A stretch of 52,166 nt of DNA from Desulfobacteraceae bacterium (GTDB lineage: Bacteria > Desulfobacterota > DSM-4660 > Desulfatiglandales > Desulfatiglandaceae): the NCBI GenBank assembly GCA_030613055.1, contig JAUWMR010000026.1, forward strand, positions 1 to 52,166. The letters are read 5' to 3'. A program made the translations under genes and the position numbers. Under the pieces are notes generated by a model. It did not search any database and was not told the DNA's origin. It worked only from the letters and a program-made list of their open reading frames with translations. Shown here piece after piece: positions 1-52,166 of this stretch. Within the stretch, counting starts at the first letter, position 1; every line of letters begins with the position of its first letter.

Positions 1-394
1 GCACCGACATAAGATTAGCAGAGCGCATGATGCGATATACAGAAGAGAAAGAGACGAAGAACAGCCCGAGATCCCAGGCTGTAACGGCCAAAATCCGATG
101 GCCTAAATCGGCATATTCTTCCTTCGTGGCCATCTGCAAGACTGACTCCCTTTCTACAGGCAGAAGCTTATGCAGGGGTTCTATAGGCCCTGGCTTGAGA
201 TTTCCCAAGCTCTTCACTCTATTCCATTTTCTGCGCCATCTAACAACACGACGTCGGCTAATCATCAACAGGGCACAGACCCTGGTCATGGAAACACCTT
301 TATTTTTTGCACGTTCAATCATTGCCAGGATCTCTACCTTCTGCTTTTCCTCCAACCACTGCCCTTTTATCTCTCCCACGAGCCCCCATTCGTT
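1..394 (-). CDS. IS3-like transposase OrfB, N-terminal part (truncated by window edge)
   Basis: The -1 frame relative to orfA is open from the A8 run to the window start without a stop, about 130 codons. No ATG lies near its beginning, so translation probably needs the -1 frameshift after AAA-AAA, with a GTG at about 378 as an alternative. Visible parts are a helix-turn-helix with MISRRRVVRW and the segment KEEYADLGHRILAVTAWD followed by SSVYRIMRS. These match the pre-catalytic region of IS3-type integrase-fold transposases. The DDE catalytic core would lie beyond the window, so activity cannot be judged. Confidence 0.68.
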
Positions 395-744
395 TTTTTT
401 CTCAGGATTGCCAACTCCACAGCCTGCTCAGCTAAGGCTCGTTCCTTGTCCTCCAGGTCACTCTTCAGGGCCTCATAATCTTCAAAGGCCACGGTCCTAC
501 GCTTCAGGCCAGGACGGGCACTCAAACGCTCAAGGGCACCTTCCCTTACCTGCTTCCGGATGCGGGCCAGATCAGTGGAATACAACCCCTCCCGTCTTAA
601 GATCTCTCCAACTTGAATCTTTCCGACTTGGGACTCCAGAAATATCTGGAACTTTTTCTCGGGGGATAGATAACGCCTTTTCTTTTTCGCTTCAGGAACA
701 GGAGAGGATGGATTTCGAACCTTTTCGTCTTTGGTCACACTCAT
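367..744 (-). CDS. IS3-like transposase OrfA
   Basis: The 125-residue protein starts at the ATG at 744, preceded by AAAGGAG with good spacing; the open frame itself extends further upstream. A basic N-terminus (KKKRRYLSPEKK) is followed by a helix-turn-helix-like region (residues about 25-65). The C-terminal half is charged and coiled-coil-like (DYEALKSDLEDKERALAEQ), as in IS3 OrfA proteins, which bind the terminal repeats. The frame ends at 367. An A8 run at 393-400 gives the heptamer A_AAA_AAA in the zero frame, and a -1 shift there continues into orfB. It probably makes both OrfA alone and an OrfAB transposase. Confidence 0.72.
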   Translation of the reverse strand: MSVTKDEKVRNPSSPVPEAKKKRRYLSPEKKFQIFLESQVGKIQVGEILRREGLYSTDLARIRKQVREGALERLSARPGLKRRTVAFEDYEALKSDLEDKERALAEQAVELAILRKKTNGGSWER

Positions 745-842
745 GGTATTCTCCTTTCGTTTCGGCATGGGAGGGGCTAACTCCGGTCGCCCCTCCCTCA
801 TTCACCATACCATGTAGTGTAATTAGTTCCAACTTTTGAGAC

Positions 843-1249
843 ATGAATTCAGAAACGGCGGGCTTTTTCCAGCCAGCTTCCAAAAGCGTAAAACGGAATG
901 GATTGAATATTGTTCTGTTTTTCGAAATTATCAAGTGAATATAACGTAGGACTTCCCAGCCTGACGAGCCCCTCTCATCTTTCCATTTTATAAAATTTTC
1001 CTCTATGAATCTTTTCATGGGTCAATTATATAACAAATTAAACGAAAATCAGGGCTGTTTCAATAAAAACTGACTAAAATAATGGGTAATTTGAAGGATC
1101 AATCAGATAGAAAAAGGTACCAGACAAATAATTAATAGATCAGGCAGGGTGGTTATGGGACATTTATTTAAAAATATCAACATTATAGCTTGGCCCGAGG
1201 CCAATTCAAGTAAAAGCGCCAGGGGATGAAACTCACCCCGTTACTTTCG
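843..1249. other. Intergenic stretch beside the IS end; possible gene remnant
   Basis: No convincing complete gene. On the minus strand from 1018 an open frame begins MKRFIEENFIKWKDE, which resembles the N-terminus of AAA ATPases with a DUF4143 tail. It then loses all similarity and runs into the IS end. It may be the 5' stub of a gene broken by the insertion, but this rests on about 15 residues. The rest is AT-rich. Confidence 0.25.
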
Positions 1250-1417
1250 TCAAGAGGCTGTGGTACAGGTTGCAATTCTGAATTTGGAGCGCCTTTTCTC
1301 ATCGGACTCCAGATGACAACGCTTGTATTTCTTTCCGCTTCCGCACCAGCACATATCATTTCTACCGAGATTGGGAATGGGCTCCGGCTTACCAAATATT
1401 TTTTCGAGAAATTTCAT
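1250..1417 (-). CDS. SEC-C motif mini-protein (55 aa)
   Basis: A short gene with ATG at 1417, AGGATG upstream as ribosome site and TGA at 1250. The N-terminus is [20 protein letters not shown]. It is followed by the zinc-binding SEC-C signature [14 protein letters not shown] (residues about 27-40), in which Cys-x-Cys and Cys-His supply the metal ligands as in the SecA C-terminus. Only a short basic tail follows. The family motif is clear; the function of stand-alone SEC-C peptides is not. They may bind nucleic acid or ribosomes or act as zinc chaperones. It stands alone between the IS and a response regulator. Confidence 0.7.
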
Positions 1418-1837
1418 TATTGCATCCTATAGCAGACGGTTACCCGGTAGTAAAGCTTACTTTTGGCTAAAATTTGTGGCCGCTGAGCATTTTCCTTAAT
1501 TTTATCAGGTCTCCATCTATCTTGTTATTATCAAATAATTCTTCAAGGATTTTTCTGTTACTTGTCCCATTTGTCCTGATTTTGCCATAGCGTTACATTA
1601 TGTTAATATGCTCTTGGAAAGGAAAAAAGTATTTCCCTGACAATAAAAGGGCCATTCTGTAGTTAAATTTGGACAAGGATGTCTCAATTGTGATAAGATG
1701 GAAATTACTAATCGGAAAAGGACCTTTCAACCAGAATGAACTACCTCGCAGCAAGCTGCGGGTGATTAAACCCCTGTCCGCCTTTGGCGGATTAGACGAC
1801 GGCAGGATGGGTAGATTGAATTTCAGTGGGAGCAGCT
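1418..1837. other. Intergenic region with short hairpins and a possible ORF remnant
   Basis: Two short perfect hairpins lie at 1747-1760 (CGCAGC-AA-GCTGCG) and 1777-1791 (TCCGCC-TTT-GGCGGA), just upstream of the response regulator. They look like dispersed repeat fragments. On the minus strand at about 1475-1595 a start-less open frame encodes a protein-like segment ending KLRKMLSGHKF, which could be the tail of a decayed gene. No promoter is clear enough to call. Confidence 0.3.
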
Positions 1838-2533
1838 ATGAAAAGGACTATTCTCATTGTTGACGATGAACTTGAAGTGCTCCAGTCTCTAAAGGAAGGC
1901 CTTGAAAAATACGATGAGACCTTTTCAATATTATTAGCTGAAGACGGTGAAGTTGCTGTGGATAAGCTTAATGAAAACGCCATTTCCCTTGTTATCACTG
2001 ACCTGAGGATGCCGCGAATGGACGGCTTTTCACTCTTGATCCATATCATGACTCACTTCCCGGACATACCTGTTATCATTATAACCGGCTACAGCAGGCC
2101 TGTCATGGAACGTATGGCAAAAAAAATTGGAGCGATAGGGTATATTGAAAAACCCTTTATGCTTGACGATCTGGCTCAGAAAATAACTGATACGTTGGGA
2201 AAAAAAACGGAGGGCGGCGCCTTTCACGGCGTTTCTTCAGCCATGTTTGCACAGTTGATTGAGACAGAGCAAAAGACCTGTACCATCCGGTTGGAGAACA
2301 AATCATCAGGTAAACAGGGAGTCCTTTTTTTCCAAAAGGGCGAACTGTTTGATGCCCGAATAAATAATACTCAGGGTGAGGCCGCTGCCAGGGAGATCCT
2401 CTCGTGGAACGATATTACCCTTTCCGTTCAGGATGAATGCCTCCCAAAGGAGAAAAAAATCAGGGCCGGAATCGCGCTCCTTATTGATCAGGCTATGCTG
2501 CTCAAGGCGGGCCAGAAAAAAGAAAAGGGCTAA
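1838..2533 (+). CDS. Response regulator: receiver domain plus DUF4388 (PATAN) domain
   Basis: 231 residues from the ATG at 1838, with GGGAG 5-6 bases upstream; a GTG at 1826 is an alternative. Residues 1-120 form a CheY-like receiver with acidic pair D9-D10, phospho-acceptor D55 in VITDLRMPRMDG, the switch threonine in IIITGYS and lysine in IEKPF. Residues about 130-225 match the DUF4388/PATAN fold (LFFQKGELFDARINN, then AAAREILSW), an adaptor found in two-component and motility signalling of Desulfobacterota and Myxococcota. There is no DNA-binding domain and no neighbouring kinase, so it probably acts through protein contacts. Its stop overlaps that of the convergent epimerase by four bases. 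Confidence 0.85.
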   Translation: MKRTILIVDDELEVLQSLKEGLEKYDETFSILLAEDGEVAVDKLNENAISLVITDLRMPRMDGFSLLIHIMTHFPDIPVIIITGYSRPVMERMAKKIGAIGYIEKPFMLDDLAQKITDTLGKKTEGGAFHGVSSAMFAQLIETEQKTCTIRLENKSSGKQGVLFFQKGELFDARINNTQGEAAAREILSWNDITLSVQDECLPKEKKIRAGIALLIDQAMLLKAGQKKEKG

Positions 2534-3498
2534 AGATTATAATACTCCCTGTACCATTGCACAAATTTTCTTATACCTTCTCTTACTGAAGTCCTGGGAT
2601 TAAACCCTAAAAGCTTTTTTGTTTTATTGATATCTGCTGCTGTCACCTCCACATCTCCTGGTTGCATCGGCATCATGTTTTTCTCGGCCTCCTGCCCCAA
2701 TTCTTCTTCCAGAACCCTGATAAAATCCAAAAGTTCTATAGGATTCGAATTACCTAAGTTAAACACCTCATATGGGACAGGCCTTCTAAGGGCGGCAATG
2801 GTGCCGTCCACAATATCGTCAATATAGGTGAAATCTCTTCTCATACGCCCGTAGTTATATACGTCAATTGGCCTTTGCTTTAATATGGCATCTGTAAAGA
2901 TGAAAAGGGCCATATCAGGACGGCCCCAGGGCCCGTAAACAGTAAAGTACCTAAGTCCAGTGCAGGGAATCTGATACAGGTAGCTATAGGCGTGTGCAAT
3001 CAATTCATTGGCCTTTTTTGTTGCGCCATAGAGTGAGATAGGCGTGTCAACACGATCTTCCACGCTGAAGGGGACATTTTTGTTACTGCCATAAACTGAT
3101 GAGGATGAAGCATATACGAAATTACTGATGCCGTATTCTCGAGCTAATTCAAGGATATTTAAAAACCCTTCAAGATTGGTCTTCTGGTAAGAAAACGGGT
3201 CTTTCAGTGAATGCCTCACACCGGCCTGGGCCGCCAGATTGCAAATCATGTTAATCCGTTGGCCTTTGAAAATGTCTTTAAGGGCTTCGAGGTTTTGGAT
3301 GTCCTCTTTATAGAATACAAAACCATTTTGAGATTTCAGGATCTCAAGCCTGGCCTTCTTAAGAGAAACATCATAATAGCTGTTTAGATTGTCAACGCCA
3401 ATCACACTTTCTCCCATGCTGAGCAGCTTTTTCGACACACTAAATCCGATGAAACCTGCCGCACCTGTCACCATTATGTTTTGCCTGCTATGTGTCAT
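2530..3498 (-). CDS. UDP-glucuronate 4-epimerase-type NAD-dependent epimerase
   Basis: 322 residues, an extended short-chain dehydrogenase. The Rossmann glycine motif is TGAAGFIG near residue 11. The active-site pair is the Ser/Thr of YASSSSVYG and the YxxxK of LYGATKK. The SSVYGSNKNVPFSVED segment and the DMALFIFTDAI region after YGPWGRPDM are typical of enzymes that convert UDP-glucuronate to UDP-galacturonate for surface polysaccharide. It stands alone, convergent with the response regulator and without glycosyltransferases nearby, so the exact substrate is inferred from similarity only. Confidence 0.85.
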   Translation of the reverse strand: MTHSRQNIMVTGAAGFIGFSVSKKLLSMGESVIGVDNLNSYYDVSLKKARLEILKSQNGFVFYKEDIQNLEALKDIFKGQRINMICNLAAQAGVRHSLKDPFSYQKTNLEGFLNILELAREYGISNFVYASSSSVYGSNKNVPFSVEDRVDTPISLYGATKKANELIAHAYSYLYQIPCTGLRYFTVYGPWGRPDMALFIFTDAILKQRPIDVYNYGRMRRDFTYIDDIVDGTIAALRRPVPYEVFNLGNSNPIELLDFIRVLEEELGQEAEKNMMPMQPGDVEVTAADINKTKKLLGFNPRTSVREGIRKFVQWYREYYNL

Positions 3499-3543
3499 GG
3501 ATTTTTTCCCTGTACGACCTTTCTCATTAGTAAAGAATCCAAG

Positions 3544-3572
3544 CCCATCGAAGATCCCGCTATGCGGGGAAG
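3544..3572 (+). repeat. Interspersed palindromic repeat A (copy 1)
   Basis: A 29-base unit built around GATCCCGCTATGCGGGGA, a hairpin with CCCGC/GCGGG arms. It recurs at 21833-21861, 48179-48207 and 50699-50727, and inverted at 48153-48173, always between genes. Here it lies upstream of the epimerase gene. Confidence 0.8.
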
Positions 3573-3671
3573 GACGTGGCCTTGATTTGCCCTTAATATG
3601 TTATCTTGAAGCAGGATTCATGTGACTCATAGCAAAAAACCGGAGCAAATGCCATAGCTTTTACGCAAATC

Positions 3672-3718
3672 AAAAAAAATGCACCCGGAAGTAGAAATTC
3701 TGCCTTCCGGATGCATTT
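3672..3718 (-). terminator. Rho-independent terminator of groES-groEL
   Basis: On the minus strand the stem AAATGCATCCGGAAG pairs with CTTCCGGGTGCATTT across a 12-base loop and runs into eight Ts. It lies about 70 bases past the groEL stop. Confidence 0.85.
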
Positions 3719-3790
3719 ATTACGTCGTGTTACAATAACGGGATTAATTCCCTGTATGTATACCTGACAGGCGACAGTATAATGCCTTTT

Positions 3791-5437
3791 TTACATCATA
3801 CCGCCCATACCGCCCATACCACCCATGCCGCCTCCAGGAGGCATGCCGGGCATTTCATCTTTCTTCTCCGGTTTTTCTGCAACCATGGCCTCGGTAGTCA
3901 GGAGTAGTGCGGCAACCGATGCGGCATTCTGGAGCGCGAACCTCGTGACTTTGGTTGGATCAAGAATTCCCGCCTTGAGGAGGTCTTCAAATTCGCCTGT
4001 TTCCGCATTAAAGCCAAATGCACCTTTTCCTTTTTTAACCTTTTCCACAACCACCGAGCCTTCGGCCCCGGAATTATTGGCTATCTGGCGAATAGGCTCT
4101 TCCAGAGCCCTCATTACAATATTAACGCCTGTCTGTTCTTCGCCCTCTAATTCCAACTTGGCTAACGCAGGTATCGCCCGAACCGTGGCAACTCCGCCGC
4201 CAGGCACAATGCCCTCTTCCACTGCCGCCCTTGTGGCGTTTAAGGCATCCTCAACCCTGGCCTTTTTTTCCTTCATTTCAATCTCGGTAGCTGCGCCTAT
4301 ATTTATCACTGCCACTCCGCCGATCAACTTGGCCAATCTTTCCTGCAGCTTTTCGCGGTCATAGTCAGAGGTGGTTTCATCTATCTGGGCACGGATCTGC
4401 TTGACCCTTCCTTCCAGATCTCCCCGTTTTCCGCCGCCATCCACAATTGTGGTGTTATCCTTATCAATAGTAACTGTTTTGGCCGTCCCAAGATCATTCA
4501 GGGTAACGTTTTCCAGTTTAAGGCCCAGATCCTCTGAAATCACCCGTCCACCGCAAAGGATAGCAATATCTTCCAGCATGGATTTTCTCCTGTCACCGAA
4601 TCCCGGGGCCTTTACCGCCGCGACCTGCAGGGTGCCTCTCAACCGGTTGACGACTAAAGTGGCAAGCGCCTCTCCTTCAATGTCCTCGGCAACAATAATA
4701 AGCGGCTTTGACATTTTGGCGATCTGCTCCAAAATGGGAACCAGATCCTTCATACTGCTGATCTTCTTCTCATGAAGAAGAATATATGGCTCACTAAAAC
4801 TGGCAACCATCTTTTCCGCATCAGTAACAAAGTAAGGGGAAAGATAACCGCGATCAAATTGCATACCTTCTACTATTTCTAAGGTGGTATCCATGCTCTT
4901 GGCCTCTTCAACCGTGATTACCCCCTCTTTACCTACCTTATTCATTGCCTCGGCAATAATATTACCGATTGCCAAATCGTTGTTCGAGGAAATGGTTCCG
5001 ACCTGAGCAATCTCTTCCTGATCCTTGGTCGGTTTGGAAATCCTTTTAAGCTCCCCAACCGTAACATCCACAGCCTTTTCAATCCCCCTCTTGATGGCCA
5101 TGGGATTGACACCTGCTGCCACCAACTTAGATCCTTCCCTGTACATTGCCTGTGCCAAAAGCGTGGCCGTGGTGGTACCGTCTCCTGCCACATCAGATGT
5201 CTTGGAAGCTACTTCCTTGACCATCTGGGCGCCCATATTCTCGAATTTATCTTCTAATTCAATCTCCTTGGCCACCGTAACGCCATCTTTGGTGATAGTT
5301 GGTGCACCAAATGATTTATCCAGAATGACGTTTCTCCCCTTCGGGCCCAAGGTGACCTTAACTGCATTGGCAAGAGTGTCAATCCCTTTAAGAATTGCTT
5401 CCCTGGCCTTTACATCGTATCTAATCTCTTTTGCCAT
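3791..5437 (-). CDS. groEL: 60-kDa chaperonin GroEL
   Basis: 548 residues, the standard GroEL length. This ATP-driven ring chaperonin folds cytosolic proteins with GroES. The nucleotide site is visible in TLGPKGRNV and GDGTTTAT near the N-terminus. The apical domain follows ([11 protein letters not shown]). The equatorial return contains PGGGVA, and the C-terminus is the flexible GGM-repeat tail ([13 protein letters not shown]). The start has GAAGGAGG upstream. It lies 56 bases after groES in the usual two-gene operon and is followed by a strong terminator. Confidence 0.98.
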
Positions 5438-5493
5438 ACTAATAGTCCTCCTTCATTTTTCATTTATGGCCAATTGACATTATCAAACGGCGT

Positions 5494-5781
5494 CTACTCA
5501 ATTATCGCAACGATATCATCTTCTCTCATGATGAGTTTCTCCTCACCATCGATCTGGATTTCCGTTCCCGCATATTTCCCAAATAAGACCCGGTCACCCT
5601 TTTTCACATCGAGGGGAAGCGTCTTGCCGTCTTCAAGCACCTTGCCCTTGCCCACGGCCACAACCTTACCTTCTATTGGTTTCTCTTTAGCAGTATCCGG
5701 AATAATAATACCGCCTTTTGTTACATCATCCTCTTCTATCCTTTCTACAATAACTCGATCATGCAATGGTCTCACTTTCAT
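5494..5781 (-). CDS. groS: 10-kDa co-chaperonin GroES
   Basis: 95 residues, full length. It starts [16 protein letters not shown], has the mobile-loop region [13 protein letters not shown] that docks on GroEL, and the roof segment [16 protein letters not shown]. The start is fixed by a strong TAGGAGGAG site. It is the first gene of the groESL operon. No CIRCE element (TTAGCACTC with inverted copy) is visible upstream, so HrcA control is not supported. Confidence 0.98.
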
Positions 5782-6008
5782 TTTTAATATCTCCTCCTAA
5801 TATAAATAGTTTTTATATAAATACTATTTGAAATATGACTTAACATGGAAAACTTAATATCACGCTTCCAAATGTCAAGGGGCAGGACAAAAAAACCTTT
5901 GAAAGATCATATAATGCCCATTATGCTTAAATATTTAGGGGCTTCGCCCTAACTGGAATGTCGAGAATCACGTCATTAGCGGGGTTGGAATACCGGGCTT
6001 AAAATAAA
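5782..6008 (-). promoter_or_regulatory. groESL upstream region: candidate promoter and operator-like inverted repeat
   Basis: A TTGACA sits at 5878-5873 on the minus strand; the matching -10 is weak. Nearer the gene, AAATAGT (5804-5810) and ACTATTT (5823-5829) form an inverted repeat with a 12-base centre immediately before the ribosome site, where a repressor or RNA hairpin could act. CIRCE is absent. The rest of the gap to 6008 holds nothing recognisable. Confidence 0.35.
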
Positions 6009-6068
6009 GCTCAGGGCTTTAGGTGCAAGGCGCAAGGGAGAAAAGGCCTCTCGCCTAAAGCCCTGAGC
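6000..6068 (-). terminator. Terminator-like large hairpin after the epimerase gene
   Basis: Perfect 15-base arms GCTCAGGGCTTTAGG (6009-6023) and CCTAAAGCCCTGAGC (6054-6068) enclose a 30-base loop. On the minus strand the hairpin begins eight bases after the epimerase stop and is followed by TTTATTTT. It could be a terminator or a mobile palindromic repeat. Confidence 0.6.
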
Positions 6069-6076
6069 CTTATACC

Positions 6077-7036
6077 TTATGCCTTACGCCTTATACGCCA
6101 ATCTAAGGTATTACAAATGCCGGTCTCAAGATTGGTTTCTGGTATCCATTTGAGCAAACGCCGTGCCTTTTCCACAACCAGGCAGCTTCTGGTCAGGTCG
6201 CCAGGCCTCGCCATCTCCATTTTCGGGACAGCCAAATCTCGCGACACACCGGACCTCAACTCCTTAAATGCCTTAAAAATTGTCTGGTAAAGGACCATTG
6301 TCTTTGTTCCCACAGAAGACCCTATATTGAAAAAATCGCCGGAACCTTTTGTAAGTACAATAAGATTCGCCTTTACTGCATCACCCACATAACAATAATC
6401 CCGTACCATACCCTCTTCATCTTCAGGAAAACGATTCAGTATGGAAGGCCTTCCTTCCAAAAGATTTTCCATGAAAATTGCCACTACCCCGGCCTCGCCA
6501 TGGCGTATTTGTCGCGGGCCATAGATGTTTGCATATCGCAGAATGGTATAATCAAGTCCATACTGGTGTCTGTAATACGCAAGGTAGTGCTCTGACGAAT
6601 ATTTTGACACGGCATAAGGAGACAGGGGGTTTGGATTGCACGCCTCTGATGTGGGATATTCGGACGTCTCTCCATAAATAGCGCCTCCCGATGAGATAAA
6701 AATCACCTTTTTCACTTCATATTTCGCGGCGCTTTCTAATAGGTTCAACAATCCTTTTATATTAATATCTGCATCCAAAACGGGATCCGATACTGAATCA
6801 GGCACACTCATCTGTGCAGCATGGTGGTTCAGGACATCCGGTCTTTCCCTCTTAATCAATTCAGCCACTTCCGGTGAACGGATATCCATTTCATAGAACC
6901 TTGCGTCAGGGTTGACATTGGATCGCTTGCCCGTATAAAGGTTGTCAACTACTAAAACATCGTGGCCTGCCTTGATATATCCATCCACAACGTTTGAACC
7001 AATAAATCCGGCGCCACCGGTAACTAAAATTTTCAT
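6077..7036 (-). CDS. NAD-dependent nucleotide-sugar epimerase (UDP-glucose 4-epimerase-like)
   Basis: 319 residues, an extended SDR. The NAD motif TGGAGFIG is near residue 7, with the acidic VVDNLYTGK that binds the adenosine ribose. The catalytic serines lie in ISSGGAIYG and the YxxxK is YAVSKYSSEHY. NHHAAQMSVPDSV and RYANIYGPRQ are typical of GalE-like enzymes in Bacteria and Archaea. It is shorter than E. coli GalE (338) and more like the generic epimerase/dehydratase subgroup, so the exact sugar is uncertain. It is a single gene, divergent from the cysteine synthase fusion. Confidence 0.8.
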   Translation of the reverse strand: MKILVTGGAGFIGSNVVDGYIKAGHDVLVVDNLYTGKRSNVNPDARFYEMDIRSPEVAELIKRERPDVLNHHAAQMSVPDSVSDPVLDADINIKGLLNLLESAAKYEVKKVIFISSGGAIYGETSEYPTSEACNPNPLSPYAVSKYSSEHYLAYYRHQYGLDYTILRYANIYGPRQIRHGEAGVVAIFMENLLEGRPSILNRFPEDEEGMVRDYCYVGDAVKANLIVLTKGSGDFFNIGSSVGTKTMVLYQTIFKAFKELRSGVSRDLAVPKMEMARPGDLTRSCLVVEKARRLLKWIPETNLETGICNTLDWRIRRKA

Positions 7037-7462
7037 AATACCTGCCTTCAGATATAGTCAAATAGTTGAGTGGTTAAGTGGTTGAGTTGGAGAATTATTG
7101 TTATAATTTCAGTAAGTTACAAATATCAAAATGATAAATATCTCCCACCATGACGGGACTAAAAACAAATACACCCGTGAATTTAACTACTTAACTACTC
7201 AACTATTCAACCACTTAACGAGGTCTGAGGTTCAAGAAAATGGGGCCTTGCTCATTATTAGCGGGAATTTAGCAGGATTAGAGATCGAGGTCAAGCCGCT
7301 CGCTGTCACTGAACAGCAGGCTGTTGCAATCCCGGGACAATAGCATTCGTTATTGAGCAAGACATTCGCATCAATCTCATTCTCATTGCAAATAAACAAG
7401 GATTATTGTAAAAGCAGATTTCTTAGATTTCATATATCTGAATCATATTGGAGCATAAACGA
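7037..7462. other. Divergent intergenic region upstream of the cysteine fusion gene
   Basis: It holds partly complementary repeats: AGTTGAGTGGTTAAGTGGTTG at about 7063-7083 faces AACTACTCAACTATTCAACC at about 7193-7212. At 7370-7389 the plus strand reads ATCAATCTCATTCTCATTGC, an array of ATTCTCATT-like hexamers faintly resembling a Fur box. GGAG at 7450-7453 is the ribosome site of the next gene. No clear -10/-35 and no T-box or SAM-riboswitch pattern was seen. Confidence 0.3.
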
Positions 7463-9781
7463 ATGATTGACAAGCCACGCAGTATTTTAGACCAGATTGG
7501 GGGGACCCCCCTTGTTTCCATAAACAAGCTCAATCCCAATAAAAATGTGGAGATCCTGGCCAAGCTCGAATTCTTTAACCCTGGTGGCTCAATAAAGGAC
7601 AGGCCAGCACTTTTCATGATTGAGGAAGCCGAAAAAAGCGGGGACCTGACAGGAGACAGGATCATCCTTGAAGCCACAAGCGGAAACACAGGGATCGGGT
7701 TGTCATTAGTTGCTGCCATAAAGGGATATCGAATCCTTCTTGTCATGTCGGAGGCAGTCAGCGATGAGAGGAAAAAGATACTCCGTGCCATGGGAGCGGA
7801 GTTGAGATTCACACCCGCACACCTTGGAACCGATGGGGCAATTGAATTTGTCTATAATATGATAAGGGAAGAGCCTGACAAATACTGGTTAGCCGATCAG
7901 TTCAATAATGAGGCAAACTGGATGGCCCACTACCACGGTACCGCAACCGAGATATGGGAACAGACAGGCGGGAGCTTAGACGTGATTGTGTCAACCATGG
8001 GCACTACCGGCACCTTGATGGGCCTTTCAAGGCGGTTTAAGGAACTTAAACCCCAGGTCGAAATTGTCGGTGTCGAACCATACTTGGGCCACAAAATCCA
8101 AGGTCTTAAGAACATGAAGGAATCCTATCGTCCGGGAATATATGAAAAGAGCAGGGCCGATCGGATCATCAATATAGATGATGAAGAGGCATATCTTACA
8201 TCCAGGTTGCTTGCCAGAAAAGAAGGCATTTTTGCCGGCATGAGCTCGGGAGCAGCCATGGCAGTAGCCATAAGACTTGCAGGGGAGATGAGAGAAGGCC
8301 GTATTGTGGTAATCCTGCCAGACGGAGGTGACAGATATCTGAGTACGCCCCTCTTTACCGACAAAAAGAAAACCGGCCTGCTCCTGTACAATACGCTCAC
8401 GCGAAAAAAAGAAGAATTTATACCCATTAAGGAAAATCATGTTTCAATGTATTCCTGCGGTCCTACCCTATGCCAGTTGATCCATATCGATCAATGCAGG
8501 CGTTTTGTATTTTCCGACCTTATCAGACGATATCTGGAGTCTAAAGGCTATGCAGTAACCCAAGTTATTAATGTCACGGACCTGGATGACCGAACCATTG
8601 AGGGAGCTAACACTGCGGGTATTTCCCTTAAAGATTTTACGGAAAAATATTATCAGGAGTTCTTAAAAGACCTTGATACCCTGAATATAAAAAGGGCCAC
8701 GGAATATCCTAAGGCAAGTGAATATGTAGATTACATGATTCAACTCATTCAAAAACTACTCGAAAAGGGATACGCATATGAAAAACTCAGGTCAGTTTAT
8801 TTCGATATATCTCGATTTAAGGACTACGGCAAGCTTTCCAGGATAGACTTTGAAAAAATCAGGATCGGTAAGACAGTGGATCTTGAGCAATATGAAAAAG
8901 AAAACCCGCGGGATTTTACGCTCCTTAAAAGATCGACCCTGAATGAACTGAAACAGGGCATATTTTATCAGACGCAGTGGGGAAATGTCAGGCCGAGCTG
9001 GCATATGGAATGCCCTGCCATGGCTATGAAACTTTTAGGGGAAACCTACGACTTACACACAGGCGGGGTTGATCTGATCTTTCCACACCATGAAAATACA
9101 ATTGCCATAAGCCAGGCAGTCACAGGAAAACCTCCCGCAAATTACTGGCTCCACAACGAGCTCGTTATGATCAATGGAAAAAAGCCGTTACGGGGCTCAG
9201 ATGATAATATCAATACTATCAGACTGATATTGGACAGGGGTTTCACGGGCAGGGAAATCCGTTACTGGCTCATCAGCAGTCATTACAAAAAACCCATCTC
9301 CTTTTCATTTGCAAAACTGGAAATGGCCAAAAAAACTATCTCAAATCTCGATAAATTTATTAAAAGACTTTACCACTGCCATTCAGGCCCAGCTAATCCT
9401 GAGATAGACCAGCTGGCATATAATGTCCGCCATACTTCAGTGGAAGCGTTAGACAATGATTTTAATATCGCTCCCGCCTTAGCGGCCCTTTTTCAGTTTA
9501 CGCGCAGGATAAACACCGTCATGAACCAAAACGGCCTTGCCCCTACTGATAAGGAAAAAGTGCTAAATACTCTCCATCTTATCAACTCTGTATTAGCCGT
9601 TATGGACCTTGAACCGCCAAGACCCGATAAGGAAGTGGAAGCACTGATCAAACAGAGAGAGGCGGCCAGGAAAAACAGGGACTGGGAGAAGGCCGACCGG
9701 TTACGTGAGGAATTAAAGAAGATAGGAATCGAAGTAATTGATACAAAAAAAGGATCAATGTGGAACAGTACCGGTGATTAG
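7463..9781 (+). CDS. Fusion: PLP cysteine synthase domain + cysteinyl-tRNA synthetase-like domain
   Basis: 772 residues from the ATG at 7463 (GGAG nine bases upstream; an in-frame TTG at 7448 overlaps that site). Residues 1-300 are an O-acetylserine sulfhydrylase/cystathionine-synthase-type PLP enzyme. PLP lysine K45 lies in NPGGSIKDRPA, the TSGNTG substrate loop and the GTTGT phosphate loop are present. Residues about 310-772 align along the whole CysRS fold, including the C-terminal anticodon-type helix (EVEALIKQREAARKNRDWEK). Key CysRS residues are altered. HIGH is HIDQ (341-344), KMSKS is replaced by KPLRG (574-578), and the zinc glutamate of HHENE is threonine (HHENT, T546); zinc ligands C332, C517 and H542 remain. 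The PLP half looks active. The synthetase half may be a non-canonical cysteine-activating or sensing module. A second, canonical cysS is expected elsewhere. Confidence 0.88.
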   Translation: MIDKPRSILDQIGGTPLVSINKLNPNKNVEILAKLEFFNPGGSIKDRPALFMIEEAEKSGDLTGDRIILEATSGNTGIGLSLVAAIKGYRILLVMSEAVSDERKKILRAMGAELRFTPAHLGTDGAIEFVYNMIREEPDKYWLADQFNNEANWMAHYHGTATEIWEQTGGSLDVIVSTMGTTGTLMGLSRRFKELKPQVEIVGVEPYLGHKIQGLKNMKESYRPGIYEKSRADRIINIDDEEAYLTSRLLARKEGIFAGMSSGAAMAVAIRLAGEMREGRIVVILPDGGDRYLSTPLFTDKKKTGLLLYNTLTRKKEEFIPIKENHVSMYSCGPTLCQLIHIDQCRRFVFSDLIRRYLESKGYAVTQVINVTDLDDRTIEGANTAGISLKDFTEKYYQEFLKDLDTLNIKRATEYPKASEYVDYMIQLIQKLLEKGYAYEKLRSVYFDISRFKDYGKLSRIDFEKIRIGKTVDLEQYEKENPRDFTLLKRSTLNELKQGIFYQTQWGNVRPSWHMECPAMAMKLLGETYDLHTGGVDLIFPHHENTIAISQAVTGKPPANYWLHNELVMINGKKPLRGSDDNINTIRLILDRGFTGREIRYWLISSHYKKPISFSFAKLEMAKKTISNLDKFIKRLYHCHSGPANPEIDQLAYNVRHTSVEALDNDFNIAPALAALFQFTRRINTVMNQNGLAPTDKEKVLNTLHLINSVLAVMDLEPPRPDKEVEALIKQREAARKNRDWEKADRLREELKKIGIEVIDTKKGSMWNSTGD

Positions 9782-10047
9782 AAATATCGCAACTGCCCTA
9801 AGGCTTGATCTTCACCCCTTGTGCAGTGGGATGGGAAATCGTTAAAGCCAAGAGACAGGGTAAAGGATCGGGTGCGCCACGGCGCAAGGTTTTAAGTAAT
9901 CGTTCCCCCCTGTTTACCCTAACGTTGCAAAAGTCGAGGGTGCCACTCGTAGATCCCGTCTCAGCGGGGAGATCTAAGGCGCCAAGGGTGAAGTCCCGCC
10001 GTGGCGGGATATCCTCGGCTTTCCCGAAGGGCAAATAAAGGGTTACG
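9782..10047. other. Intergenic region with palindromic repeats
   Basis: There are no genes here. TACCCTAACGTTGCA (repeat B) lies at 9915-9929. A near-palindrome TAGATCCCGTCTCAGCGGGG and a perfect hairpin TCCCGCC-GT-GGCGGGA follow at about 9950-10011. They are related in style to repeat A. Confidence 0.5.
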
Positions 10048-10203
10048 TCAGACATCGTAGACTTCAGTGACAAGATTTTTGAACCACAACGGTTTTTCCA
10101 GTAACACGTAGATTAATAGAATTGCAGCAAAAGGAACGGGAATGATCATGTCCAACAATGCAAAGGCAATTAGATATATCAGAATTTTCCTATTAGATTT
10201 CAT
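10048..10203 (-). CDS. Small hydrophobic membrane protein (51 aa)
   Basis: ATG at 10203, TGA at 10048. The sequence starts MKSNRKILIYLIAFALLDM and continues with a second hydrophobic run (FAAILLIYVLL), so one long or two short membrane spans are likely, with a basic N-terminus on the cytoplasmic side. It lies 45 bases after the rlmKL stop on the same strand and is probably co-transcribed. The codon pattern looks coding and the protein ends cleanly. I do not recognise a function. Confidence 0.6.
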   Translation of the reverse strand: MKSNRKILIYLIAFALLDMIIPVPFAAILLIYVLLEKPLWFKNLVTEVYDV

Positions 10204-10248
10204 TGTTTCCCCAAGAAAAAAATGAATGAACTTCCCCGCCGAAAGAGC

Positions 10249-12414
10249 CTAATTCCTGATTTCAAAGCAGTGATGTATTCGCTTGTTCCGGTAAAAATCC
10301 TTTGGGATGGTCGCCAGGGAAATATCTTTGATATTCCATTCCGGCAACGATTCTTTATTAAGTTTGAATTTTCGACTGTTGCTGGAAAAAATCAATAGGC
10401 CATCAGGAGCAAGCAGCCTCAAGACCATTCTTAGCAATTCAATGTGGTCTCTTTGAATATCAAAGGAGCCTTTCATCCGTTTGGAGTTTGAAAAAGTTGG
10501 GGGATCCAGGAATATTAGGTCATATTGTTCTTCGCAGCCGCTTATCCATTCTATGCACTCGGCCTGAATCAAGTTGTGTCTTCGGTTGTCAAAACCATTG
10601 AGTTCAAGATTTTTCTCAGCCCACGAGACGTATGTGTGAGACATGTCAACACTGGTAGTCTGTCTTGCCCCGCCGGCCGCGGCATAGACTGCGGCCGTTC
10701 CTGTATAAGAAAACAGGTTCAATACACGCTTCCCGGAAGAATGTTTTCTTATCAACTGGCGTGTAATACGATGATCCAGGAACAGGCCCGTATCCAGATA
10801 ATCCACCAGATTTACAAGAAAGCGCAGACCATTTTCCTGCACCTCAAAAAATCGGCCTGAGGCATCGTATTTTTTATATTGCGCTTTACCTTTATTCCTT
10901 TTTCTTACCTTTAACACAATCTTTTCAGGAGATGTTTTCAACACTTCGGGTAAAACAGTCATGATCTGTTTCAGCCGGCGCTTTGTATTTTCAGGCAGGA
11001 CCGTGTCCGGTGCCTGATATTCCTGCACATGGACCCAATCGTGATAGAGGTCTATGGCAACCGCGTATTCCGGCATATCCGTGTCATACAGGCGATAACA
11101 CGTAATTCCTTCCCTGCGTGCCCATTTCCCGATGTTCTTCTGATTCTTTTTCAGTCGGTTTGCGAACATTTCCGACCCGGAGTCCGGAACCGGTTTTCGT
11201 TTTTGCTCCAACAAAATCCTGCCTGGAGATATTTTGTTCATGTACCGGGATTCATGGATTTCAAAATTCAAAAGTCTGCACGGCAAAGATCCATTAAAGA
11301 GCCTGTATTGTTTTTTCGCGCGAATGCCCATCTGTTTAGCCAGATTCGGATCGGCAGTAAATACACTTGCCTGCCAGCCGGAAAAGCATTCCTTCAGCCG
11401 TTCTCCGAGACAACGGTAAAGTGATTCAAGGGCTTCCTTTTCGCCCATGCGTTTGCCATATGGTGGATTGACGATAACCAGTCCTGGTTCAGAAATACCA
11501 GGTGCCTTCAGGTTATCAAGATCGCGGCAGCGGAACTGGATGAATTCCAAAAGTCCTGCACGGGAGGCATTGCTTTCGGCCTGTGAAATGATCTGCTTGT
11601 CGGCATCAAATCCAAAAAATAATACGTTTTTCCCTTCAGTGCCCCGCTCTTCTCTTTCTATTGCCTCATCTACCAGGTTTTGCCAGACAACTTGATCGTG
11701 CTGTTTCCATTTAAGAAGACCCAAATATTTTCTGCCGAGTCCCGGAGCGATATCAAAGGCCATCATGGCCGCTTCAAGGAGAAGCGTTCCGGACCCACAC
11801 ATAGGGTCGAGCAATGTTCCTCCTTTTTTCGCAATGTCAGGCCATCCTGCACGTATTAAAATTGCGGCCGCCAGGTTTTCCTTCAGAGGGGCCGAGCCCC
11901 CTTCAACACGGTAGCCACGCTTATGCAGACTGTCTCCCGACAGATCCAGAGAAATGGTTGCGCGGTCCTGCTTCATGTGCACATTTACCCGGATATCCGG
12001 TTTTGAAGTGTCAATCGAAGGACGTTTTCCAAAACGTTCATTGAACTGGTCAACGATAGCGTCTTTAACCCTGAGTGCTGCATAATGACTATGGAATCTG
12101 TTTGACCTGCCTGCGGTAAAATCGACGGCCAGGGTTCCGTCAGTTTCCATATGATCATGCCAGTTGACCAACGAGCGAACCCGATTATAAAGATCATCCG
12201 GTGTCCGGGCAATGAAGTGCTCCAGAGGCATCAGAACGCGATTGGCAAGGCGTGACCACAAACAGACACGGTACGCGGTTTCAAGGGTGCCTTTAAAATG
12301 AACCCCGGCTCTTGTCTGTTTCGGTTTCCGGGCCCTGAGGCCGATAAGCTCCTGATAAAGAATTTCTTCAACGCCCTTGGGGCAGGTGGCAAAAAATGTG
12401 AAAGTGTCACTCAT
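10249..12414 (-). CDS. rlmKL: Bifunctional 23S rRNA methyltransferase RlmKL (m2G2445 / m7G2069)
   Basis: 721 residues from ATG 12414 (MSDTFTFFATCPKG); the open frame extends upstream into the preceding gene, but this start fits the family (E. coli 702). The order is a ferredoxin-like/THUMP RNA-binding region (about 1-160), then the RlmL methyltransferase with SAM motif LLDPMCGSGTLLLEAAM and catalytic VNPPYGKRMG. The RlmK half follows, with NLFSYTGTAAVYAAAGGA and LDPPTFSNSKRM. Both catalytic motifs are intact, so both base methylations are expected. It starts 16 bases after the S1-domain gene and probably forms an operon with it. Confidence 0.95.
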   Translation of the reverse strand: MSDTFTFFATCPKGVEEILYQELIGLRARKPKQTRAGVHFKGTLETAYRVCLWSRLANRVLMPLEHFIARTPDDLYNRVRSLVNWHDHMETDGTLAVDFTAGRSNRFHSHYAALRVKDAIVDQFNERFGKRPSIDTSKPDIRVNVHMKQDRATISLDLSGDSLHKRGYRVEGGSAPLKENLAAAILIRAGWPDIAKKGGTLLDPMCGSGTLLLEAAMMAFDIAPGLGRKYLGLLKWKQHDQVVWQNLVDEAIEREERGTEGKNVLFFGFDADKQIISQAESNASRAGLLEFIQFRCRDLDNLKAPGISEPGLVIVNPPYGKRMGEKEALESLYRCLGERLKECFSGWQASVFTADPNLAKQMGIRAKKQYRLFNGSLPCRLLNFEIHESRYMNKISPGRILLEQKRKPVPDSGSEMFANRLKKNQKNIGKWARREGITCYRLYDTDMPEYAVAIDLYHDWVHVQEYQAPDTVLPENTKRRLKQIMTVLPEVLKTSPEKIVLKVRKRNKGKAQYKKYDASGRFFEVQENGLRFLVNLVDYLDTGLFLDHRITRQLIRKHSSGKRVLNLFSYTGTAAVYAAAGGARQTTSVDMSHTYVSWAEKNLELNGFDNRRHNLIQAECIEWISGCEEQYDLIFLDPPTFSNSKRMKGSFDIQRDHIELLRMVLRLLAPDGLLIFSSNSRKFKLNKESLPEWNIKDISLATIPKDFYRNKRIHHCFEIRN

Positions 12415-12430
12415 AAAAAGAGGGGTGTCC

Positions 12431-13633
12431 TTACTTTTTATCCAGTTTTGCTCGAAGAATATCTCCCAGCGTGCCCAAAGATCCGGATGATTTCTCACCC
12501 CTTTCCGCGACGTGTTTTTTGTAGGAAACGATCTCTTCTGAATCCTCCTCGTCTAAGACCATTTCAAGGGAGAGCCGTTTTTCCTCTGCATCTAATCCGG
12601 CTATCCTGACCTCAATGTTCTGGTTCTCTTCCAACACTTCGCGGGGGTGACTTATCCTTTTGCCTTTCCCAAGTTCTGAAATATGAACGAGACCGTCTAT
12701 ACCGGGTTCAAGGGTTACAAAAGCGCCAAAAGGCGCAAGACGCGCGACTTTGCCTTTGTGAGTGGAGCCTTCCGTGTACTTCAGCGCGATGTTGTTCCAT
12801 GGATCGGGCAGAATTTCCTTCAGGCTGAACGAAAATTTGTCATTTTCCCAGTCCAGTTTCTTGATCGCAACATCTACCTTTTGCCCGACTGAGAGTGAAC
12901 TATTGATATCCTCCACTCGACCCCATGAAATCTCCGAGATAGGGATCAGACCTTCGATACCCCCGATATCAACAAACGCGCCGAATTTTCTGATTGAGGT
13001 TATTTCCCCGCTTACTTTCATCCCCTCTTTCAAAGTTTCCCTAAGCGCGTCCTTCTGTTTCCGGCGTTCCTCTTCCAGTACGGTCCTGTTTGAAATAATG
13101 ATATTGCGTCCCTTTTCACCATATTCGATTATGTTAAAAGTCAAATGCCGGCCTATATATTGGTCGGCATTTTCAACCCTGCTAAGTCCCATCTGGGAAT
13201 ACGGGCAAAATGCATGAATGTTTCCCGCTATCTTGACTTCGAATCCCCCCTTGATTTCCTTTTCAACAAGACCTTCAATCGGGATTCGATTTTGATAGGC
13301 CTCTGCCAGGTATTCCTTCGTTGTATCAGCAGTAAGCCGGGTGGTAAAAAGCATTTCATTGTTTCTGGAAGACAGAAAATATGCATTGATCGTGTCTCCC
13401 TCTCTTATGGAGAGGTTGCCTTCATCATCTACAAATTCGTCTATTCCAATATAGCCTTCTGACTTACCTCCAATATCAATAAAGACCCACTCACTTGCTA
13501 TTTTGATTATCACACCTTCAACTTTTTCACCCGGGTTGAGGTAAACCGGTTTAATAATGCTCCGGTTTAACAATTCTTCGAAGTTTTCTTCTGATTCAGT
13601 TTCAGTAATCAAATCCCGATCGTCTTTATCCAT
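12431..13633 (-). CDS. S1 RNA-binding domain protein (four S1 repeats)
   Basis: 400 residues with an acidic N-terminus (MDKDDRDLITETESEEN). Four S1 OB-fold repeats follow, at about 30-95, 115-180 (divergent, FEVKIAGNIHAFCP), 200-270 (GEITSIRKFGAFVDIGG) and 285-355 (GKVARLAPFGAFVTLEPG). It is shorter than six-repeat RpsA and ends in a charged tail. It resembles the S1-like proteins that accompany or replace ribosomal S1 in Desulfobacterota and may bind mRNA or rRNA. Whether it is the organism's main S1 cannot be told here. It heads the pair with rlmKL. Confidence 0.85.
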   Translation of the reverse strand: MDKDDRDLITETESEENFEELLNRSIIKPVYLNPGEKVEGVIIKIASEWVFIDIGGKSEGYIGIDEFVDDEGNLSIREGDTINAYFLSSRNNEMLFTTRLTADTTKEYLAEAYQNRIPIEGLVEKEIKGGFEVKIAGNIHAFCPYSQMGLSRVENADQYIGRHLTFNIIEYGEKGRNIIISNRTVLEEERRKQKDALRETLKEGMKVSGEITSIRKFGAFVDIGGIEGLIPISEISWGRVEDINSSLSVGQKVDVAIKKLDWENDKFSFSLKEILPDPWNNIALKYTEGSTHKGKVARLAPFGAFVTLEPGIDGLVHISELGKGKRISHPREVLEENQNIEVRIAGLDAEEKRLSLEMVLDEEDSEEIVSYKKHVAERGEKSSGSLGTLGDILRAKLDKK

Positions 13634-13822
13634 GTTCTTCCCTTATTAAAAATTTTCATCCATAAGTACACCCAAGTCATTGATAGTAAAAGACAATGAC
13701 AAGTAACAAGTGATAAGGCAGGTGATGAGTAACGGGTAAAAGACAGTGATTGGAATGCGGATTTCAGATTTGAGAATCAGGAATGCGTCCCAAGGAGAAA
13801 TAAGTTGTTTAACCTGTTGAAA

Positions 13823-13915
13823 TGGCGGAGAGAGAGGGATTCGAACCCTCGTAGGAGGTTTCCCCCCTAACTCGCTTAGCAGGCGAGCGCCTTCAGCCAG
13901 CTCGGCCATCTCTCC
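13823..13915 (-). tRNA. tRNA-Ser (anticodon GCT)
   Basis: A class II tRNA on the minus strand with acceptor GGAGAGA/TCTCTCC, discriminator G and encoded CCA. The anticodon arm CTCGC-CTGCTAA-GCGAG gives GCT, followed by a long variable arm (TTAGGGGGGAAACCTCCTA) and the T-arm GAGGGTTCGAATCCCTC. It reads AGC/AGU serine codons. Confidence 0.97.
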
Positions 13916-13918
13916 GTG

Positions 13919-13938
13919 AATTCCGATACATCGGAATT
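13919..13938. repeat. Perfect hairpin beside tRNA-Ser(GCT)
   Basis: AATTCCGAT-AC-ATCGGAATT, a 9-bp stem with a two-base centre, lies three bases upstream of the tRNA 5' end, between it and the four-helix-bundle gene. It may be a terminator stem for the gene upstream (no T tract) or a dispersed palindrome. Confidence 0.5.
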
Positions 13939-13982
13939 ACAACTTGCAATTAGCTTTTGGCTTATTGCTAATGGCAAATAGC

Positions 13983-14261
13983 CTATGTTTTCAGCGTGTT
14001 TCGAAATGATGCCAAATCAAATCCTGCTACAGTTTCATATACAGATCTTATGGATATTCCTAAAAATCGGGCAAACTCAATATCAGAATTATCAGCTGAA
14101 CCTTCAGCAATATTAAGAACAATAGAGTTCAACGCCCTTTGTATTTGATTTGCAAGACCTTTATCCCGATTTGCAAAGTATTTTTCAACAATATCACGGC
14201 AAAACTTACAATAGTCCTTGGCATCCTGGTAAACTCTGAACTTTTTAAATCTAAATTTCAT
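13983..14261 (-). CDS. Four-helix-bundle protein (S23 / 23S rRNA-intervening-sequence family)
   Basis: 92 residues. The family signature is visible: FKKFRVYQDAKD at the N-terminus, LANQIQRALNSIVLNIAEGSA in the middle and FLGISIRSVYETVAG. These proteins form pentameric helical bundles, often sit in rRNA intervening sequences or between tRNA genes, and have no established function. The usual length is 110-125. Here the sequence loses family resemblance after ETVAG and stops, so the C-terminus may be truncated. It lies between two tRNA-Ser genes, flanked on both sides by perfect hairpins, which suggests a mobile cassette. Confidence 0.8.
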   Translation of the reverse strand: MKFRFKKFRVYQDAKDYCKFCRDIVEKYFANRDKGLANQIQRALNSIVLNIAEGSADNSDIEFARFLGISIRSVYETVAGFDLASFRNTLKT

Positions 14262-14326
14262 AGGTCAAAAACAGAAGAAACGCAAAAGTCCTTACAGCTA
14301 AAAGCCACTTGCCATTAGCTACTGGT

Positions 14327-14349
14327 GAAATTTGACGGAGTCAAATTTC
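14327..14349. repeat. Perfect GGA-triloop hairpin next to tRNA-Ser(TGA)
   Basis: GAAATTTGAC-GGA-GTCAAATTTC is a 10-bp perfect stem with a three-base loop, one base from the encoded CCA of the tRNA. The same design, with different arms and the same GGA loop, occurs at 46764-46782. Confidence 0.7.
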
Positions 14350-14350
14350 G

Positions 14351-14438
14351 TGGCGGAGGGAGTAGGATTCGAACCCACGGTCCCTCTCGGGACAACGGTT
14401 TTCAAGACCGCCGCCTTCAACCACTCGGCCATCCCTCC
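14351..14438 (-). tRNA. tRNA-Ser (anticodon TGA)
   Basis: A class II tRNA on the minus strand: acceptor GGAGGGA/TCCCTCC, discriminator G and encoded CCA. The anticodon arm GCGGT-CTTGAAA-ACCG gives TGA. A long variable arm (TTGTCCCGAGAGGGAC) and T-arm GTGGGTTCGAATCCTAC follow. It reads UCA and probably other UCN codons. Confidence 0.97.
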
Positions 14439-14591
14439 ACGATCCTGGAAAACCAGGATGCATTTGGCTCACGGCTATTAGCCTCTAACTTTCTGAATTT
14501 TAACTTTAGCCCAAAATCCATTTCGATGCAATAGCAAAAAATATTGTAACTAATCAGTAGTCAGGAGCCAGGATATAAGAAGTGGCCGAAT

Positions 14592-15263
14592 CTACCCTAA
14601 CGTTGCATCACCGGACATGCCTTCACGCATTATCCTTATGGTCTTTTTATAGTCTTCACTGTAAAAAATGGCTGAACCAGCTACAAACACATTGGCCCCT
14701 GCCGATGATATCCTGCCTATGTTCCCGGGACCTATCCCGCCGTCTACCTCGATCTCCGTATCAAGGCCTCTTTTGTTAACCTCTTCCCTCAATTGTCTTA
14801 TTTTTGGAATCACCCCCTCAATAAATTCCTGGCCTTCAAAGCCCGGATTCACTGTCATTAAGAGGACCATATCCAGATCATCCAGAATGTATTCCAAACA
14901 ATCCAAAGTGGTTGCAGGATTCAGGGAAACACATGGTTTTATGCCCCTGCCTCTAATATGCTGGATTGTCCTGTGGAGATGGTTAACAGTCTCGGCATGA
15001 ACACTAATGATATCAGCTCCAGCTTCAGAAAAATCGTCGATGAAACTATCAGGGTCTGAAATCATCAGATGGACATCCAATGGCAGCTTTGTGACCCGCC
15101 TGACTGCCTTGACGATCAAAGGGCCGATGGTGATGTTAGGCACGAAGTGTCCATCCATAACATCAATATGAATGTAATCAGCCCCGGCCTTTTCTACTGC
15201 TTTAACCTCTTCTTCGAGCCGGGTAAAATCTGCCGATAGAATCGAGGGTGCTATTTTTCCCAT
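14592..15263 (-). CDS. rpe: Ribulose-phosphate 3-epimerase
   Basis: 223 residues, a complete TIM barrel. It interconverts ribulose-5-P and xylulose-5-P in the pentose phosphate pathway. Start IAPSILSADFTRLEEEV, metal-binding HIDVMDGHFVPN, HLMISDPD, VNPGFEGQ and EVDGGIGPGN are all present, with the expected His and Asp metal ligands. The last codons (DATLG, stop) are written by repeat B, so the C-terminus was probably altered by that element. It is the last gene of the def-fmt-DUF116-rsmB run, separated from rsmB by 249 bases of repeats. Confidence 0.96.
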   Translation of the reverse strand: MGKIAPSILSADFTRLEEEVKAVEKAGADYIHIDVMDGHFVPNITIGPLIVKAVRRVTKLPLDVHLMISDPDSFIDDFSEAGADIISVHAETVNHLHRTIQHIRGRGIKPCVSLNPATTLDCLEYILDDLDMVLLMTVNPGFEGQEFIEGVIPKIRQLREEVNKRGLDTEIEVDGGIGPGNIGRISSAGANVFVAGSAIFYSEDYKKTIRIMREGMSGDATLG

Positions 15264-15284
15264 ACAGGTTCCTCCGTGATTATA

Positions 15285-15520
15285 CCGTCTTATGAAACTT
15301 CAGCATTTGCAATCGGCTGAAGTGATATTTCAAAACTTGATTGCTTAGCTCCTTTTATCATATTATGTAGCGCAGGGCTTTAGCCCTGCACCTAACCCGT
15401 GCAATACGGCAGGGCTAAAGCCCTGCGCTACGCTTTAAGTTAATTACATTGGCCGTCTTATGAAACTTCAGCGTTTACAATCGCCTGAAGTGATATTTCA
15501 AAACCTGGTTATTTAGCTCC
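15285..15520. repeat. Composite repeat: 68-bp direct repeats flanking a long palindrome
   Basis: Copies at 15285-15352 and 15453-15520 differ at about seven positions. The second covers the last codons and stop of rsmB, so the first looks like a duplication of the rsmB 3' flank. Between them a 23-base arm GTAGCGCAGGGCTTTAGCCC... (15367-15389) is matched by its inverted copy at 15409-15431; each arm also folds on itself. Confidence 0.85.
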
Positions 15521-16877
15521 CTTTTTTCATGAAAAGTGCCGCAAAAAAACCATCCATTCCATGGACATGGGGCAGGCTCCTGAAAAAACCCTGATCATCA
15601 ATCAAGCCCTCTCCCCATTCGGGAACATGATCCTTCAGATTTAAAAGGGCTATTTCCGGGTTCTTTTCAAGAAAACCCTGCACAACTTCCTCGTTTTCTT
15701 CCCTTGAGATGGTGCAGGTCACGTAAAGCATCCTGCCTTCCTTCCGGAGCAATTGCCCTGCTTCATTTAAGATACTTACCTGCAATAGGGCCAGTCTTTC
15801 TATATCACTTTTTTGTCTTGACCACTTAGCGTCCGGATGCTTGGAAACGACCCCCAAACCCGAACATGGAACATCAACCAGAACTTTATCAAATGAACCC
15901 CTTAACAGGCAAGAAATCCGGCTGCCAGCATCTGTAACTACCGGTCTAATACAATCAATTTTAAGACGACGAGAACTCTCTGAAAGCCTTACCAACCTGT
16001 CATGGTTGATGTCAAGGGCAAGGATCAGTCCGTTATTCCCCATGAGCTCTGCAATATGTGTTGACTTGCCTCCAAGACCCGCACAGCAATCAAGGACATG
16101 CTCGCCGGATTTCGGACAAAGGAGATGGGAACACACCTGTGCTGCCTCTCCCTGCACCTGGAATAGACCTTCTCCAAAAGCCTTTAATTGATTTACCGGC
16201 CCGCCGGGGTTTTCAATCCTTATCCCATCAGGTGAATAACGGGTCGCTTCGCCACATACCCCTTCCGCTTCCATATGCCGGATCAGTTCCTGTCTATCAG
16301 TTTTCAGCCTGTTGGCCCTTACCACCAGATCAGGGATCCTGTTTCCCGCGGCAAGAATTCGTTCCGCGAAATCGCTCCCCAACTCCCTGATCCACTTTTC
16401 CACCAACCACGTGGGATACGAATAATAAACAGAAAGATACTGAATTTGGTCTTTTTCGCGGTCAGGAAAAGATATGAGATGTCTCCGCCGGCAAATATCT
16501 CTCAGAATACCATTAACAAAGCCGGCCAAGTGTCTCCGGTCCCTGGATCTTGCCTGCTTGACAGCTTCGTTTACAGCAGCAGACTCAGGGACACGATCCA
16601 TGAAAAATATCTGATAAAGGGAAAGCCTGAGGATATTCAGGATATGGGGCTCAATTTTCTTAAACGGAAATCGTATGGCCCGTTCAATTATCCAGTCTAA
16701 TCTAAGCCGCCATCTGAGAACCCCCTGAACCAGATGAACTAAAAACGCCCGATCCCGCCCACTCAGGTAAGGTTCCCGATCAAAGACGTTTTCGAGGTAT
16801 AGATCGGCAAATCCGGAACTGCGATCCAGGTTATTTAGGACCTTTAGTGCCAGGTCCCTCGGCATCGGTGACTTCAT
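15513..16877 (-). CDS. rsmB: 16S rRNA (cytosine-967-C5) methyltransferase RsmB
   Basis: 454 residues. The N-terminal NusB-like helical domain (residues 1-140, ALKVLNNLDRSSGFADLYL) binds RNA. It is followed by a Rossmann methyltransferase with SAM motif VLDCCAGLGGKSTHIAEL, VDVPCSGLGVVSKHPDAKW (first catalytic cysteine) and LYVTCTISREENEEVV (second catalytic cysteine). This pair is typical of RNA m5C enzymes. The start overlaps the DUF116 gene by 47 bases and has a weak ribosome site, so translational coupling is likely; ATG at 16865 is an alternative. Confidence 0.95.
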   Translation of the reverse strand: MKSPMPRDLALKVLNNLDRSSGFADLYLENVFDREPYLSGRDRAFLVHLVQGVLRWRLRLDWIIERAIRFPFKKIEPHILNILRLSLYQIFFMDRVPESAAVNEAVKQARSRDRRHLAGFVNGILRDICRRRHLISFPDREKDQIQYLSVYYSYPTWLVEKWIRELGSDFAERILAAGNRIPDLVVRANRLKTDRQELIRHMEAEGVCGEATRYSPDGIRIENPGGPVNQLKAFGEGLFQVQGEAAQVCSHLLCPKSGEHVLDCCAGLGGKSTHIAELMGNNGLILALDINHDRLVRLSESSRRLKIDCIRPVVTDAGSRISCLLRGSFDKVLVDVPCSGLGVVSKHPDAKWSRQKSDIERLALLQVSILNEAGQLLRKEGRMLYVTCTISREENEEVVQGFLEKNPEIALLNLKDHVPEWGEGLIDDQGFFRSLPHVHGMDGFFAALFMKKGS

Positions 16878-17718
16878 GATTTAGAAAGGTTTCTATTCCC
16901 TTTTCAACTAACGCCAGATCAACATCCGTATCATAGCAGGGTCCAAAGGGCCTTATGTTGAATATGCCGAAAACGGGGATCGGGTACGTATCCTGAATCC
17001 CGCTGGTGAGATCCCGTTCACATGCCACACCGATGATGATCTCGGGCCTTGTCTCCACCACAATCTTTCTGGCCAGGGTTCCGCCGGTTGCCACCGCCAC
17101 AGGAATATGGTATTTTTTTGATAGGGCCACCAGATCTTTTATCTTGCACTTTCCACACGCCTCGCAATTCTCCACATTACCTATTATTCTTACCTTGCAT
17201 TCATGAAACTGAAGGCAGTGGGGAAGAAGGAGAAGGAGTTTGTCCGGTTTCACCTTCCTGGCCTCGGCAAGAACCAGTTGATTGTTGATGGCAATGAAGG
17301 ATCTCCTGGTCTCCTCTTTACTGATACCCAAACATTTGCCTACCACGACCAGTAATGGAAACAATATCCTAATAACCACGCCCCGTATACGGCGATTAAA
17401 GAAAAGGTTCTTTCCACGGACAATTGTAAAGACAAGGGTCAGCGCACCTCCGAATGCAAAAAGGACAAACCCACCGAAAACAATGGCCAAAACAAGCGGA
17501 AGACTTGGGTGTATATTGGCCAGTCCTACATACGGGACCCACCAGAGCAAGAAGGCAAGACCTATCAGGACGACACAGGTAACCAGTAAAAGGAAAATAA
17601 ACGTCCTTTTTTCAGGCATTTGTTGGTCTTTAAGTTCGGTCTGTTTGCCTGTTTTTATGGATGCAGGAAAATTCACCTGCCGGCAAATCGTTTTTGATGT
17701 ATTTGACGAATTTTTCAT
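16831..17718 (-). CDS. DUF116 family membrane protein
   Basis: 295 residues. After a polar N-terminus, two membrane segments are visible (about 39-62, TFIFLLLVTCVVLIGLAFLL, and 74-105). The cytosolic DUF116 domain follows, with conserved cysteines in LLPHCLQFHEC and VENCEACGKCKIKDL, GGTLARKIV, then GVACERDL and the C-terminal FGPCYDTDVD. The cysteine pattern suggests a metal or Fe-S site. The biochemical role is unknown, and the family regularly sits between fmt and rsmB, as here. It overlaps fmt by four bases (ATGA) and rsmB by 47. Confidence 0.85.
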   Translation of the reverse strand: MKNSSNTSKTICRQVNFPASIKTGKQTELKDQQMPEKRTFIFLLLVTCVVLIGLAFLLWWVPYVGLANIHPSLPLVLAIVFGGFVLFAFGGALTLVFTIVRGKNLFFNRRIRGVVIRILFPLLVVVGKCLGISKEETRRSFIAINNQLVLAEARKVKPDKLLLLLPHCLQFHECKVRIIGNVENCEACGKCKIKDLVALSKKYHIPVAVATGGTLARKIVVETRPEIIIGVACERDLTSGIQDTYPIPVFGIFNIRPFGPCYDTDVDLALVEKGIETFLNHEVTDAEGPGTKGPK

Positions 17719-18686
17719 CTCCCAAATACCGTGCCTGTTCTTAATGGAAATCCTCTTAAAAAATCGTTTGCTGCAAGTCTTTTTTTACCGGAAATCTGCA
17801 TCTCCCTGACGCCTATTACCCCCCTGGCTGTCTCTACTTCAAGTGCCCCTTGTAAATGGCCTGAAATTCTTCCCGGTACTACATCAGTACGTATCTCATC
17901 CGTTACCCGGGACAAGAATAGCTTTATCTTCATTTCCCCTAATGTAGTAAAAGCCCCGGGCCATGGATCCAGCGCACGAATATGAGCGGATATTGCCCGA
18001 GCAGGCTGGTCCCATTTTATCAAAGACATGCTGCGATCAATCTTTGGCGCGTATGTGGCAAGGGAATTATCTTGAGGCTTTTCCCTTATCCGGTTTTCCG
18101 CCAGGCCCTTAAGGGTTTCTATCAGAAAATTACCTGCAAGAATAGCAAGCCGGTCATGGAGTTCACCGGCTGTTTCTTCCGGGCCGATATTCAATTCTTC
18201 ACGGCAAAGAGCCGGTCCTGTGTCAAGCCCCTCATCCATACGCATTGCCGTTAAACCTGTTTTTGCCTCATTATTTAGAATAGCCCACTGGATAGGGGCT
18301 GCTCCTCGATACTTGGGCAACAGGGATGCGTGGATATTAACGGCGCCCCAGCGACAGCTCTCAAGGAGGTCCTTTGTTAAGATCTGGCCAAAAGCAACGA
18401 CGATTAACATATCCGGGGATAGCCCGTGAATAACCTCTAAGAATTGCCTATCCGATGCCTTCTCGGGCTGTAATACATTGAGCCGATATTCCATGGCAGC
18501 CAGTTTTATTGGTGAGAAAATAACCTTTCTTCCTCTCCCCTTTGGCCTGTCAGGCTGCGTAACTACTGAAAGGATATTATAGCCGCGTTCCACCAGGGCT
18601 CTCAGGCAGGGCACGGAAAAATCAGGCGTCCCCATGAAAATAACCCCGGGATTGGCAGGGAGTTTTTCTTTGGGCTCAATTTCCAT
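17715..18686 (-). CDS. fmt: Methionyl-tRNA formyltransferase
   Basis: 323 residues, near the usual 310-320. It formylates initiator Met-tRNA using 10-formyl-THF. The N-terminal Rossmann domain has VIFMGTPDFSVPCL and the catalytic Asn-His-Asp set (NIHASLLPKYRGAAPIQWAI, then MDEGLDTGP). The C-terminal OB domain follows (GRISGHLQGALEVETARG). The next gene upstream is def, giving the classical deformylase-formyltransferase pair, 43 bases apart. Confidence 0.97.
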   Translation of the reverse strand: MEIEPKEKLPANPGVIFMGTPDFSVPCLRALVERGYNILSVVTQPDRPKGRGRKVIFSPIKLAAMEYRLNVLQPEKASDRQFLEVIHGLSPDMLIVVAFGQILTKDLLESCRWGAVNIHASLLPKYRGAAPIQWAILNNEAKTGLTAMRMDEGLDTGPALCREELNIGPEETAGELHDRLAILAGNFLIETLKGLAENRIREKPQDNSLATYAPKIDRSMSLIKWDQPARAISAHIRALDPWPGAFTTLGEMKIKLFLSRVTDEIRTDVVPGRISGHLQGALEVETARGVIGVREMQISGKKRLAANDFLRGFPLRTGTVFGR

Positions 18687-18728
18687 AGGACCTTACCGTG
18701 CCTCTGCGCCAGTTATAGTATAACCTGA

Positions 18729-19250
18729 TCATTTCTTTGCCTTTAACTTCTTCTTTAACTTCTTTTTGTAAAGTGCCCTTTTAAGAATGCTGATGTGATC
18801 GATATAGAGGATCCCGTTTAAATGATCAATCTCATGCTGGAGGCAAATGGCCAAAAGCCCATCAGCTTCAATATCCATTGGTTTGCCATTGAGATCCACA
18901 CCCCGGATTTTGACCTGGGCGCTGCGAACAACCTCTGCCGAAAAATCAATCACGCTCAGACACGCCTCTTCATATTTCACTTCCCCTTCCTTCAGAATAA
19001 TCTCGGGATTTATCAGTACACATGGGTCCTTGTTGTCTTTTCCGGGATTACGATCAAAAACAATCAATCGTTCCAGTTCGCCCACCTGGTTGGCAGCCAG
19101 CCCTATACCCGGAGCCGCCAACATGATATGGAGCATATTGTCAGCAAGCTTTTGGATCTTCCCGTCAATATTTACGATCTTTTCAGCAGTCGCTCTCAAG
19201 ATTGTATCCGGATAGGTACGAATATTCCATTCACTATTTTGTCTATTCAT
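18729..19250 (-). CDS. def: Peptide deformylase
   Basis: 173 residues, first gene of the run. It removes the N-formyl group from nascent proteins using a bound Fe2+ or Zn2+. Motif I is GIGLAANQVG, motif II is EEACLSV with the metal-binding cysteine (alanine in place of the usual glycine before it), and motif III is QHEIDHLNG with two histidine ligands and the catalytic glutamate. The lysine-rich tail (KKLKKKLKAKK) is longer than in many homologues. It diverges from the HD-domain gene across 133 bases that should contain both promoters, but no clear boxes were recognised. Confidence 0.97.
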   Translation of the reverse strand: MNRQNSEWNIRTYPDTILRATAEKIVNIDGKIQKLADNMLHIMLAAPGIGLAANQVGELERLIVFDRNPGKDNKDPCVLINPEIILKEGEVKYEEACLSVIDFSAEVVRSAQVKIRGVDLNGKPMDIEADGLLAICLQHEIDHLNGILYIDHISILKRALYKKKLKKKLKAKK

Positions 19251-19383
19251 AAATATTGCTGCCTTTTTTTAAATCAAACCCCTACCTGTGACAATACTAA
19301 ACACTACACAAAAATAAATCAAGGCGGCTCAGAGATAAAACCTGCTTGACTTTTCCATATCATATACCTATTCAGAAGACATA

Positions 19384-19953
19384 ATGAAAAAGTCTATTGA
19401 GTTTCTGTTTGAAGTTGGAATGTTAAAAAGGACTCCCCGCAGCGGTTACCAATTTTTGGGGTCTGGTGGAGAATCAGTAGCGGATCATTCTTTCCGAACA
19501 GCGGTTATCGGATATGTACTCGCATCCCAGGAACCGGACGCAGACAACAACAAGGTGGTTTTAATGTGTCTTTTCCATGACTTTGCAGAGGCCAGGACCG
19601 GTGATCAAAACTATATGAATAAAAAATACGTGAAAGTGGACGAGGACACGGCTATTAGAGATATGGTCGAAGAACTCCCTTTTAGCGATGAAGTTCTGGA
19701 TCTGACCCGGGAATTTAACACCTGCGACACACTTGAAGCCCGTCTGTCCAAGGACGCGGATCAAATCGACCTGATCCTTGAATTGAAGCAACAGCAGGAC
19801 TTAGGGAACACAAATGCTAAAGATTGGCTCTTTTTTGCCGTTAAAAGACTGGTCACGGAAAGCGCAAAACAGATGGCACAGGAGATCCTGGCGACCCACA
19901 GCACCGATTGGTGGTTTGATAAAAAAACTGATTGGTGGGTTAACGGCCAGTAA
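19384..19953 (+). CDS. HD-domain hydrolase (YfbR/5'-deoxynucleotidase-like)
   Basis: 189 residues. Metal-binding HD superfamily residues are visible: H in SVADHSFRTA, the HD pair in CLFHDFAEARTGD and the distal aspartate in LSKDADQIDLI. This is the YfbR/HDDC2 pattern of nucleoside-5'-monophosphate phosphatases, which cleanse deoxynucleotide pools. Tryptophans cluster at the C-terminus (DWWFDKKTDWWVNGQ). It is followed within 53 bases by a TonB-like gene. Confidence 0.85.
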   Translation: MKKSIEFLFEVGMLKRTPRSGYQFLGSGGESVADHSFRTAVIGYVLASQEPDADNNKVVLMCLFHDFAEARTGDQNYMNKKYVKVDEDTAIRDMVEELPFSDEVLDLTREFNTCDTLEARLSKDADQIDLILELKQQQDLGNTNAKDWLFFAVKRLVTESAKQMAQEILATHSTDWWFDKKTDWWVNGQ

Positions 19954-20005
19954 AATCAGCAAAAAGGGTATCAAGGCATTTTGGCCGCCGCGTCGCTGGA
20001 TACCC

Positions 20006-20548
20006 ATGAGAATCAGTCTGGTTATCTCTCTCGTGTTTCATGTGATTGTGCTGCTGTGCGTTCAAAAGGCTTTTCCCTTAAACTGGTTGACACCGCTCAG
20101 GACCTATCATATCGAGTTAATTCGGCCGCCGGTAGACACATTATTTGAAGAACATGCCGCAGGGGCCCATCTTGCAGGGATCAAGCCCCAGGAAAGTAAG
20201 CCACCGGAGATAACTGAAGATACTATTTCCCTGAACACCAGGGACAAACGATATGTCCCTTATGCCAGGCTTATCAAAGAAAGGCTTACGCATCACTGGG
20301 AATATCCCAAAAAAGCACGCGAAAATCTGATCGAGGGCCAGGTCCTGGTCATCTTCAGCCTTGACAGACAGGGGAATTTGACAAATTTAAAGATTCTAAT
20401 GCCTTCTGCTTATGCTATCCTTGACAAAGAGACACAAAGGACAATCCGGGTGTCGGCCCCCTTCCCTCCCTTTCCCGGTTCAGTCACTGTTCAGAAGTTA
20501 AATATAAAGGCCAATTTTGCCTACAGGCTCACTGCCCGCCGCCATTGA
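20006..20548 (+). CDS. TonB-family C-terminal domain protein
   Basis: 180 residues from ATG 20006; the open frame extends upstream into the HD gene, but this start gives a clean N-terminal anchor, MRISLVISLVFHVIVLLCVQ, a single membrane helix. A proline-rich periplasmic linker (about 45-75) follows. The C-terminus is TonB-like (residues about 90-170): IKERLTHHWEYPKKARENLI, GQVLVIFSLDRQGNLTNLKI, then APFPPFPG. This is the YP-x-G-x-V pattern of energy transducers to outer-membrane receptors. No ExbB/ExbD or receptor lies nearby, so it may be a stand-alone paralogue. Confidence 0.75.
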   Translation: MRISLVISLVFHVIVLLCVQKAFPLNWLTPLRTYHIELIRPPVDTLFEEHAAGAHLAGIKPQESKPPEITEDTISLNTRDKRYVPYARLIKERLTHHWEYPKKARENLIEGQVLVIFSLDRQGNLTNLKILMPSAYAILDKETQRTIRVSAPFPPFPGSVTVQKLNIKANFAYRLTARRH

Positions 20549-21092
20549 TCCGCAAATTAGTTCGCTTCGCTCATCCCCGCTCTGTGAGCGGGAAGAATAA
20601 TGGAATGATGGAATATTGACAGTCTCGTAAATAGTCATTTCACCTGTCATTGCGAGGAGCGAAGCGACGAAGCAATCTCCTGATTTCAAGCTGTTACAGA
20701 CAATGAGATTGCTTCGCTACGCTCGCAATGACGTACTTTTCGATTTTTTACGAGTTCTTCAATATTGGGTTTATGTTCCACGGTTCATCTCAATAACCAG
20801 AGGCTTTCTGTCCAATACCCGCCTGTCGGAGTGAAGCATAGATCCCGCTATCGGGGCCGGGCAGAGGGCAGGTCGAATGCCCAATTTCCATTTAATAAGT
20901 GTTCTTCATTGGAAATTGTTTATTGATAATTGGACATTGGATATTTTTTTACTCTGTCTCTTCGTGCCCTTCGTGCCCTTCGTTGTAAAAATTATACCTC
21001 GAAATATTGAGTTGTTACTTTTCCACCTTATTCTAATTGAAAAATATCACGATTCATGAGATTAATAAAATTTGGAGGGTGTTTACTGAGAA
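20549..21092. other. Repeat-rich intergenic region
   Basis: No gene found. It contains a large inverted repeat at 20645-20732, a repeat-A relative at 20822-20856 (CCTGTCGGAGTGAAGC then GATCCCGCTATCGGGG) whose inverted copy is at 51750-51784, and a CTTCGTGCCCTTCGTGCCC repeat at about 20960-20980 related to one upstream of the dnaJ-like gene. Short frames here are repeat-derived. Confidence 0.6.
20645..20732. repeat. Long inverted repeat (TCATTGCGAGGAGCGAAGCG type)
   Basis: The left arm begins GTCATTGCGAGGAGCGAAGC (20645-20679). It is answered by GAGATTGCTTCGCTACGCTC then GCAATGAC (20705-20732). This is a widely scattered palindromic repeat style in environmental bacterial genomes. Confidence 0.85.
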
Positions 21093-21818
21093 ATGGATCT
21101 TATAAAAGGAATCAGTTATAATTTACGCGGTCTTCTATTGGGCATTAGAACACCCAGGCTTCTGTTCTGGGGGCTTATTCGCTTTTTTGCGGTCGTCTTA
21201 ATTACTATTGTTTCCGCCAGCCTGATTCTTGTCTATCATCAGGAGATCCTGAACCTTATCTGGGCAAGGCCTGAAAGCAGATGGATCATCTGGTTATGGC
21301 ACGTGGTTTCCTGGCTGCTTTCCCTCCTGTTAGTCGGTGTGGCGGCAGTTCTTTCCTATCTCGTCTCTCAAATCCTTTTCAGCGTACTTATCATGGACTA
21401 CATGTCTCGAGTTACCGAACTCGCAATAACAGGGACGGTTAATGAGCCAAAAGACATGTCCTTGTTGCGGCTTTTTACTTACCTGATCAAACAGGAGATA
21501 CCAAGGACTATCATTCCTGTTTTGCTCTCTCTTCTTTTCATGATTTTGGGATTGCTAACCCCATTTGGCCCCATCCTGGCTGTTATTACCGCCAGTATGG
21601 CCGTCATATTCCTCGCATGGGATAATACCGATCTCGTTCCTTCCAGGCGGCTCTTGCCGTTTAAAAAGCGATTCAAGCTCCTGTCAAAGACGATCCTCTT
21701 TCATCTGGGCTTCGGACTCCTTTTTTTAATACCGGGCCTGAATATCCTCTTCCTTTCCTTTGCACCGGTGGGAGCCACGCTCTATTACCTGGATAAGGAT
21801 AACCCTATCGTTGCGTAA
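21093..21818 (+). CDS. EI24-domain integral membrane protein (CysZ-like)
   Basis: 241 residues with about five to six hydrophobic segments, at about 25-50 (FWGLIRFFAVVLITIVSASL), 64-100, 130-165 and 190-225. The start KGISYNLRGLLLGIRTPRLL and the C-terminal FLSFAPVGATLYYLDKD are typical of the EI24/CysZ family, some members of which transport sulfate. Conserved tail residues are present, but sulfate transport cannot be concluded; it may be a general EI24 protein. GGAGG upstream fits the start. Monocistronic. Confidence 0.8.
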   Translation: MDLIKGISYNLRGLLLGIRTPRLLFWGLIRFFAVVLITIVSASLILVYHQEILNLIWARPESRWIIWLWHVVSWLLSLLLVGVAAVLSYLVSQILFSVLIMDYMSRVTELAITGTVNEPKDMSLLRLFTYLIKQEIPRTIIPVLLSLLFMILGLLTPFGPILAVITASMAVIFLAWDNTDLVPSRRLLPFKKRFKLLSKTILFHLGFGLLFLIPGLNILFLSFAPVGATLYYLDKDNPIVA

Positions 21819-21832
21819 ATAAAGAATCCACG

Positions 21833-21861
21833 TCCATCGAAGATCCCACTATGCGGGGAAG
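21833..21861 (+). repeat. Interspersed palindromic repeat A (copy 2)
   Basis: A unit with one change in the core (CCCACTATGCGGGG), located 15 bases after the EI24 stop, where it may serve as a terminator hairpin. Confidence 0.75.
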
Positions 21862-21925
21862 AACACGGTTTTATAATCGAAATAAAATGATATTGACTTC
21901 GAAGTTCAGGAAAGGCGCAAAGGAA

Positions 21926-22375
21926 TCAGGTAAACTTTATTCGCTTGAACACCAGGTCATTCATTCTCTGGGGAGTAACAGCACGCTGAGAGAGGAGTTC
22001 CTTGACACCGGTCTTAAATTCCTCCTCATTATTGAAAAAATGTGTGCCTTCAACAACCTTGAGGTCCGGATATTCCTCGCGGATGGTCGCAATGAACTGG
22101 TCCTTGAAAGGACAAAGCTGGACGAGACACGAAGTCAGATGGAGTGCATCAATTCCATAATCCACTAATGCCTGAACCTTTTGCCAGATCCGGCCTGTTC
22201 CCACGGCAGTCGGGCACCCGCCGCAATGGATAATACCCACTAAGTCTAAGGGTTCCTCCGCGGGATAGTCCTTGAACTTCCCCTCCCTGCCCCGCAGGTT
22301 TCCAAAACACCCAATCATAACGCAGTTCATTTCAGTATTGACGGCTTCACATCCTAATATTCCGATCTTTGCCAT
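21926..22375 (-). CDS. CGGC-domain protein
   Basis: 149 residues from ATG 22375 (GGGGAG upstream); a longer frame from 22408 is less likely. The N-terminus MAKIGILGCEAVNTEMNC is followed by the diagnostic GIIHCGGCPT (residues about 60-70) and LTSCLVQLCPFKD. At least six cysteines suggest metal or Fe-S binding, as proposed for this poorly characterised family of anaerobes. It is the last gene of the liv locus, 41 bases after livF, so it may be co-transcribed. Confidence 0.82.
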   Translation of the reverse strand: MAKIGILGCEAVNTEMNCVMIGCFGNLRGREGKFKDYPAEEPLDLVGIIHCGGCPTAVGTGRIWQKVQALVDYGIDALHLTSCLVQLCPFKDQFIATIREEYPDLKVVEGTHFFNNEEEFKTGVKELLSQRAVTPQRMNDLVFKRIKFT

Positions 22376-22416
22376 ATTGTCTCCCCATTTAGAATTACAC
22401 GTAAACACAGTCAGGG

Positions 22417-23211
22417 TTAAGTCAACCAGCGCTTCCTGCGTTTATAAAACTTTACATCACGGTAGCTCCGCTTGGTGCCCATTTCTGTAAGCCCTAAGTA
22501 AAACATCTTGATGTCCTCATTCTCTCTTAGCTTATCTACGGAGTCGTCTAATACAATCTTGCCGTTTTCCATAACATAGCCGTGCTCGGCAATGGACAAA
22601 GCCAGATGGGCATTCTGTTCGACTAACAGTATAGTGATTTTCTGTTCCTCGTTGAGTCGTTTTAATATATTAAAGATTTCGCCGACTAAAATGGGACTCA
22701 AACCAAGGGATGGTTCATCTAACATCATCAAGCGGGTTCGGGCCATCAGGGCCCGGCCAATGACAAGCATCTGCTGTTCCCCACCAGACAGGTATCCGGC
22801 CAGATTGTTCTTCCGGGCCTTGAGATAGGGAAAATAGTTTAATACAGTGTCATAACGTTCACGGATCTCTTTTCTCTTATTACGTGTACGGGTTGCAGCG
22901 ATCAGGTTCTCATGGACGGTCAGATTCTCGAAAACACATCGTCCTTCCATTACCTGGAAGATACCTAACCGGACAATATCCTCCGCTTCCATTCCATCAA
23001 TACGCTGGTCCAAAAACTCGATGGTGCCGTCGGTCACCTCCCCTTCTTCTACCTTCAGCAGCCCGGATATGGCCTTCAGGGTAGTTGTCTTGCCAGCCCC
23101 ATTTGCCCCTAAAAGGGCAACAATCTGCCCCTCCCTGACCTCAAGGGACAGGCCCTTGAGAACCAGGATGACATCGTCATAAATCACCTCAATATTATTA
23201 ACATTAAGCAT
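22417..23211 (-). CDS. livF: Branched-chain amino-acid-type ABC transporter ATPase LivF
   Basis: 264 residues. It powers import through LivH/LivM together with LivG. Walker A is GANGAGKTT, the Q-loop region is GIFQVMEGRCVFENLTV, the signature is YLSGGEQQMLVIGRAL and Walker B is MMLDEPSLGLSP; the switch region is VEQNAHLALS. The C-terminal extension (MGTKRSYRDVKFYKRRKRW) is about 25 residues longer than usual LivF and basic. It is separated from LivG by five genes, an unusual order. Confidence 0.92.
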   Translation of the reverse strand: MLNVNNIEVIYDDVILVLKGLSLEVREGQIVALLGANGAGKTTTLKAISGLLKVEEGEVTDGTIEFLDQRIDGMEAEDIVRLGIFQVMEGRCVFENLTVHENLIAATRTRNKRKEIRERYDTVLNYFPYLKARKNNLAGYLSGGEQQMLVIGRALMARTRLMMLDEPSLGLSPILVGEIFNILKRLNEEQKITILLVEQNAHLALSIAEHGYVMENGKIVLDDSVDKLRENEDIKMFYLGLTEMGTKRSYRDVKFYKRRKRWLT

Positions 23212-23284
23212 GGCCTGTCTCTATTACTCAGCATCCTTCAGTTAATAATTGAACCTATTATACAAAGATGTATATCAGTCTCCG

Positions 23285-23372
23285 AAAATTGAAGACCTTC
23301 GATTGAAAATAGAAGATTTAAGGAATTCTTCGGTTTTTTTATTCGTCAATATTCAATCGTCAATCTTCAATT
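23285..23372. repeat. AT-rich repeat C (ATTGAAGATTGACGATTGA type)
   Basis: Arrays of ATTGAAGA / TCAATCTTCAAT motifs in both orientations. The right end (23341-23372) overlaps the last codons and stop of the ligase gene at 23353. Related arrays lie at 24986-25045, 28718-28780 and 28871-28903. Confidence 0.8.
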
Positions 23373-24939
23373 CATCCACCCTCTCCTGCAAGACAAAGCG
23401 CCGGACTTTGCCCCCTTCCGTCATTGGTATGGTATCAATAAACTCGATCCACCGGGGGTACTTATAGGCTGCAATCCTGTCCTTTACAAACGACTTGATT
23501 TCCTCTTTCAGGTCTTCCGATTGGGAAAAACCATGATCCAACACTACAAAGGCATAGGGCTTTATAAGTTGATCCTTGTCCTTGTAACCAACCACCGCGC
23601 TTTCCGCCACTGAAGGGTGCTGGTTAAGGGTATTTTCGACCTCCCGCGGCGCTAACCACTTTCCCCCGACCCGGAGCATATCATCACTTCTTCCGCGGAA
23701 ATAATAGAACCCATCCTCATCCACAATGTACCTGTCACCTGTGACAAACCAGTCTCCTAACATGTTTCGCTTTGTCTCTTCTCTCTGATTCCAGTATGCT
23801 GAAGCAATGGAACCCCCGCTTACCAGGAGGTTACCTATCTCGCCCGGACTGACCGGCAACCCGTCATCGTCTAACAGCCTGGTACTATAGCCGGGGACCA
23901 CCTTTCCTGTGCTGCCCGGCCTGACCTGTCCAAAGCCGTTGGAAAGGAAGATATGGCATATCTCAGTGGAACCGGTGCCATCTAATACCTCCACATCGAA
24001 TTCTTCCTTGAAACGCTGATATACCTCGGGTGACAGGATCTCTGCCGATGAAATACACGCCCTGAGACTTTGAACCTCTTCCAGGTCCTTTCCTTCCTCA
24101 CGGCAGATTTTTTTATAGTCGGCAAGCGCGCCTAAAAGGGTGGGAACAGTTAAAAAAAGCGTGGGACGGTACTTTAACAAATCCTGGTAAACCAGATCGG
24201 GAGTGGGCCTGTGGTTAGCAAGGATAACGGAGGCCCCTACTGAGAAGGGAAAATATGCTCCGTTTCCAAGACCGTATGCGAAGAAGAGGAAGGACGCGAG
24301 AGCACGATCGTCTTCAGTCATGCGCAATATGCCCTTTGCATATGCCTCAGAACAATAGACTAAGTGGCTGTGGTGATGAACGGCCCCCATCAACATCTCG
24401 GGATTTCTTCCGCTATACAGCCAGAAGGCCGCATCATCACTCATTGTCTCTGCCGCCTCAAATTCACCCCCTGCCCTGCTCATAAGCTGGTCATATTGGA
24501 GATAGGCATGATCCTGACCACCAATAACCACAACCTTTATAGGATAGAGGGTCTGGTCAAGAATCTTCTCAATCTCTGGGAGAAAGGCCGAATGTACTAT
24601 CAGGATCCTGGCCCGGCTGTCATTAATAACATAGAGAAAATCCTTGGACTTCATGAGAATACTTGTTGGTATGGGCACGGCCCCTAATTTAATAGCCCCA
24701 TAAAAGCAAAAGATCATCTCAGGCGAGTCATGGAGAAGAAGCATGACGCGGTTTTCCATTTGAACGCCTAATCCTTGCAGCATATTGGCGGCCCGGTTCA
24801 CGTTTTCAAGAAACTGGAGATAGGAATACTCCCGGTCCTCAAAAAAAATAGCCGTCTTGTCTCCCCGGCCCTCCTCAACATTTCTATCAACAAAATAGCG
24901 GGCCGCGTTAAACCGCTTAGGCAGATTCAACTCAATCAT
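23353..24939 (-). CDS. Benzoate-CoA-ligase-family protein with degenerate ATP P-loop
   Basis: 528 residues, an adenylate-forming fold of the benzoate-CoA ligase subfamily: ARYFVDRNVEEGRGDKTA, then MLLLHDSPEMIFCFYGAIKL and DGTGSTEICHIFLSN. The adenylation aspartate is in DWFVTGDRY. The hinge FRGRSDDMLRVGGKWLAP and the C-terminal lysine in GGKVRRF are intact. The phosphate-binding loop, normally YSSGSTGxPKGAVH, reads YSGRNPEMLMGAVH (residues 175-188): same length and flanks, but the Ser/Thr/Gly residues and the lysine are gone. It may therefore not form acyl-adenylate, or may act as a CoA-binding partner. The final residues ELKIDD and stop are encoded by repeat C. It lies between livK and livF. 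Confidence 0.85.
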   Translation of the reverse strand: MIELNLPKRFNAARYFVDRNVEEGRGDKTAIFFEDREYSYLQFLENVNRAANMLQGLGVQMENRVMLLLHDSPEMIFCFYGAIKLGAVPIPTSILMKSKDFLYVINDSRARILIVHSAFLPEIEKILDQTLYPIKVVVIGGQDHAYLQYDQLMSRAGGEFEAAETMSDDAAFWLYSGRNPEMLMGAVHHHSHLVYCSEAYAKGILRMTEDDRALASFLFFAYGLGNGAYFPFSVGASVILANHRPTPDLVYQDLLKYRPTLFLTVPTLLGALADYKKICREEGKDLEEVQSLRACISSAEILSPEVYQRFKEEFDVEVLDGTGSTEICHIFLSNGFGQVRPGSTGKVVPGYSTRLLDDDGLPVSPGEIGNLLVSGGSIASAYWNQREETKRNMLGDWFVTGDRYIVDEDGFYYFRGRSDDMLRVGGKWLAPREVENTLNQHPSVAESAVVGYKDKDQLIKPYAFVVLDHGFSQSEDLKEEIKSFVKDRIAAYKYPRWIEFIDTIPMTEGGKVRRFVLQERVDELKIDD

Positions 24940-24949
24940 GCTTCCTCTT

Positions 24950-25045
24950 TACCCTAACGGTGCAGGTCTACAACGTTAGGGTTTAGATTGACGATTGTCG
25001 ATTGAAAAATAATCTTCAATCTTCAATCGTCACTCTTCAATTGTC
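24950..25045. repeat. Repeat B pair followed by repeat C array
   Basis: TACCCTAACGGTGCA at 24950-24964 and the inverted CAACGTTAGGGT at 24971-24982 form a hairpin. Repeat C units (GATTGACGATTGTCGATTG and the reverse TCAATCTTCAATCGTCA) fill 24986-25045, ending at the livK stop. Confidence 0.8.
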
Positions 25046-26254
25046 CTATTTCCCGAAGTACTCCATATCCCTTGGCAGTTCTACCCAGCCGCCACTTACA
25101 TCCACCATCTTGCCACCCTTGATCTCATAGATCTTTGCGGCCATGCTTGCCCTATGATCTGTCGAGGTAAAGGTGAGAGCAGGTGCCAGTCCGCCCGTAT
25201 CAAAGCCTTTGAACTTTTCAAAGGCATTGCGAATACCGGAAGGGGTCAGATCCCCGGCCTTATCTGCCGTTTTCAAGGCCTCGGATACGGCAAGTATGTT
25301 CACCCAGCCTTCCACGTATACGTTAGTGCCCTTCTCGCCCGGATGCCATTTATCATGGGACTCAACAACCTTTTTCATACCCGGTACAGGCGCTCCATAT
25401 GGGGCGATAGGATGCACCCCGTAGGTGCCCTCGGCCGCGCCTCCGCTTAAGGTAATCAGGGTCTCCTCAAAATTCCGTATGTTGGAAATAAACTTGGTCC
25501 TCACTCCAAGGGCCTTGGCGTTTTTGAGGATAACGGCCCCATTCATTGCCGTGGACGTAATGTATGCGAAATCAGGATCATATCGCTTCATATTGGTCAA
25601 CTGGACCGTGGCATCCTTGGTAGGCCAGTTGATAACCTGGTCAGGCCCTACATCAATACCGATCTTCTTTGCGTAGTCCTTGCACACATTCAGGATGTCC
25701 CGGCCATATTTGTTGTCCGGGTACAGGTAGCAAATTTTGGGATTGCGGCTTTTATCTTTCCAGTTATCCTTTATCCATTTGAGGGCAACACGTCCCATGG
25801 TTCCATAGGATGGGGACACAAAAAAACTGAAAGGCGTCTTTTTGGGATTCTGAAACTTGGAAGTAAAAGAGGCCGCAATTGTAGCTACGCCGTCTGCAAC
25901 GATCTTCTTGATCAATGTCATGGTGGTGCCGGTGGACTGGACATAAAGCCCTAACACCTTCTCGGAATCCACAAGCCGATTGTACCCGGCTACCCCCCTG
26001 GGGACCTTATAGCCGTCATCAATAACAATCAATTTTAATTTCTTGCCATTGATTCCGCCGCGCTCATTGAGCCACCGCATCGCATCTAATTGACCCTTCA
26101 CCTGGTTTTTCCCCCAGTCCGATGTAGGCCCGGAGAGATCTATCAAGACCCCCCACTTGATCTCATCAGCGGCAAAAGCATTATTTGTTGCTGGCCCCAG
26201 GGTCAGGGCCATGGCAATGGCCACTATGGCAAATCCGATTGTCAATTTTTTCAT
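25046..26254 (-). CDS. livK: ABC transporter periplasmic substrate-binding protein (LivK-like)
   Basis: 402 residues. A signal peptide (MKKLTIGFAIVAIAMALTLG, cleavage near AFA-ADE) is followed by a two-lobed periplasmic binding fold: WGVLIDLSGPTSDWGKNQVK, RGGINGKKLKLIVIDDGY, AASFTSKFQNPK and DFAYITSTAMNGAVILKNAK. It belongs to the type I family that includes binders of branched-chain amino acids, amides and aromatic acids, so the ligand cannot be read from sequence. AGGAGGAAAGG upstream gives strong translation. The two acyl-CoA ligase genes alongside suggest a carboxylate substrate. Confidence 0.9.
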   Translation of the reverse strand: MKKLTIGFAIVAIAMALTLGPATNNAFAADEIKWGVLIDLSGPTSDWGKNQVKGQLDAMRWLNERGGINGKKLKLIVIDDGYKVPRGVAGYNRLVDSEKVLGLYVQSTGTTMTLIKKIVADGVATIAASFTSKFQNPKKTPFSFFVSPSYGTMGRVALKWIKDNWKDKSRNPKICYLYPDNKYGRDILNVCKDYAKKIGIDVGPDQVINWPTKDATVQLTNMKRYDPDFAYITSTAMNGAVILKNAKALGVRTKFISNIRNFEETLITLSGGAAEGTYGVHPIAPYGAPVPGMKKVVESHDKWHPGEKGTNVYVEGWVNILAVSEALKTADKAGDLTPSGIRNAFEKFKGFDTGGLAPALTFTSTDHRASMAAKIYEIKGGKMVDVSGGWVELPRDMEYFGK

Positions 26255-26447
26255 AATCCTTTCCTCCTTTCATTAATTTACGTCCATAAACCCACATTTT
26301 CCGCAATTACTGCATAATCTCTGATATACTGATTGTCTATACATTTATGGTATGCTACCACCCAACCCCTTGATCGTCCTGGACTGTTCCTTATAATTAT
26401 AATCCTGATAACCTGCGTTCATCTGCGTCCAATAAATCCGGTAAATC

Positions 26448-27491
26448 CTAATATGAAAACGGCCAGAGCTTCCAGTAAGCACGGATCGTACGCCACCGGG
26501 CGGCCAGACCGTCTGGTTCGAAAATGAGGAAAAAGACAATAACGAATCCAAAGACAATCTCCCTTATGGATACGAACCAGGTGATATGATCTGGAAAGTT
26601 CGAGTTCAAATTGGTTGTAACCACTTCAAGGACCCTTTCAAGGATAAACCAGAAACCGACACCGTATATACCGCCTAAGATATGACCCAGGCCTCCGATA
26701 ATGCACATTGCGAGATAATCAATGGATTGATGTATGGTAAATGATTCGTGGGTGATTACTTCTAAGTACTGGGCCATCAAGGCCCCCGCAATGCCTGCAA
26801 AAAAGGAGGCAACGGCAAAAGACATAAGGCGATACTTGAACAGGTTCACCCCGATCACCTCTGCTGCCAAATATCGATCACGAATTGCCACAAATGCCCG
26901 GCCTGATCTGGCCCGAACAATATTTTTTATCACCATAGTGGCGACCACGGCAAGTATTAAGGTCAAATAATATAGATGGATGTGATGATCAAAGTGAAAT
27001 GGACCCAATGTTCCGGGGTCAACATACAATCCCTCGACACCACCGGTCAATTTGTCCCAGCGCCGGATAGTAAACTCTATGATAAATTGGGCCGCGATTG
27101 TTGCCATGGCTAAATAAAGCCCCCTCAACCTGAGAGAGGGAATACCAAAGATCATGCCGATAAGGGCCGCCATGGCGCCGGCAATGGGAAGGGCGATAAT
27201 GAAGGGCACGCCTGCCTGGCCGATAAGGATAGAACAGGTATAAGCGCCAACGCCCAAAAAAGCGGCATGACCCAGCGAGATTTGTCCTGTAAAACCTGTG
27301 AGGAGGTTCAAACCATGGCAGGCGATAATGGCGATACCCACCTCGATCATGGTCGATATCATGTACTTGGACGCAAAAAGAGGGAACAGAACGCATGCCA
27401 TCAAAAAGGCGGTCAACCAGGCCTTTACAAACCATGTCTGGAAGATGCGTTCATCAGTTCGATAATTCTCGTGAAATAGTCCGGCCGGCAT
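26448..27491 (-). CDS. livM: ABC transporter permease LivM
   Basis: 347 residues with about eight to ten membrane spans. Landmarks are GLNLLTGFTGQISLGHAAFL near residue 60 and FMAATIAAQFII-like and EYLEVITHESFTI-like helices. The EAA-type coupling region VAIRDRYLAAEVIGVNLFKY contacts the ATPases. IIGGLGHILGGIYGVGF closes the family signature. It forms the translocation pore with LivH. The C-terminus (GLAARWRTIRAYWKLWPFSY) is cytoplasmic and basic. Confidence 0.93.
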   Translation of the reverse strand: MPAGLFHENYRTDERIFQTWFVKAWLTAFLMACVLFPLFASKYMISTMIEVGIAIIACHGLNLLTGFTGQISLGHAAFLGVGAYTCSILIGQAGVPFIIALPIAGAMAALIGMIFGIPSLRLRGLYLAMATIAAQFIIEFTIRRWDKLTGGVEGLYVDPGTLGPFHFDHHIHLYYLTLILAVVATMVIKNIVRARSGRAFVAIRDRYLAAEVIGVNLFKYRLMSFAVASFFAGIAGALMAQYLEVITHESFTIHQSIDYLAMCIIGGLGHILGGIYGVGFWFILERVLEVVTTNLNSNFPDHITWFVSIREIVFGFVIVFFLIFEPDGLAARWRTIRAYWKLWPFSY

Positions 27492-27564
27492 AATCTATCG
27501 TCCAGTAAATTGTGCTATTATAGGAAATAAGGTGCTTATTTGTTCTTTATCCATTCCAAATGAA

Positions 27565-27803
27565 AAAGTGCCTAAAGTGTGCTAAAGTGATCTAAAGTGC
27601 CTAAAGTTATTGAGTAAGACAAAGTATGGAAAGCCTTTTCATCCTCAACTTTGGTGTATCTGTAAAAAGACACATAAGGCACAGAAAGTGTTATTTATAT
27701 ATTTGAAAATCAAATAGTTATGGACGTCAGAAACATTAATTTGAACTTTTTACGAGACCATCAATTTTAGTTCACTTTAGGCACTTTAGGCACTTTAGCT
27801 CAC
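27565..27803. repeat. CTAAAGTGCC repeat clusters in opposed orientation between livH and livM
   Basis: Units of CTAAAGTG(CC/TG) at 27565-27610 are answered by CACTTTAGG units at 27766-27803, a pair of inverted clusters enclosing about 155 bases of AT-rich sequence without a gene. The same motif clusters at about 48002-48112. This fills the 318-base gap between two permease genes that usually lie close together. Confidence 0.75.
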
Positions 27804-27809
27804 TTCCCT

Positions 27810-28700
27810 CTACACTCTCTCAATCTCCTCAGTTCCGAAAAGACCATAAGGCCTGACCATTAATACCAAAACTAATACAATAAATGGAAAAACCTCATTT
27901 AGCGCCGGAACATAGGGGTCCAGATACCCGGCAGTAAGAAATTCAAGGACCCCTACAATAAGTCCCCCAATGATTGCACCTAAGATACTATCCAGACCAC
28001 CAAAGATAACGGCAGGCAACACCTTGAGCCCTATATAGCTGAGTGATACACCTACACCTCCGATGTTTCCCACTAAGATACCCCCGATGGAGGAGACCAC
28101 CGCGGCAATACACCAGCTTATGGCAAAGACCCTCTTCACGGAAATTCCCATACTCTGTGACGCTGTTTGATGATCTGCAACCGCCCTCATAAAAATACCC
28201 GTGCGGGCATATTTGAAAAATATTGCGAAACCGGTCAACAATAGCAATGATATACCCATGCTCCAGAGATAGAGATAGGTGAGCTTGACGCCCCACAAAT
28301 CAACAGGCTCTTCCGGAAAGATATTGAACTGGCGGATGTCATTTCCCCACAACATGATGACCACACCCCTCAATATGTAGGTAAGACCCAGGGTAACCAT
28401 AATAACCGAGATGATAGGCTCCCCAATGAGAGGTCTGAGCACCAGGCGTTCAATTGCTAAACCAAGGATAACCGAAAAGACCATGGTAATAATGAAAGAG
28501 GCAAAAAAATTCAGCCCGAAATCAAGGGTCATGGAGAGGCAGATATAGGCACCCACCATCAGAATCTCGCCCTGGGCCAGGTTCAATATGGACGTGGACT
28601 TGTAGATCAGGACGAATCCTAAGGCTACAAGGGCATATATGGAGCCCATGGAAAGCCCTGAAAGCAAAAACTGCATAAAGAACAGAAGTTCACCTTGCAC
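27810..28700 (-). CDS. livH: ABC transporter permease LivH
   Basis: 296 residues, about eight membrane helices. The N-terminal signature GLSMGSIYALVALGFVLIYK leads into NLAQGEILMVGAY, both characteristic of LivH. The coupling loop FMRAVADHQTASQSMGISVK contains the conserved ATPase contact. The final helices contain FGGLDSILGAIIGGLIVGVL. It partners LivM to import the substrate delivered by LivK. The start context is MQGELLFFMQ. Confidence 0.93.
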   Translation of the reverse strand: MQGELLFFMQFLLSGLSMGSIYALVALGFVLIYKSTSILNLAQGEILMVGAYICLSMTLDFGLNFFASFIITMVFSVILGLAIERLVLRPLIGEPIISVIMVTLGLTYILRGVVIMLWGNDIRQFNIFPEEPVDLWGVKLTYLYLWSMGISLLLLTGFAIFFKYARTGIFMRAVADHQTASQSMGISVKRVFAISWCIAAVVSSIGGILVGNIGGVGVSLSYIGLKVLPAVIFGGLDSILGAIIGGLIVGVLEFLTAGYLDPYVPALNEVFPFIVLVLVLMVRPYGLFGTEEIERV

Positions 28701-28717
28701 GCTAAGTCCCTCACTTT

Positions 28718-28903
28718 GATTGAAGATTGACGATTGACTATTTATCCGCCGTTATTGTGGCGGATTGACTATTGAATATTGTTCCTTGATTTAAAGATTA
28801 AATCATTAGAACCAAGCCCATACTAAGAACCTCTAACTATGGTATATATCAGTTATGGCGCCCTTAATCTCCAATATTCAATCGTTAATATTCAATATTC
28901 AAT
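28718..28903. repeat. Repeat C arrays between livH and the acyl-CoA synthetase
   Basis: GATTGAAGATTGACGATTG at 28718-28736 with trailing units to 28780, then CAATATTCAATCGTTAATAT at 28872 onward to 28903. The second array contains the stop codon of the synthetase gene (28899). Confidence 0.75.
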
Positions 28904-30899
28904 TCCCTATAAGCCGGCGCCAGAAACCTTTCTTTTTCAAGAGATCCCTGTAGGCATCCGCGGGTTTCATGGTACGAATAACCAGGTTTGTGCGTAGTGT
29001 GGCCGTCTTGCCATCCTGGTATCGGATGACCGTCTCAATCGGTAACTCTTCCGCATCGCTGTACAGCCCGGCAATTTCCTTTACATATTTTTCGTTGATA
29101 AATCCACGTCGTATCTTCTTGGTACGCGTCAGTTCCTCATCATCCGCATCAAGTTCCTTGTAAAGGAGCAAAAACTTCTTTATCCTGGCCTTCTCAGGCA
29201 GGGTTTCATTAACACGCACCACTTCCCGTTCGATCAGGTCGTAAACGTCCGGCTTTGCCGACAGATCCGAATAAGTTGTATAGCTGATCCGGTGATCCTC
29301 AGCCCATTTTCCCGCATGTTTGTAATCAAGACATATCATAGTTGTCACGTAGTCCTGTTTATGTCCTAAAACCACTGCCTCTACAATATACGGGCAGAAC
29401 TTGATCTTGTTTTCAATGAACATGGGTGAAAAACGAGCCCCGCTTTTGAGGTGCATCAAATCCTTGACCCGATCAATAATAACAAGATGTCCTTCAGGCG
29501 TAAAGTATCCCGCGTCACCAGAGTGGAGCCACCCATCGATGATGCTTTCCAGGGTAGCTTCTTCGTTCTTGAGATACCCCTGAAACAGTCCTTCACCGCT
29601 TGAGATCACTTCACCCACGCCCTCTGCGTCAGGCTCGAATATTGAAATATTTGCCGAGGGCACAGGGATACCCACCGAATCAAAGTTAATATCGCCGTCA
29701 TGGTGGATCGTAGAATATCCTGCGACCTCTGTCTGCCCGTAGATCTGCTTCAGGTTGATGCCGAGGGCGTGAAAAAAACGGAATACATCGGGGCCAAGGG
29801 CCGCGCCGCCGGTCATGGCCGAGCGGACCCTGGAGAAACCTAAACGATCTCTTAAGGCCCTGAACATGGCTGCATAAGCGAGCCAGTAAAGAATCTTCCA
29901 GCCAAGGGGAGGTCTCTTTTTTTCGAACTTGAAGTCGGCCCACCGGTACCCGATAGGCAGGCACAGGTCATAGATGAATCTTTTTAAAAAAGAGGCGTCT
30001 AAATGTTTGACCATAACCTGGCGAGAAAGACCCTCCCACATGCTGGGGCCGGCCACTACCAGACTCGGCGCGATCTCGTAAAGATCTGCCATTGCCGTTT
30101 CCGGCCTCTCGGGAAAGTTGACAGTGTATCCCGAGTATAGAGAGGAGAATACGCTTATGGTCTGCTCAACGATCCACGGCAGGGGAATAAAAGAAAGAAA
30201 CTGATCGTCCGGCTTCTTAGTATCCACCTCGTTTAAAGATGCCACCATGCTCAGTATGTTTTTATATGTGAGCAAAGTCCCCTTGGGATTTCCGGTGGTG
30301 CCCGAGGTATAACAGATAATGGCCAGGTCGGCCTCATTGATTGCGCTGACGTTTTCCTCAAAGAGATCAGTGTTCTTTTCATGCAGTTCCCGGCCTAATC
30401 TCTCAACCTCATAATAGTCAATCAAAATTTCATCTTCATAGTCCCATAATCCCTTGGGATCAGTATAGATTACCTTCTTTACGCGAGGCAGTTTCTCTTT
30501 CAGGTCAAGGATCTTATCTACCTGCTCCTGGTCTTCGGCCACGATCATGGTGGCCTCGGAGTGATCAATAATATAGGAGACTTCGGTCAAGACGGAGTCC
30601 TGAAATATGCCAAAAGGAACAGCGCGGGCCGCCTGTACCGCTAACTCCGCGTAAAGCCATTCCGGGCGATTCACGCCTATGATTCCCAGTGTCTCTCCGG
30701 GACTTAGTCCAAGATAGATCAGCCCCAGGGAAAAATCACGCACGTGTTCCAGGTACTGCTGCCAGGTGACTGACTGCCAGATACCAAATTCCTTTTCACG
30801 GAGTGCTACCCTGGAGTTGCCGAATCGTGCGGCATTCCAGATCAAAAGAGATGGAAGGCTTCCGGGGATATCTTGAGAAGTTGTTTTAGCCGGGTTCAT
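28899..30899 (-). CDS. Long-chain-type acyl-CoA synthetase (AMP-forming)
   Basis: 666 residues, an adenylate-forming enzyme that makes acyl-CoA from a carboxylate, ATP and CoA. The P-loop is intact (ICYTSGTTGNPKGTLLTYKN, residues about 195-214), unlike the ligase downstream. YGQTEVAGYSTIHH, WLHSGDAGYFTPEGH and the hinge DRVKDLMHLKSGARFSP are present. A linker region about 300-340 is typical of FadD15-like enzymes. The C-terminus carries RTKKIRRGFINEKY, with the catalytic-type lysine. It sits inside the liv operon, 10 bases after livG, pointing to activation of the imported acid. Chain length and aromatic preference are unknown. Confidence 0.92.
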   Translation of the reverse strand: MNPAKTTSQDIPGSLPSLLIWNAARFGNSRVALREKEFGIWQSVTWQQYLEHVRDFSLGLIYLGLSPGETLGIIGVNRPEWLYAELAVQAARAVPFGIFQDSVLTEVSYIIDHSEATMIVAEDQEQVDKILDLKEKLPRVKKVIYTDPKGLWDYEDEILIDYYEVERLGRELHEKNTDLFEENVSAINEADLAIICYTSGTTGNPKGTLLTYKNILSMVASLNEVDTKKPDDQFLSFIPLPWIVEQTISVFSSLYSGYTVNFPERPETAMADLYEIAPSLVVAGPSMWEGLSRQVMVKHLDASFLKRFIYDLCLPIGYRWADFKFEKKRPPLGWKILYWLAYAAMFRALRDRLGFSRVRSAMTGGAALGPDVFRFFHALGINLKQIYGQTEVAGYSTIHHDGDINFDSVGIPVPSANISIFEPDAEGVGEVISSGEGLFQGYLKNEEATLESIIDGWLHSGDAGYFTPEGHLVIIDRVKDLMHLKSGARFSPMFIENKIKFCPYIVEAVVLGHKQDYVTTMICLDYKHAGKWAEDHRISYTTYSDLSAKPDVYDLIEREVVRVNETLPEKARIKKFLLLYKELDADDEELTRTKKIRRGFINEKYVKEIAGLYSDAEELPIETVIRYQDGKTATLRTNLVIRTMKPADAYRDLLKKKGFWRRLIGN

Positions 30900-30908
30900 T
30901 TTTTTCCG

Positions 30909-31709
30909 TTAAAGACGTGAATAGGTTTTCTGGTCCTGCCCTAAGTAGGCACTGATCACTTTGGGATCTCCCTGAATATCCCTGGGAGATCCCTCTGCTA
31001 TCTTTCTCCCGAACTCCAGGACACATACACGATCAGATATATCCATGACCACGCCCATATCATGTTCTACAAGGATAATGCTTACTCCCCACATACTGTT
31101 CACATTAAGTATAAACCGCGCCATGTCTTCTGTCTCTTCAAGGTTCATTCCTGCCATGGGCTCGTCTAAAAGGAGGACCTCAGGCTGCATGGCTAAGGCC
31201 CTGGCAAGCTCCACACGTTTCTGGAGCCCGTAGGGCAGGGTTCCGACTACCTGCTTGCGGATGGCCTCGATCTCCAGAAGATCAATAATCCGCTCTTCAA
31301 TCTCATTTCTGAGTTTAAGCTCCTCTCGAATGGTTCGACCGTAATAGATTATATCGGAAAAGATCCCTGATTTAAGAAAAGAATGCCGTCCCAATTTAAT
31401 ATTGTCTAAAACAGTCATTCCCTTGAAAAGCTCAATATTTTGAAAGGTCCGTGCAATACCACGTTTTGCAATTGAATGGGTTGAGACCCTGGTGATGTCT
31501 TCTCCCTTGTAAATAACAAGGCCCTTTTGCGGGTTGTAAAATCTGCTGATACAGTTTAACAGGCAGGTCTTGCCCGCGCCGTTGGGGCCTATGATAGCAA
31601 ATATCTCACCCCTCATATGCTTGGTGCTTACATCAATCAGTGCCTGCACCCCGCCAAAGGCTAAAGAAATATTCTGGATTTCTATGACAACTTCACCTGC
31701 CAATTTCAC
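30909..31709 (-). CDS. livG: Branched-chain amino-acid-type ABC transporter ATPase LivG
   Basis: 266 residues. Walker A is IGPNGAGKTCLLNCISRFY, the Q-loop region is GIARTFQNIELFKGMTVLDN, the signature region is LPYGLQKRVELARALA (the YGxQ form usual in LivG) and Walker B is VLLLDEPMAGMN. The switch histidine is in VEHDMGVVM. The C-terminal GDPKVISAYLGQ is LivG-typical. It is the first transport gene of the operon, nine bases after the Fis-like gene. Confidence 0.94.
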   Translation of the reverse strand: MKLAGEVVIEIQNISLAFGGVQALIDVSTKHMRGEIFAIIGPNGAGKTCLLNCISRFYNPQKGLVIYKGEDITRVSTHSIAKRGIARTFQNIELFKGMTVLDNIKLGRHSFLKSGIFSDIIYYGRTIREELKLRNEIEERIIDLLEIEAIRKQVVGTLPYGLQKRVELARALAMQPEVLLLDEPMAGMNLEETEDMARFILNVNSMWGVSIILVEHDMGVVMDISDRVCVLEFGRKIAEGSPRDIQGDPKVISAYLGQDQKTYSRL

Positions 31710-31717
31710 TCCACCTA

Positions 31718-31885
31718 TTATCTGTCATTACTTGATTCTTCTGTGACAAAGCCGTGCTCTCGGATCTTCAGTTTGACCTGTGACAATGGTATCTTAAGTA
31801 GACGGGATACCTTTTCCAGGTCCCAGTGGGTCAACTCAAGGACCTCCTGGAGGTGCTCCTTTTCCCGTTCTTTTAAGGTTTTCAT
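31718..31885 (-). CDS. Fis-like helix-turn-helix mini-protein
   Basis: 55 residues from ATG 31885 (MKTLKEREKEHLQEVLELTH); the frame is open back to 31939, and GGAG abuts this ATG, so the true start could be upstream. The core, DLEKVSRLLKIPLSQVKLKI, is the Fis-type DNA-binding helix-turn-helix otherwise found at the C-terminus of NtrC-family activators. It lies between the sigma-54 activator and livG and may bind operator DNA on its own or cooperate with the activator. Confidence 0.7.
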   Translation of the reverse strand: MKTLKEREKEHLQEVLELTHWDLEKVSRLLKIPLSQVKLKIREHGFVTEESSNDR

Positions 31886-32117
31886 CTCCACATTAGCCCG
31901 CTCTATATGTACGATTAATATCCAGTGCATAAAGAGCAAACATCATACCAGCAATACAGACGTATCCGAAAAAATGGAGAAACTTTCTATGGAGTTGATA
32001 TCATGGAAAATAAAGTCTGATTAAGCGATGGCTTCCTTGAGGCAAAGGACAAAACTACTGAAAACAATTTTCACGGGTAGAAAGATATTTTCATCACTGA
32101 ACGGTTAAGTCCTCTTA

Positions 32118-33476
32118 TTATTGCTCAAACAAATCAGGCGGCTCTATCCCGTATTTCCTGATTTTGCTCCGCAAAGTTGGCAGGGAGATCCCTAACATCC
32201 GGGATGCCCTGGTCCTGTTCCATCTCACCTGGGTGAGGGTATTTTGTATATGTTCTTTTTCCATGTGCGGCAGGGAATATGACGAAAGACCCATGGCGGG
32301 AAGAGAGTGGTTCACGCTCAGAACCTTCTCAATTTGATCTAAAAGGATCACTTTGCCCCGGGCCCGCACTACTGCCTCCACCAACACGTTTTCCAGTTCT
32401 CTCACATTACCTGTCCATTGATAAGCCATTAAGCGATCCATTACCCCCTGTTCCAGGTTCAACATTTCTGTGCCCAATTCGAGGTTGATTTTTTGCAGGA
32501 AATAATTCGCCAGGTCCTGGATATCTGAGAGGCGATCTCTCAGTGGTGGGACATTGATGGTTACTACCTTAAGCCGAAAAAAAAGGTCTCTCTTGAATCT
32601 GCCCTGTTGCACCAGCGCAAATAAGTCGCTGTTCGTGGCCGCAATAATGCGGCAACGCGACTGCAAGGTCTGTTGCCCCCCCACTCGCATATACTCACGG
32701 CGCTGCAGAAACCCTAAAAATTTCCCCTGCAGATTAAGTGGCAATTCCCCCACTTCGTCTAAAAAAAGGGTTCCACGACCAGCTAATTCGATCTTCCCTC
32801 TCTTTGCCCTGCTCGCACCGGTAAAAGCGCCTCTCTCGTGGCCAAACAGCTCACTTTCCAGAAGTGTTTCCACCACAGCAGAGCAGTCTAATGTGACGAA
32901 CGGTTCCCTGTCAAAAAGACTGTTGCGGTGGATCACCCTGGCAATTAGCTCCTTTCCGGTTCCGGTCTCACCCTGGATTAAGACCGCGGCCCTGTTCTGG
33001 CACAAAAGCCCGATCATCTTGAAGATATCCCTCATTTTTCCGCTCTTCCCGATAATGACTTCCCGGTTCGGGAATTCTCCCATATCTTCCAGAAGGGGGG
33101 TCTTATGGTCAACTTCAAGGATATGTAATGCGCTATTCACAGCCTTTTCAACTTCATCAGCGTCTAAGGGTTTGTGAATATAGTCATATGCACCCCTTTT
33201 CATCGCCTCGATTGTAGTCTCCATATCCTGAAAGGCTGTGATCATGATGATCTTGGCAGGATATTCATTCTTCTCCATCTGGCTGAGAACATCCAGGCCA
33301 TTCTGGTCGGGAAGCCGGATATCCAGGATTACCACCTCTGGCGCATGCTGGTAAAAAAGGACCAGGCCTTCCTCACCTGTGGCAGCTTTGTAAACATCAT
33401 GCCCTTTCTCCCCTAAAAACATGTCTAAAGACTCAAGGATCGAGAATTCATCATCTATGACGAGAATCTTGGCCAT
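32118..33476 (-). CDS. Sigma-54-dependent response regulator (NtrC family)
   Basis: 452 residues. The receiver (1-120) has phospho-acceptor D52 in VILDIRLPDQNG. The AAA+ domain (about 140-375) has Walker A GETGTGKE, the sigma-54 contact loop GAFTGA, Walker B TLFLDEVGEL and the arginine-finger region RDLFFRLKV. The C-terminal Fis-type HTH is NRTRASRMLGISLPTLRSKI. All elements needed to activate sigma-54 promoters are present. Its start overlaps the kinase gene by 26 bases, making a cognate pair. The liv genes downstream are the obvious target. Confidence 0.95.
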   Translation of the reverse strand: MAKILVIDDEFSILESLDMFLGEKGHDVYKAATGEEGLVLFYQHAPEVVILDIRLPDQNGLDVLSQMEKNEYPAKIIMITAFQDMETTIEAMKRGAYDYIHKPLDADEVEKAVNSALHILEVDHKTPLLEDMGEFPNREVIIGKSGKMRDIFKMIGLLCQNRAAVLIQGETGTGKELIARVIHRNSLFDREPFVTLDCSAVVETLLESELFGHERGAFTGASRAKRGKIELAGRGTLFLDEVGELPLNLQGKFLGFLQRREYMRVGGQQTLQSRCRIIAATNSDLFALVQQGRFKRDLFFRLKVVTINVPPLRDRLSDIQDLANYFLQKINLELGTEMLNLEQGVMDRLMAYQWTGNVRELENVLVEAVVRARGKVILLDQIEKVLSVNHSLPAMGLSSYSLPHMEKEHIQNTLTQVRWNRTRASRMLGISLPTLRSKIRKYGIEPPDLFEQ

Positions 33477-34998
33477 AATCCTTTCCTGTTGGAAGACTCA
33501 CACGGAAAGAAACGCCCTGAGGACGGCGGTTTCCCACTTCAACCGAACCTCCGTGCGCTTCAACAATTCGCCTCACATTGCTCAAACCTAAGCCCGTGCC
33601 CTTACTCTTTGTTGTGACAAACGGCTTGAATATGTCTGAAATATGTTCCTCGGATATGCCGTGCCCTTCATCACCGATGACAATCTCTACCGTTGCGCCC
33701 GCGCCATCCGGACAATACAGGCTTTTAACTGTTATTTCTCCATCCTGTTGTGAGGCCTCTATGGCATTGAGCAAAAGATTAATAAAGGCCTGACCTAACT
33801 TTTCACCATCCGCCCATACATCAGGCATGCGGGGCCCCAATGATGTTAAGACAGACAGCCCTTTTTCTTTAAATTTCATTTCGAGGAGTTCAACGCATGA
33901 AGAGAGAATTTTATTCACATTTGAAGAGCACAATTTCAGGTGAAGCGGCCTGGCAAAATCAAGCAGTTCCTCTAAAATCCGTTCCAGCCGTATGACTTCT
34001 CTAACCGAAATATCAATGCGGCGCTGGTCATTGCCGCGAAGCTGGGGGTTTTTTTTGAGTATTTGAAGATTCATTTTGACAGCGGACAGGGGATTGCGAA
34101 TTTCATGGGAGAGAGAGGTGGTAATTTGCCCGATATAGGCCATTCGTTCCGCCTCCCGTACTCGCTGCTCCATTTTGACCCGCTCGGTAATATCCCGGCA
34201 GATGCCGATGCTCGAAACCCTGTTTTCATAACGGGTTGTTTTCGCTAAAATTTCTGTAAGAAAACTTTGGCCTTCCTTGGTAAGACGCAAATATTCAAAA
34301 GAACGAGGAACGCCCTTCTTCACAAGACTCTTGTTATAGATATCAATGACCTTCTTTCGGCTTTCCGGCTCAACAAACACCTTAAAATTTTTCCCCAGCA
34401 CCTCATCCAAAGTGTAGCCGTGCATCTGGCAATAGGCCTGATTGGCAAAGACGATGACTTCGTCCTGAATCACAAAATAACCATCATTGATTTCCTCGAC
34501 CAGGGTTTTGTATTTCAGTTCGGATTCCTTCAATTCCGCGGTTCGAGCCCTGACCTCCTCCTCAAGTCTAAAGTTATGCTCCAGGATTTCTTTTTCGTGC
34601 ATGTTCTGGAAATGATCGCTGAAACGATGAATTGTATATGCCAGGCAGCCATTGACCCTGGCAATATTCTCACAGAATTCATCTATCGTGGTTTCCTTAG
34701 ACAGAAGAGGGATCACAATATTCCGGTAAAGTTCAAAGGCCATCTGTACATCTGAAAGCGGAAAACCCGCCTCCAAACGCATCCGGGTGATCTTGTCGAT
34801 GAACCTGTTGATATAGCTGAAGTCATTGTTTGCCAGGACATGGAGATTGGCCTCAAATGCCTCCGTGCAGGTGCCAAAAAGCTCTTCACGAGGTCTTTTA
34901 GGGTACTCCTTTCCTACCTCGGTATTCAGTCTTGTGACCCATTCCTCAATAATTTTTTTTCTATTGCGGCGGTGAAAATCCGCTAAACTGAAGTTCAT
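33451..34998 (-). CDS. PAS-containing sensor histidine kinase
   Basis: 515 residues from ATG 34998 (GAGG five bases upstream); ATG 35016 is less well placed. The N-terminal helical domain (about 1-150, FHRRNRKKIIEEWVTRL) resembles RsbR/RsbRD-type sensor bundles. A coiled-coil linker leads to a PAS domain (about 165-275, EINDGYFVIQDEVIVFANQA). The HisKA domain has phospho-acceptor H298 in SLSHEIRNPLSAVK, and the HATPase carries LLNAIEAS, DEGHGIS and TKSKGTGLGLS. There are no membrane helices, so it senses a cytosolic signal, plausibly a CoA ester or redox ligand in the PAS domain. Confidence 0.93.
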   Translation of the reverse strand: MNFSLADFHRRNRKKIIEEWVTRLNTEVGKEYPKRPREELFGTCTEAFEANLHVLANNDFSYINRFIDKITRMRLEAGFPLSDVQMAFELYRNIVIPLLSKETTIDEFCENIARVNGCLAYTIHRFSDHFQNMHEKEILEHNFRLEEEVRARTAELKESELKYKTLVEEINDGYFVIQDEVIVFANQAYCQMHGYTLDEVLGKNFKVFVEPESRKKVIDIYNKSLVKKGVPRSFEYLRLTKEGQSFLTEILAKTTRYENRVSSIGICRDITERVKMEQRVREAERMAYIGQITTSLSHEIRNPLSAVKMNLQILKKNPQLRGNDQRRIDISVREVIRLERILEELLDFARPLHLKLCSSNVNKILSSCVELLEMKFKEKGLSVLTSLGPRMPDVWADGEKLGQAFINLLLNAIEASQQDGEITVKSLYCPDGAGATVEIVIGDEGHGISEEHISDIFKPFVTTKSKGTGLGLSNVRRIVEAHGGSVEVGNRRPQGVSFRVSLPTGKDYGQDSRHR

Positions 34999-35426
34999 TA
35001 CAGCCTCATCATGCACGGAGTAGTATTTTTAATCATGGTGGTTATAGATATTAGGCCGGAACAGGTTTGATTCACACGTAGCTTAAAAAGAAAGGTATTT
35101 CCTAAAAGGTTGACAACCCCTGTCATACGAAATCCCATTACAGATGTTTATAGGCGGAAGGTTGTTTTTGTGTCAAGGAGAAAGCATTCACCCCACCTGT
35201 CTTGACTTGTTCTTTCTTATGCTTAATTTTATTAGGATCATCTCCAAATTGGTTGATGATTCTGAGAGGATTCAAGGGGCCCTCTTCTCCAATTAAATTG
35301 GAGAAGAACCAAAAGTAACAGCTCAATATACCGTGGTATGATTTATACCACGAAGGGCACGAAGGGGGTGTTCTTCGTGACCTTCGTGGTGATTAATTTC
35401 CTTTTTAAACGGAATAAGGAATAAAT
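34999..35426. other. Divergent intergenic region with a perfect palindrome
   Basis: No gene supported. A 21-base perfect palindrome TTCTCCAATT-A-AATTGGAGAA lies at 35285-35305, about 120 bases before the dnaJ-like gene. A repeat of the ACCACGAAGGGCACGAAGG type lies at about 35336-35392 with an inverted arm CCTTCGTGGT. Confidence 0.5.
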
Positions 35427-36380
35427 ATGGCAGGCAAAGACTACTACAAAATCTTAGAGGTATCAAAATCATCCTCTCCTGATGAGATAAAAAAGTCCTA
35501 TCGCAAACTGGCCTTAAAATATCACCCGGATCGAAATAAAGATGATAAAACTGCGGAGGCCAAGTTCAAAGAAGTAAGCGAGGCATATGCGGTTCTAAGC
35601 GACCCGGAAAAGAAAAAGCAATATGACATGTTCGGTGCCGAGGGATTCCAGAACAAATTCAGCCAGGAAGACATATTTCGGGGCTTTGATTTTGGCAGTA
35701 TCTTCAACGAATTCGGCTTTAGTGGCGGAGGAAGGGGTCAGAATATTTTCAGCCAGATCTTCGGTGGAATGGCTGGCCAGGGCCAGCACCATTACCATAG
35801 TGGCGGATCGCCTTTTGGTTCTTCTCATGGCGGTTTCCAGAACTACGCCCGGCCCATGAGGGGACAGAATTTGATCTATGAACTCCAATTGTCCCTGGAA
35901 GAATTATCAGAATACACGACTAAGATCATTTCCTATCAAATTGATGGCCGCCAGGAAAAGGTTTCGGTCAAGGTACCTGCAGGGATCCCCGAAGGCCAGA
36001 AGTTAAGGCTCCATGGAAAAGGACAAGCCGGCTCCCATGGCGGTCCTCCGGGAGACCTGTACGTGCAAATCAGAGTCCTTGATCATCCGGTCTTTAGAAA
36101 GGAAAACGATAACCTTTATCTAAAAAAGCAAATCAATTTTTCCGAATCTGTTCTTGGCACAGAAATCGAAATTACCACCATTGATCAAAAAGTCTTAAAA
36201 TTAAAAATTCCCCCGGGAACCCAGAACAATGCCAAATTCAGGCTCAAGGGCTACGGCCTTCCCCATATGAAGGGAGGCGGACGCGGTGATGCCTATGCGG
36301 AAATCAGCATAGCAGTGCCCAAGAAGCTAAACAAGAAACAGCGCCAGATCGTCAAATCACTCTCGGAAGCAGGATTATGA
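35427..36380 (+). CDS. DnaJ-class co-chaperone (CbpA-type, no zinc finger)
   Basis: 317 residues. The J-domain (1-70) has the Hsp70-stimulating HPD in [12 protein letters not shown] Gly/Phe-rich stretch (about 75-150, [19 protein letters not shown]) follows. Two C-terminal beta-barrel domains bind substrate ([33 protein letters not shown], then [18 protein letters not shown]). The cysteine-rich zinc domain of DnaJ is absent, placing it with CbpA/DnaJ2. It is followed by a PP-loop gene one base after its stop. Confidence 0.93.
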
Positions 36381-36381
36381 T

Positions 36382-37353
36382 ATGAAAGCCCTGTGTGTTT
36401 TTTCGGGGGGCCTGGACAGCATGTTAGCAGCGAAATTAGTAAGGGACCAGGGCATTGATGTCCTGGCCCTTTTTTTTGAGACCCCCTTTTTCTCATCCAT
36501 TAAGGCCAAAAAATCGGCCCGCTATATGAGCCTCCCTTTTAAGGTAGTGGATATTACAAAACGGCATTTAGAGGTTGTAAAACACCCAAGGCACGGTTAT
36601 GGCGGCCATATGAACCCGTGCATTGACTGCCACGCCCTGATGTTTCGAATCGCAGGCGAGATGCTTGAACAGGAAAAGGCTGTCTTTGTATTAACAGGGG
36701 AGGTCCTGGGCCAGAGACCTATGTCACAGAACAAAAAATCCCTTTCCTTGATAGCTGCTGAAAGTGCAATTGGAGGGCTCCTTTTGAGGCCTCTTTCAGC
36801 GAAACTCCTCCCTAACACGATACCTGAAGAAGAAGGCTGGGTAAAAAGGGACCTGTTGATGAATTTTCAGGGTCGTTCAAGGAAACCACAGATGGAACTG
36901 GCGAATAAGCTGAATATTAAGGAATACCCTTCCCCGGGAGGAGGCTGTCTCCTGACCGAGAGTGTTTTTTCACGGCGATTAGCGGATCTTTTTTCTTCCA
37001 GGAGTAATCCTGATATACGGGAAATCGAACTCTTGAAATTAGGAAGGCACTTCAGGATCGAACCTTACTCAAAACTGGTCGTTGGTAGAAACAAACGGGA
37101 AAATGAGGCTATCCGAACTCTGTCTAAGGATAGCGACCTTCTCCTTTCATCTACTTCTATTCCGGGCCCTGTGGCGCTGGTTTCAGATGGTTGTTCACAG
37201 AAATCTCTTGAACTGTCGGCGGCTATCACCGCAGCATATAGTGACGCAGAGGCTGGTCAATTAGCTGCTATCAGGATAGCAGAAAAATCCAGGGAAAGGG
37301 TTTTTGAAACAGAAGTGCGAGATAAGGAGGAGTTTAAAGAATATATGATCTAA
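36382..37353 (+). CDS. PP-loop ATPase, TrmU/ThiI-like (putative tRNA thiouridylase)
   Basis: 323 residues. The N-terminal PP-loop is CVFSGGLDSMLAAKLV (residues 6-21), which binds ATP to adenylate uridine. HMNPCIDCHALMF carries a Cys-x-x-Cys where MnmA-type enzymes hold the catalytic cysteine, and EYPSPGGGCLLTE adds a further cysteine. The C-terminal half (about 215-300, LKLGRHFRIEPYSKLVVGR) resembles the NFACT-R-like RNA-binding module. It belongs to the COG0482-like family common in Desulfobacterota. The exact tRNA position modified is unknown. Co-transcribed with the dnaJ-like gene. Confidence 0.8.
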   Translation: MKALCVFSGGLDSMLAAKLVRDQGIDVLALFFETPFFSSIKAKKSARYMSLPFKVVDITKRHLEVVKHPRHGYGGHMNPCIDCHALMFRIAGEMLEQEKAVFVLTGEVLGQRPMSQNKKSLSLIAAESAIGGLLLRPLSAKLLPNTIPEEEGWVKRDLLMNFQGRSRKPQMELANKLNIKEYPSPGGGCLLTESVFSRRLADLFSSRSNPDIREIELLKLGRHFRIEPYSKLVVGRNKRENEAIRTLSKDSDLLLSSTSIPGPVALVSDGCSQKSLELSAAITAAYSDAEAGQLAAIRIAEKSRERVFETEVRDKEEFKEYMI

Positions 37354-37374
37354 AACCACATTCACAAAACCTGA

Positions 37375-38250
37375 TTATTTCCTCAAAAGCCTCTGAAGAA
37401 ATGTCTTGCGCTTCATCTCTTCAATTTTCTTCAGGTTTTTCTCTAAGGCCTTTTCCTCAATATCCATTGCTATCTGGGTCTTTTGCTGTTCTTCAGTAAA
37501 TTTGTAGACCTTCAAATTCAAACTCATAATCTCTATTTTATCCAGCCTGTTGGATTCATAATACCCGATATCCGCTATCCTTTTCTGGATATCTTTGATC
37601 TCATCGCTGGTCCGGGAAAAATTCGCCTGTGCAGAACGGATATTTGCCCGGCTCTGCTCAATCTTTTCAAGGAGAGGTCCTTCCGATTCCATGGTGACAA
37701 AAAGATACGAAAACACCGCAATACAAACCAAAAAAAGGAAGCCGACAAGTTTGAAGCCAAACCTGGTAGCAGCCGTTATCGCAGTAACGACAAATCCCAG
37801 CCGACTGAATATACCTAAAATAGAATCAGCAATGGAATAGGAAACAGGTTCACCATCTACTCTCTGTTCAAGAGCCTCAATTCCTTTTGCCAAGGACTTG
37901 ATTTTTTCATGAAGTTCCTTGCCAAGCTTTCCTTCTAAACATTCTTCCTTGATACCTTTGTCCGCCTGTTGCAAAAGCCCAGCCATATGGGCAATCGATT
38001 CCAGGATCTCGTTCAACGTGACTTCATCAACTGATCTGCCGACAAATTGTTTTTCAGTATGCCCGATATAGTCCTTTAAGGCCTCAATATTGTTTCCAAT
38101 AATTAATCCTATCTTTTTCAGAAAAGGATCTTCACAGAGATATTCACTGGCCATACTCAGTAAAATGGCATCATCCTTCATCTCATTTAGTGGTTCATCA
38201 GGAAACTGGTACTCACCTATGCCCCTATTACTCGCAAATTCGTTGTTCAT
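37375..38250 (-). CDS. Uncharacterised membrane-anchored coiled-coil protein
   Basis: 291 residues, not recognised. The N-terminal half (1-145) is predicted helical and soluble (DDAILLSMASEYLCEDPFLK, GKELHEKIKSLAKGIEALEQ). A hydrophobic zone spans about 150-195 (LGFVVTAITAATRFGFKLVG, then FLFLVCIAVFSYLFV), one or two membrane passes. The C-terminal 95 residues are coiled-coil (EKIEQSRANIRSAQANF, IEEKALEKNLKKIEEMKRK). No catalytic motif is visible. It is convergent with the PP-loop gene, 21 bases apart. It may be a scaffold or membrane-organising protein. Confidence 0.65.
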   Translation of the reverse strand: MNNEFASNRGIGEYQFPDEPLNEMKDDAILLSMASEYLCEDPFLKKIGLIIGNNIEALKDYIGHTEKQFVGRSVDEVTLNEILESIAHMAGLLQQADKGIKEECLEGKLGKELHEKIKSLAKGIEALEQRVDGEPVSYSIADSILGIFSRLGFVVTAITAATRFGFKLVGFLFLVCIAVFSYLFVTMESEGPLLEKIEQSRANIRSAQANFSRTSDEIKDIQKRIADIGYYESNRLDKIEIMSLNLKVYKFTEEQQKTQIAMDIEEKALEKNLKKIEEMKRKTFLQRLLRK

Positions 38251-38303
38251 TTTTTATCCATCATCTCCGGCATTTCATGTTTTACTGGAAATCCGCGTCA
38301 TCT

Positions 38304-38749
38304 CTAACCCAAAACTCTTTGCCATCGTCTCAGGAGTCTTTCAGGAGACATAGAATCCAGGTTGTTTTGCTCCAAAAATTTTAAGATATCATAACGATTC
38401 CCTTGCTTCCACCATTTTTTCAGGAGTCTACCAGTTTCTTGACATGAGCAGCAGACCTTTGCATCCAGGACCGCATTTCTGTTTCATGGGGAAGGAGGGC
38501 TCTCTGGAGATAGTGGTCAATTAAAGTATATCTGAGACGTGTTTTTGTGACCCTGTCCTCCAGCACATCAATATATGACAGGGTATTTAAATCCAAAAAA
38601 TTCTCATATCCTTCATATATCCTGTAAGGCTCAAATGGCAGCTTCTCCCCTTTCCACAGGGCAAGGGCCTCCAGATTCCACCGGTAGTTCAGATGGTGAA
38701 GGATATTTTCAATCTCTGTTAGGTTTAAATCGCGGTTAGGGGAAACCAT
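38304..38749 (-). pseudogene. Unrecognised gene, possibly frameshifted
   Basis: The intact frame 38420-38749 encodes 109 residues (MVSPNRDLNLTEIENILHHL at the start, AAHVKKLVDS at the end). I do not recognise it. Just before its stop another frame takes over and reads as plausible protein without an own start: RLLKKWWKQGNRYDILKFLE, then SMSPERLLRRWQRVLG, ending at 38304. This suggests either one frameshift in a gene of about 145 codons or a genuine short protein followed by chance coding. It lies 39 bases after nuoF and may belong to the formate dehydrogenase operon. Confidence 0.45.
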
Positions 38750-38788
38750 TTGTTTGTGAGTTATGGGTTGCGCCTTGCGGGTTTCACC

Positions 38789-40354
38789 CTAAAAGATCGC
38801 ATCAGAAGGACAATTAGTGATGCAGGTCATGCACTTGATGCATTTATCCTTGTCAATCTTAGCTGGTTGCTTCTTTTCCCACGTAATTGCCTCGGTAGGA
38901 CAGCGTTTAAAACAGATACCGCATTTGATGCATTTTTCTTCATCCACTTCAAATTCTAAAAGGGCGGGACAGCGTTTGGCTGGGCATCTCTTCTCAAAGA
39001 TATGGGCCTCATATTCATCCCGGAAGTATTGCAGGGTGGAGAGTACAGGGTTTGGCCCTGTCTGGCCCAGACCGCACAAGGCCGCATCCTTGATTACTTC
39101 ACTCAGCTCCTCCAAGGTATCAATATCACCGGGCTCGCCTTCGCCCCTGGTGATCTTTTCCAGGATCTGAAGCATATGTCTTGTACCCTCACGGCAGGGT
39201 GTACACTTGCCACAGGATTCATCCTGTACAAAATCCATAAAAAAGCGGGCCATATCCACCATGCAGGTCTGATTATCCATGACGATCATCCCGCCCGAAC
39301 CCATAATGGCCCCCACCTTTGCAATGGATTCGTAGTCCACAGGGGTATCTATGAATTCCTCCGAAACGCAACCCCCGGACGGCCCACCAAGCTGAACAGC
39401 CTTAAATTTCTTCTTTTTTGGAACGCCACCGCCAATATCAAAGATGATAGTTCTCAACGAGGTGCCCATGGGAACCTCAACCAGACCGATATTCTTGACA
39501 GTGCCTGTAAGTGCAAAAACCTTGGTGCCCTTGCTCGTTTCCGTCCCTATGCCGGCATACCATTTTCCCCCATTAAATATTATCTGTGGTACATTGGCAT
39601 ATGTCTCAACGTTATTTAAGACCGTGGGCTTTTTCCACAGACCCTGATGAGCAGGAAACGGGGGCCGGGGGCGGGGCATACCGCGCTTCCCTTCAATGGA
39701 ATGCATGAGAGCTGTTTCCTCTCCGCAGACAAAGGCCCCTGCGCCCTGGTAGATCTCCAGATGAAAATCAAAACCGCTTCCAAAGATATCATTTCCTAAC
39801 AGGCCATATTCCGTTGCCTGCGATATGGCAATATTAAGCCTTTTAATGGCAAGTGGGTACTCTGCCCGGCAGTATATGTAGCCCTGATGCGCACCCACGG
39901 CCTTTGCCGCGATAATCATTCCCTCTAAGATGGCGTGAGGATCAGCCTCAAGGACACTTCTATCCATAAATGCTCCCGGGTCCCCTTCGTCGGCATTGCA
40001 CAATACGTATTTGATATCCCCTTCTGACTTGTTAGCAAATTCCCATTTCAGGCCGGTTGGAAATCCTGCACCGCCCCTGCCCCTGAGACCCGAGGTTTTC
40101 ATCTCGGCAATAATCTCTTCCGGCGTCATTTCAAGAAGCGCCTTTGCCGCTGCCTGGTAACCGTCTTTAGCGATGTATTCGTCAATCAACTCGGGATCAA
40201 TGCCCTTGTTTTTCAGGACAATCAGCTTCTGAAGGCCAAAAAAGGGCACATCCTCTAAATAAGGGATTACCTTTTCCTCTTTCTTTTTCTCCTGCTCTTC
40301 CTCTTCTGCCTTTTCTTCTACTATCTCTTCTGCTTTCGAGTTGTTTTCAGACAT
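38789..40354 (-). CDS. NuoF/HndC-type flavoprotein subunit of the formate dehydrogenase complex
   Basis: 521 residues. An acidic, lysine-rich N-terminus (1-35) precedes the NuoF core with NADH/FMN site [18 protein letters not shown] and [18 protein letters not shown]. The N3 [4Fe-4S] cluster ligands are in [16 protein letters not shown] with a distal cysteine in [11 protein letters not shown]-terminal two-cluster ferredoxin domain follows ([12 protein letters not shown] and [12 protein letters not shown]), as in HndC/HydB. It is the NAD(P)-reducing subunit that exchanges electrons between formate, NADH and probably ferredoxin. It lies 17 bases after the 2Fe-2S subunit gene. Confidence 0.93.
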
Positions 40355-40371
40355 GTTCGCCTTCTCCTTAT

Positions 40372-40752
40372 TTACACCGGCTCTTTGATTCTGGCCATGG
40401 CATACTCATTGAGGATTTCGCCCCCAAGAACATGCCCCTGAAAAATCTTACGCATTTTTTCAGCATCAAGATCACGGTAAATCACAGCATCTTCACCAAT
40501 ACGACCGATCGTCACATTCGGCTCACTGCTGCACATTCCCGCGCATCCCGATATTACGACCTTTATGTCATCTCTTTTGGATTCCTCTATCTCCTCTTTC
40601 AGGGCTTCGTAAACCACATCGCCCCCTGCTGCGATTCCGCATGTCCCTAAGTGAACCGTTATCTTGACCGTATAACCGTCCTTGCTCAAGGCATTTTCAT
40701 TTTTTACCTTTTCCTTAAGCTTTAATAAACCATCGGCCGTGAGTCTTGCCAT
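40372..40752 (-). CDS. [2Fe-2S] thioredoxin-like subunit (HndB/NuoE-like)
   Basis: 126 residues with a thioredoxin-like ferredoxin fold. Four cysteines fit a [2Fe-2S] site: the pair in [12 protein letters not shown] and the pair in [14 protein letters not shown]. The length and pattern match the HndB-type subunit of NAD(P)-linked, multi-subunit Fe hydrogenases and formate dehydrogenases. It probably relays electrons between NuoE- and NuoF-type subunits. It lies between them in the operon. Confidence 0.88.
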
Positions 40753-40810
40753 TTTTTTAGCTCCTTATTTGTGATCTATGTAAACCACTACCAACTAAAG
40801 CTATTCGCTG

Positions 40811-41317
40811 CTACTCATATTTATCAACAATCTTTAACGCGCTGTCCGGTGAAACACCACCGTAGGTAACACTATCCACAACCATTACAGGGGCCAGCCC
40901 GCACGCCCCAAGACACCGGACCGCCTCTAATGTAAAGCGCCTGTCTTCGGTCGTGTTGCCTACTTTCACATTTAGCTTTGATTGCAGGCGATTTTGCACC
41001 TCTCCAATACCTCTTACATAGCAGGCAGTCCCCATGCAGACCTTAATGGTGTGCCTGCCTTTCGGCACCATGGTGAAAAAGGAATAAAAGGTCACAACCC
41101 CGTAAACAGTGCTTCCTGGGATATTCAGCCGGCTGCCTATGTACTCTAAGAGTTCCATCGGCAGATAATCCACAACGCCCTGGCATTCTTCAAGGACGGG
41201 TATCAGACACCCGGGTTTGCCCTTGTTCCGATCAATGATCTCATCTACCCGGGACATCGCTTCTTCTGTCAGGTCCGGGTTCAGGGCTTTAAGATTCTGT
41301 AACTGCTGCATGTTCAA
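40811..41317 (-). CDS. NuoE/HndA-type [2Fe-2S] subunit
   Basis: 168 residues. The helical N-terminus (EAMSRVDEIIDRNKGKPGCL) and the thioredoxin-like domain are present. The 2Fe-2S ligands are in KVCMGTACYVRG and RCLGACGLAPVM, spaced as in NuoE. VYGVVTFYSFFTMVPKGRH is strongly conserved. It forms the NADH-dehydrogenase module with the NuoF-type subunit. It lies 58 bases after fdhA. Confidence 0.93.
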   Translation of the reverse strand: MNMQQLQNLKALNPDLTEEAMSRVDEIIDRNKGKPGCLIPVLEECQGVVDYLPMELLEYIGSRLNIPGSTVYGVVTFYSFFTMVPKGRHTIKVCMGTACYVRGIGEVQNRLQSKLNVKVGNTTEDRRFTLEAVRCLGACGLAPVMVVDSVTYGGVSPDSALKIVDKYE

Positions 41318-41375
41318 TTCTCCTATATTTTTCTTTTATCACTTGTCGCTTTCCCATTTCCCCTTCCGCATTCCA

Positions 41376-44144
41376 TTAAGTCTTTTCAATACGTACCGCG
41401 CACACCTTGAATTCAGGGATCTTTGCTATCGGATCGAGGGCCGCGTTAGTCAGCTTGTTTGCCGCGGCCGTGGCATAATGAAACGGGATAAAAATCGTCC
41501 CTTTTACTGCTTTATCAGACAGCCTTGCCTTGGCTTCGATCTCACCTCTCCTGGACGCAATCCTTAAGAGATTCCCATCACCTATTCCATTCTCCTCAGC
41601 GTCCTGCTGTGATATTTCCACAAAACATTCGGGCGCGATCTCATTTAGGCCTTGAGATTTCATAGTCATGGTCCCTGTGTGGAACTGGTAAAGGACGCGA
41701 CCGGTAGTTAGATAAAACGGATATTCATCATCAGGCAATTCGGCAGGGGGCTTATATTCAAGCGCGTGAAAAACACCCATGCCGCATGTAAACTGATCTA
41801 TATGGAGACACGGTGTTCCCGGGTGATCAGTAGTAGGGCAAGGCCAGTGAATCCCATCGTTCTGCAATCGCTCGTAGTTTATGCCGCAATAGGATGGCGT
41901 GACCCGGGCAATCTCTTCCATGATGCTCTCCGCGCTCTTATAGTTCATGGAATATCCCATGCGTGTTGACAGCTCGCTGATGATCTTCCAGTCTTCCCTT
42001 GCCTCTCCAGGCGAATCAACGGCCTTTCGTACCCGCTGCACCTTTCTTTCCGTATTAACAAATGTTCCCTCTTTTTCCGCAAATGACGCAGCAGGGAGGA
42101 CAACATCGGCCATTTTGGCCGTTTCAGTGAGAAAGATATCCTGGACCACCAAAAAATCCATTTTTTCCAAGGTTTTTTTGGCATGGTTCAGATCAGGATC
42201 AGACACCATCGGATTCTCACCTATTATGTAAAGGGACTTTATCCCGCCCTCAGGGCCTTTCTCCATTATTTCGGTCACCGTAAGGCCCGGCTTGTCAGGG
42301 AGTTTATCTACGCCCCATGCCTTTTCCATACGTTCCCGGATTGCAGGATCATCCACTTTCTGGTAGCCTGTGTACACATTTGGCAGGCCCCCCAAATCGC
42401 AGGCACCCTGTACGTTGTTCTGGCCACGGAGGGGGTTTACCCCTCCACCGGGGATGCCCATATTACCGCAAAGCATGGCCAGATTGGCCAGGGACTTTAC
42501 ATTATCCGTTCCGGTAGTATGCTGTGTAATACCCATGGCATATAGGATTGATGCTGCCGGTGCCTGAGCGTACAGGCGGGCCGCCTCAATAAGTTGATCC
42601 TTCGGTATTCCGGTAATCCCTTCGACATATTCCGGCGTATATTTCTCAACGGTCTTTTGCAGATCTTCGAATCCCACGGTACGGGATTTTACATAATCCT
42701 CGGGGTATAACCTTTCCTTAATAATTACATACATCATACCGTTAATAAAGGCCACATCCGTGCCAAGGGTCGGTCTCAGCCAGAGCGTTGCAAAACGCGT
42801 GATGTCTATCTTGCGGGGGTCTACCACGATCAATTTAGCCCCCTTAAATGTAACCGCCCGCTTCACATAAGAAGACAGAACAGGATGATTCTCGGTAGTA
42901 TTAGACCCCTCAATCAGTATCACATCTGATTTTTCCATATCTGCAATGGGGTTTGTCATGGCTCCGCTTCCAAATGCTGCGGCCAGACCGGCCACAGTCG
43001 AGGAATGTCAGAGCCGGGCGCAGTGATCAATGTTGTTTGTCCCGATCGCGGCCCTGGTGAATTTCTGTGCCAGGTAATTATCTTCATTCGTAATCCGGGC
43101 ACTGCACAATACGCCTATGGAGTCCGGACCCGAATCCTCTTTGATACGACCAAATCTTTCAGAAACTAAATCAAGGGCCTCATCCCAGGATGCCTCCCTG
43201 AGATTTCCATTTTCCCTGATAAGGGGTGTCGTGAGTCTTTCCGGGTCATTAATGAAATCGTATCCGAACCGCCCCTTCACGCAAAGGCTGCCGAAATTGG
43301 GTCCTGCGTCTTCCACCCCGGTCACCTTGAAAACCTTATTGTCTCTTACGTGAAGATAGAGCTGGCACCCGACACCACAATAGGCACAGGTGGTGCGAAC
43401 CATCATGGTTTCGTCGTGCTTCGGCCCTGCCAGAAGGTCCTGTTTGGAAATCAGGGCGCCCACCGGGCATGCCTGAACACATTCCCCGCAAAAGACGCAA
43501 TCTGAATCCTTCAAGGCCAGATCCCCCCTGGCCACAATCTTGGATTCAGCGCCCCTGTAGCCAAAGCTTATTGCATTGTTTACCTGGATTTCATTACAAG
43601 CCTGAACGCAACGGCCGCAAAGGATACAGCGGGAAAAATCACGGACAATAAATGGATTGACGTTCTCAATTGGATACCGGGTGTCAGGGGGCTGAAAACG
43701 ATTAGTTTTTACCTGATACCGAATAGCCAGATCCTGAAGCTTGCAGTTGCCATATGCAGGGCAGAGATCCTCGTGTTCCTTTACACCCATTGCGCTCAAC
43801 TGGAAATCGGTCCATGAATCCACGTCCATATCCTGGGCAAGACAATTGTGCTGTCCCGATGCCAAAAGCAATTCAAGGTTCAAACGCCGCGCCTTCAAGA
43901 CCCGGGGACTCTCGGTCCTTACTACCATATTAGCCCCTGCAGGTGCCGCACAGGAGGCCACAAGGGCCCTTGCGCCTTCAACTTCCACCACACAAATCCT
44001 GCAGGAACCCGTAGGCGATGCCCCTTTTAAATAGCAAAGGGTCGGAATATCAATCCCGTTTTTCTCAGCAACCTCAAGAATCGTTTCACCCGGTGAAAAT
44101 GCGTATTCCTTGCCATCTATGACGATTATGTTTTCAGAACTCAT
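41376..44144 (-). CDS. fdhA: Selenocysteine-containing formate dehydrogenase alpha subunit (in-frame TGA at 43010-43008)
   Basis: 922 residues when the TGA at 43010-43008 is read as selenocysteine (residue 379). Around it the protein reads DHCARL-Sec-HSSTVAGLA, the active-site loop of Mo/W-bis-pterin formate dehydrogenases. Domain order: plant-type [2Fe-2S] (about 30-75, LCYLKGASPTGSCRICVVEV); His-Cys3 [4Fe-4S] (HNCLAQDMDVDSW to LCPAYGNC); two ferredoxin clusters (CILCGRCVQAC, CVFCGECVQACP); then the [4Fe-4S]/pterin domain (TCAYCGVGCQLYLHV) and the C-terminal MopB-like part. It oxidises formate, or reduces CO2, within a NuoE/F-linked cytosolic complex. Start at ATG 44144 with CAGGAG upstream. 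An automated caller would split it in two. Confidence 0.95.
42977..43010 (-). promoter_or_regulatory. Selenocysteine insertion element (bacterial SECIS) with its TGA
   Basis: Ten bases after the TGA the minus strand folds as CTGTGGCC-GGTCT-GGCCGCAG (42997-42977): an 8-bp stem including one G-T pair and a five-base loop. The GGTCT loop equals the SelB-binding loop of the E. coli fdhF element. Confidence 0.85.
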
Positions 44145-44228
44145 TTTTTCTCCTGAAAATACAAATAGTTATGAATTAATTCATTAACAAACCATACGAG
44201 AAAATCACGTTGTTTTAAAGGCTTGCCG

Positions 44229-44258
44229 AGTATAGCAAAAAAAAATATTTTTTTTCAA
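44229..44258 (-). promoter_or_regulatory. Candidate sigma-70-type promoter for the fdh operon
   Basis: Minus strand TTGAAA (44258-44253), an 18-base A/T-only spacer ending GC, then TATACT (44234-44229), 85 bases before the fdhA ATG. The long A and T tracts in the spacer could add curvature. Confidence 0.5.
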
Positions 44259-44303
44259 AGCTTTTTTATGAAAATTTATGTTTTAAAACACATTAAAAAA
44301 ATC

Positions 44304-44332
44304 TTGACAAAACCTAAGCCTAAGCATATCTC
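44304..44332 (+). promoter_or_regulatory. Candidate promoter for the oxoacid:ferredoxin oxidoreductase operon
   Basis: TTGACA at 44304-44309 with weak TATCTC at 44327-44332 (17-base spacing), reading toward the oxidoreductase genes. The leader would be about 320 bases and contain the inverted repeat at 44528-44604. Confidence 0.3.
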
Positions 44333-44527
44333 TTTTTCCCTTAATGTAATATTTTAGCGTTTTGAAAAAATTGTTCATAGATAGTAGGGACTGTCTGCGG
44401 TTGCCTGTCCTGTTTTCAAAATCCTGAAGTGTTACTTTTTAATTTTTTTCCGTAAAATCGTAATAAAAGGTAATTTGAACACCTGCGCTTAAGTGTTATG
44501 TCATCTAAGTAATGTCGTAAAAATGCT

Positions 44528-44604
44528 GTCATTCCCGCGGAAGCGGGAATCCAGAAGCACCGAAGTAGTCCAAAATACTGGATTCCCGCCTTCGCGGGAA
44601 TGAC
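44528..44604. repeat. Long inverted repeat (GTCATTCCCGCGGAAGCGGG type)
   Basis: The left arm GTCATTCCCG...GCGGGAATCCAG (44528-44554) is matched by CTGGATTCCCGCC...GGGAATGAC (44579-44604); each arm holds its own small hairpin. This repeat style is common between genes of many environmental bacteria. It lies in the leader of the oxidoreductase operon. The rest of the 514-base gap (44145-44658) holds only the two candidate promoters. Confidence 0.85.
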
Positions 44605-44658
44605 GAGTGCCTGATACGATATTTCACGCATGACACGACACTGACCGGTATCAAGACT

Positions 44659-44898
44659 ATGGCAAAAAAGAAAAAGGGAAGAATAACAATAGACAAGGAG
44701 CTGTGCAAGGCCTGTTACCTGTGTATTGAGGCATGCCCGAACGATTTGATTGAAGTTTCTGATAAATTGAATCAAAAGGGCTATTATCCAACGCTGTTCA
44801 CGGAAACAGACAGCCGGGGAAACGACCGAAAGTGCACCGCATGTACCCTGTGTGCTATTGTATGTCCTGATGTTGCAATAGAGGTTTATCGTGACTGA
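44659..44898 (+). CDS. 2-oxoacid:ferredoxin oxidoreductase, ferredoxin (delta) subunit
   Basis: 79 residues with two [4Fe-4S] motifs, CKACYLCIEACP (about 16-27) and CTACTLCAIVCP (about 60-71), in a basic protein. It accepts electrons from the TPP-containing core and passes them to soluble ferredoxin. It overlaps the alpha-subunit gene by eight bases, so translation is coupled. Confidence 0.9.
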   Translation: MAKKKKGRITIDKELCKACYLCIEACPNDLIEVSDKLNQKGYYPTLFTETDSRGNDRKCTACTLCAIVCPDVAIEVYRD

Positions 44899-45970
44899 AA
44901 AACAATTGATGAGGGGAAGCCATGTTATAGGGGAAGCGGCCGTGCGTGCGGGATGCCGCCTCTATGCCGGCTATCCTATCACACCTCAAAACGAACTGAC
45001 AGAGTATATGTCCGGAGCCATGGCAAGGCTTGAAGACGGGACATTTATCCAGGCAGAAAGCGAATTAGCCGCTATCAACATGGTCCTCGGGGCATCCATG
45101 GCAGGCGCAAGGGCCATGACCAGTTCCTCCAGTCCGGGGATCAGCCTAAAGCAGGAAGGTATTTCCTATCTTGCGGCACAGGAACTTCCCGCCGTTATCG
45201 TGAATACCATGCGAGGCGGGCCGGGATTGGGAAATATCGCGCCTTCCCAGGGGGATTATTTCCAGGCAACACGGGGAGGCGGTCACGGCGATTATCGCGT
45301 CATTGTCTTAGCGCCGGCCTCCGTCCAGGAATTAGCGGACCTTACTCGAAAGGCATTCGAATACGCTGATAAATATAGAACACCCGCGATGCTCTTAGGG
45401 GACGGCATGATTGGACAGATGATGGAGCCGGTGGTATTTCCTGAACCGGTTGATCTCAATAAACTCCCACCCAAACCATGGATATTAGACGGAGCCATAG
45501 GCAGGCCCAGCCGGATTATTCTATCCCTTCTGTTAGATACTACAGTGGAAGAGGAACACAACTGGAAGCTTGTACGAAAATACGAGAGCATTGCCAGGGA
45601 CATTACAAGTGCCGAGACCTTTATGACCGAAGACGCCCACCTTGTTGTCATCGCTTACGGGACTGCGGCAAGAATTGCCAAAGGCGCTATAAAAAGGGTC
45701 CGCGAGATAGGTCTCAAGGTAGGACTCCTGCGCCCTGTCACGCTCTGGCCTTTTCCAAAACGTGTACTAATAGAAATGAGCAGGCAGATAAAAGACTTTC
45801 TTGTATTTGAGATGAGCACAGGGCAGATGTTAGAGGATGTAAAGCTGTCCTTGGAGGGCAGGAGCAATATACACTTCTATGGCCGGCCTGGAGGAATTGT
45901 CTCCACGCCAGACGAAATCGCCAAGGAGATAAACAGCCTTTATCACCGACAGCATCTGGAAGAGGACTAG
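44891..45970 (+). CDS. vorB: 2-oxoacid:ferredoxin oxidoreductase alpha subunit (VorB/KorA type)
   Basis: 359 residues. The start RGSHVIGEAAVRAGCRLYAG, YPITPQNELTEYM and the TSSSSPGISLKQEGISYLAA segment are typical of VorB-type subunits, where the conserved threonine-rich loop contacts the substrate. The C-terminal transketolase-like domain includes GLLRPVTLWPFP. It acts with beta and gamma subunits in oxidative decarboxylation of branched-chain 2-oxoacids or 2-oxoglutarate to the CoA ester with reduction of ferredoxin. The liv importer nearby favours a branched-chain substrate, but the sequence cannot separate the two. Confidence 0.88.
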   Translation: MTEKQLMRGSHVIGEAAVRAGCRLYAGYPITPQNELTEYMSGAMARLEDGTFIQAESELAAINMVLGASMAGARAMTSSSSPGISLKQEGISYLAAQELPAVIVNTMRGGPGLGNIAPSQGDYFQATRGGGHGDYRVIVLAPASVQELADLTRKAFEYADKYRTPAMLLGDGMIGQMMEPVVFPEPVDLNKLPPKPWILDGAIGRPSRIILSLLLDTTVEEEHNWKLVRKYESIARDITSAETFMTEDAHLVVIAYGTAARIAKGAIKRVREIGLKVGLLRPVTLWPFPKRVLIEMSRQIKDFLVFEMSTGQMLEDVKLSLEGRSNIHFYGRPGGIVSTPDEIAKEINSLYHRQHLEED

Positions 45971-45972
45971 AA

Positions 45973-46722
45973 GTGGAAAAAAAGGTTTTTACAAGACCAA
46001 GATATCTGAAAGACGCGGTTTTTCATTACTGCCCCGGTTGCGGCCACAGTATTATCCATCGCCTTGTAGCCGAGGTGCTTGAAGAACTGGAGATCGGCGA
46101 AAAGACCATAGGTGTCCCGCCTGCGGGTTGTGCGGTCCTTGCCTACAACTATCTTGATGTTGACATGGGAGAAGCGCCTCATGGCAGGGGGGCCGCAGTA
46201 GCCACGGGAATTAAACGGGTCCTTCCTGACAGGATTGTTTTTTCATACCAGGGAGACGGAGATATCGCTGCAATTGGAACCGCCGAGACCATTCATGCCG
46301 CCAACAGGGGCGAGAACATTACGATTATTTTCGTAAATAATGCGGTCTATGGCATGACAGGCGGTCAGATGGCGCCCACAACATTACCCGGTCAGAATTC
46401 CACGACCACACCCGGGGGCAGGGACATATCCAGGGATGGCGCGCCCCTCGACCTGAGTCAAATGCTTGCCATTGCCAGGGGCAGCGCTTATATAGAACGT
46501 ACCTCCGTGGACTCCCCTAAAAACATCAGGCGCACAAAAAAGGCCATTACTAAGGCATTTTTAACCCAGATGGAGGGCTTGGGTTTTTCCTTGGTGGAAA
46601 TACTTTCAGCCTGTCCTACTAACTGGAAGATGTCGCCGGTAGACGCCAATAAATGGATAAAAGACTCTATGATGAACACCTTTCCGCTTAAAGTCATCAA
46701 AGACAAAACTAATGAAAAATAA
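45973..46722 (+). CDS. 2-oxoacid:ferredoxin oxidoreductase beta subunit (TPP-binding)
   Basis: 249 residues from a GTG start at 45973, GAGG upstream. The cluster ligand CPGCGHSIIHRL, the TPP/Mg motif GDGDIAAIG with later NNAVYGMTGGQM, and PTTLPGQNSTTTPGGRD match beta subunits of the Vor/Kor family. It carries thiamine diphosphate and the catalytic [4Fe-4S] cluster. The alpha-beta spacing is two bases. Confidence 0.93.
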   Translation: MEKKVFTRPRYLKDAVFHYCPGCGHSIIHRLVAEVLEELEIGEKTIGVPPAGCAVLAYNYLDVDMGEAPHGRGAAVATGIKRVLPDRIVFSYQGDGDIAAIGTAETIHAANRGENITIIFVNNAVYGMTGGQMAPTTLPGQNSTTTPGGRDISRDGAPLDLSQMLAIARGSAYIERTSVDSPKNIRRTKKAITKAFLTQMEGLGFSLVEILSACPTNWKMSPVDANKWIKDSMMNTFPLKVIKDKTNEK

Positions 46723-46763
46723 TGAACTAAAGTTAAGTGAATTGAGGTCAGGCCGCTTAACAT

Positions 46764-46784
46764 AAAATCGCGGAGCGATTTTTT
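46764..46784 (+). promoter_or_regulatory. GGA-loop hairpin overlapping the gamma-subunit ribosome site
   Basis: AAAATCGC-GGA-GCGATTTTTT: an 8-bp stem, GGA triloop and short T run. The GGAG needed as ribosome site sits in the loop and first stem base, 10 bases before ATG 46786. It could attenuate or time translation of the gamma subunit. Confidence 0.55.
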
Positions 46785-46785
46785 C

Positions 46786-47328
46786 ATGACAAAGAAAACA
46801 GTTTTTGCAGGATTCGGAGGACAGGGCGTCCTCATGATGGGTTATGTATACGCAGTGTCAGCCATGAGGGACGGAAAAGAAGTGACGTATCTTCCTTCCT
46901 ATGGCGCGGAAGTACGTGGAGGCACGGCCAATTGCACGGTTGTTGTATCGGATGAAGAAATATTTTCCCCTGTGGCCTCCGCTCCCGATTATGCCGTTAT
47001 AATGAACAGGCCATCTCTGAACAGATACGAGGGAATGATAAAGAAAGATGGCATTATTGTTTTAAATTCGAGCCTTGTAGACAGAGACCCGTCCAGAGAT
47101 GATTTGGATGTCGTCAGGGTTCCTGCAAATGATATTGCCAGGAAACTTGGCAGCGATCGCACAATAAACATGATCATGTTGGGCGCCTTTGTTACCAAGA
47201 CAGGTATCACGACCTTGGAATCCATCATGAACGGGCTGACCGAGATAGTGAAAGGAAAGAAGGCCTCTGTTATGAAATTGAACCGGAAGGGCCTGGACAT
47301 GGGCGCTGAATACGCCTTGAAAAAATAA
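46786..47328 (+). CDS. 2-oxoacid:ferredoxin oxidoreductase gamma subunit
   Basis: 180 residues, the usual gamma size. FAGFGGQGVLMMGYVYAVSA at the N-terminus, YLPSYGAEVRGGTANCTVVV in the middle and MIMLGAFVTKTG are the family landmarks; the domain shapes the CoA pocket. It follows the beta gene after a 63-base gap that contains the GGA-loop hairpin. Confidence 0.93.
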   Translation: MTKKTVFAGFGGQGVLMMGYVYAVSAMRDGKEVTYLPSYGAEVRGGTANCTVVVSDEEIFSPVASAPDYAVIMNRPSLNRYEGMIKKDGIIVLNSSLVDRDPSRDDLDVVRVPANDIARKLGSDRTINMIMLGAFVTKTGITTLESIMNGLTEIVKGKKASVMKLNRKGLDMGAEYALKK

Positions 47329-47364
47329 AATTCAGTGGACAGCTTTTATTGAAGGAGCCTCAAA

Positions 47365-47793
47365 ATGAAAACCGTTAAACAGATTGATCTCTTGCTGAAA
47401 AATGAACCGGGAACCCTGTCCGCAGTCAGTGATCTACTTGGGGCCAACGGCATCAATATCATAGCCTTTTACGTAGCTACTGAAAAGGATGTGGGAAGGC
47501 TTCACTTTATCGCCAATGACCCGGATAAGGCCATTAACATCTTAAAGACGGCAGGATATAAAATCAAAGTACAGGATGTGATTGCCTGTGAAACGCCGCA
47601 CCATCCCGGAGGTCTGAACGCGGTGTTAAAGCCGCTTAAATCCGCCGGTATAAACGTGGATTACATTTATCCCTGCCTGGGAACAGGTGACATTACTGTT
47701 CTGGTATTAGGCGTGGGGCCCGTTGAAAAAGCCGTTCAAGTCATGGAAGACAACTGGATCCGCGTCCTCGGAGAAGACCTCTATCATATGTAA
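47365..47793 (+). CDS. Double ACT-domain amino-acid-binding protein
   Basis: 142 residues in two ACT halves: residues 1-70 (LLLKNEPGTLSAVSDLLGAN, with the ligand-binding N-x-PG-x-L pattern) and 71-142 (CETPHHPGGLNAVLKPLKSA, again PGGL). Such tandem ACT proteins bind amino acids and regulate partners. Here it is 36 bases after the gamma subunit, so it may sense a branched-chain or other amino acid to tune the oxoacid oxidoreductase. A good GAAGGAG precedes the start. Confidence 0.85.
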   Translation: MKTVKQIDLLLKNEPGTLSAVSDLLGANGINIIAFYVATEKDVGRLHFIANDPDKAINILKTAGYKIKVQDVIACETPHHPGGLNAVLKPLKSAGINVDYIYPCLGTGDITVLVLGVGPVEKAVQVMEDNWIRVLGEDLYHM

Positions 47794-48276
47794 AATGCCC
47801 GCCGTACGCGCGCGTTCAGCCGCGACCACATATAATTCATCCCCATGTCCCCGCAAAAAGTCCTTCTCCGTCAGTTAAACGCGTTTTAATCTCCAGAGAC
47901 CAGAGATATCAAATATCGAAGGCCTTAATTATTGTTTGAAACTAATCATCTTTTGTGTCAGAATATAAACCCCTAAAAGGGGCTATGATCAAAGATAATC
48001 TTTGAAGTGCAAAGTTACTAAAGTTAAGGGATTCTTTTGTTCTATAAATTAGATGGAGCGAAGCGACACGATAACTTTAGGCACTTCAAACTTTAGCTCA
48101 TTTTAGGCACTCTTAGTAGTCTTCTATCCAGTCATAGCCAAAGGATTCTGACCCCCGCATAGCGGGATCTTCGACACGCCCATCGAAGATCCCGCTATGC
48201 GGGGAAGGGCATGGTTTTCAAAAATTCACTAAATGCCAATTTGGAAAACAAAACATATAAGGAAAGGGGCTCTGTC
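47794..48276. other. Intergenic region with repeats upstream of the acylase gene
   Basis: No gene is found before 48277. CTAAAGT-type repeat D units scatter at 48002-48112. A head-to-head pair of repeat A occurs, the inverted unit at 48153-48173 and the direct unit at 48179-48207, able to form one extended hairpin. The acylase frame is open back through the direct unit, but the ribosome site AAGGAAAGGGG places the start at 48277. Confidence 0.6.
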
Positions 48277-50685
48277 ATGAAAAAAAAGAGAAAATGGCCT
48301 GTTATTACCCTCACTATCGTTCTTATAATTGCCGGGATTATCTATTTCCTTCCTCATTACTTAAACAAATATCAAAAAGAAGGGAATCTACAACTTGAAG
48401 GACTGAAGGAAGCGGTCACTGTTTACCGTGATGCAAAGGGCATGGCCTATATTTACGCCCGGAATCTTAGCGATGCCTTCATGGCACAGGGGTTTGTAAC
48501 GGCACAGGACCGGCTTTTTCAAATGGAACTCACCCGTCTTTTTTCCAGCGGGAGAATTTCTGAATTAGCAGGGGAAAAAGGTAAAAACATAGATATCAGG
48601 ATGAGGACTATCGGGTTCTATCGAAACGCAAAGAAACATGCTAAAATACTAAGTCCTGAAACCAGACTCTTTTTTCAGAAGTACGCGGACGGGGTAAACG
48701 CCTATATCAAAACCCGCAAAAAGACCCACCACCTTAAATTTAAACTCGCAGGCATCAAGCCCGGACCCTGGACCATCGAGGACTCACTTACCATTATGTA
48801 CTACATGGGTTGGGATTCGGCAGGGAACATCCGTGCCGAGATTATATCCCAGATGTTAGTGGACAGGTTAGGGATTGAGAAGGCGAAAGAGATCTTTCCG
48901 ATTACTAAAAATCCTGATGACGACCCCCTGGAAAGAGTGGAAAGCAGGACGATGAATCCTGATCCGGACACGCTCCATCTTTCTGGTGATAAAAAAATCA
49001 TGTCCTTCCTTGAACAAGGGGCCCTTCGCGTAGGCAGTAATAACTGGGCAGTTGGTCCTGGATTGTCACCAGGCGGAAAACCCATCGTGGCCAATGATCC
49101 TCACCTGGATTCCAGGATATTACCCGGGCCCTGGTACCCCTGTGGCCTCATACTCCCGCATCTGCGTGCAATAGGCGTCAATATACCCGGTATCCCGGGG
49201 ATGGTTGTAGGCCGCACGGATCATTTTGCCATGGGTGTCACAAACGCCTATGGCGATGCACAGGATCTTTTTATTGAGACCCTCGACCCTAAAGACTCCA
49301 ACATGTACATGGAAGGAGAGAATTCCTTCCCGTTTGAAGTCATTGAAGAGACCCTTAAAATAAAAGATAAGGATGCCCCTGGGGGGTTCAGCAAGGAGAA
49401 GATCAGGATCAGATTAACAAGACGGGGACCCGTTGTCTCGGGGATATTGCCCGGGCTAAAGACGAAAAAAGTGATGACCCTGCGCTGGGTGCCGTTTGAG
49501 ACCATGGGACCTTACATCGGTCTGGAAAAACTATTATCCGCCCGTTCGGTCGAAGAGATCCGTGAGGCGCTGAGCCATGTAAACGTCATCATGCTCAATT
49601 TTGTCTTTGCGGATACAAAAGGAAACATCGGGTGGCATGTCTCGAGCAGGCTCCCGATTCGCTCTCAGTCCGATGGAGCCCTGCCCCAGGTAGTGAAGGA
49701 CAGCCGGGACCACTGGAGCGGCTGGATACCCTGGGATGAAATGCCCCACCGCTATAATCCCGAAAAGGGGTGGGTCGGAACCTGCAACCATATGATCGTT
49801 GGAAGCGATTATCCGTATTATTATTCCTCCCGCGTCTCATCATCCTATCGCTATCAAAGACTCAAACAACTCATGAACGTTCCCGGCAAGAAGCCGGCGG
49901 ACGCTCAATGGCGATTTCAGCAGGATACCCTGAATCTAATGGCCAAAAAGACAGCCCCTTTGATGGTAAATGCCCTCATGGCCCACGAGGATACAAAGGA
50001 GATGGCCCGGATCCTATCCAATTGGGATTACAGGGATGATCCGGATAAGGTAGCCCCAACCATATTCCAGTCCGTGTACAGGGAATTCGCCTGGCTGGTC
50101 TTCAAAGATGAATTGGGGGAAGACCTGGCAAAGTCAATGCTGGATCAATGGACCTACTGGCAGGAACGGCTTGAAAAGATGGTTCTTGAGGGCTCATCAC
50201 CGTGGTTTGATAATACTGAAACAGGTGACGTCAAGGAGACCAGAGATACCCTTTTTCATCAGGCAGCCCTTGAAGCGGCTAAAGAGGTTGGGTCACGGCT
50301 TGGTGATGATCTTGCAAAATGGCAGTGGGGGAAGCTGCATCAAATAGAGTTTGTGAGTCCCGTCAGACGAAAAGGTTCCGGAAAGGGGTTAATCGGGGGA
50401 GGATCACATCCATTCCCTGGCTCTTCGGAGACGCTCTGCAGGGGGTATTATGATTTCAATAGCCCGTATAACGTGAAAATTTCAGCTTCCCTTAGAATGG
50501 TCGCCGATCTGGGTGATGAAGATAAAGTGCTTGCTGTTCTACCGGGCGGGGTTTCGGGACGTATCTTTGATCCGCACACCAAAGACCAGATCGAGGCATT
50601 TGTGCGGGGGGACAAGATGTATTGGTGGTTCAGCGACAAGGCCATTAAGGGGCACGCAACATCCACCCTTACCCTGACCCCTTAG
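48277..50685 (+). CDS. Penicillin acylase family N-terminal-nucleophile hydrolase
   Basis: 802 residues from ATG 48277. An N-terminal membrane/signal helix (KWPVITLTIVLIIAGIIYFL) is followed by the alpha chain with YRDAKGMAYIYARNLSDAFM and GFVTAQDRLFQMELTRLFSS. Autocatalytic cleavage is expected before Ser254 (RVGSNNWAVG), the N-terminal nucleophile of the beta chain. The beta chain has NDPHLDSRILPGPWYPCGL and, near the C-terminus, SPYNVKISASLRMV and LPGGVSGRIFDPH. The family hydrolyses amide bonds of beta-lactams, acyl-homoserine lactones or other N-acyl compounds; the substrate is unknown. Probably periplasmic and membrane-tethered. Confidence 0.92.
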   Translation: MKKKRKWPVITLTIVLIIAGIIYFLPHYLNKYQKEGNLQLEGLKEAVTVYRDAKGMAYIYARNLSDAFMAQGFVTAQDRLFQMELTRLFSSGRISELAGEKGKNIDIRMRTIGFYRNAKKHAKILSPETRLFFQKYADGVNAYIKTRKKTHHLKFKLAGIKPGPWTIEDSLTIMYYMGWDSAGNIRAEIISQMLVDRLGIEKAKEIFPITKNPDDDPLERVESRTMNPDPDTLHLSGDKKIMSFLEQGALRVGSNNWAVGPGLSPGGKPIVANDPHLDSRILPGPWYPCGLILPHLRAIGVNIPGIPGMVVGRTDHFAMGVTNAYGDAQDLFIETLDPKDSNMYMEGENSFPFEVIEETLKIKDKDAPGGFSKEKIRIRLTRRGPVVSGILPGLKTKKVMTLRWVPFETMGPYIGLEKLLSARSVEEIREALSHVNVIMLNFVFADTKGNIGWHVSSRLPIRSQSDGALPQVVKDSRDHWSGWIPWDEMPHRYNPEKGWVGTCNHMIVGSDYPYYYSSRVSSSYRYQRLKQLMNVPGKKPADAQWRFQQDTLNLMAKKTAPLMVNALMAHEDTKEMARILSNWDYRDDPDKVAPTIFQSVYREFAWLVFKDELGEDLAKSMLDQWTYWQERLEKMVLEGSSPWFDNTETGDVKETRDTLFHQAALEAAKEVGSRLGDDLAKWQWGKLHQIEFVSPVRRKGSGKGLIGGGSHPFPGSSETLCRGYYDFNSPYNVKISASLRMVADLGDEDKVLAVLPGGVSGRIFDPHTKDQIEAFVRGDKMYWWFSDKAIKGHATSTLTLTP

Positions 50686-50698
50686 TAAAGCATCCACG

Positions 50699-50727
50699 CC
50701 CATCGAAGATCCCGCTATGCGGGGAAG
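50699..50727 (+). repeat. Interspersed palindromic repeat A (copy 4)
   Basis: The unit begins 14 bases after the acylase stop; bases after it (GAACATGGTTTTAAAAT) also resemble those after the copy at 21833, so the conserved unit is longer than 29 bases. Confidence 0.8.
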
Positions 50728-50768
50728 AACATGGTTTTAAAATAGAAATAAACAGATCATGTCAAAAA

Positions 50769-51668
50769 TCAGGTTTCCCTCATCTTTTCTGCAAGTTCTT
50801 CAACAGCTTGAACAACCTGATCCATGATGCCGCTTACCTCATCCTCTTGAAGACCGAGAACCTCCATGTCCTTATCATCAACCTGATATGGCATACCAAC
50901 GAAACTTGTTCCGATGCCGCTCCGTATGGCCATGGAGTCAGCCATATGAACGATGTGTGACAGTACGTTTCCTTGAGACAGGGACGGATAATGATGATAT
51001 CTTACGGCGTTAGTCAGGATATCTGGGATACCCCAGCTCTTGCATACGTGAAATCCTATTTCTGAATGATCAAGTCCTAATATCTTTTGTTCCGCCTCAA
51101 AGAAGGTCTGTTGACCGTCTTTCAACAACCCCTCAAACTCTTCCATCCTTTCGAGGACATGCTCATCAAGCATAATTTTACCGCAGTCATGGATAAGCCC
51201 TGCCATAAAGGCATCATTTACCAGTTCAGGTTTTTTCATGTTGGCGATAAGTCTTGAGCCTATGCCAACGGCCAGTGAATGCCGCCACACGTCTTCTGAC
51301 TTCAGCCTGTATCCTTTTAATGTTTTACCCAACAGGTTTGAAGTACCCGCCATTATGACGATTTCACACATTTTTTTACCGCCAAGCAGGACAGAGGCAT
51401 GTCCTATTGAAGTAACCCTTCCGACCAGACCGTAATATGCAGAGTTGGCCAACTTCAGAACCCTGACTGATATGGCCTGGTCGGTTGCGATTACGCGCAC
51501 AAGCTCTTTTAAACTCGAATCAGGGCTTGACATAATTTCCTGGGCTTTGAGAACTACTTTAGGCATTGGAGGCAAAACGCCCATCAAGCATTGCAAAATT
51601 CTCTTTTTCAAGGCCCGAGCCCTTGGATTGCTGTTTGCGGGGGGTGTTGGCAGGGAAGATTTTTCCAT
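50769..51668 (-). CDS. HDOD domain protein
   Basis: 299 residues. After a basic, proline-rich N-terminus, the HDOD domain spans about 30-230: LPPMPKVVLKAQEIMSSPDS, VRVLKLANSAYYG, and the HD-like GLIHDCGKIMLDEH with LDHSEIGFHVCKSWG and VRYHHYPS. Unlike many HDOD proteins, several HD-type histidines and aspartates are retained. Proteins of this family act in signalling, often with cyclic-di-GMP, motility or stress. It has no other signalling domain. Convergent with the acylase gene. Confidence 0.9.
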   Translation of the reverse strand: MEKSSLPTPPANSNPRARALKKRILQCLMGVLPPMPKVVLKAQEIMSSPDSSLKELVRVIATDQAISVRVLKLANSAYYGLVGRVTSIGHASVLLGGKKMCEIVIMAGTSNLLGKTLKGYRLKSEDVWRHSLAVGIGSRLIANMKKPELVNDAFMAGLIHDCGKIMLDEHVLERMEEFEGLLKDGQQTFFEAEQKILGLDHSEIGFHVCKSWGIPDILTNAVRYHHYPSLSQGNVLSHIVHMADSMAIRSGIGTSFVGMPYQVDDKDMEVLGLQEDEVSGIMDQVVQAVEELAEKMRET

Positions 51669-52166
51669 ATCTCACTTTTCCAGATTAGTGTTATTAAGAT
51701 ATTCTGTAACTACTCAGGTTATTTAGGCTGAAACCTGCCCTCCGTCCTGCCCCGATAGCGGGATCTACGCTTCACTCCGACAGGCGGAGGCTAAGCTTTT
51801 TTCTCAGTCCTCAGTCCTTTCACCGCAGTCCTGATATCTTCTACCTTCAGTCTAAACACCTTCAGCCTGACTACGTGAGTAGTCACGATATTCTTAAATA
51901 TAACATATTGTCAACCTCCGATCCAGATTATGAGAAGGATAAGGCCTTACATATGTTGTGGCTTTTTTGTCGTTGACTCATAAAAAATATTTTTCTATGC
52001 TCTTTCCTACAAAAAACTACTTCTTATGGATCATCTCCCGATTAGTTGTAGTTAATTAAGGCAAAATGGATGGGTTATCTCGAATTGAGCAGGCTTTATC
52101 CCAGAGGGTACAAGGGGTCAAGGATTCAAGGGTTCGAGTGATCCTCCACAGAACAGGCGGATAAAA
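51669..52166. other. Terminal intergenic region with repeats
   Basis: No gene supported. The repeat-A relative CCCGATAGCGGGATCTACGC (51750-51784) is the inverted copy of 20822-20856. A small palindrome GACTAC-GTGA-GTAGTC lies at about 51869-51884. The last 80 bases hold no recognisable feature. Confidence 0.5.

Follow-up and report, generated by a model that had tools for sequence, protein, structure and literature searches.

A single gene in the window, the 52,166-nucleotide stretch of Desulfobacteraceae DNA analysed here, joins a cysteine synthase with intact active-site residues to a full-length domain resembling CysRS, the cysteine--tRNA ligase, from which both ATP signatures have been lost. 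The reading tentatively favoured here, at a little under an even chance, is that of an active cysteine synthase carrying a dead CysRS as a built-in regulatory domain that would dock on tRNA-Cys. The gene occupies a single open frame (7448-9781, plus strand) in which GGAG stands ahead of an ATG at 7463, which makes this ATG the likely start, as an earlier note on this DNA had it. The features are as follows:

7450..7453, plus strand: likely ribosome-binding site GGAG, read directly, 5' of the ATG
7463..9781, plus strand: CysM-CysRS-like fusion gene, 772 aa and stop (open reading frame, start, domain searches)
7484..8356, plus strand: PLP-dependent cysteine synthase domain, residues about 8-298, closest to CysM (TIGR01138/TIGR01136, structure)
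7595..7597, plus strand: K45, PLP Schiff-base lysine, invariant in 84 aligned fusions
7676..7693, plus strand: TSGNTG substrate loop, residues 72-77, S73-G77 invariant in the same 84
8000..8014, plus strand: GTTGT phosphate-binding loop, residues 180-184, G180, T181, G183 and T184 invariant in the same 84
8378..9766, plus strand: CysRS-like domain, residues 306-768 (TIGR00435, AlphaFold2 model, 1u0b match)
8483..8494, plus strand: eroded HIGH motif, HIDQ, residues 341-344 (alignment)
9011..9013, plus strand: C517 (E. coli C209), zinc ligand kept (alignment)
9098..9100, plus strand: T546, replacing zinc ligand E238 (alignment)
9182..9196, plus strand: KPLRG at the place of KMSKS, residues 574-578 (alignment; loop length varies across the family)
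9626..9763, plus strand: CysS_C, C-terminal anticodon-binding domain (Pfam, conservation, published contacts)

Pfam searches detected a PALP domain (243.9 bits), the CysRS catalytic domain (303.4 bits), DALR_2 and CysS_C, and the TIGR00435 cysS profile matched at 416 bits against a cut-off of 340. Open frame and domain scores agree with the proposal that one frame joins a cysteine synthase to a full-length CysRS-like domain. Full-length fusions in dozens of related genomes rule out chance or an assembly artefact as the origin of this arrangement, and open frames together with strong conservation rule out a pseudogene.

The synthase half passes the TIGR01136 cysteine synthase cut-off (355 versus 344 bits) and stays below that of the stricter cysM profile (366 versus 394 bits). 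Its nearest solved structure is E. coli CysM (2v03; fold match Z 44.1), with which it shares 45% identity in structural alignment and all PLP and substrate-loop residues. The active site had been described as intact-looking from K45, TSGNTG and GTTGT, and the invariance of the key residues bears this out, so that this half is predicted to be a working cysteine synthase. Two differences set the fusion apart from CysM and CysK: the fusion alone bears a CysRS-like C-terminal half of 470 residues, and CysE is often absent from the genomes that encode it. No clear CysE was found in 44 of 80 fusion genomes, and the best match in the host reaches only 50 bits. Given this gap, O-phosphoserine may be the sulfur acceptor, which is a guess; published work on acceptor choice by CysM yielded no sequence rule applicable to the fusion. 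Apart from the fusion, no cysteine synthase was found in the host genome (95.6% complete); judged from their sequences, the other PALP genes found there encode a threonine synthase, a D-cysteine desulfhydrase/ACC deaminase-like protein and a TrpB-like protein.

In the CysRS-like half, alignment confirmed each of the changes first noticed in the sequence, namely HIGH to HIDQ, KMSKS to KPLRG and the zinc glutamate to threonine. C332 and H542 are present along with C517, so that three of the four zinc ligands (C28, C209, H234 and E238 in E. coli) are kept. Across the family, H37 of HIGH is retained in 42 of 86 fusions and H/N40 in 12 of 86, none of the fusions examined has KMSKS, and the entropy of the KMSKS loop (2.52 bits, versus 1.17 in ordinary CysRS) indicates that its constraint has been released. 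R168, W184, W194, G201 and Q241, near-invariant in ordinary CysRS, are altered in almost all fusions. The cysteine pocket of the window's order is held near-invariably (C28 in 36 of 37 members; C209, H234, W205, T68 and D69 in 37 of 37), with zinc Glu238 lost in the order. An E. coli CysRS with KMSK changed to alanine is reported to have still supported translation (PMC5660078), so that the loss of KMSKS alone is not decisive. Since both ATP signatures are lost, however, the CysRS half very probably does not adenylate cysteine. The earlier note had seen in this pattern a changed reaction rather than decay. A changed function is supported by the selective loss of ATP-handling residues and by phylum-wide selection on the remainder; a changed reaction is not, and it is more likely that this half has no reaction at all.

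The host has a second, canonical cysS elsewhere in its genome (L002, with HVGH, KMSKS and HHENE), so the fusion is not its sole CysRS. Separate CysRS proteins are encoded in 50 of 53 close fusion-bearing genomes (the exceptions, G016, G038 and G054, are 80, 91 and 68% complete) and a further CysRS-like protein in 79 of 80 fusion genomes spread over the families of the phylum; motifs of the separate copies were read in L002, L185, L186 and L187 only. In genome G183 the only other CysRS found in the draft (L186) is a form of 419 aa with HLGH, KMSKS and a PHHECS zinc region and no anticodon domain. This near-universal company argues that the fusion is not kept for charging. Further CysRS paralogues were noticed in passing. 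A third CysRS of 720-740 aa with HIGN or HLGN and KMAKS (L188, 342-2513, minus strand, in G113; L189 in G077) is fused at its C-terminus to what, by eye, looks like a family 2 glycosyltransferase. Two CysRS-like proteins of about 415 aa (L190, 935-2185, minus strand; L191, 1050-2297, plus strand) mirror the fusion: they have kept HVGN and KMSKS but carry replacements at the zinc site (NIQDPA, RHHDYN) and lack the anticodon domain. They could represent CysRS* or might ligate an amino acid other than cysteine.

Searched across genomes, the architecture proved to be phylum-wide and not a single mutated gene. Of 394 sampled genomes of the phylum (Thermodesulfobacteriota, by named relatives), a collection that is a sample and includes drafts, 168 carry a fusion; query coverage, listed for about 150 of the 168, is nearly always full length. 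Carriers among the matches listed include Desulfocapsa, Desulforapulum autotrophicum, Desulfoluna butyratoxydans and Desulfobacula. Of 61 close genomes, counting that of the host, 46 carry the fusion at full length and another 7 carry parts of it. The nearest stand-alone CysRS from other phyla carry canonical motifs, and the fusion was not found in eight hosts of these proteins (Acidobacteria, Spirochaetes and others), most of which encode the two proteins separately.

In a tree, read as unrooted, that combines 86 CysRS domains from fusions with 36 from stand-alone proteins, the fused domains lie on one side of a branch with support of 100, which fits one fusion event behind them all; the canonical CysRS of the host is not close to them. 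Near-canonical fusions sit on several early branches (L129 and L137 with HLGN, KMSRS and all four zinc ligands, CCHE; L151 with HLGL and KMSRS), in hosts that also have a canonical-type cysS. The earlier note had reckoned that homologues with canonical motifs would make this copy merely mutated: some early fusions do come near them, but KMSKS itself is missing from every one examined. At the other extreme, one clade of about 11-14 members has lost C28, C209 and T68 (TGPPLD, WHIAS, PHLEN; L160, L164-L169). The fewest changes on the tree are 13 for H37, 10 for the KMSKS core, 7 for Glu238, 3 for C28 and 2 for C209, a safer measure than counts over the 95-member set, which is unweighted for relatedness and overstates independence. 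By this reconstruction, HIGH and KMSKS were lost repeatedly within the fused clade.

The anticodon-type C-terminus behaves differently from the ATP motifs. It had been described, with most of the fold, as well conserved, which the presence of CysS_C and its contacts upholds. Residues R732, R736, W741, D745, R748 and D760 of the fusion correspond to R423, R427, W432, D436, R439 and D451 of E. coli CysRS, of which R427, D436 and W432 contact G34 and R423 does so via water, according to PMC12684709 (citing Hauenstein 2004). Among the 94 fusions that reach the C-terminus, R423, D436, R439 and D451 are present in all, R427 is arginine in 92 and lysine in 2, and position 432 is always aromatic. All contacts persist even in the 14 most degenerate fusions, including the clade without the zinc-cysteine pocket. 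The four published contacts have an entropy of 0.23 bits versus 2.02 for the rest of the domain, a value that four random positions reach with P 0.0014. In ordinary CysRS the same contacts vary nearly as little (0.45 bits), and the whole domain drifts slightly more in fusions than there (1.85 versus 1.61), so that the retention may in part be inertia or structural need. In ordinary CysRS these contacts are constrained because of tRNA binding.

Structure prediction with AlphaFold2 gave a mean pLDDT of 90.5 for the window's fusion and 89.1 for the degenerate, zinc-less L160. Their CysRS halves match tRNA-bound E. coli CysRS (1u0b) with Z 49.1 and rmsd 3.6 over 447 residues and Z 46.6 and rmsd 3.1 over 441 residues, respectively, and the C-terminal domain is included in both matches. 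A predicted fold shared with the tRNA-bound enzyme does not by itself imply tRNA binding. With a pTM of about 0.63, the models leave the relative placement of the synthase and CysRS halves unfixed.

A complete synthase and a complete anticodon-reading surface are common to all members, and this combination favours a pseudo-synthetase that docks on tRNA-Cys. Judged from the conserved residues, the fusion probably binds tRNA-Cys, and such binding possibly, at less than an even chance, regulates the attached synthase. The C-terminal domain would grip the GCA anticodon, placing the 3' end of the tRNA over what used to be the active site. Where the zinc-cysteine pocket survives, as in the window's lineage, it could still bind cysteine or a cysteinyl end, and the domain might distinguish charged tRNA from uncharged, or respond to free cysteine, with no need for ATP. 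Binding would in turn alter the activity, stability or placement of the synthase and match the cysteine supply to the demand of translation. The most specific version, in which the pseudo-CysRS reads the charging state of tRNA-Cys and sets synthase activity throughout the phylum as a GCN2-like sensor inside the enzyme, is rather unlikely. Of the functions first suggested for the protein, a tRNA-linked cysteine synthase is thus favoured by the wider data as regulation or docking and not as charging.

The sole cysteine synthase found in a host is the enzyme that one would want regulated, which counts for the regulatory reading. Gene context counts against it: no cysteine or sulfur gene is shared as an operon partner across 39 fusion neighbourhoods, and no tRNA-Cys gene adjoins the fusion. 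The neighbours that recur in these 39 are lineage-specific, a thymidylate kinase-like gene upstream and a protein of 315-374 aa downstream. The latter, conserved and uncharacterised, is encoded directly after the fusion gene, or overlapping it, at nine loci in other families (L040, L042, L046, L145, L147, L150, L176, L178, L038) and was not seen beside the window's fusion. Rfam matches to an RNA leader were sub-threshold only. Upstream of the fusion, positions 7061-7219 of the window hold a small element made up of inverted arms, 28 nt long and 86% complementary, and a perfect 13-nt pair, the 13-mer of which occurs nowhere else in the window; a few kb downstream lie two tRNA-Ser genes (GCT and TGA; 13823-13915 and 14351-14438, minus strand).

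The main rival, although unlikely, is a sensor resembling HisZ, in which the CysRS half binds free cysteine at the zinc site and exerts feedback on the synthase with no role for tRNA. It owes this rank to the cysteine pocket that the window's order preserves while the ATP residues disappear, and it has a precedent in HisZ, a HisRS paralogue without adenylation that mediates feedback inhibition (PMC9437257). Pocket retention in most fusions fits a plain cysteine sensor equally well. Zinc Glu238 is gone from the window's order, however, and the clade that has lost C28, C209 and T68 keeps the domain and every anticodon contact; furthermore, the anticodon domain is missing from MshC, an enzyme that works without tRNA, but is retained in the fusions. 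The cysteine sensor suggested earlier therefore suits the window's lineage and misfits the clade without the pocket. Both ideas could hold together, should the pocket recognise the cysteinyl end of a charged tRNA.

Quite unlikely is a scaffold or channel, in which the domain would attach to tRNA-Cys, the real CysRS or the ribosome and pass freshly made cysteine on to the charging enzyme, so that little of it stays free; allostery would play no part. The near-constant co-occurrence of the fusion with a separate CysRS would suit such a role. So would the CP insertion (E. coli 116-190), which is more conserved in fusions (entropy 1.15) than in ordinary CysRS (1.62) and carries, in or around it, the family-specific residues T471, R490, L493, L496, K497 and G499 (elsewhere R347 and K610), as expected of a new interface. 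These residues possibly form one, but a contact to the synthase domain explains the patch equally well. Still less probable is a structural relic that merely stabilises or oligomerises the synthase, its conservation reflecting folding: many retained residues may belong to the core of the CysRS fold, which is modelled with high confidence in the degenerate clade too, but a pure scaffold need not retain the side chains of R427 and aromatic 432 in every member.

Residual CysRS chemistry, be it slow charging, persulfide formation or ligation of cysteine to another acceptor, is highly improbable. The near-canonical early fusions and the translation supported by the KMSK-to-alanine enzyme speak for it, but the hosts of these fusions have a canonical-type cysS anyway, and the window's protein, like most others of its order, has lost HIGH too. 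Persulfide synthesis by E. coli CysRS has been mapped to the lysine motifs 73-KIIK-76 and 266-KMSK-269 (PMC5660078). The window's fusion reads RTIE and KPLRG at these sites; lacking both sets of PLP-binding lysines, it does not fit a persulfide synthase of the CysRS type, and this option of the earlier note is disfavoured. The same holds for its ligation to a non-tRNA acceptor, since ligation of the MshC kind requires ATP activation of cysteine. Least probable of all is tRNA-dependent synthesis, in which the PLP domain works on a serine derivative on tRNA-Cys presented by the CysRS-like domain: tRNA-reading residues do stand beside a cysteine synthase, and without a clear CysE acetylserine is not the obvious donor, but the active site is of the free-amino-acid type (CysM) and O-phosphoserine, used by M. 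tuberculosis CysM according to the title of 3dki, is a simpler donor.

The fusion resembles CysRS (TIGR00435) in its full-length fold with anticodon domain and in C28, C209, H234 and the anticodon contacts, and differs in being joined to a synthase in a host with another CysRS; of the features of a cysteine--tRNA ligase (EC 6.1.1.16), the window's protein lacks HIGH, KMSKS and, with Glu238, an intact zinc site, and retains the anticodon contacts. MshC is likewise a CysRS paralogue (fold match Z 43.5), but it has 411-414 aa, uses ATP and has no anticodon domain; with 176 bits against a cut-off of 485, its motifs lost and an anticodon domain present, the fusion is not MshC. CysRS* of Desulfobacterales, which has no anticodon domain and charges SelC* (PMC9437257), is an extra CysRS paralogue from the same broad lineage. 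The fusion is its reverse, with the anticodon part kept and the ATP part lost, and the presence of CysS_C rejects this identity. A review of duplicated synthetases lists only MshC and CysRS* for CysRS (PMC9437257), and the fusion is neither.

In outline the fusion would work like HisZ, a synthetase that has lost adenylation and is coupled to an enzyme making its own amino acid (HisG, which it controls). HisZ is of class II, whereas the fusion is of class I and covalent, keeps its anticodon domain and may regulate its synthase. The dead HisRS-like domain of GCN2 senses uncharged tRNA. GCN2 thus also has a dead synthetase domain fused to an enzyme and thought to bind tRNA, but there the enzyme is a eukaryotic kinase and the domain belongs to class II, whereas the enzyme in the fusion makes the amino acid itself. 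No paper describing a CysM-CysRS fusion was found in the open-licence literature. Repurposed adenylation-dead synthetases are already known, as HisZ illustrates.

A standard pipeline would name the window's protein a cysteine--tRNA ligase on its TIGR00435 score and hide a fusion that is present in more than 40% of the sampled genomes of a major sulfur-cycling phylum. Its members, from near-canonical to fully degenerate, offer a graded series in which the transition can be followed experimentally. If tRNA-Cys is bound, the fusion would tie the supply of cysteine directly to the needs of translation within one polypeptide and would allow a direct test of how dead tRNA synthetases turn into metabolic regulators.
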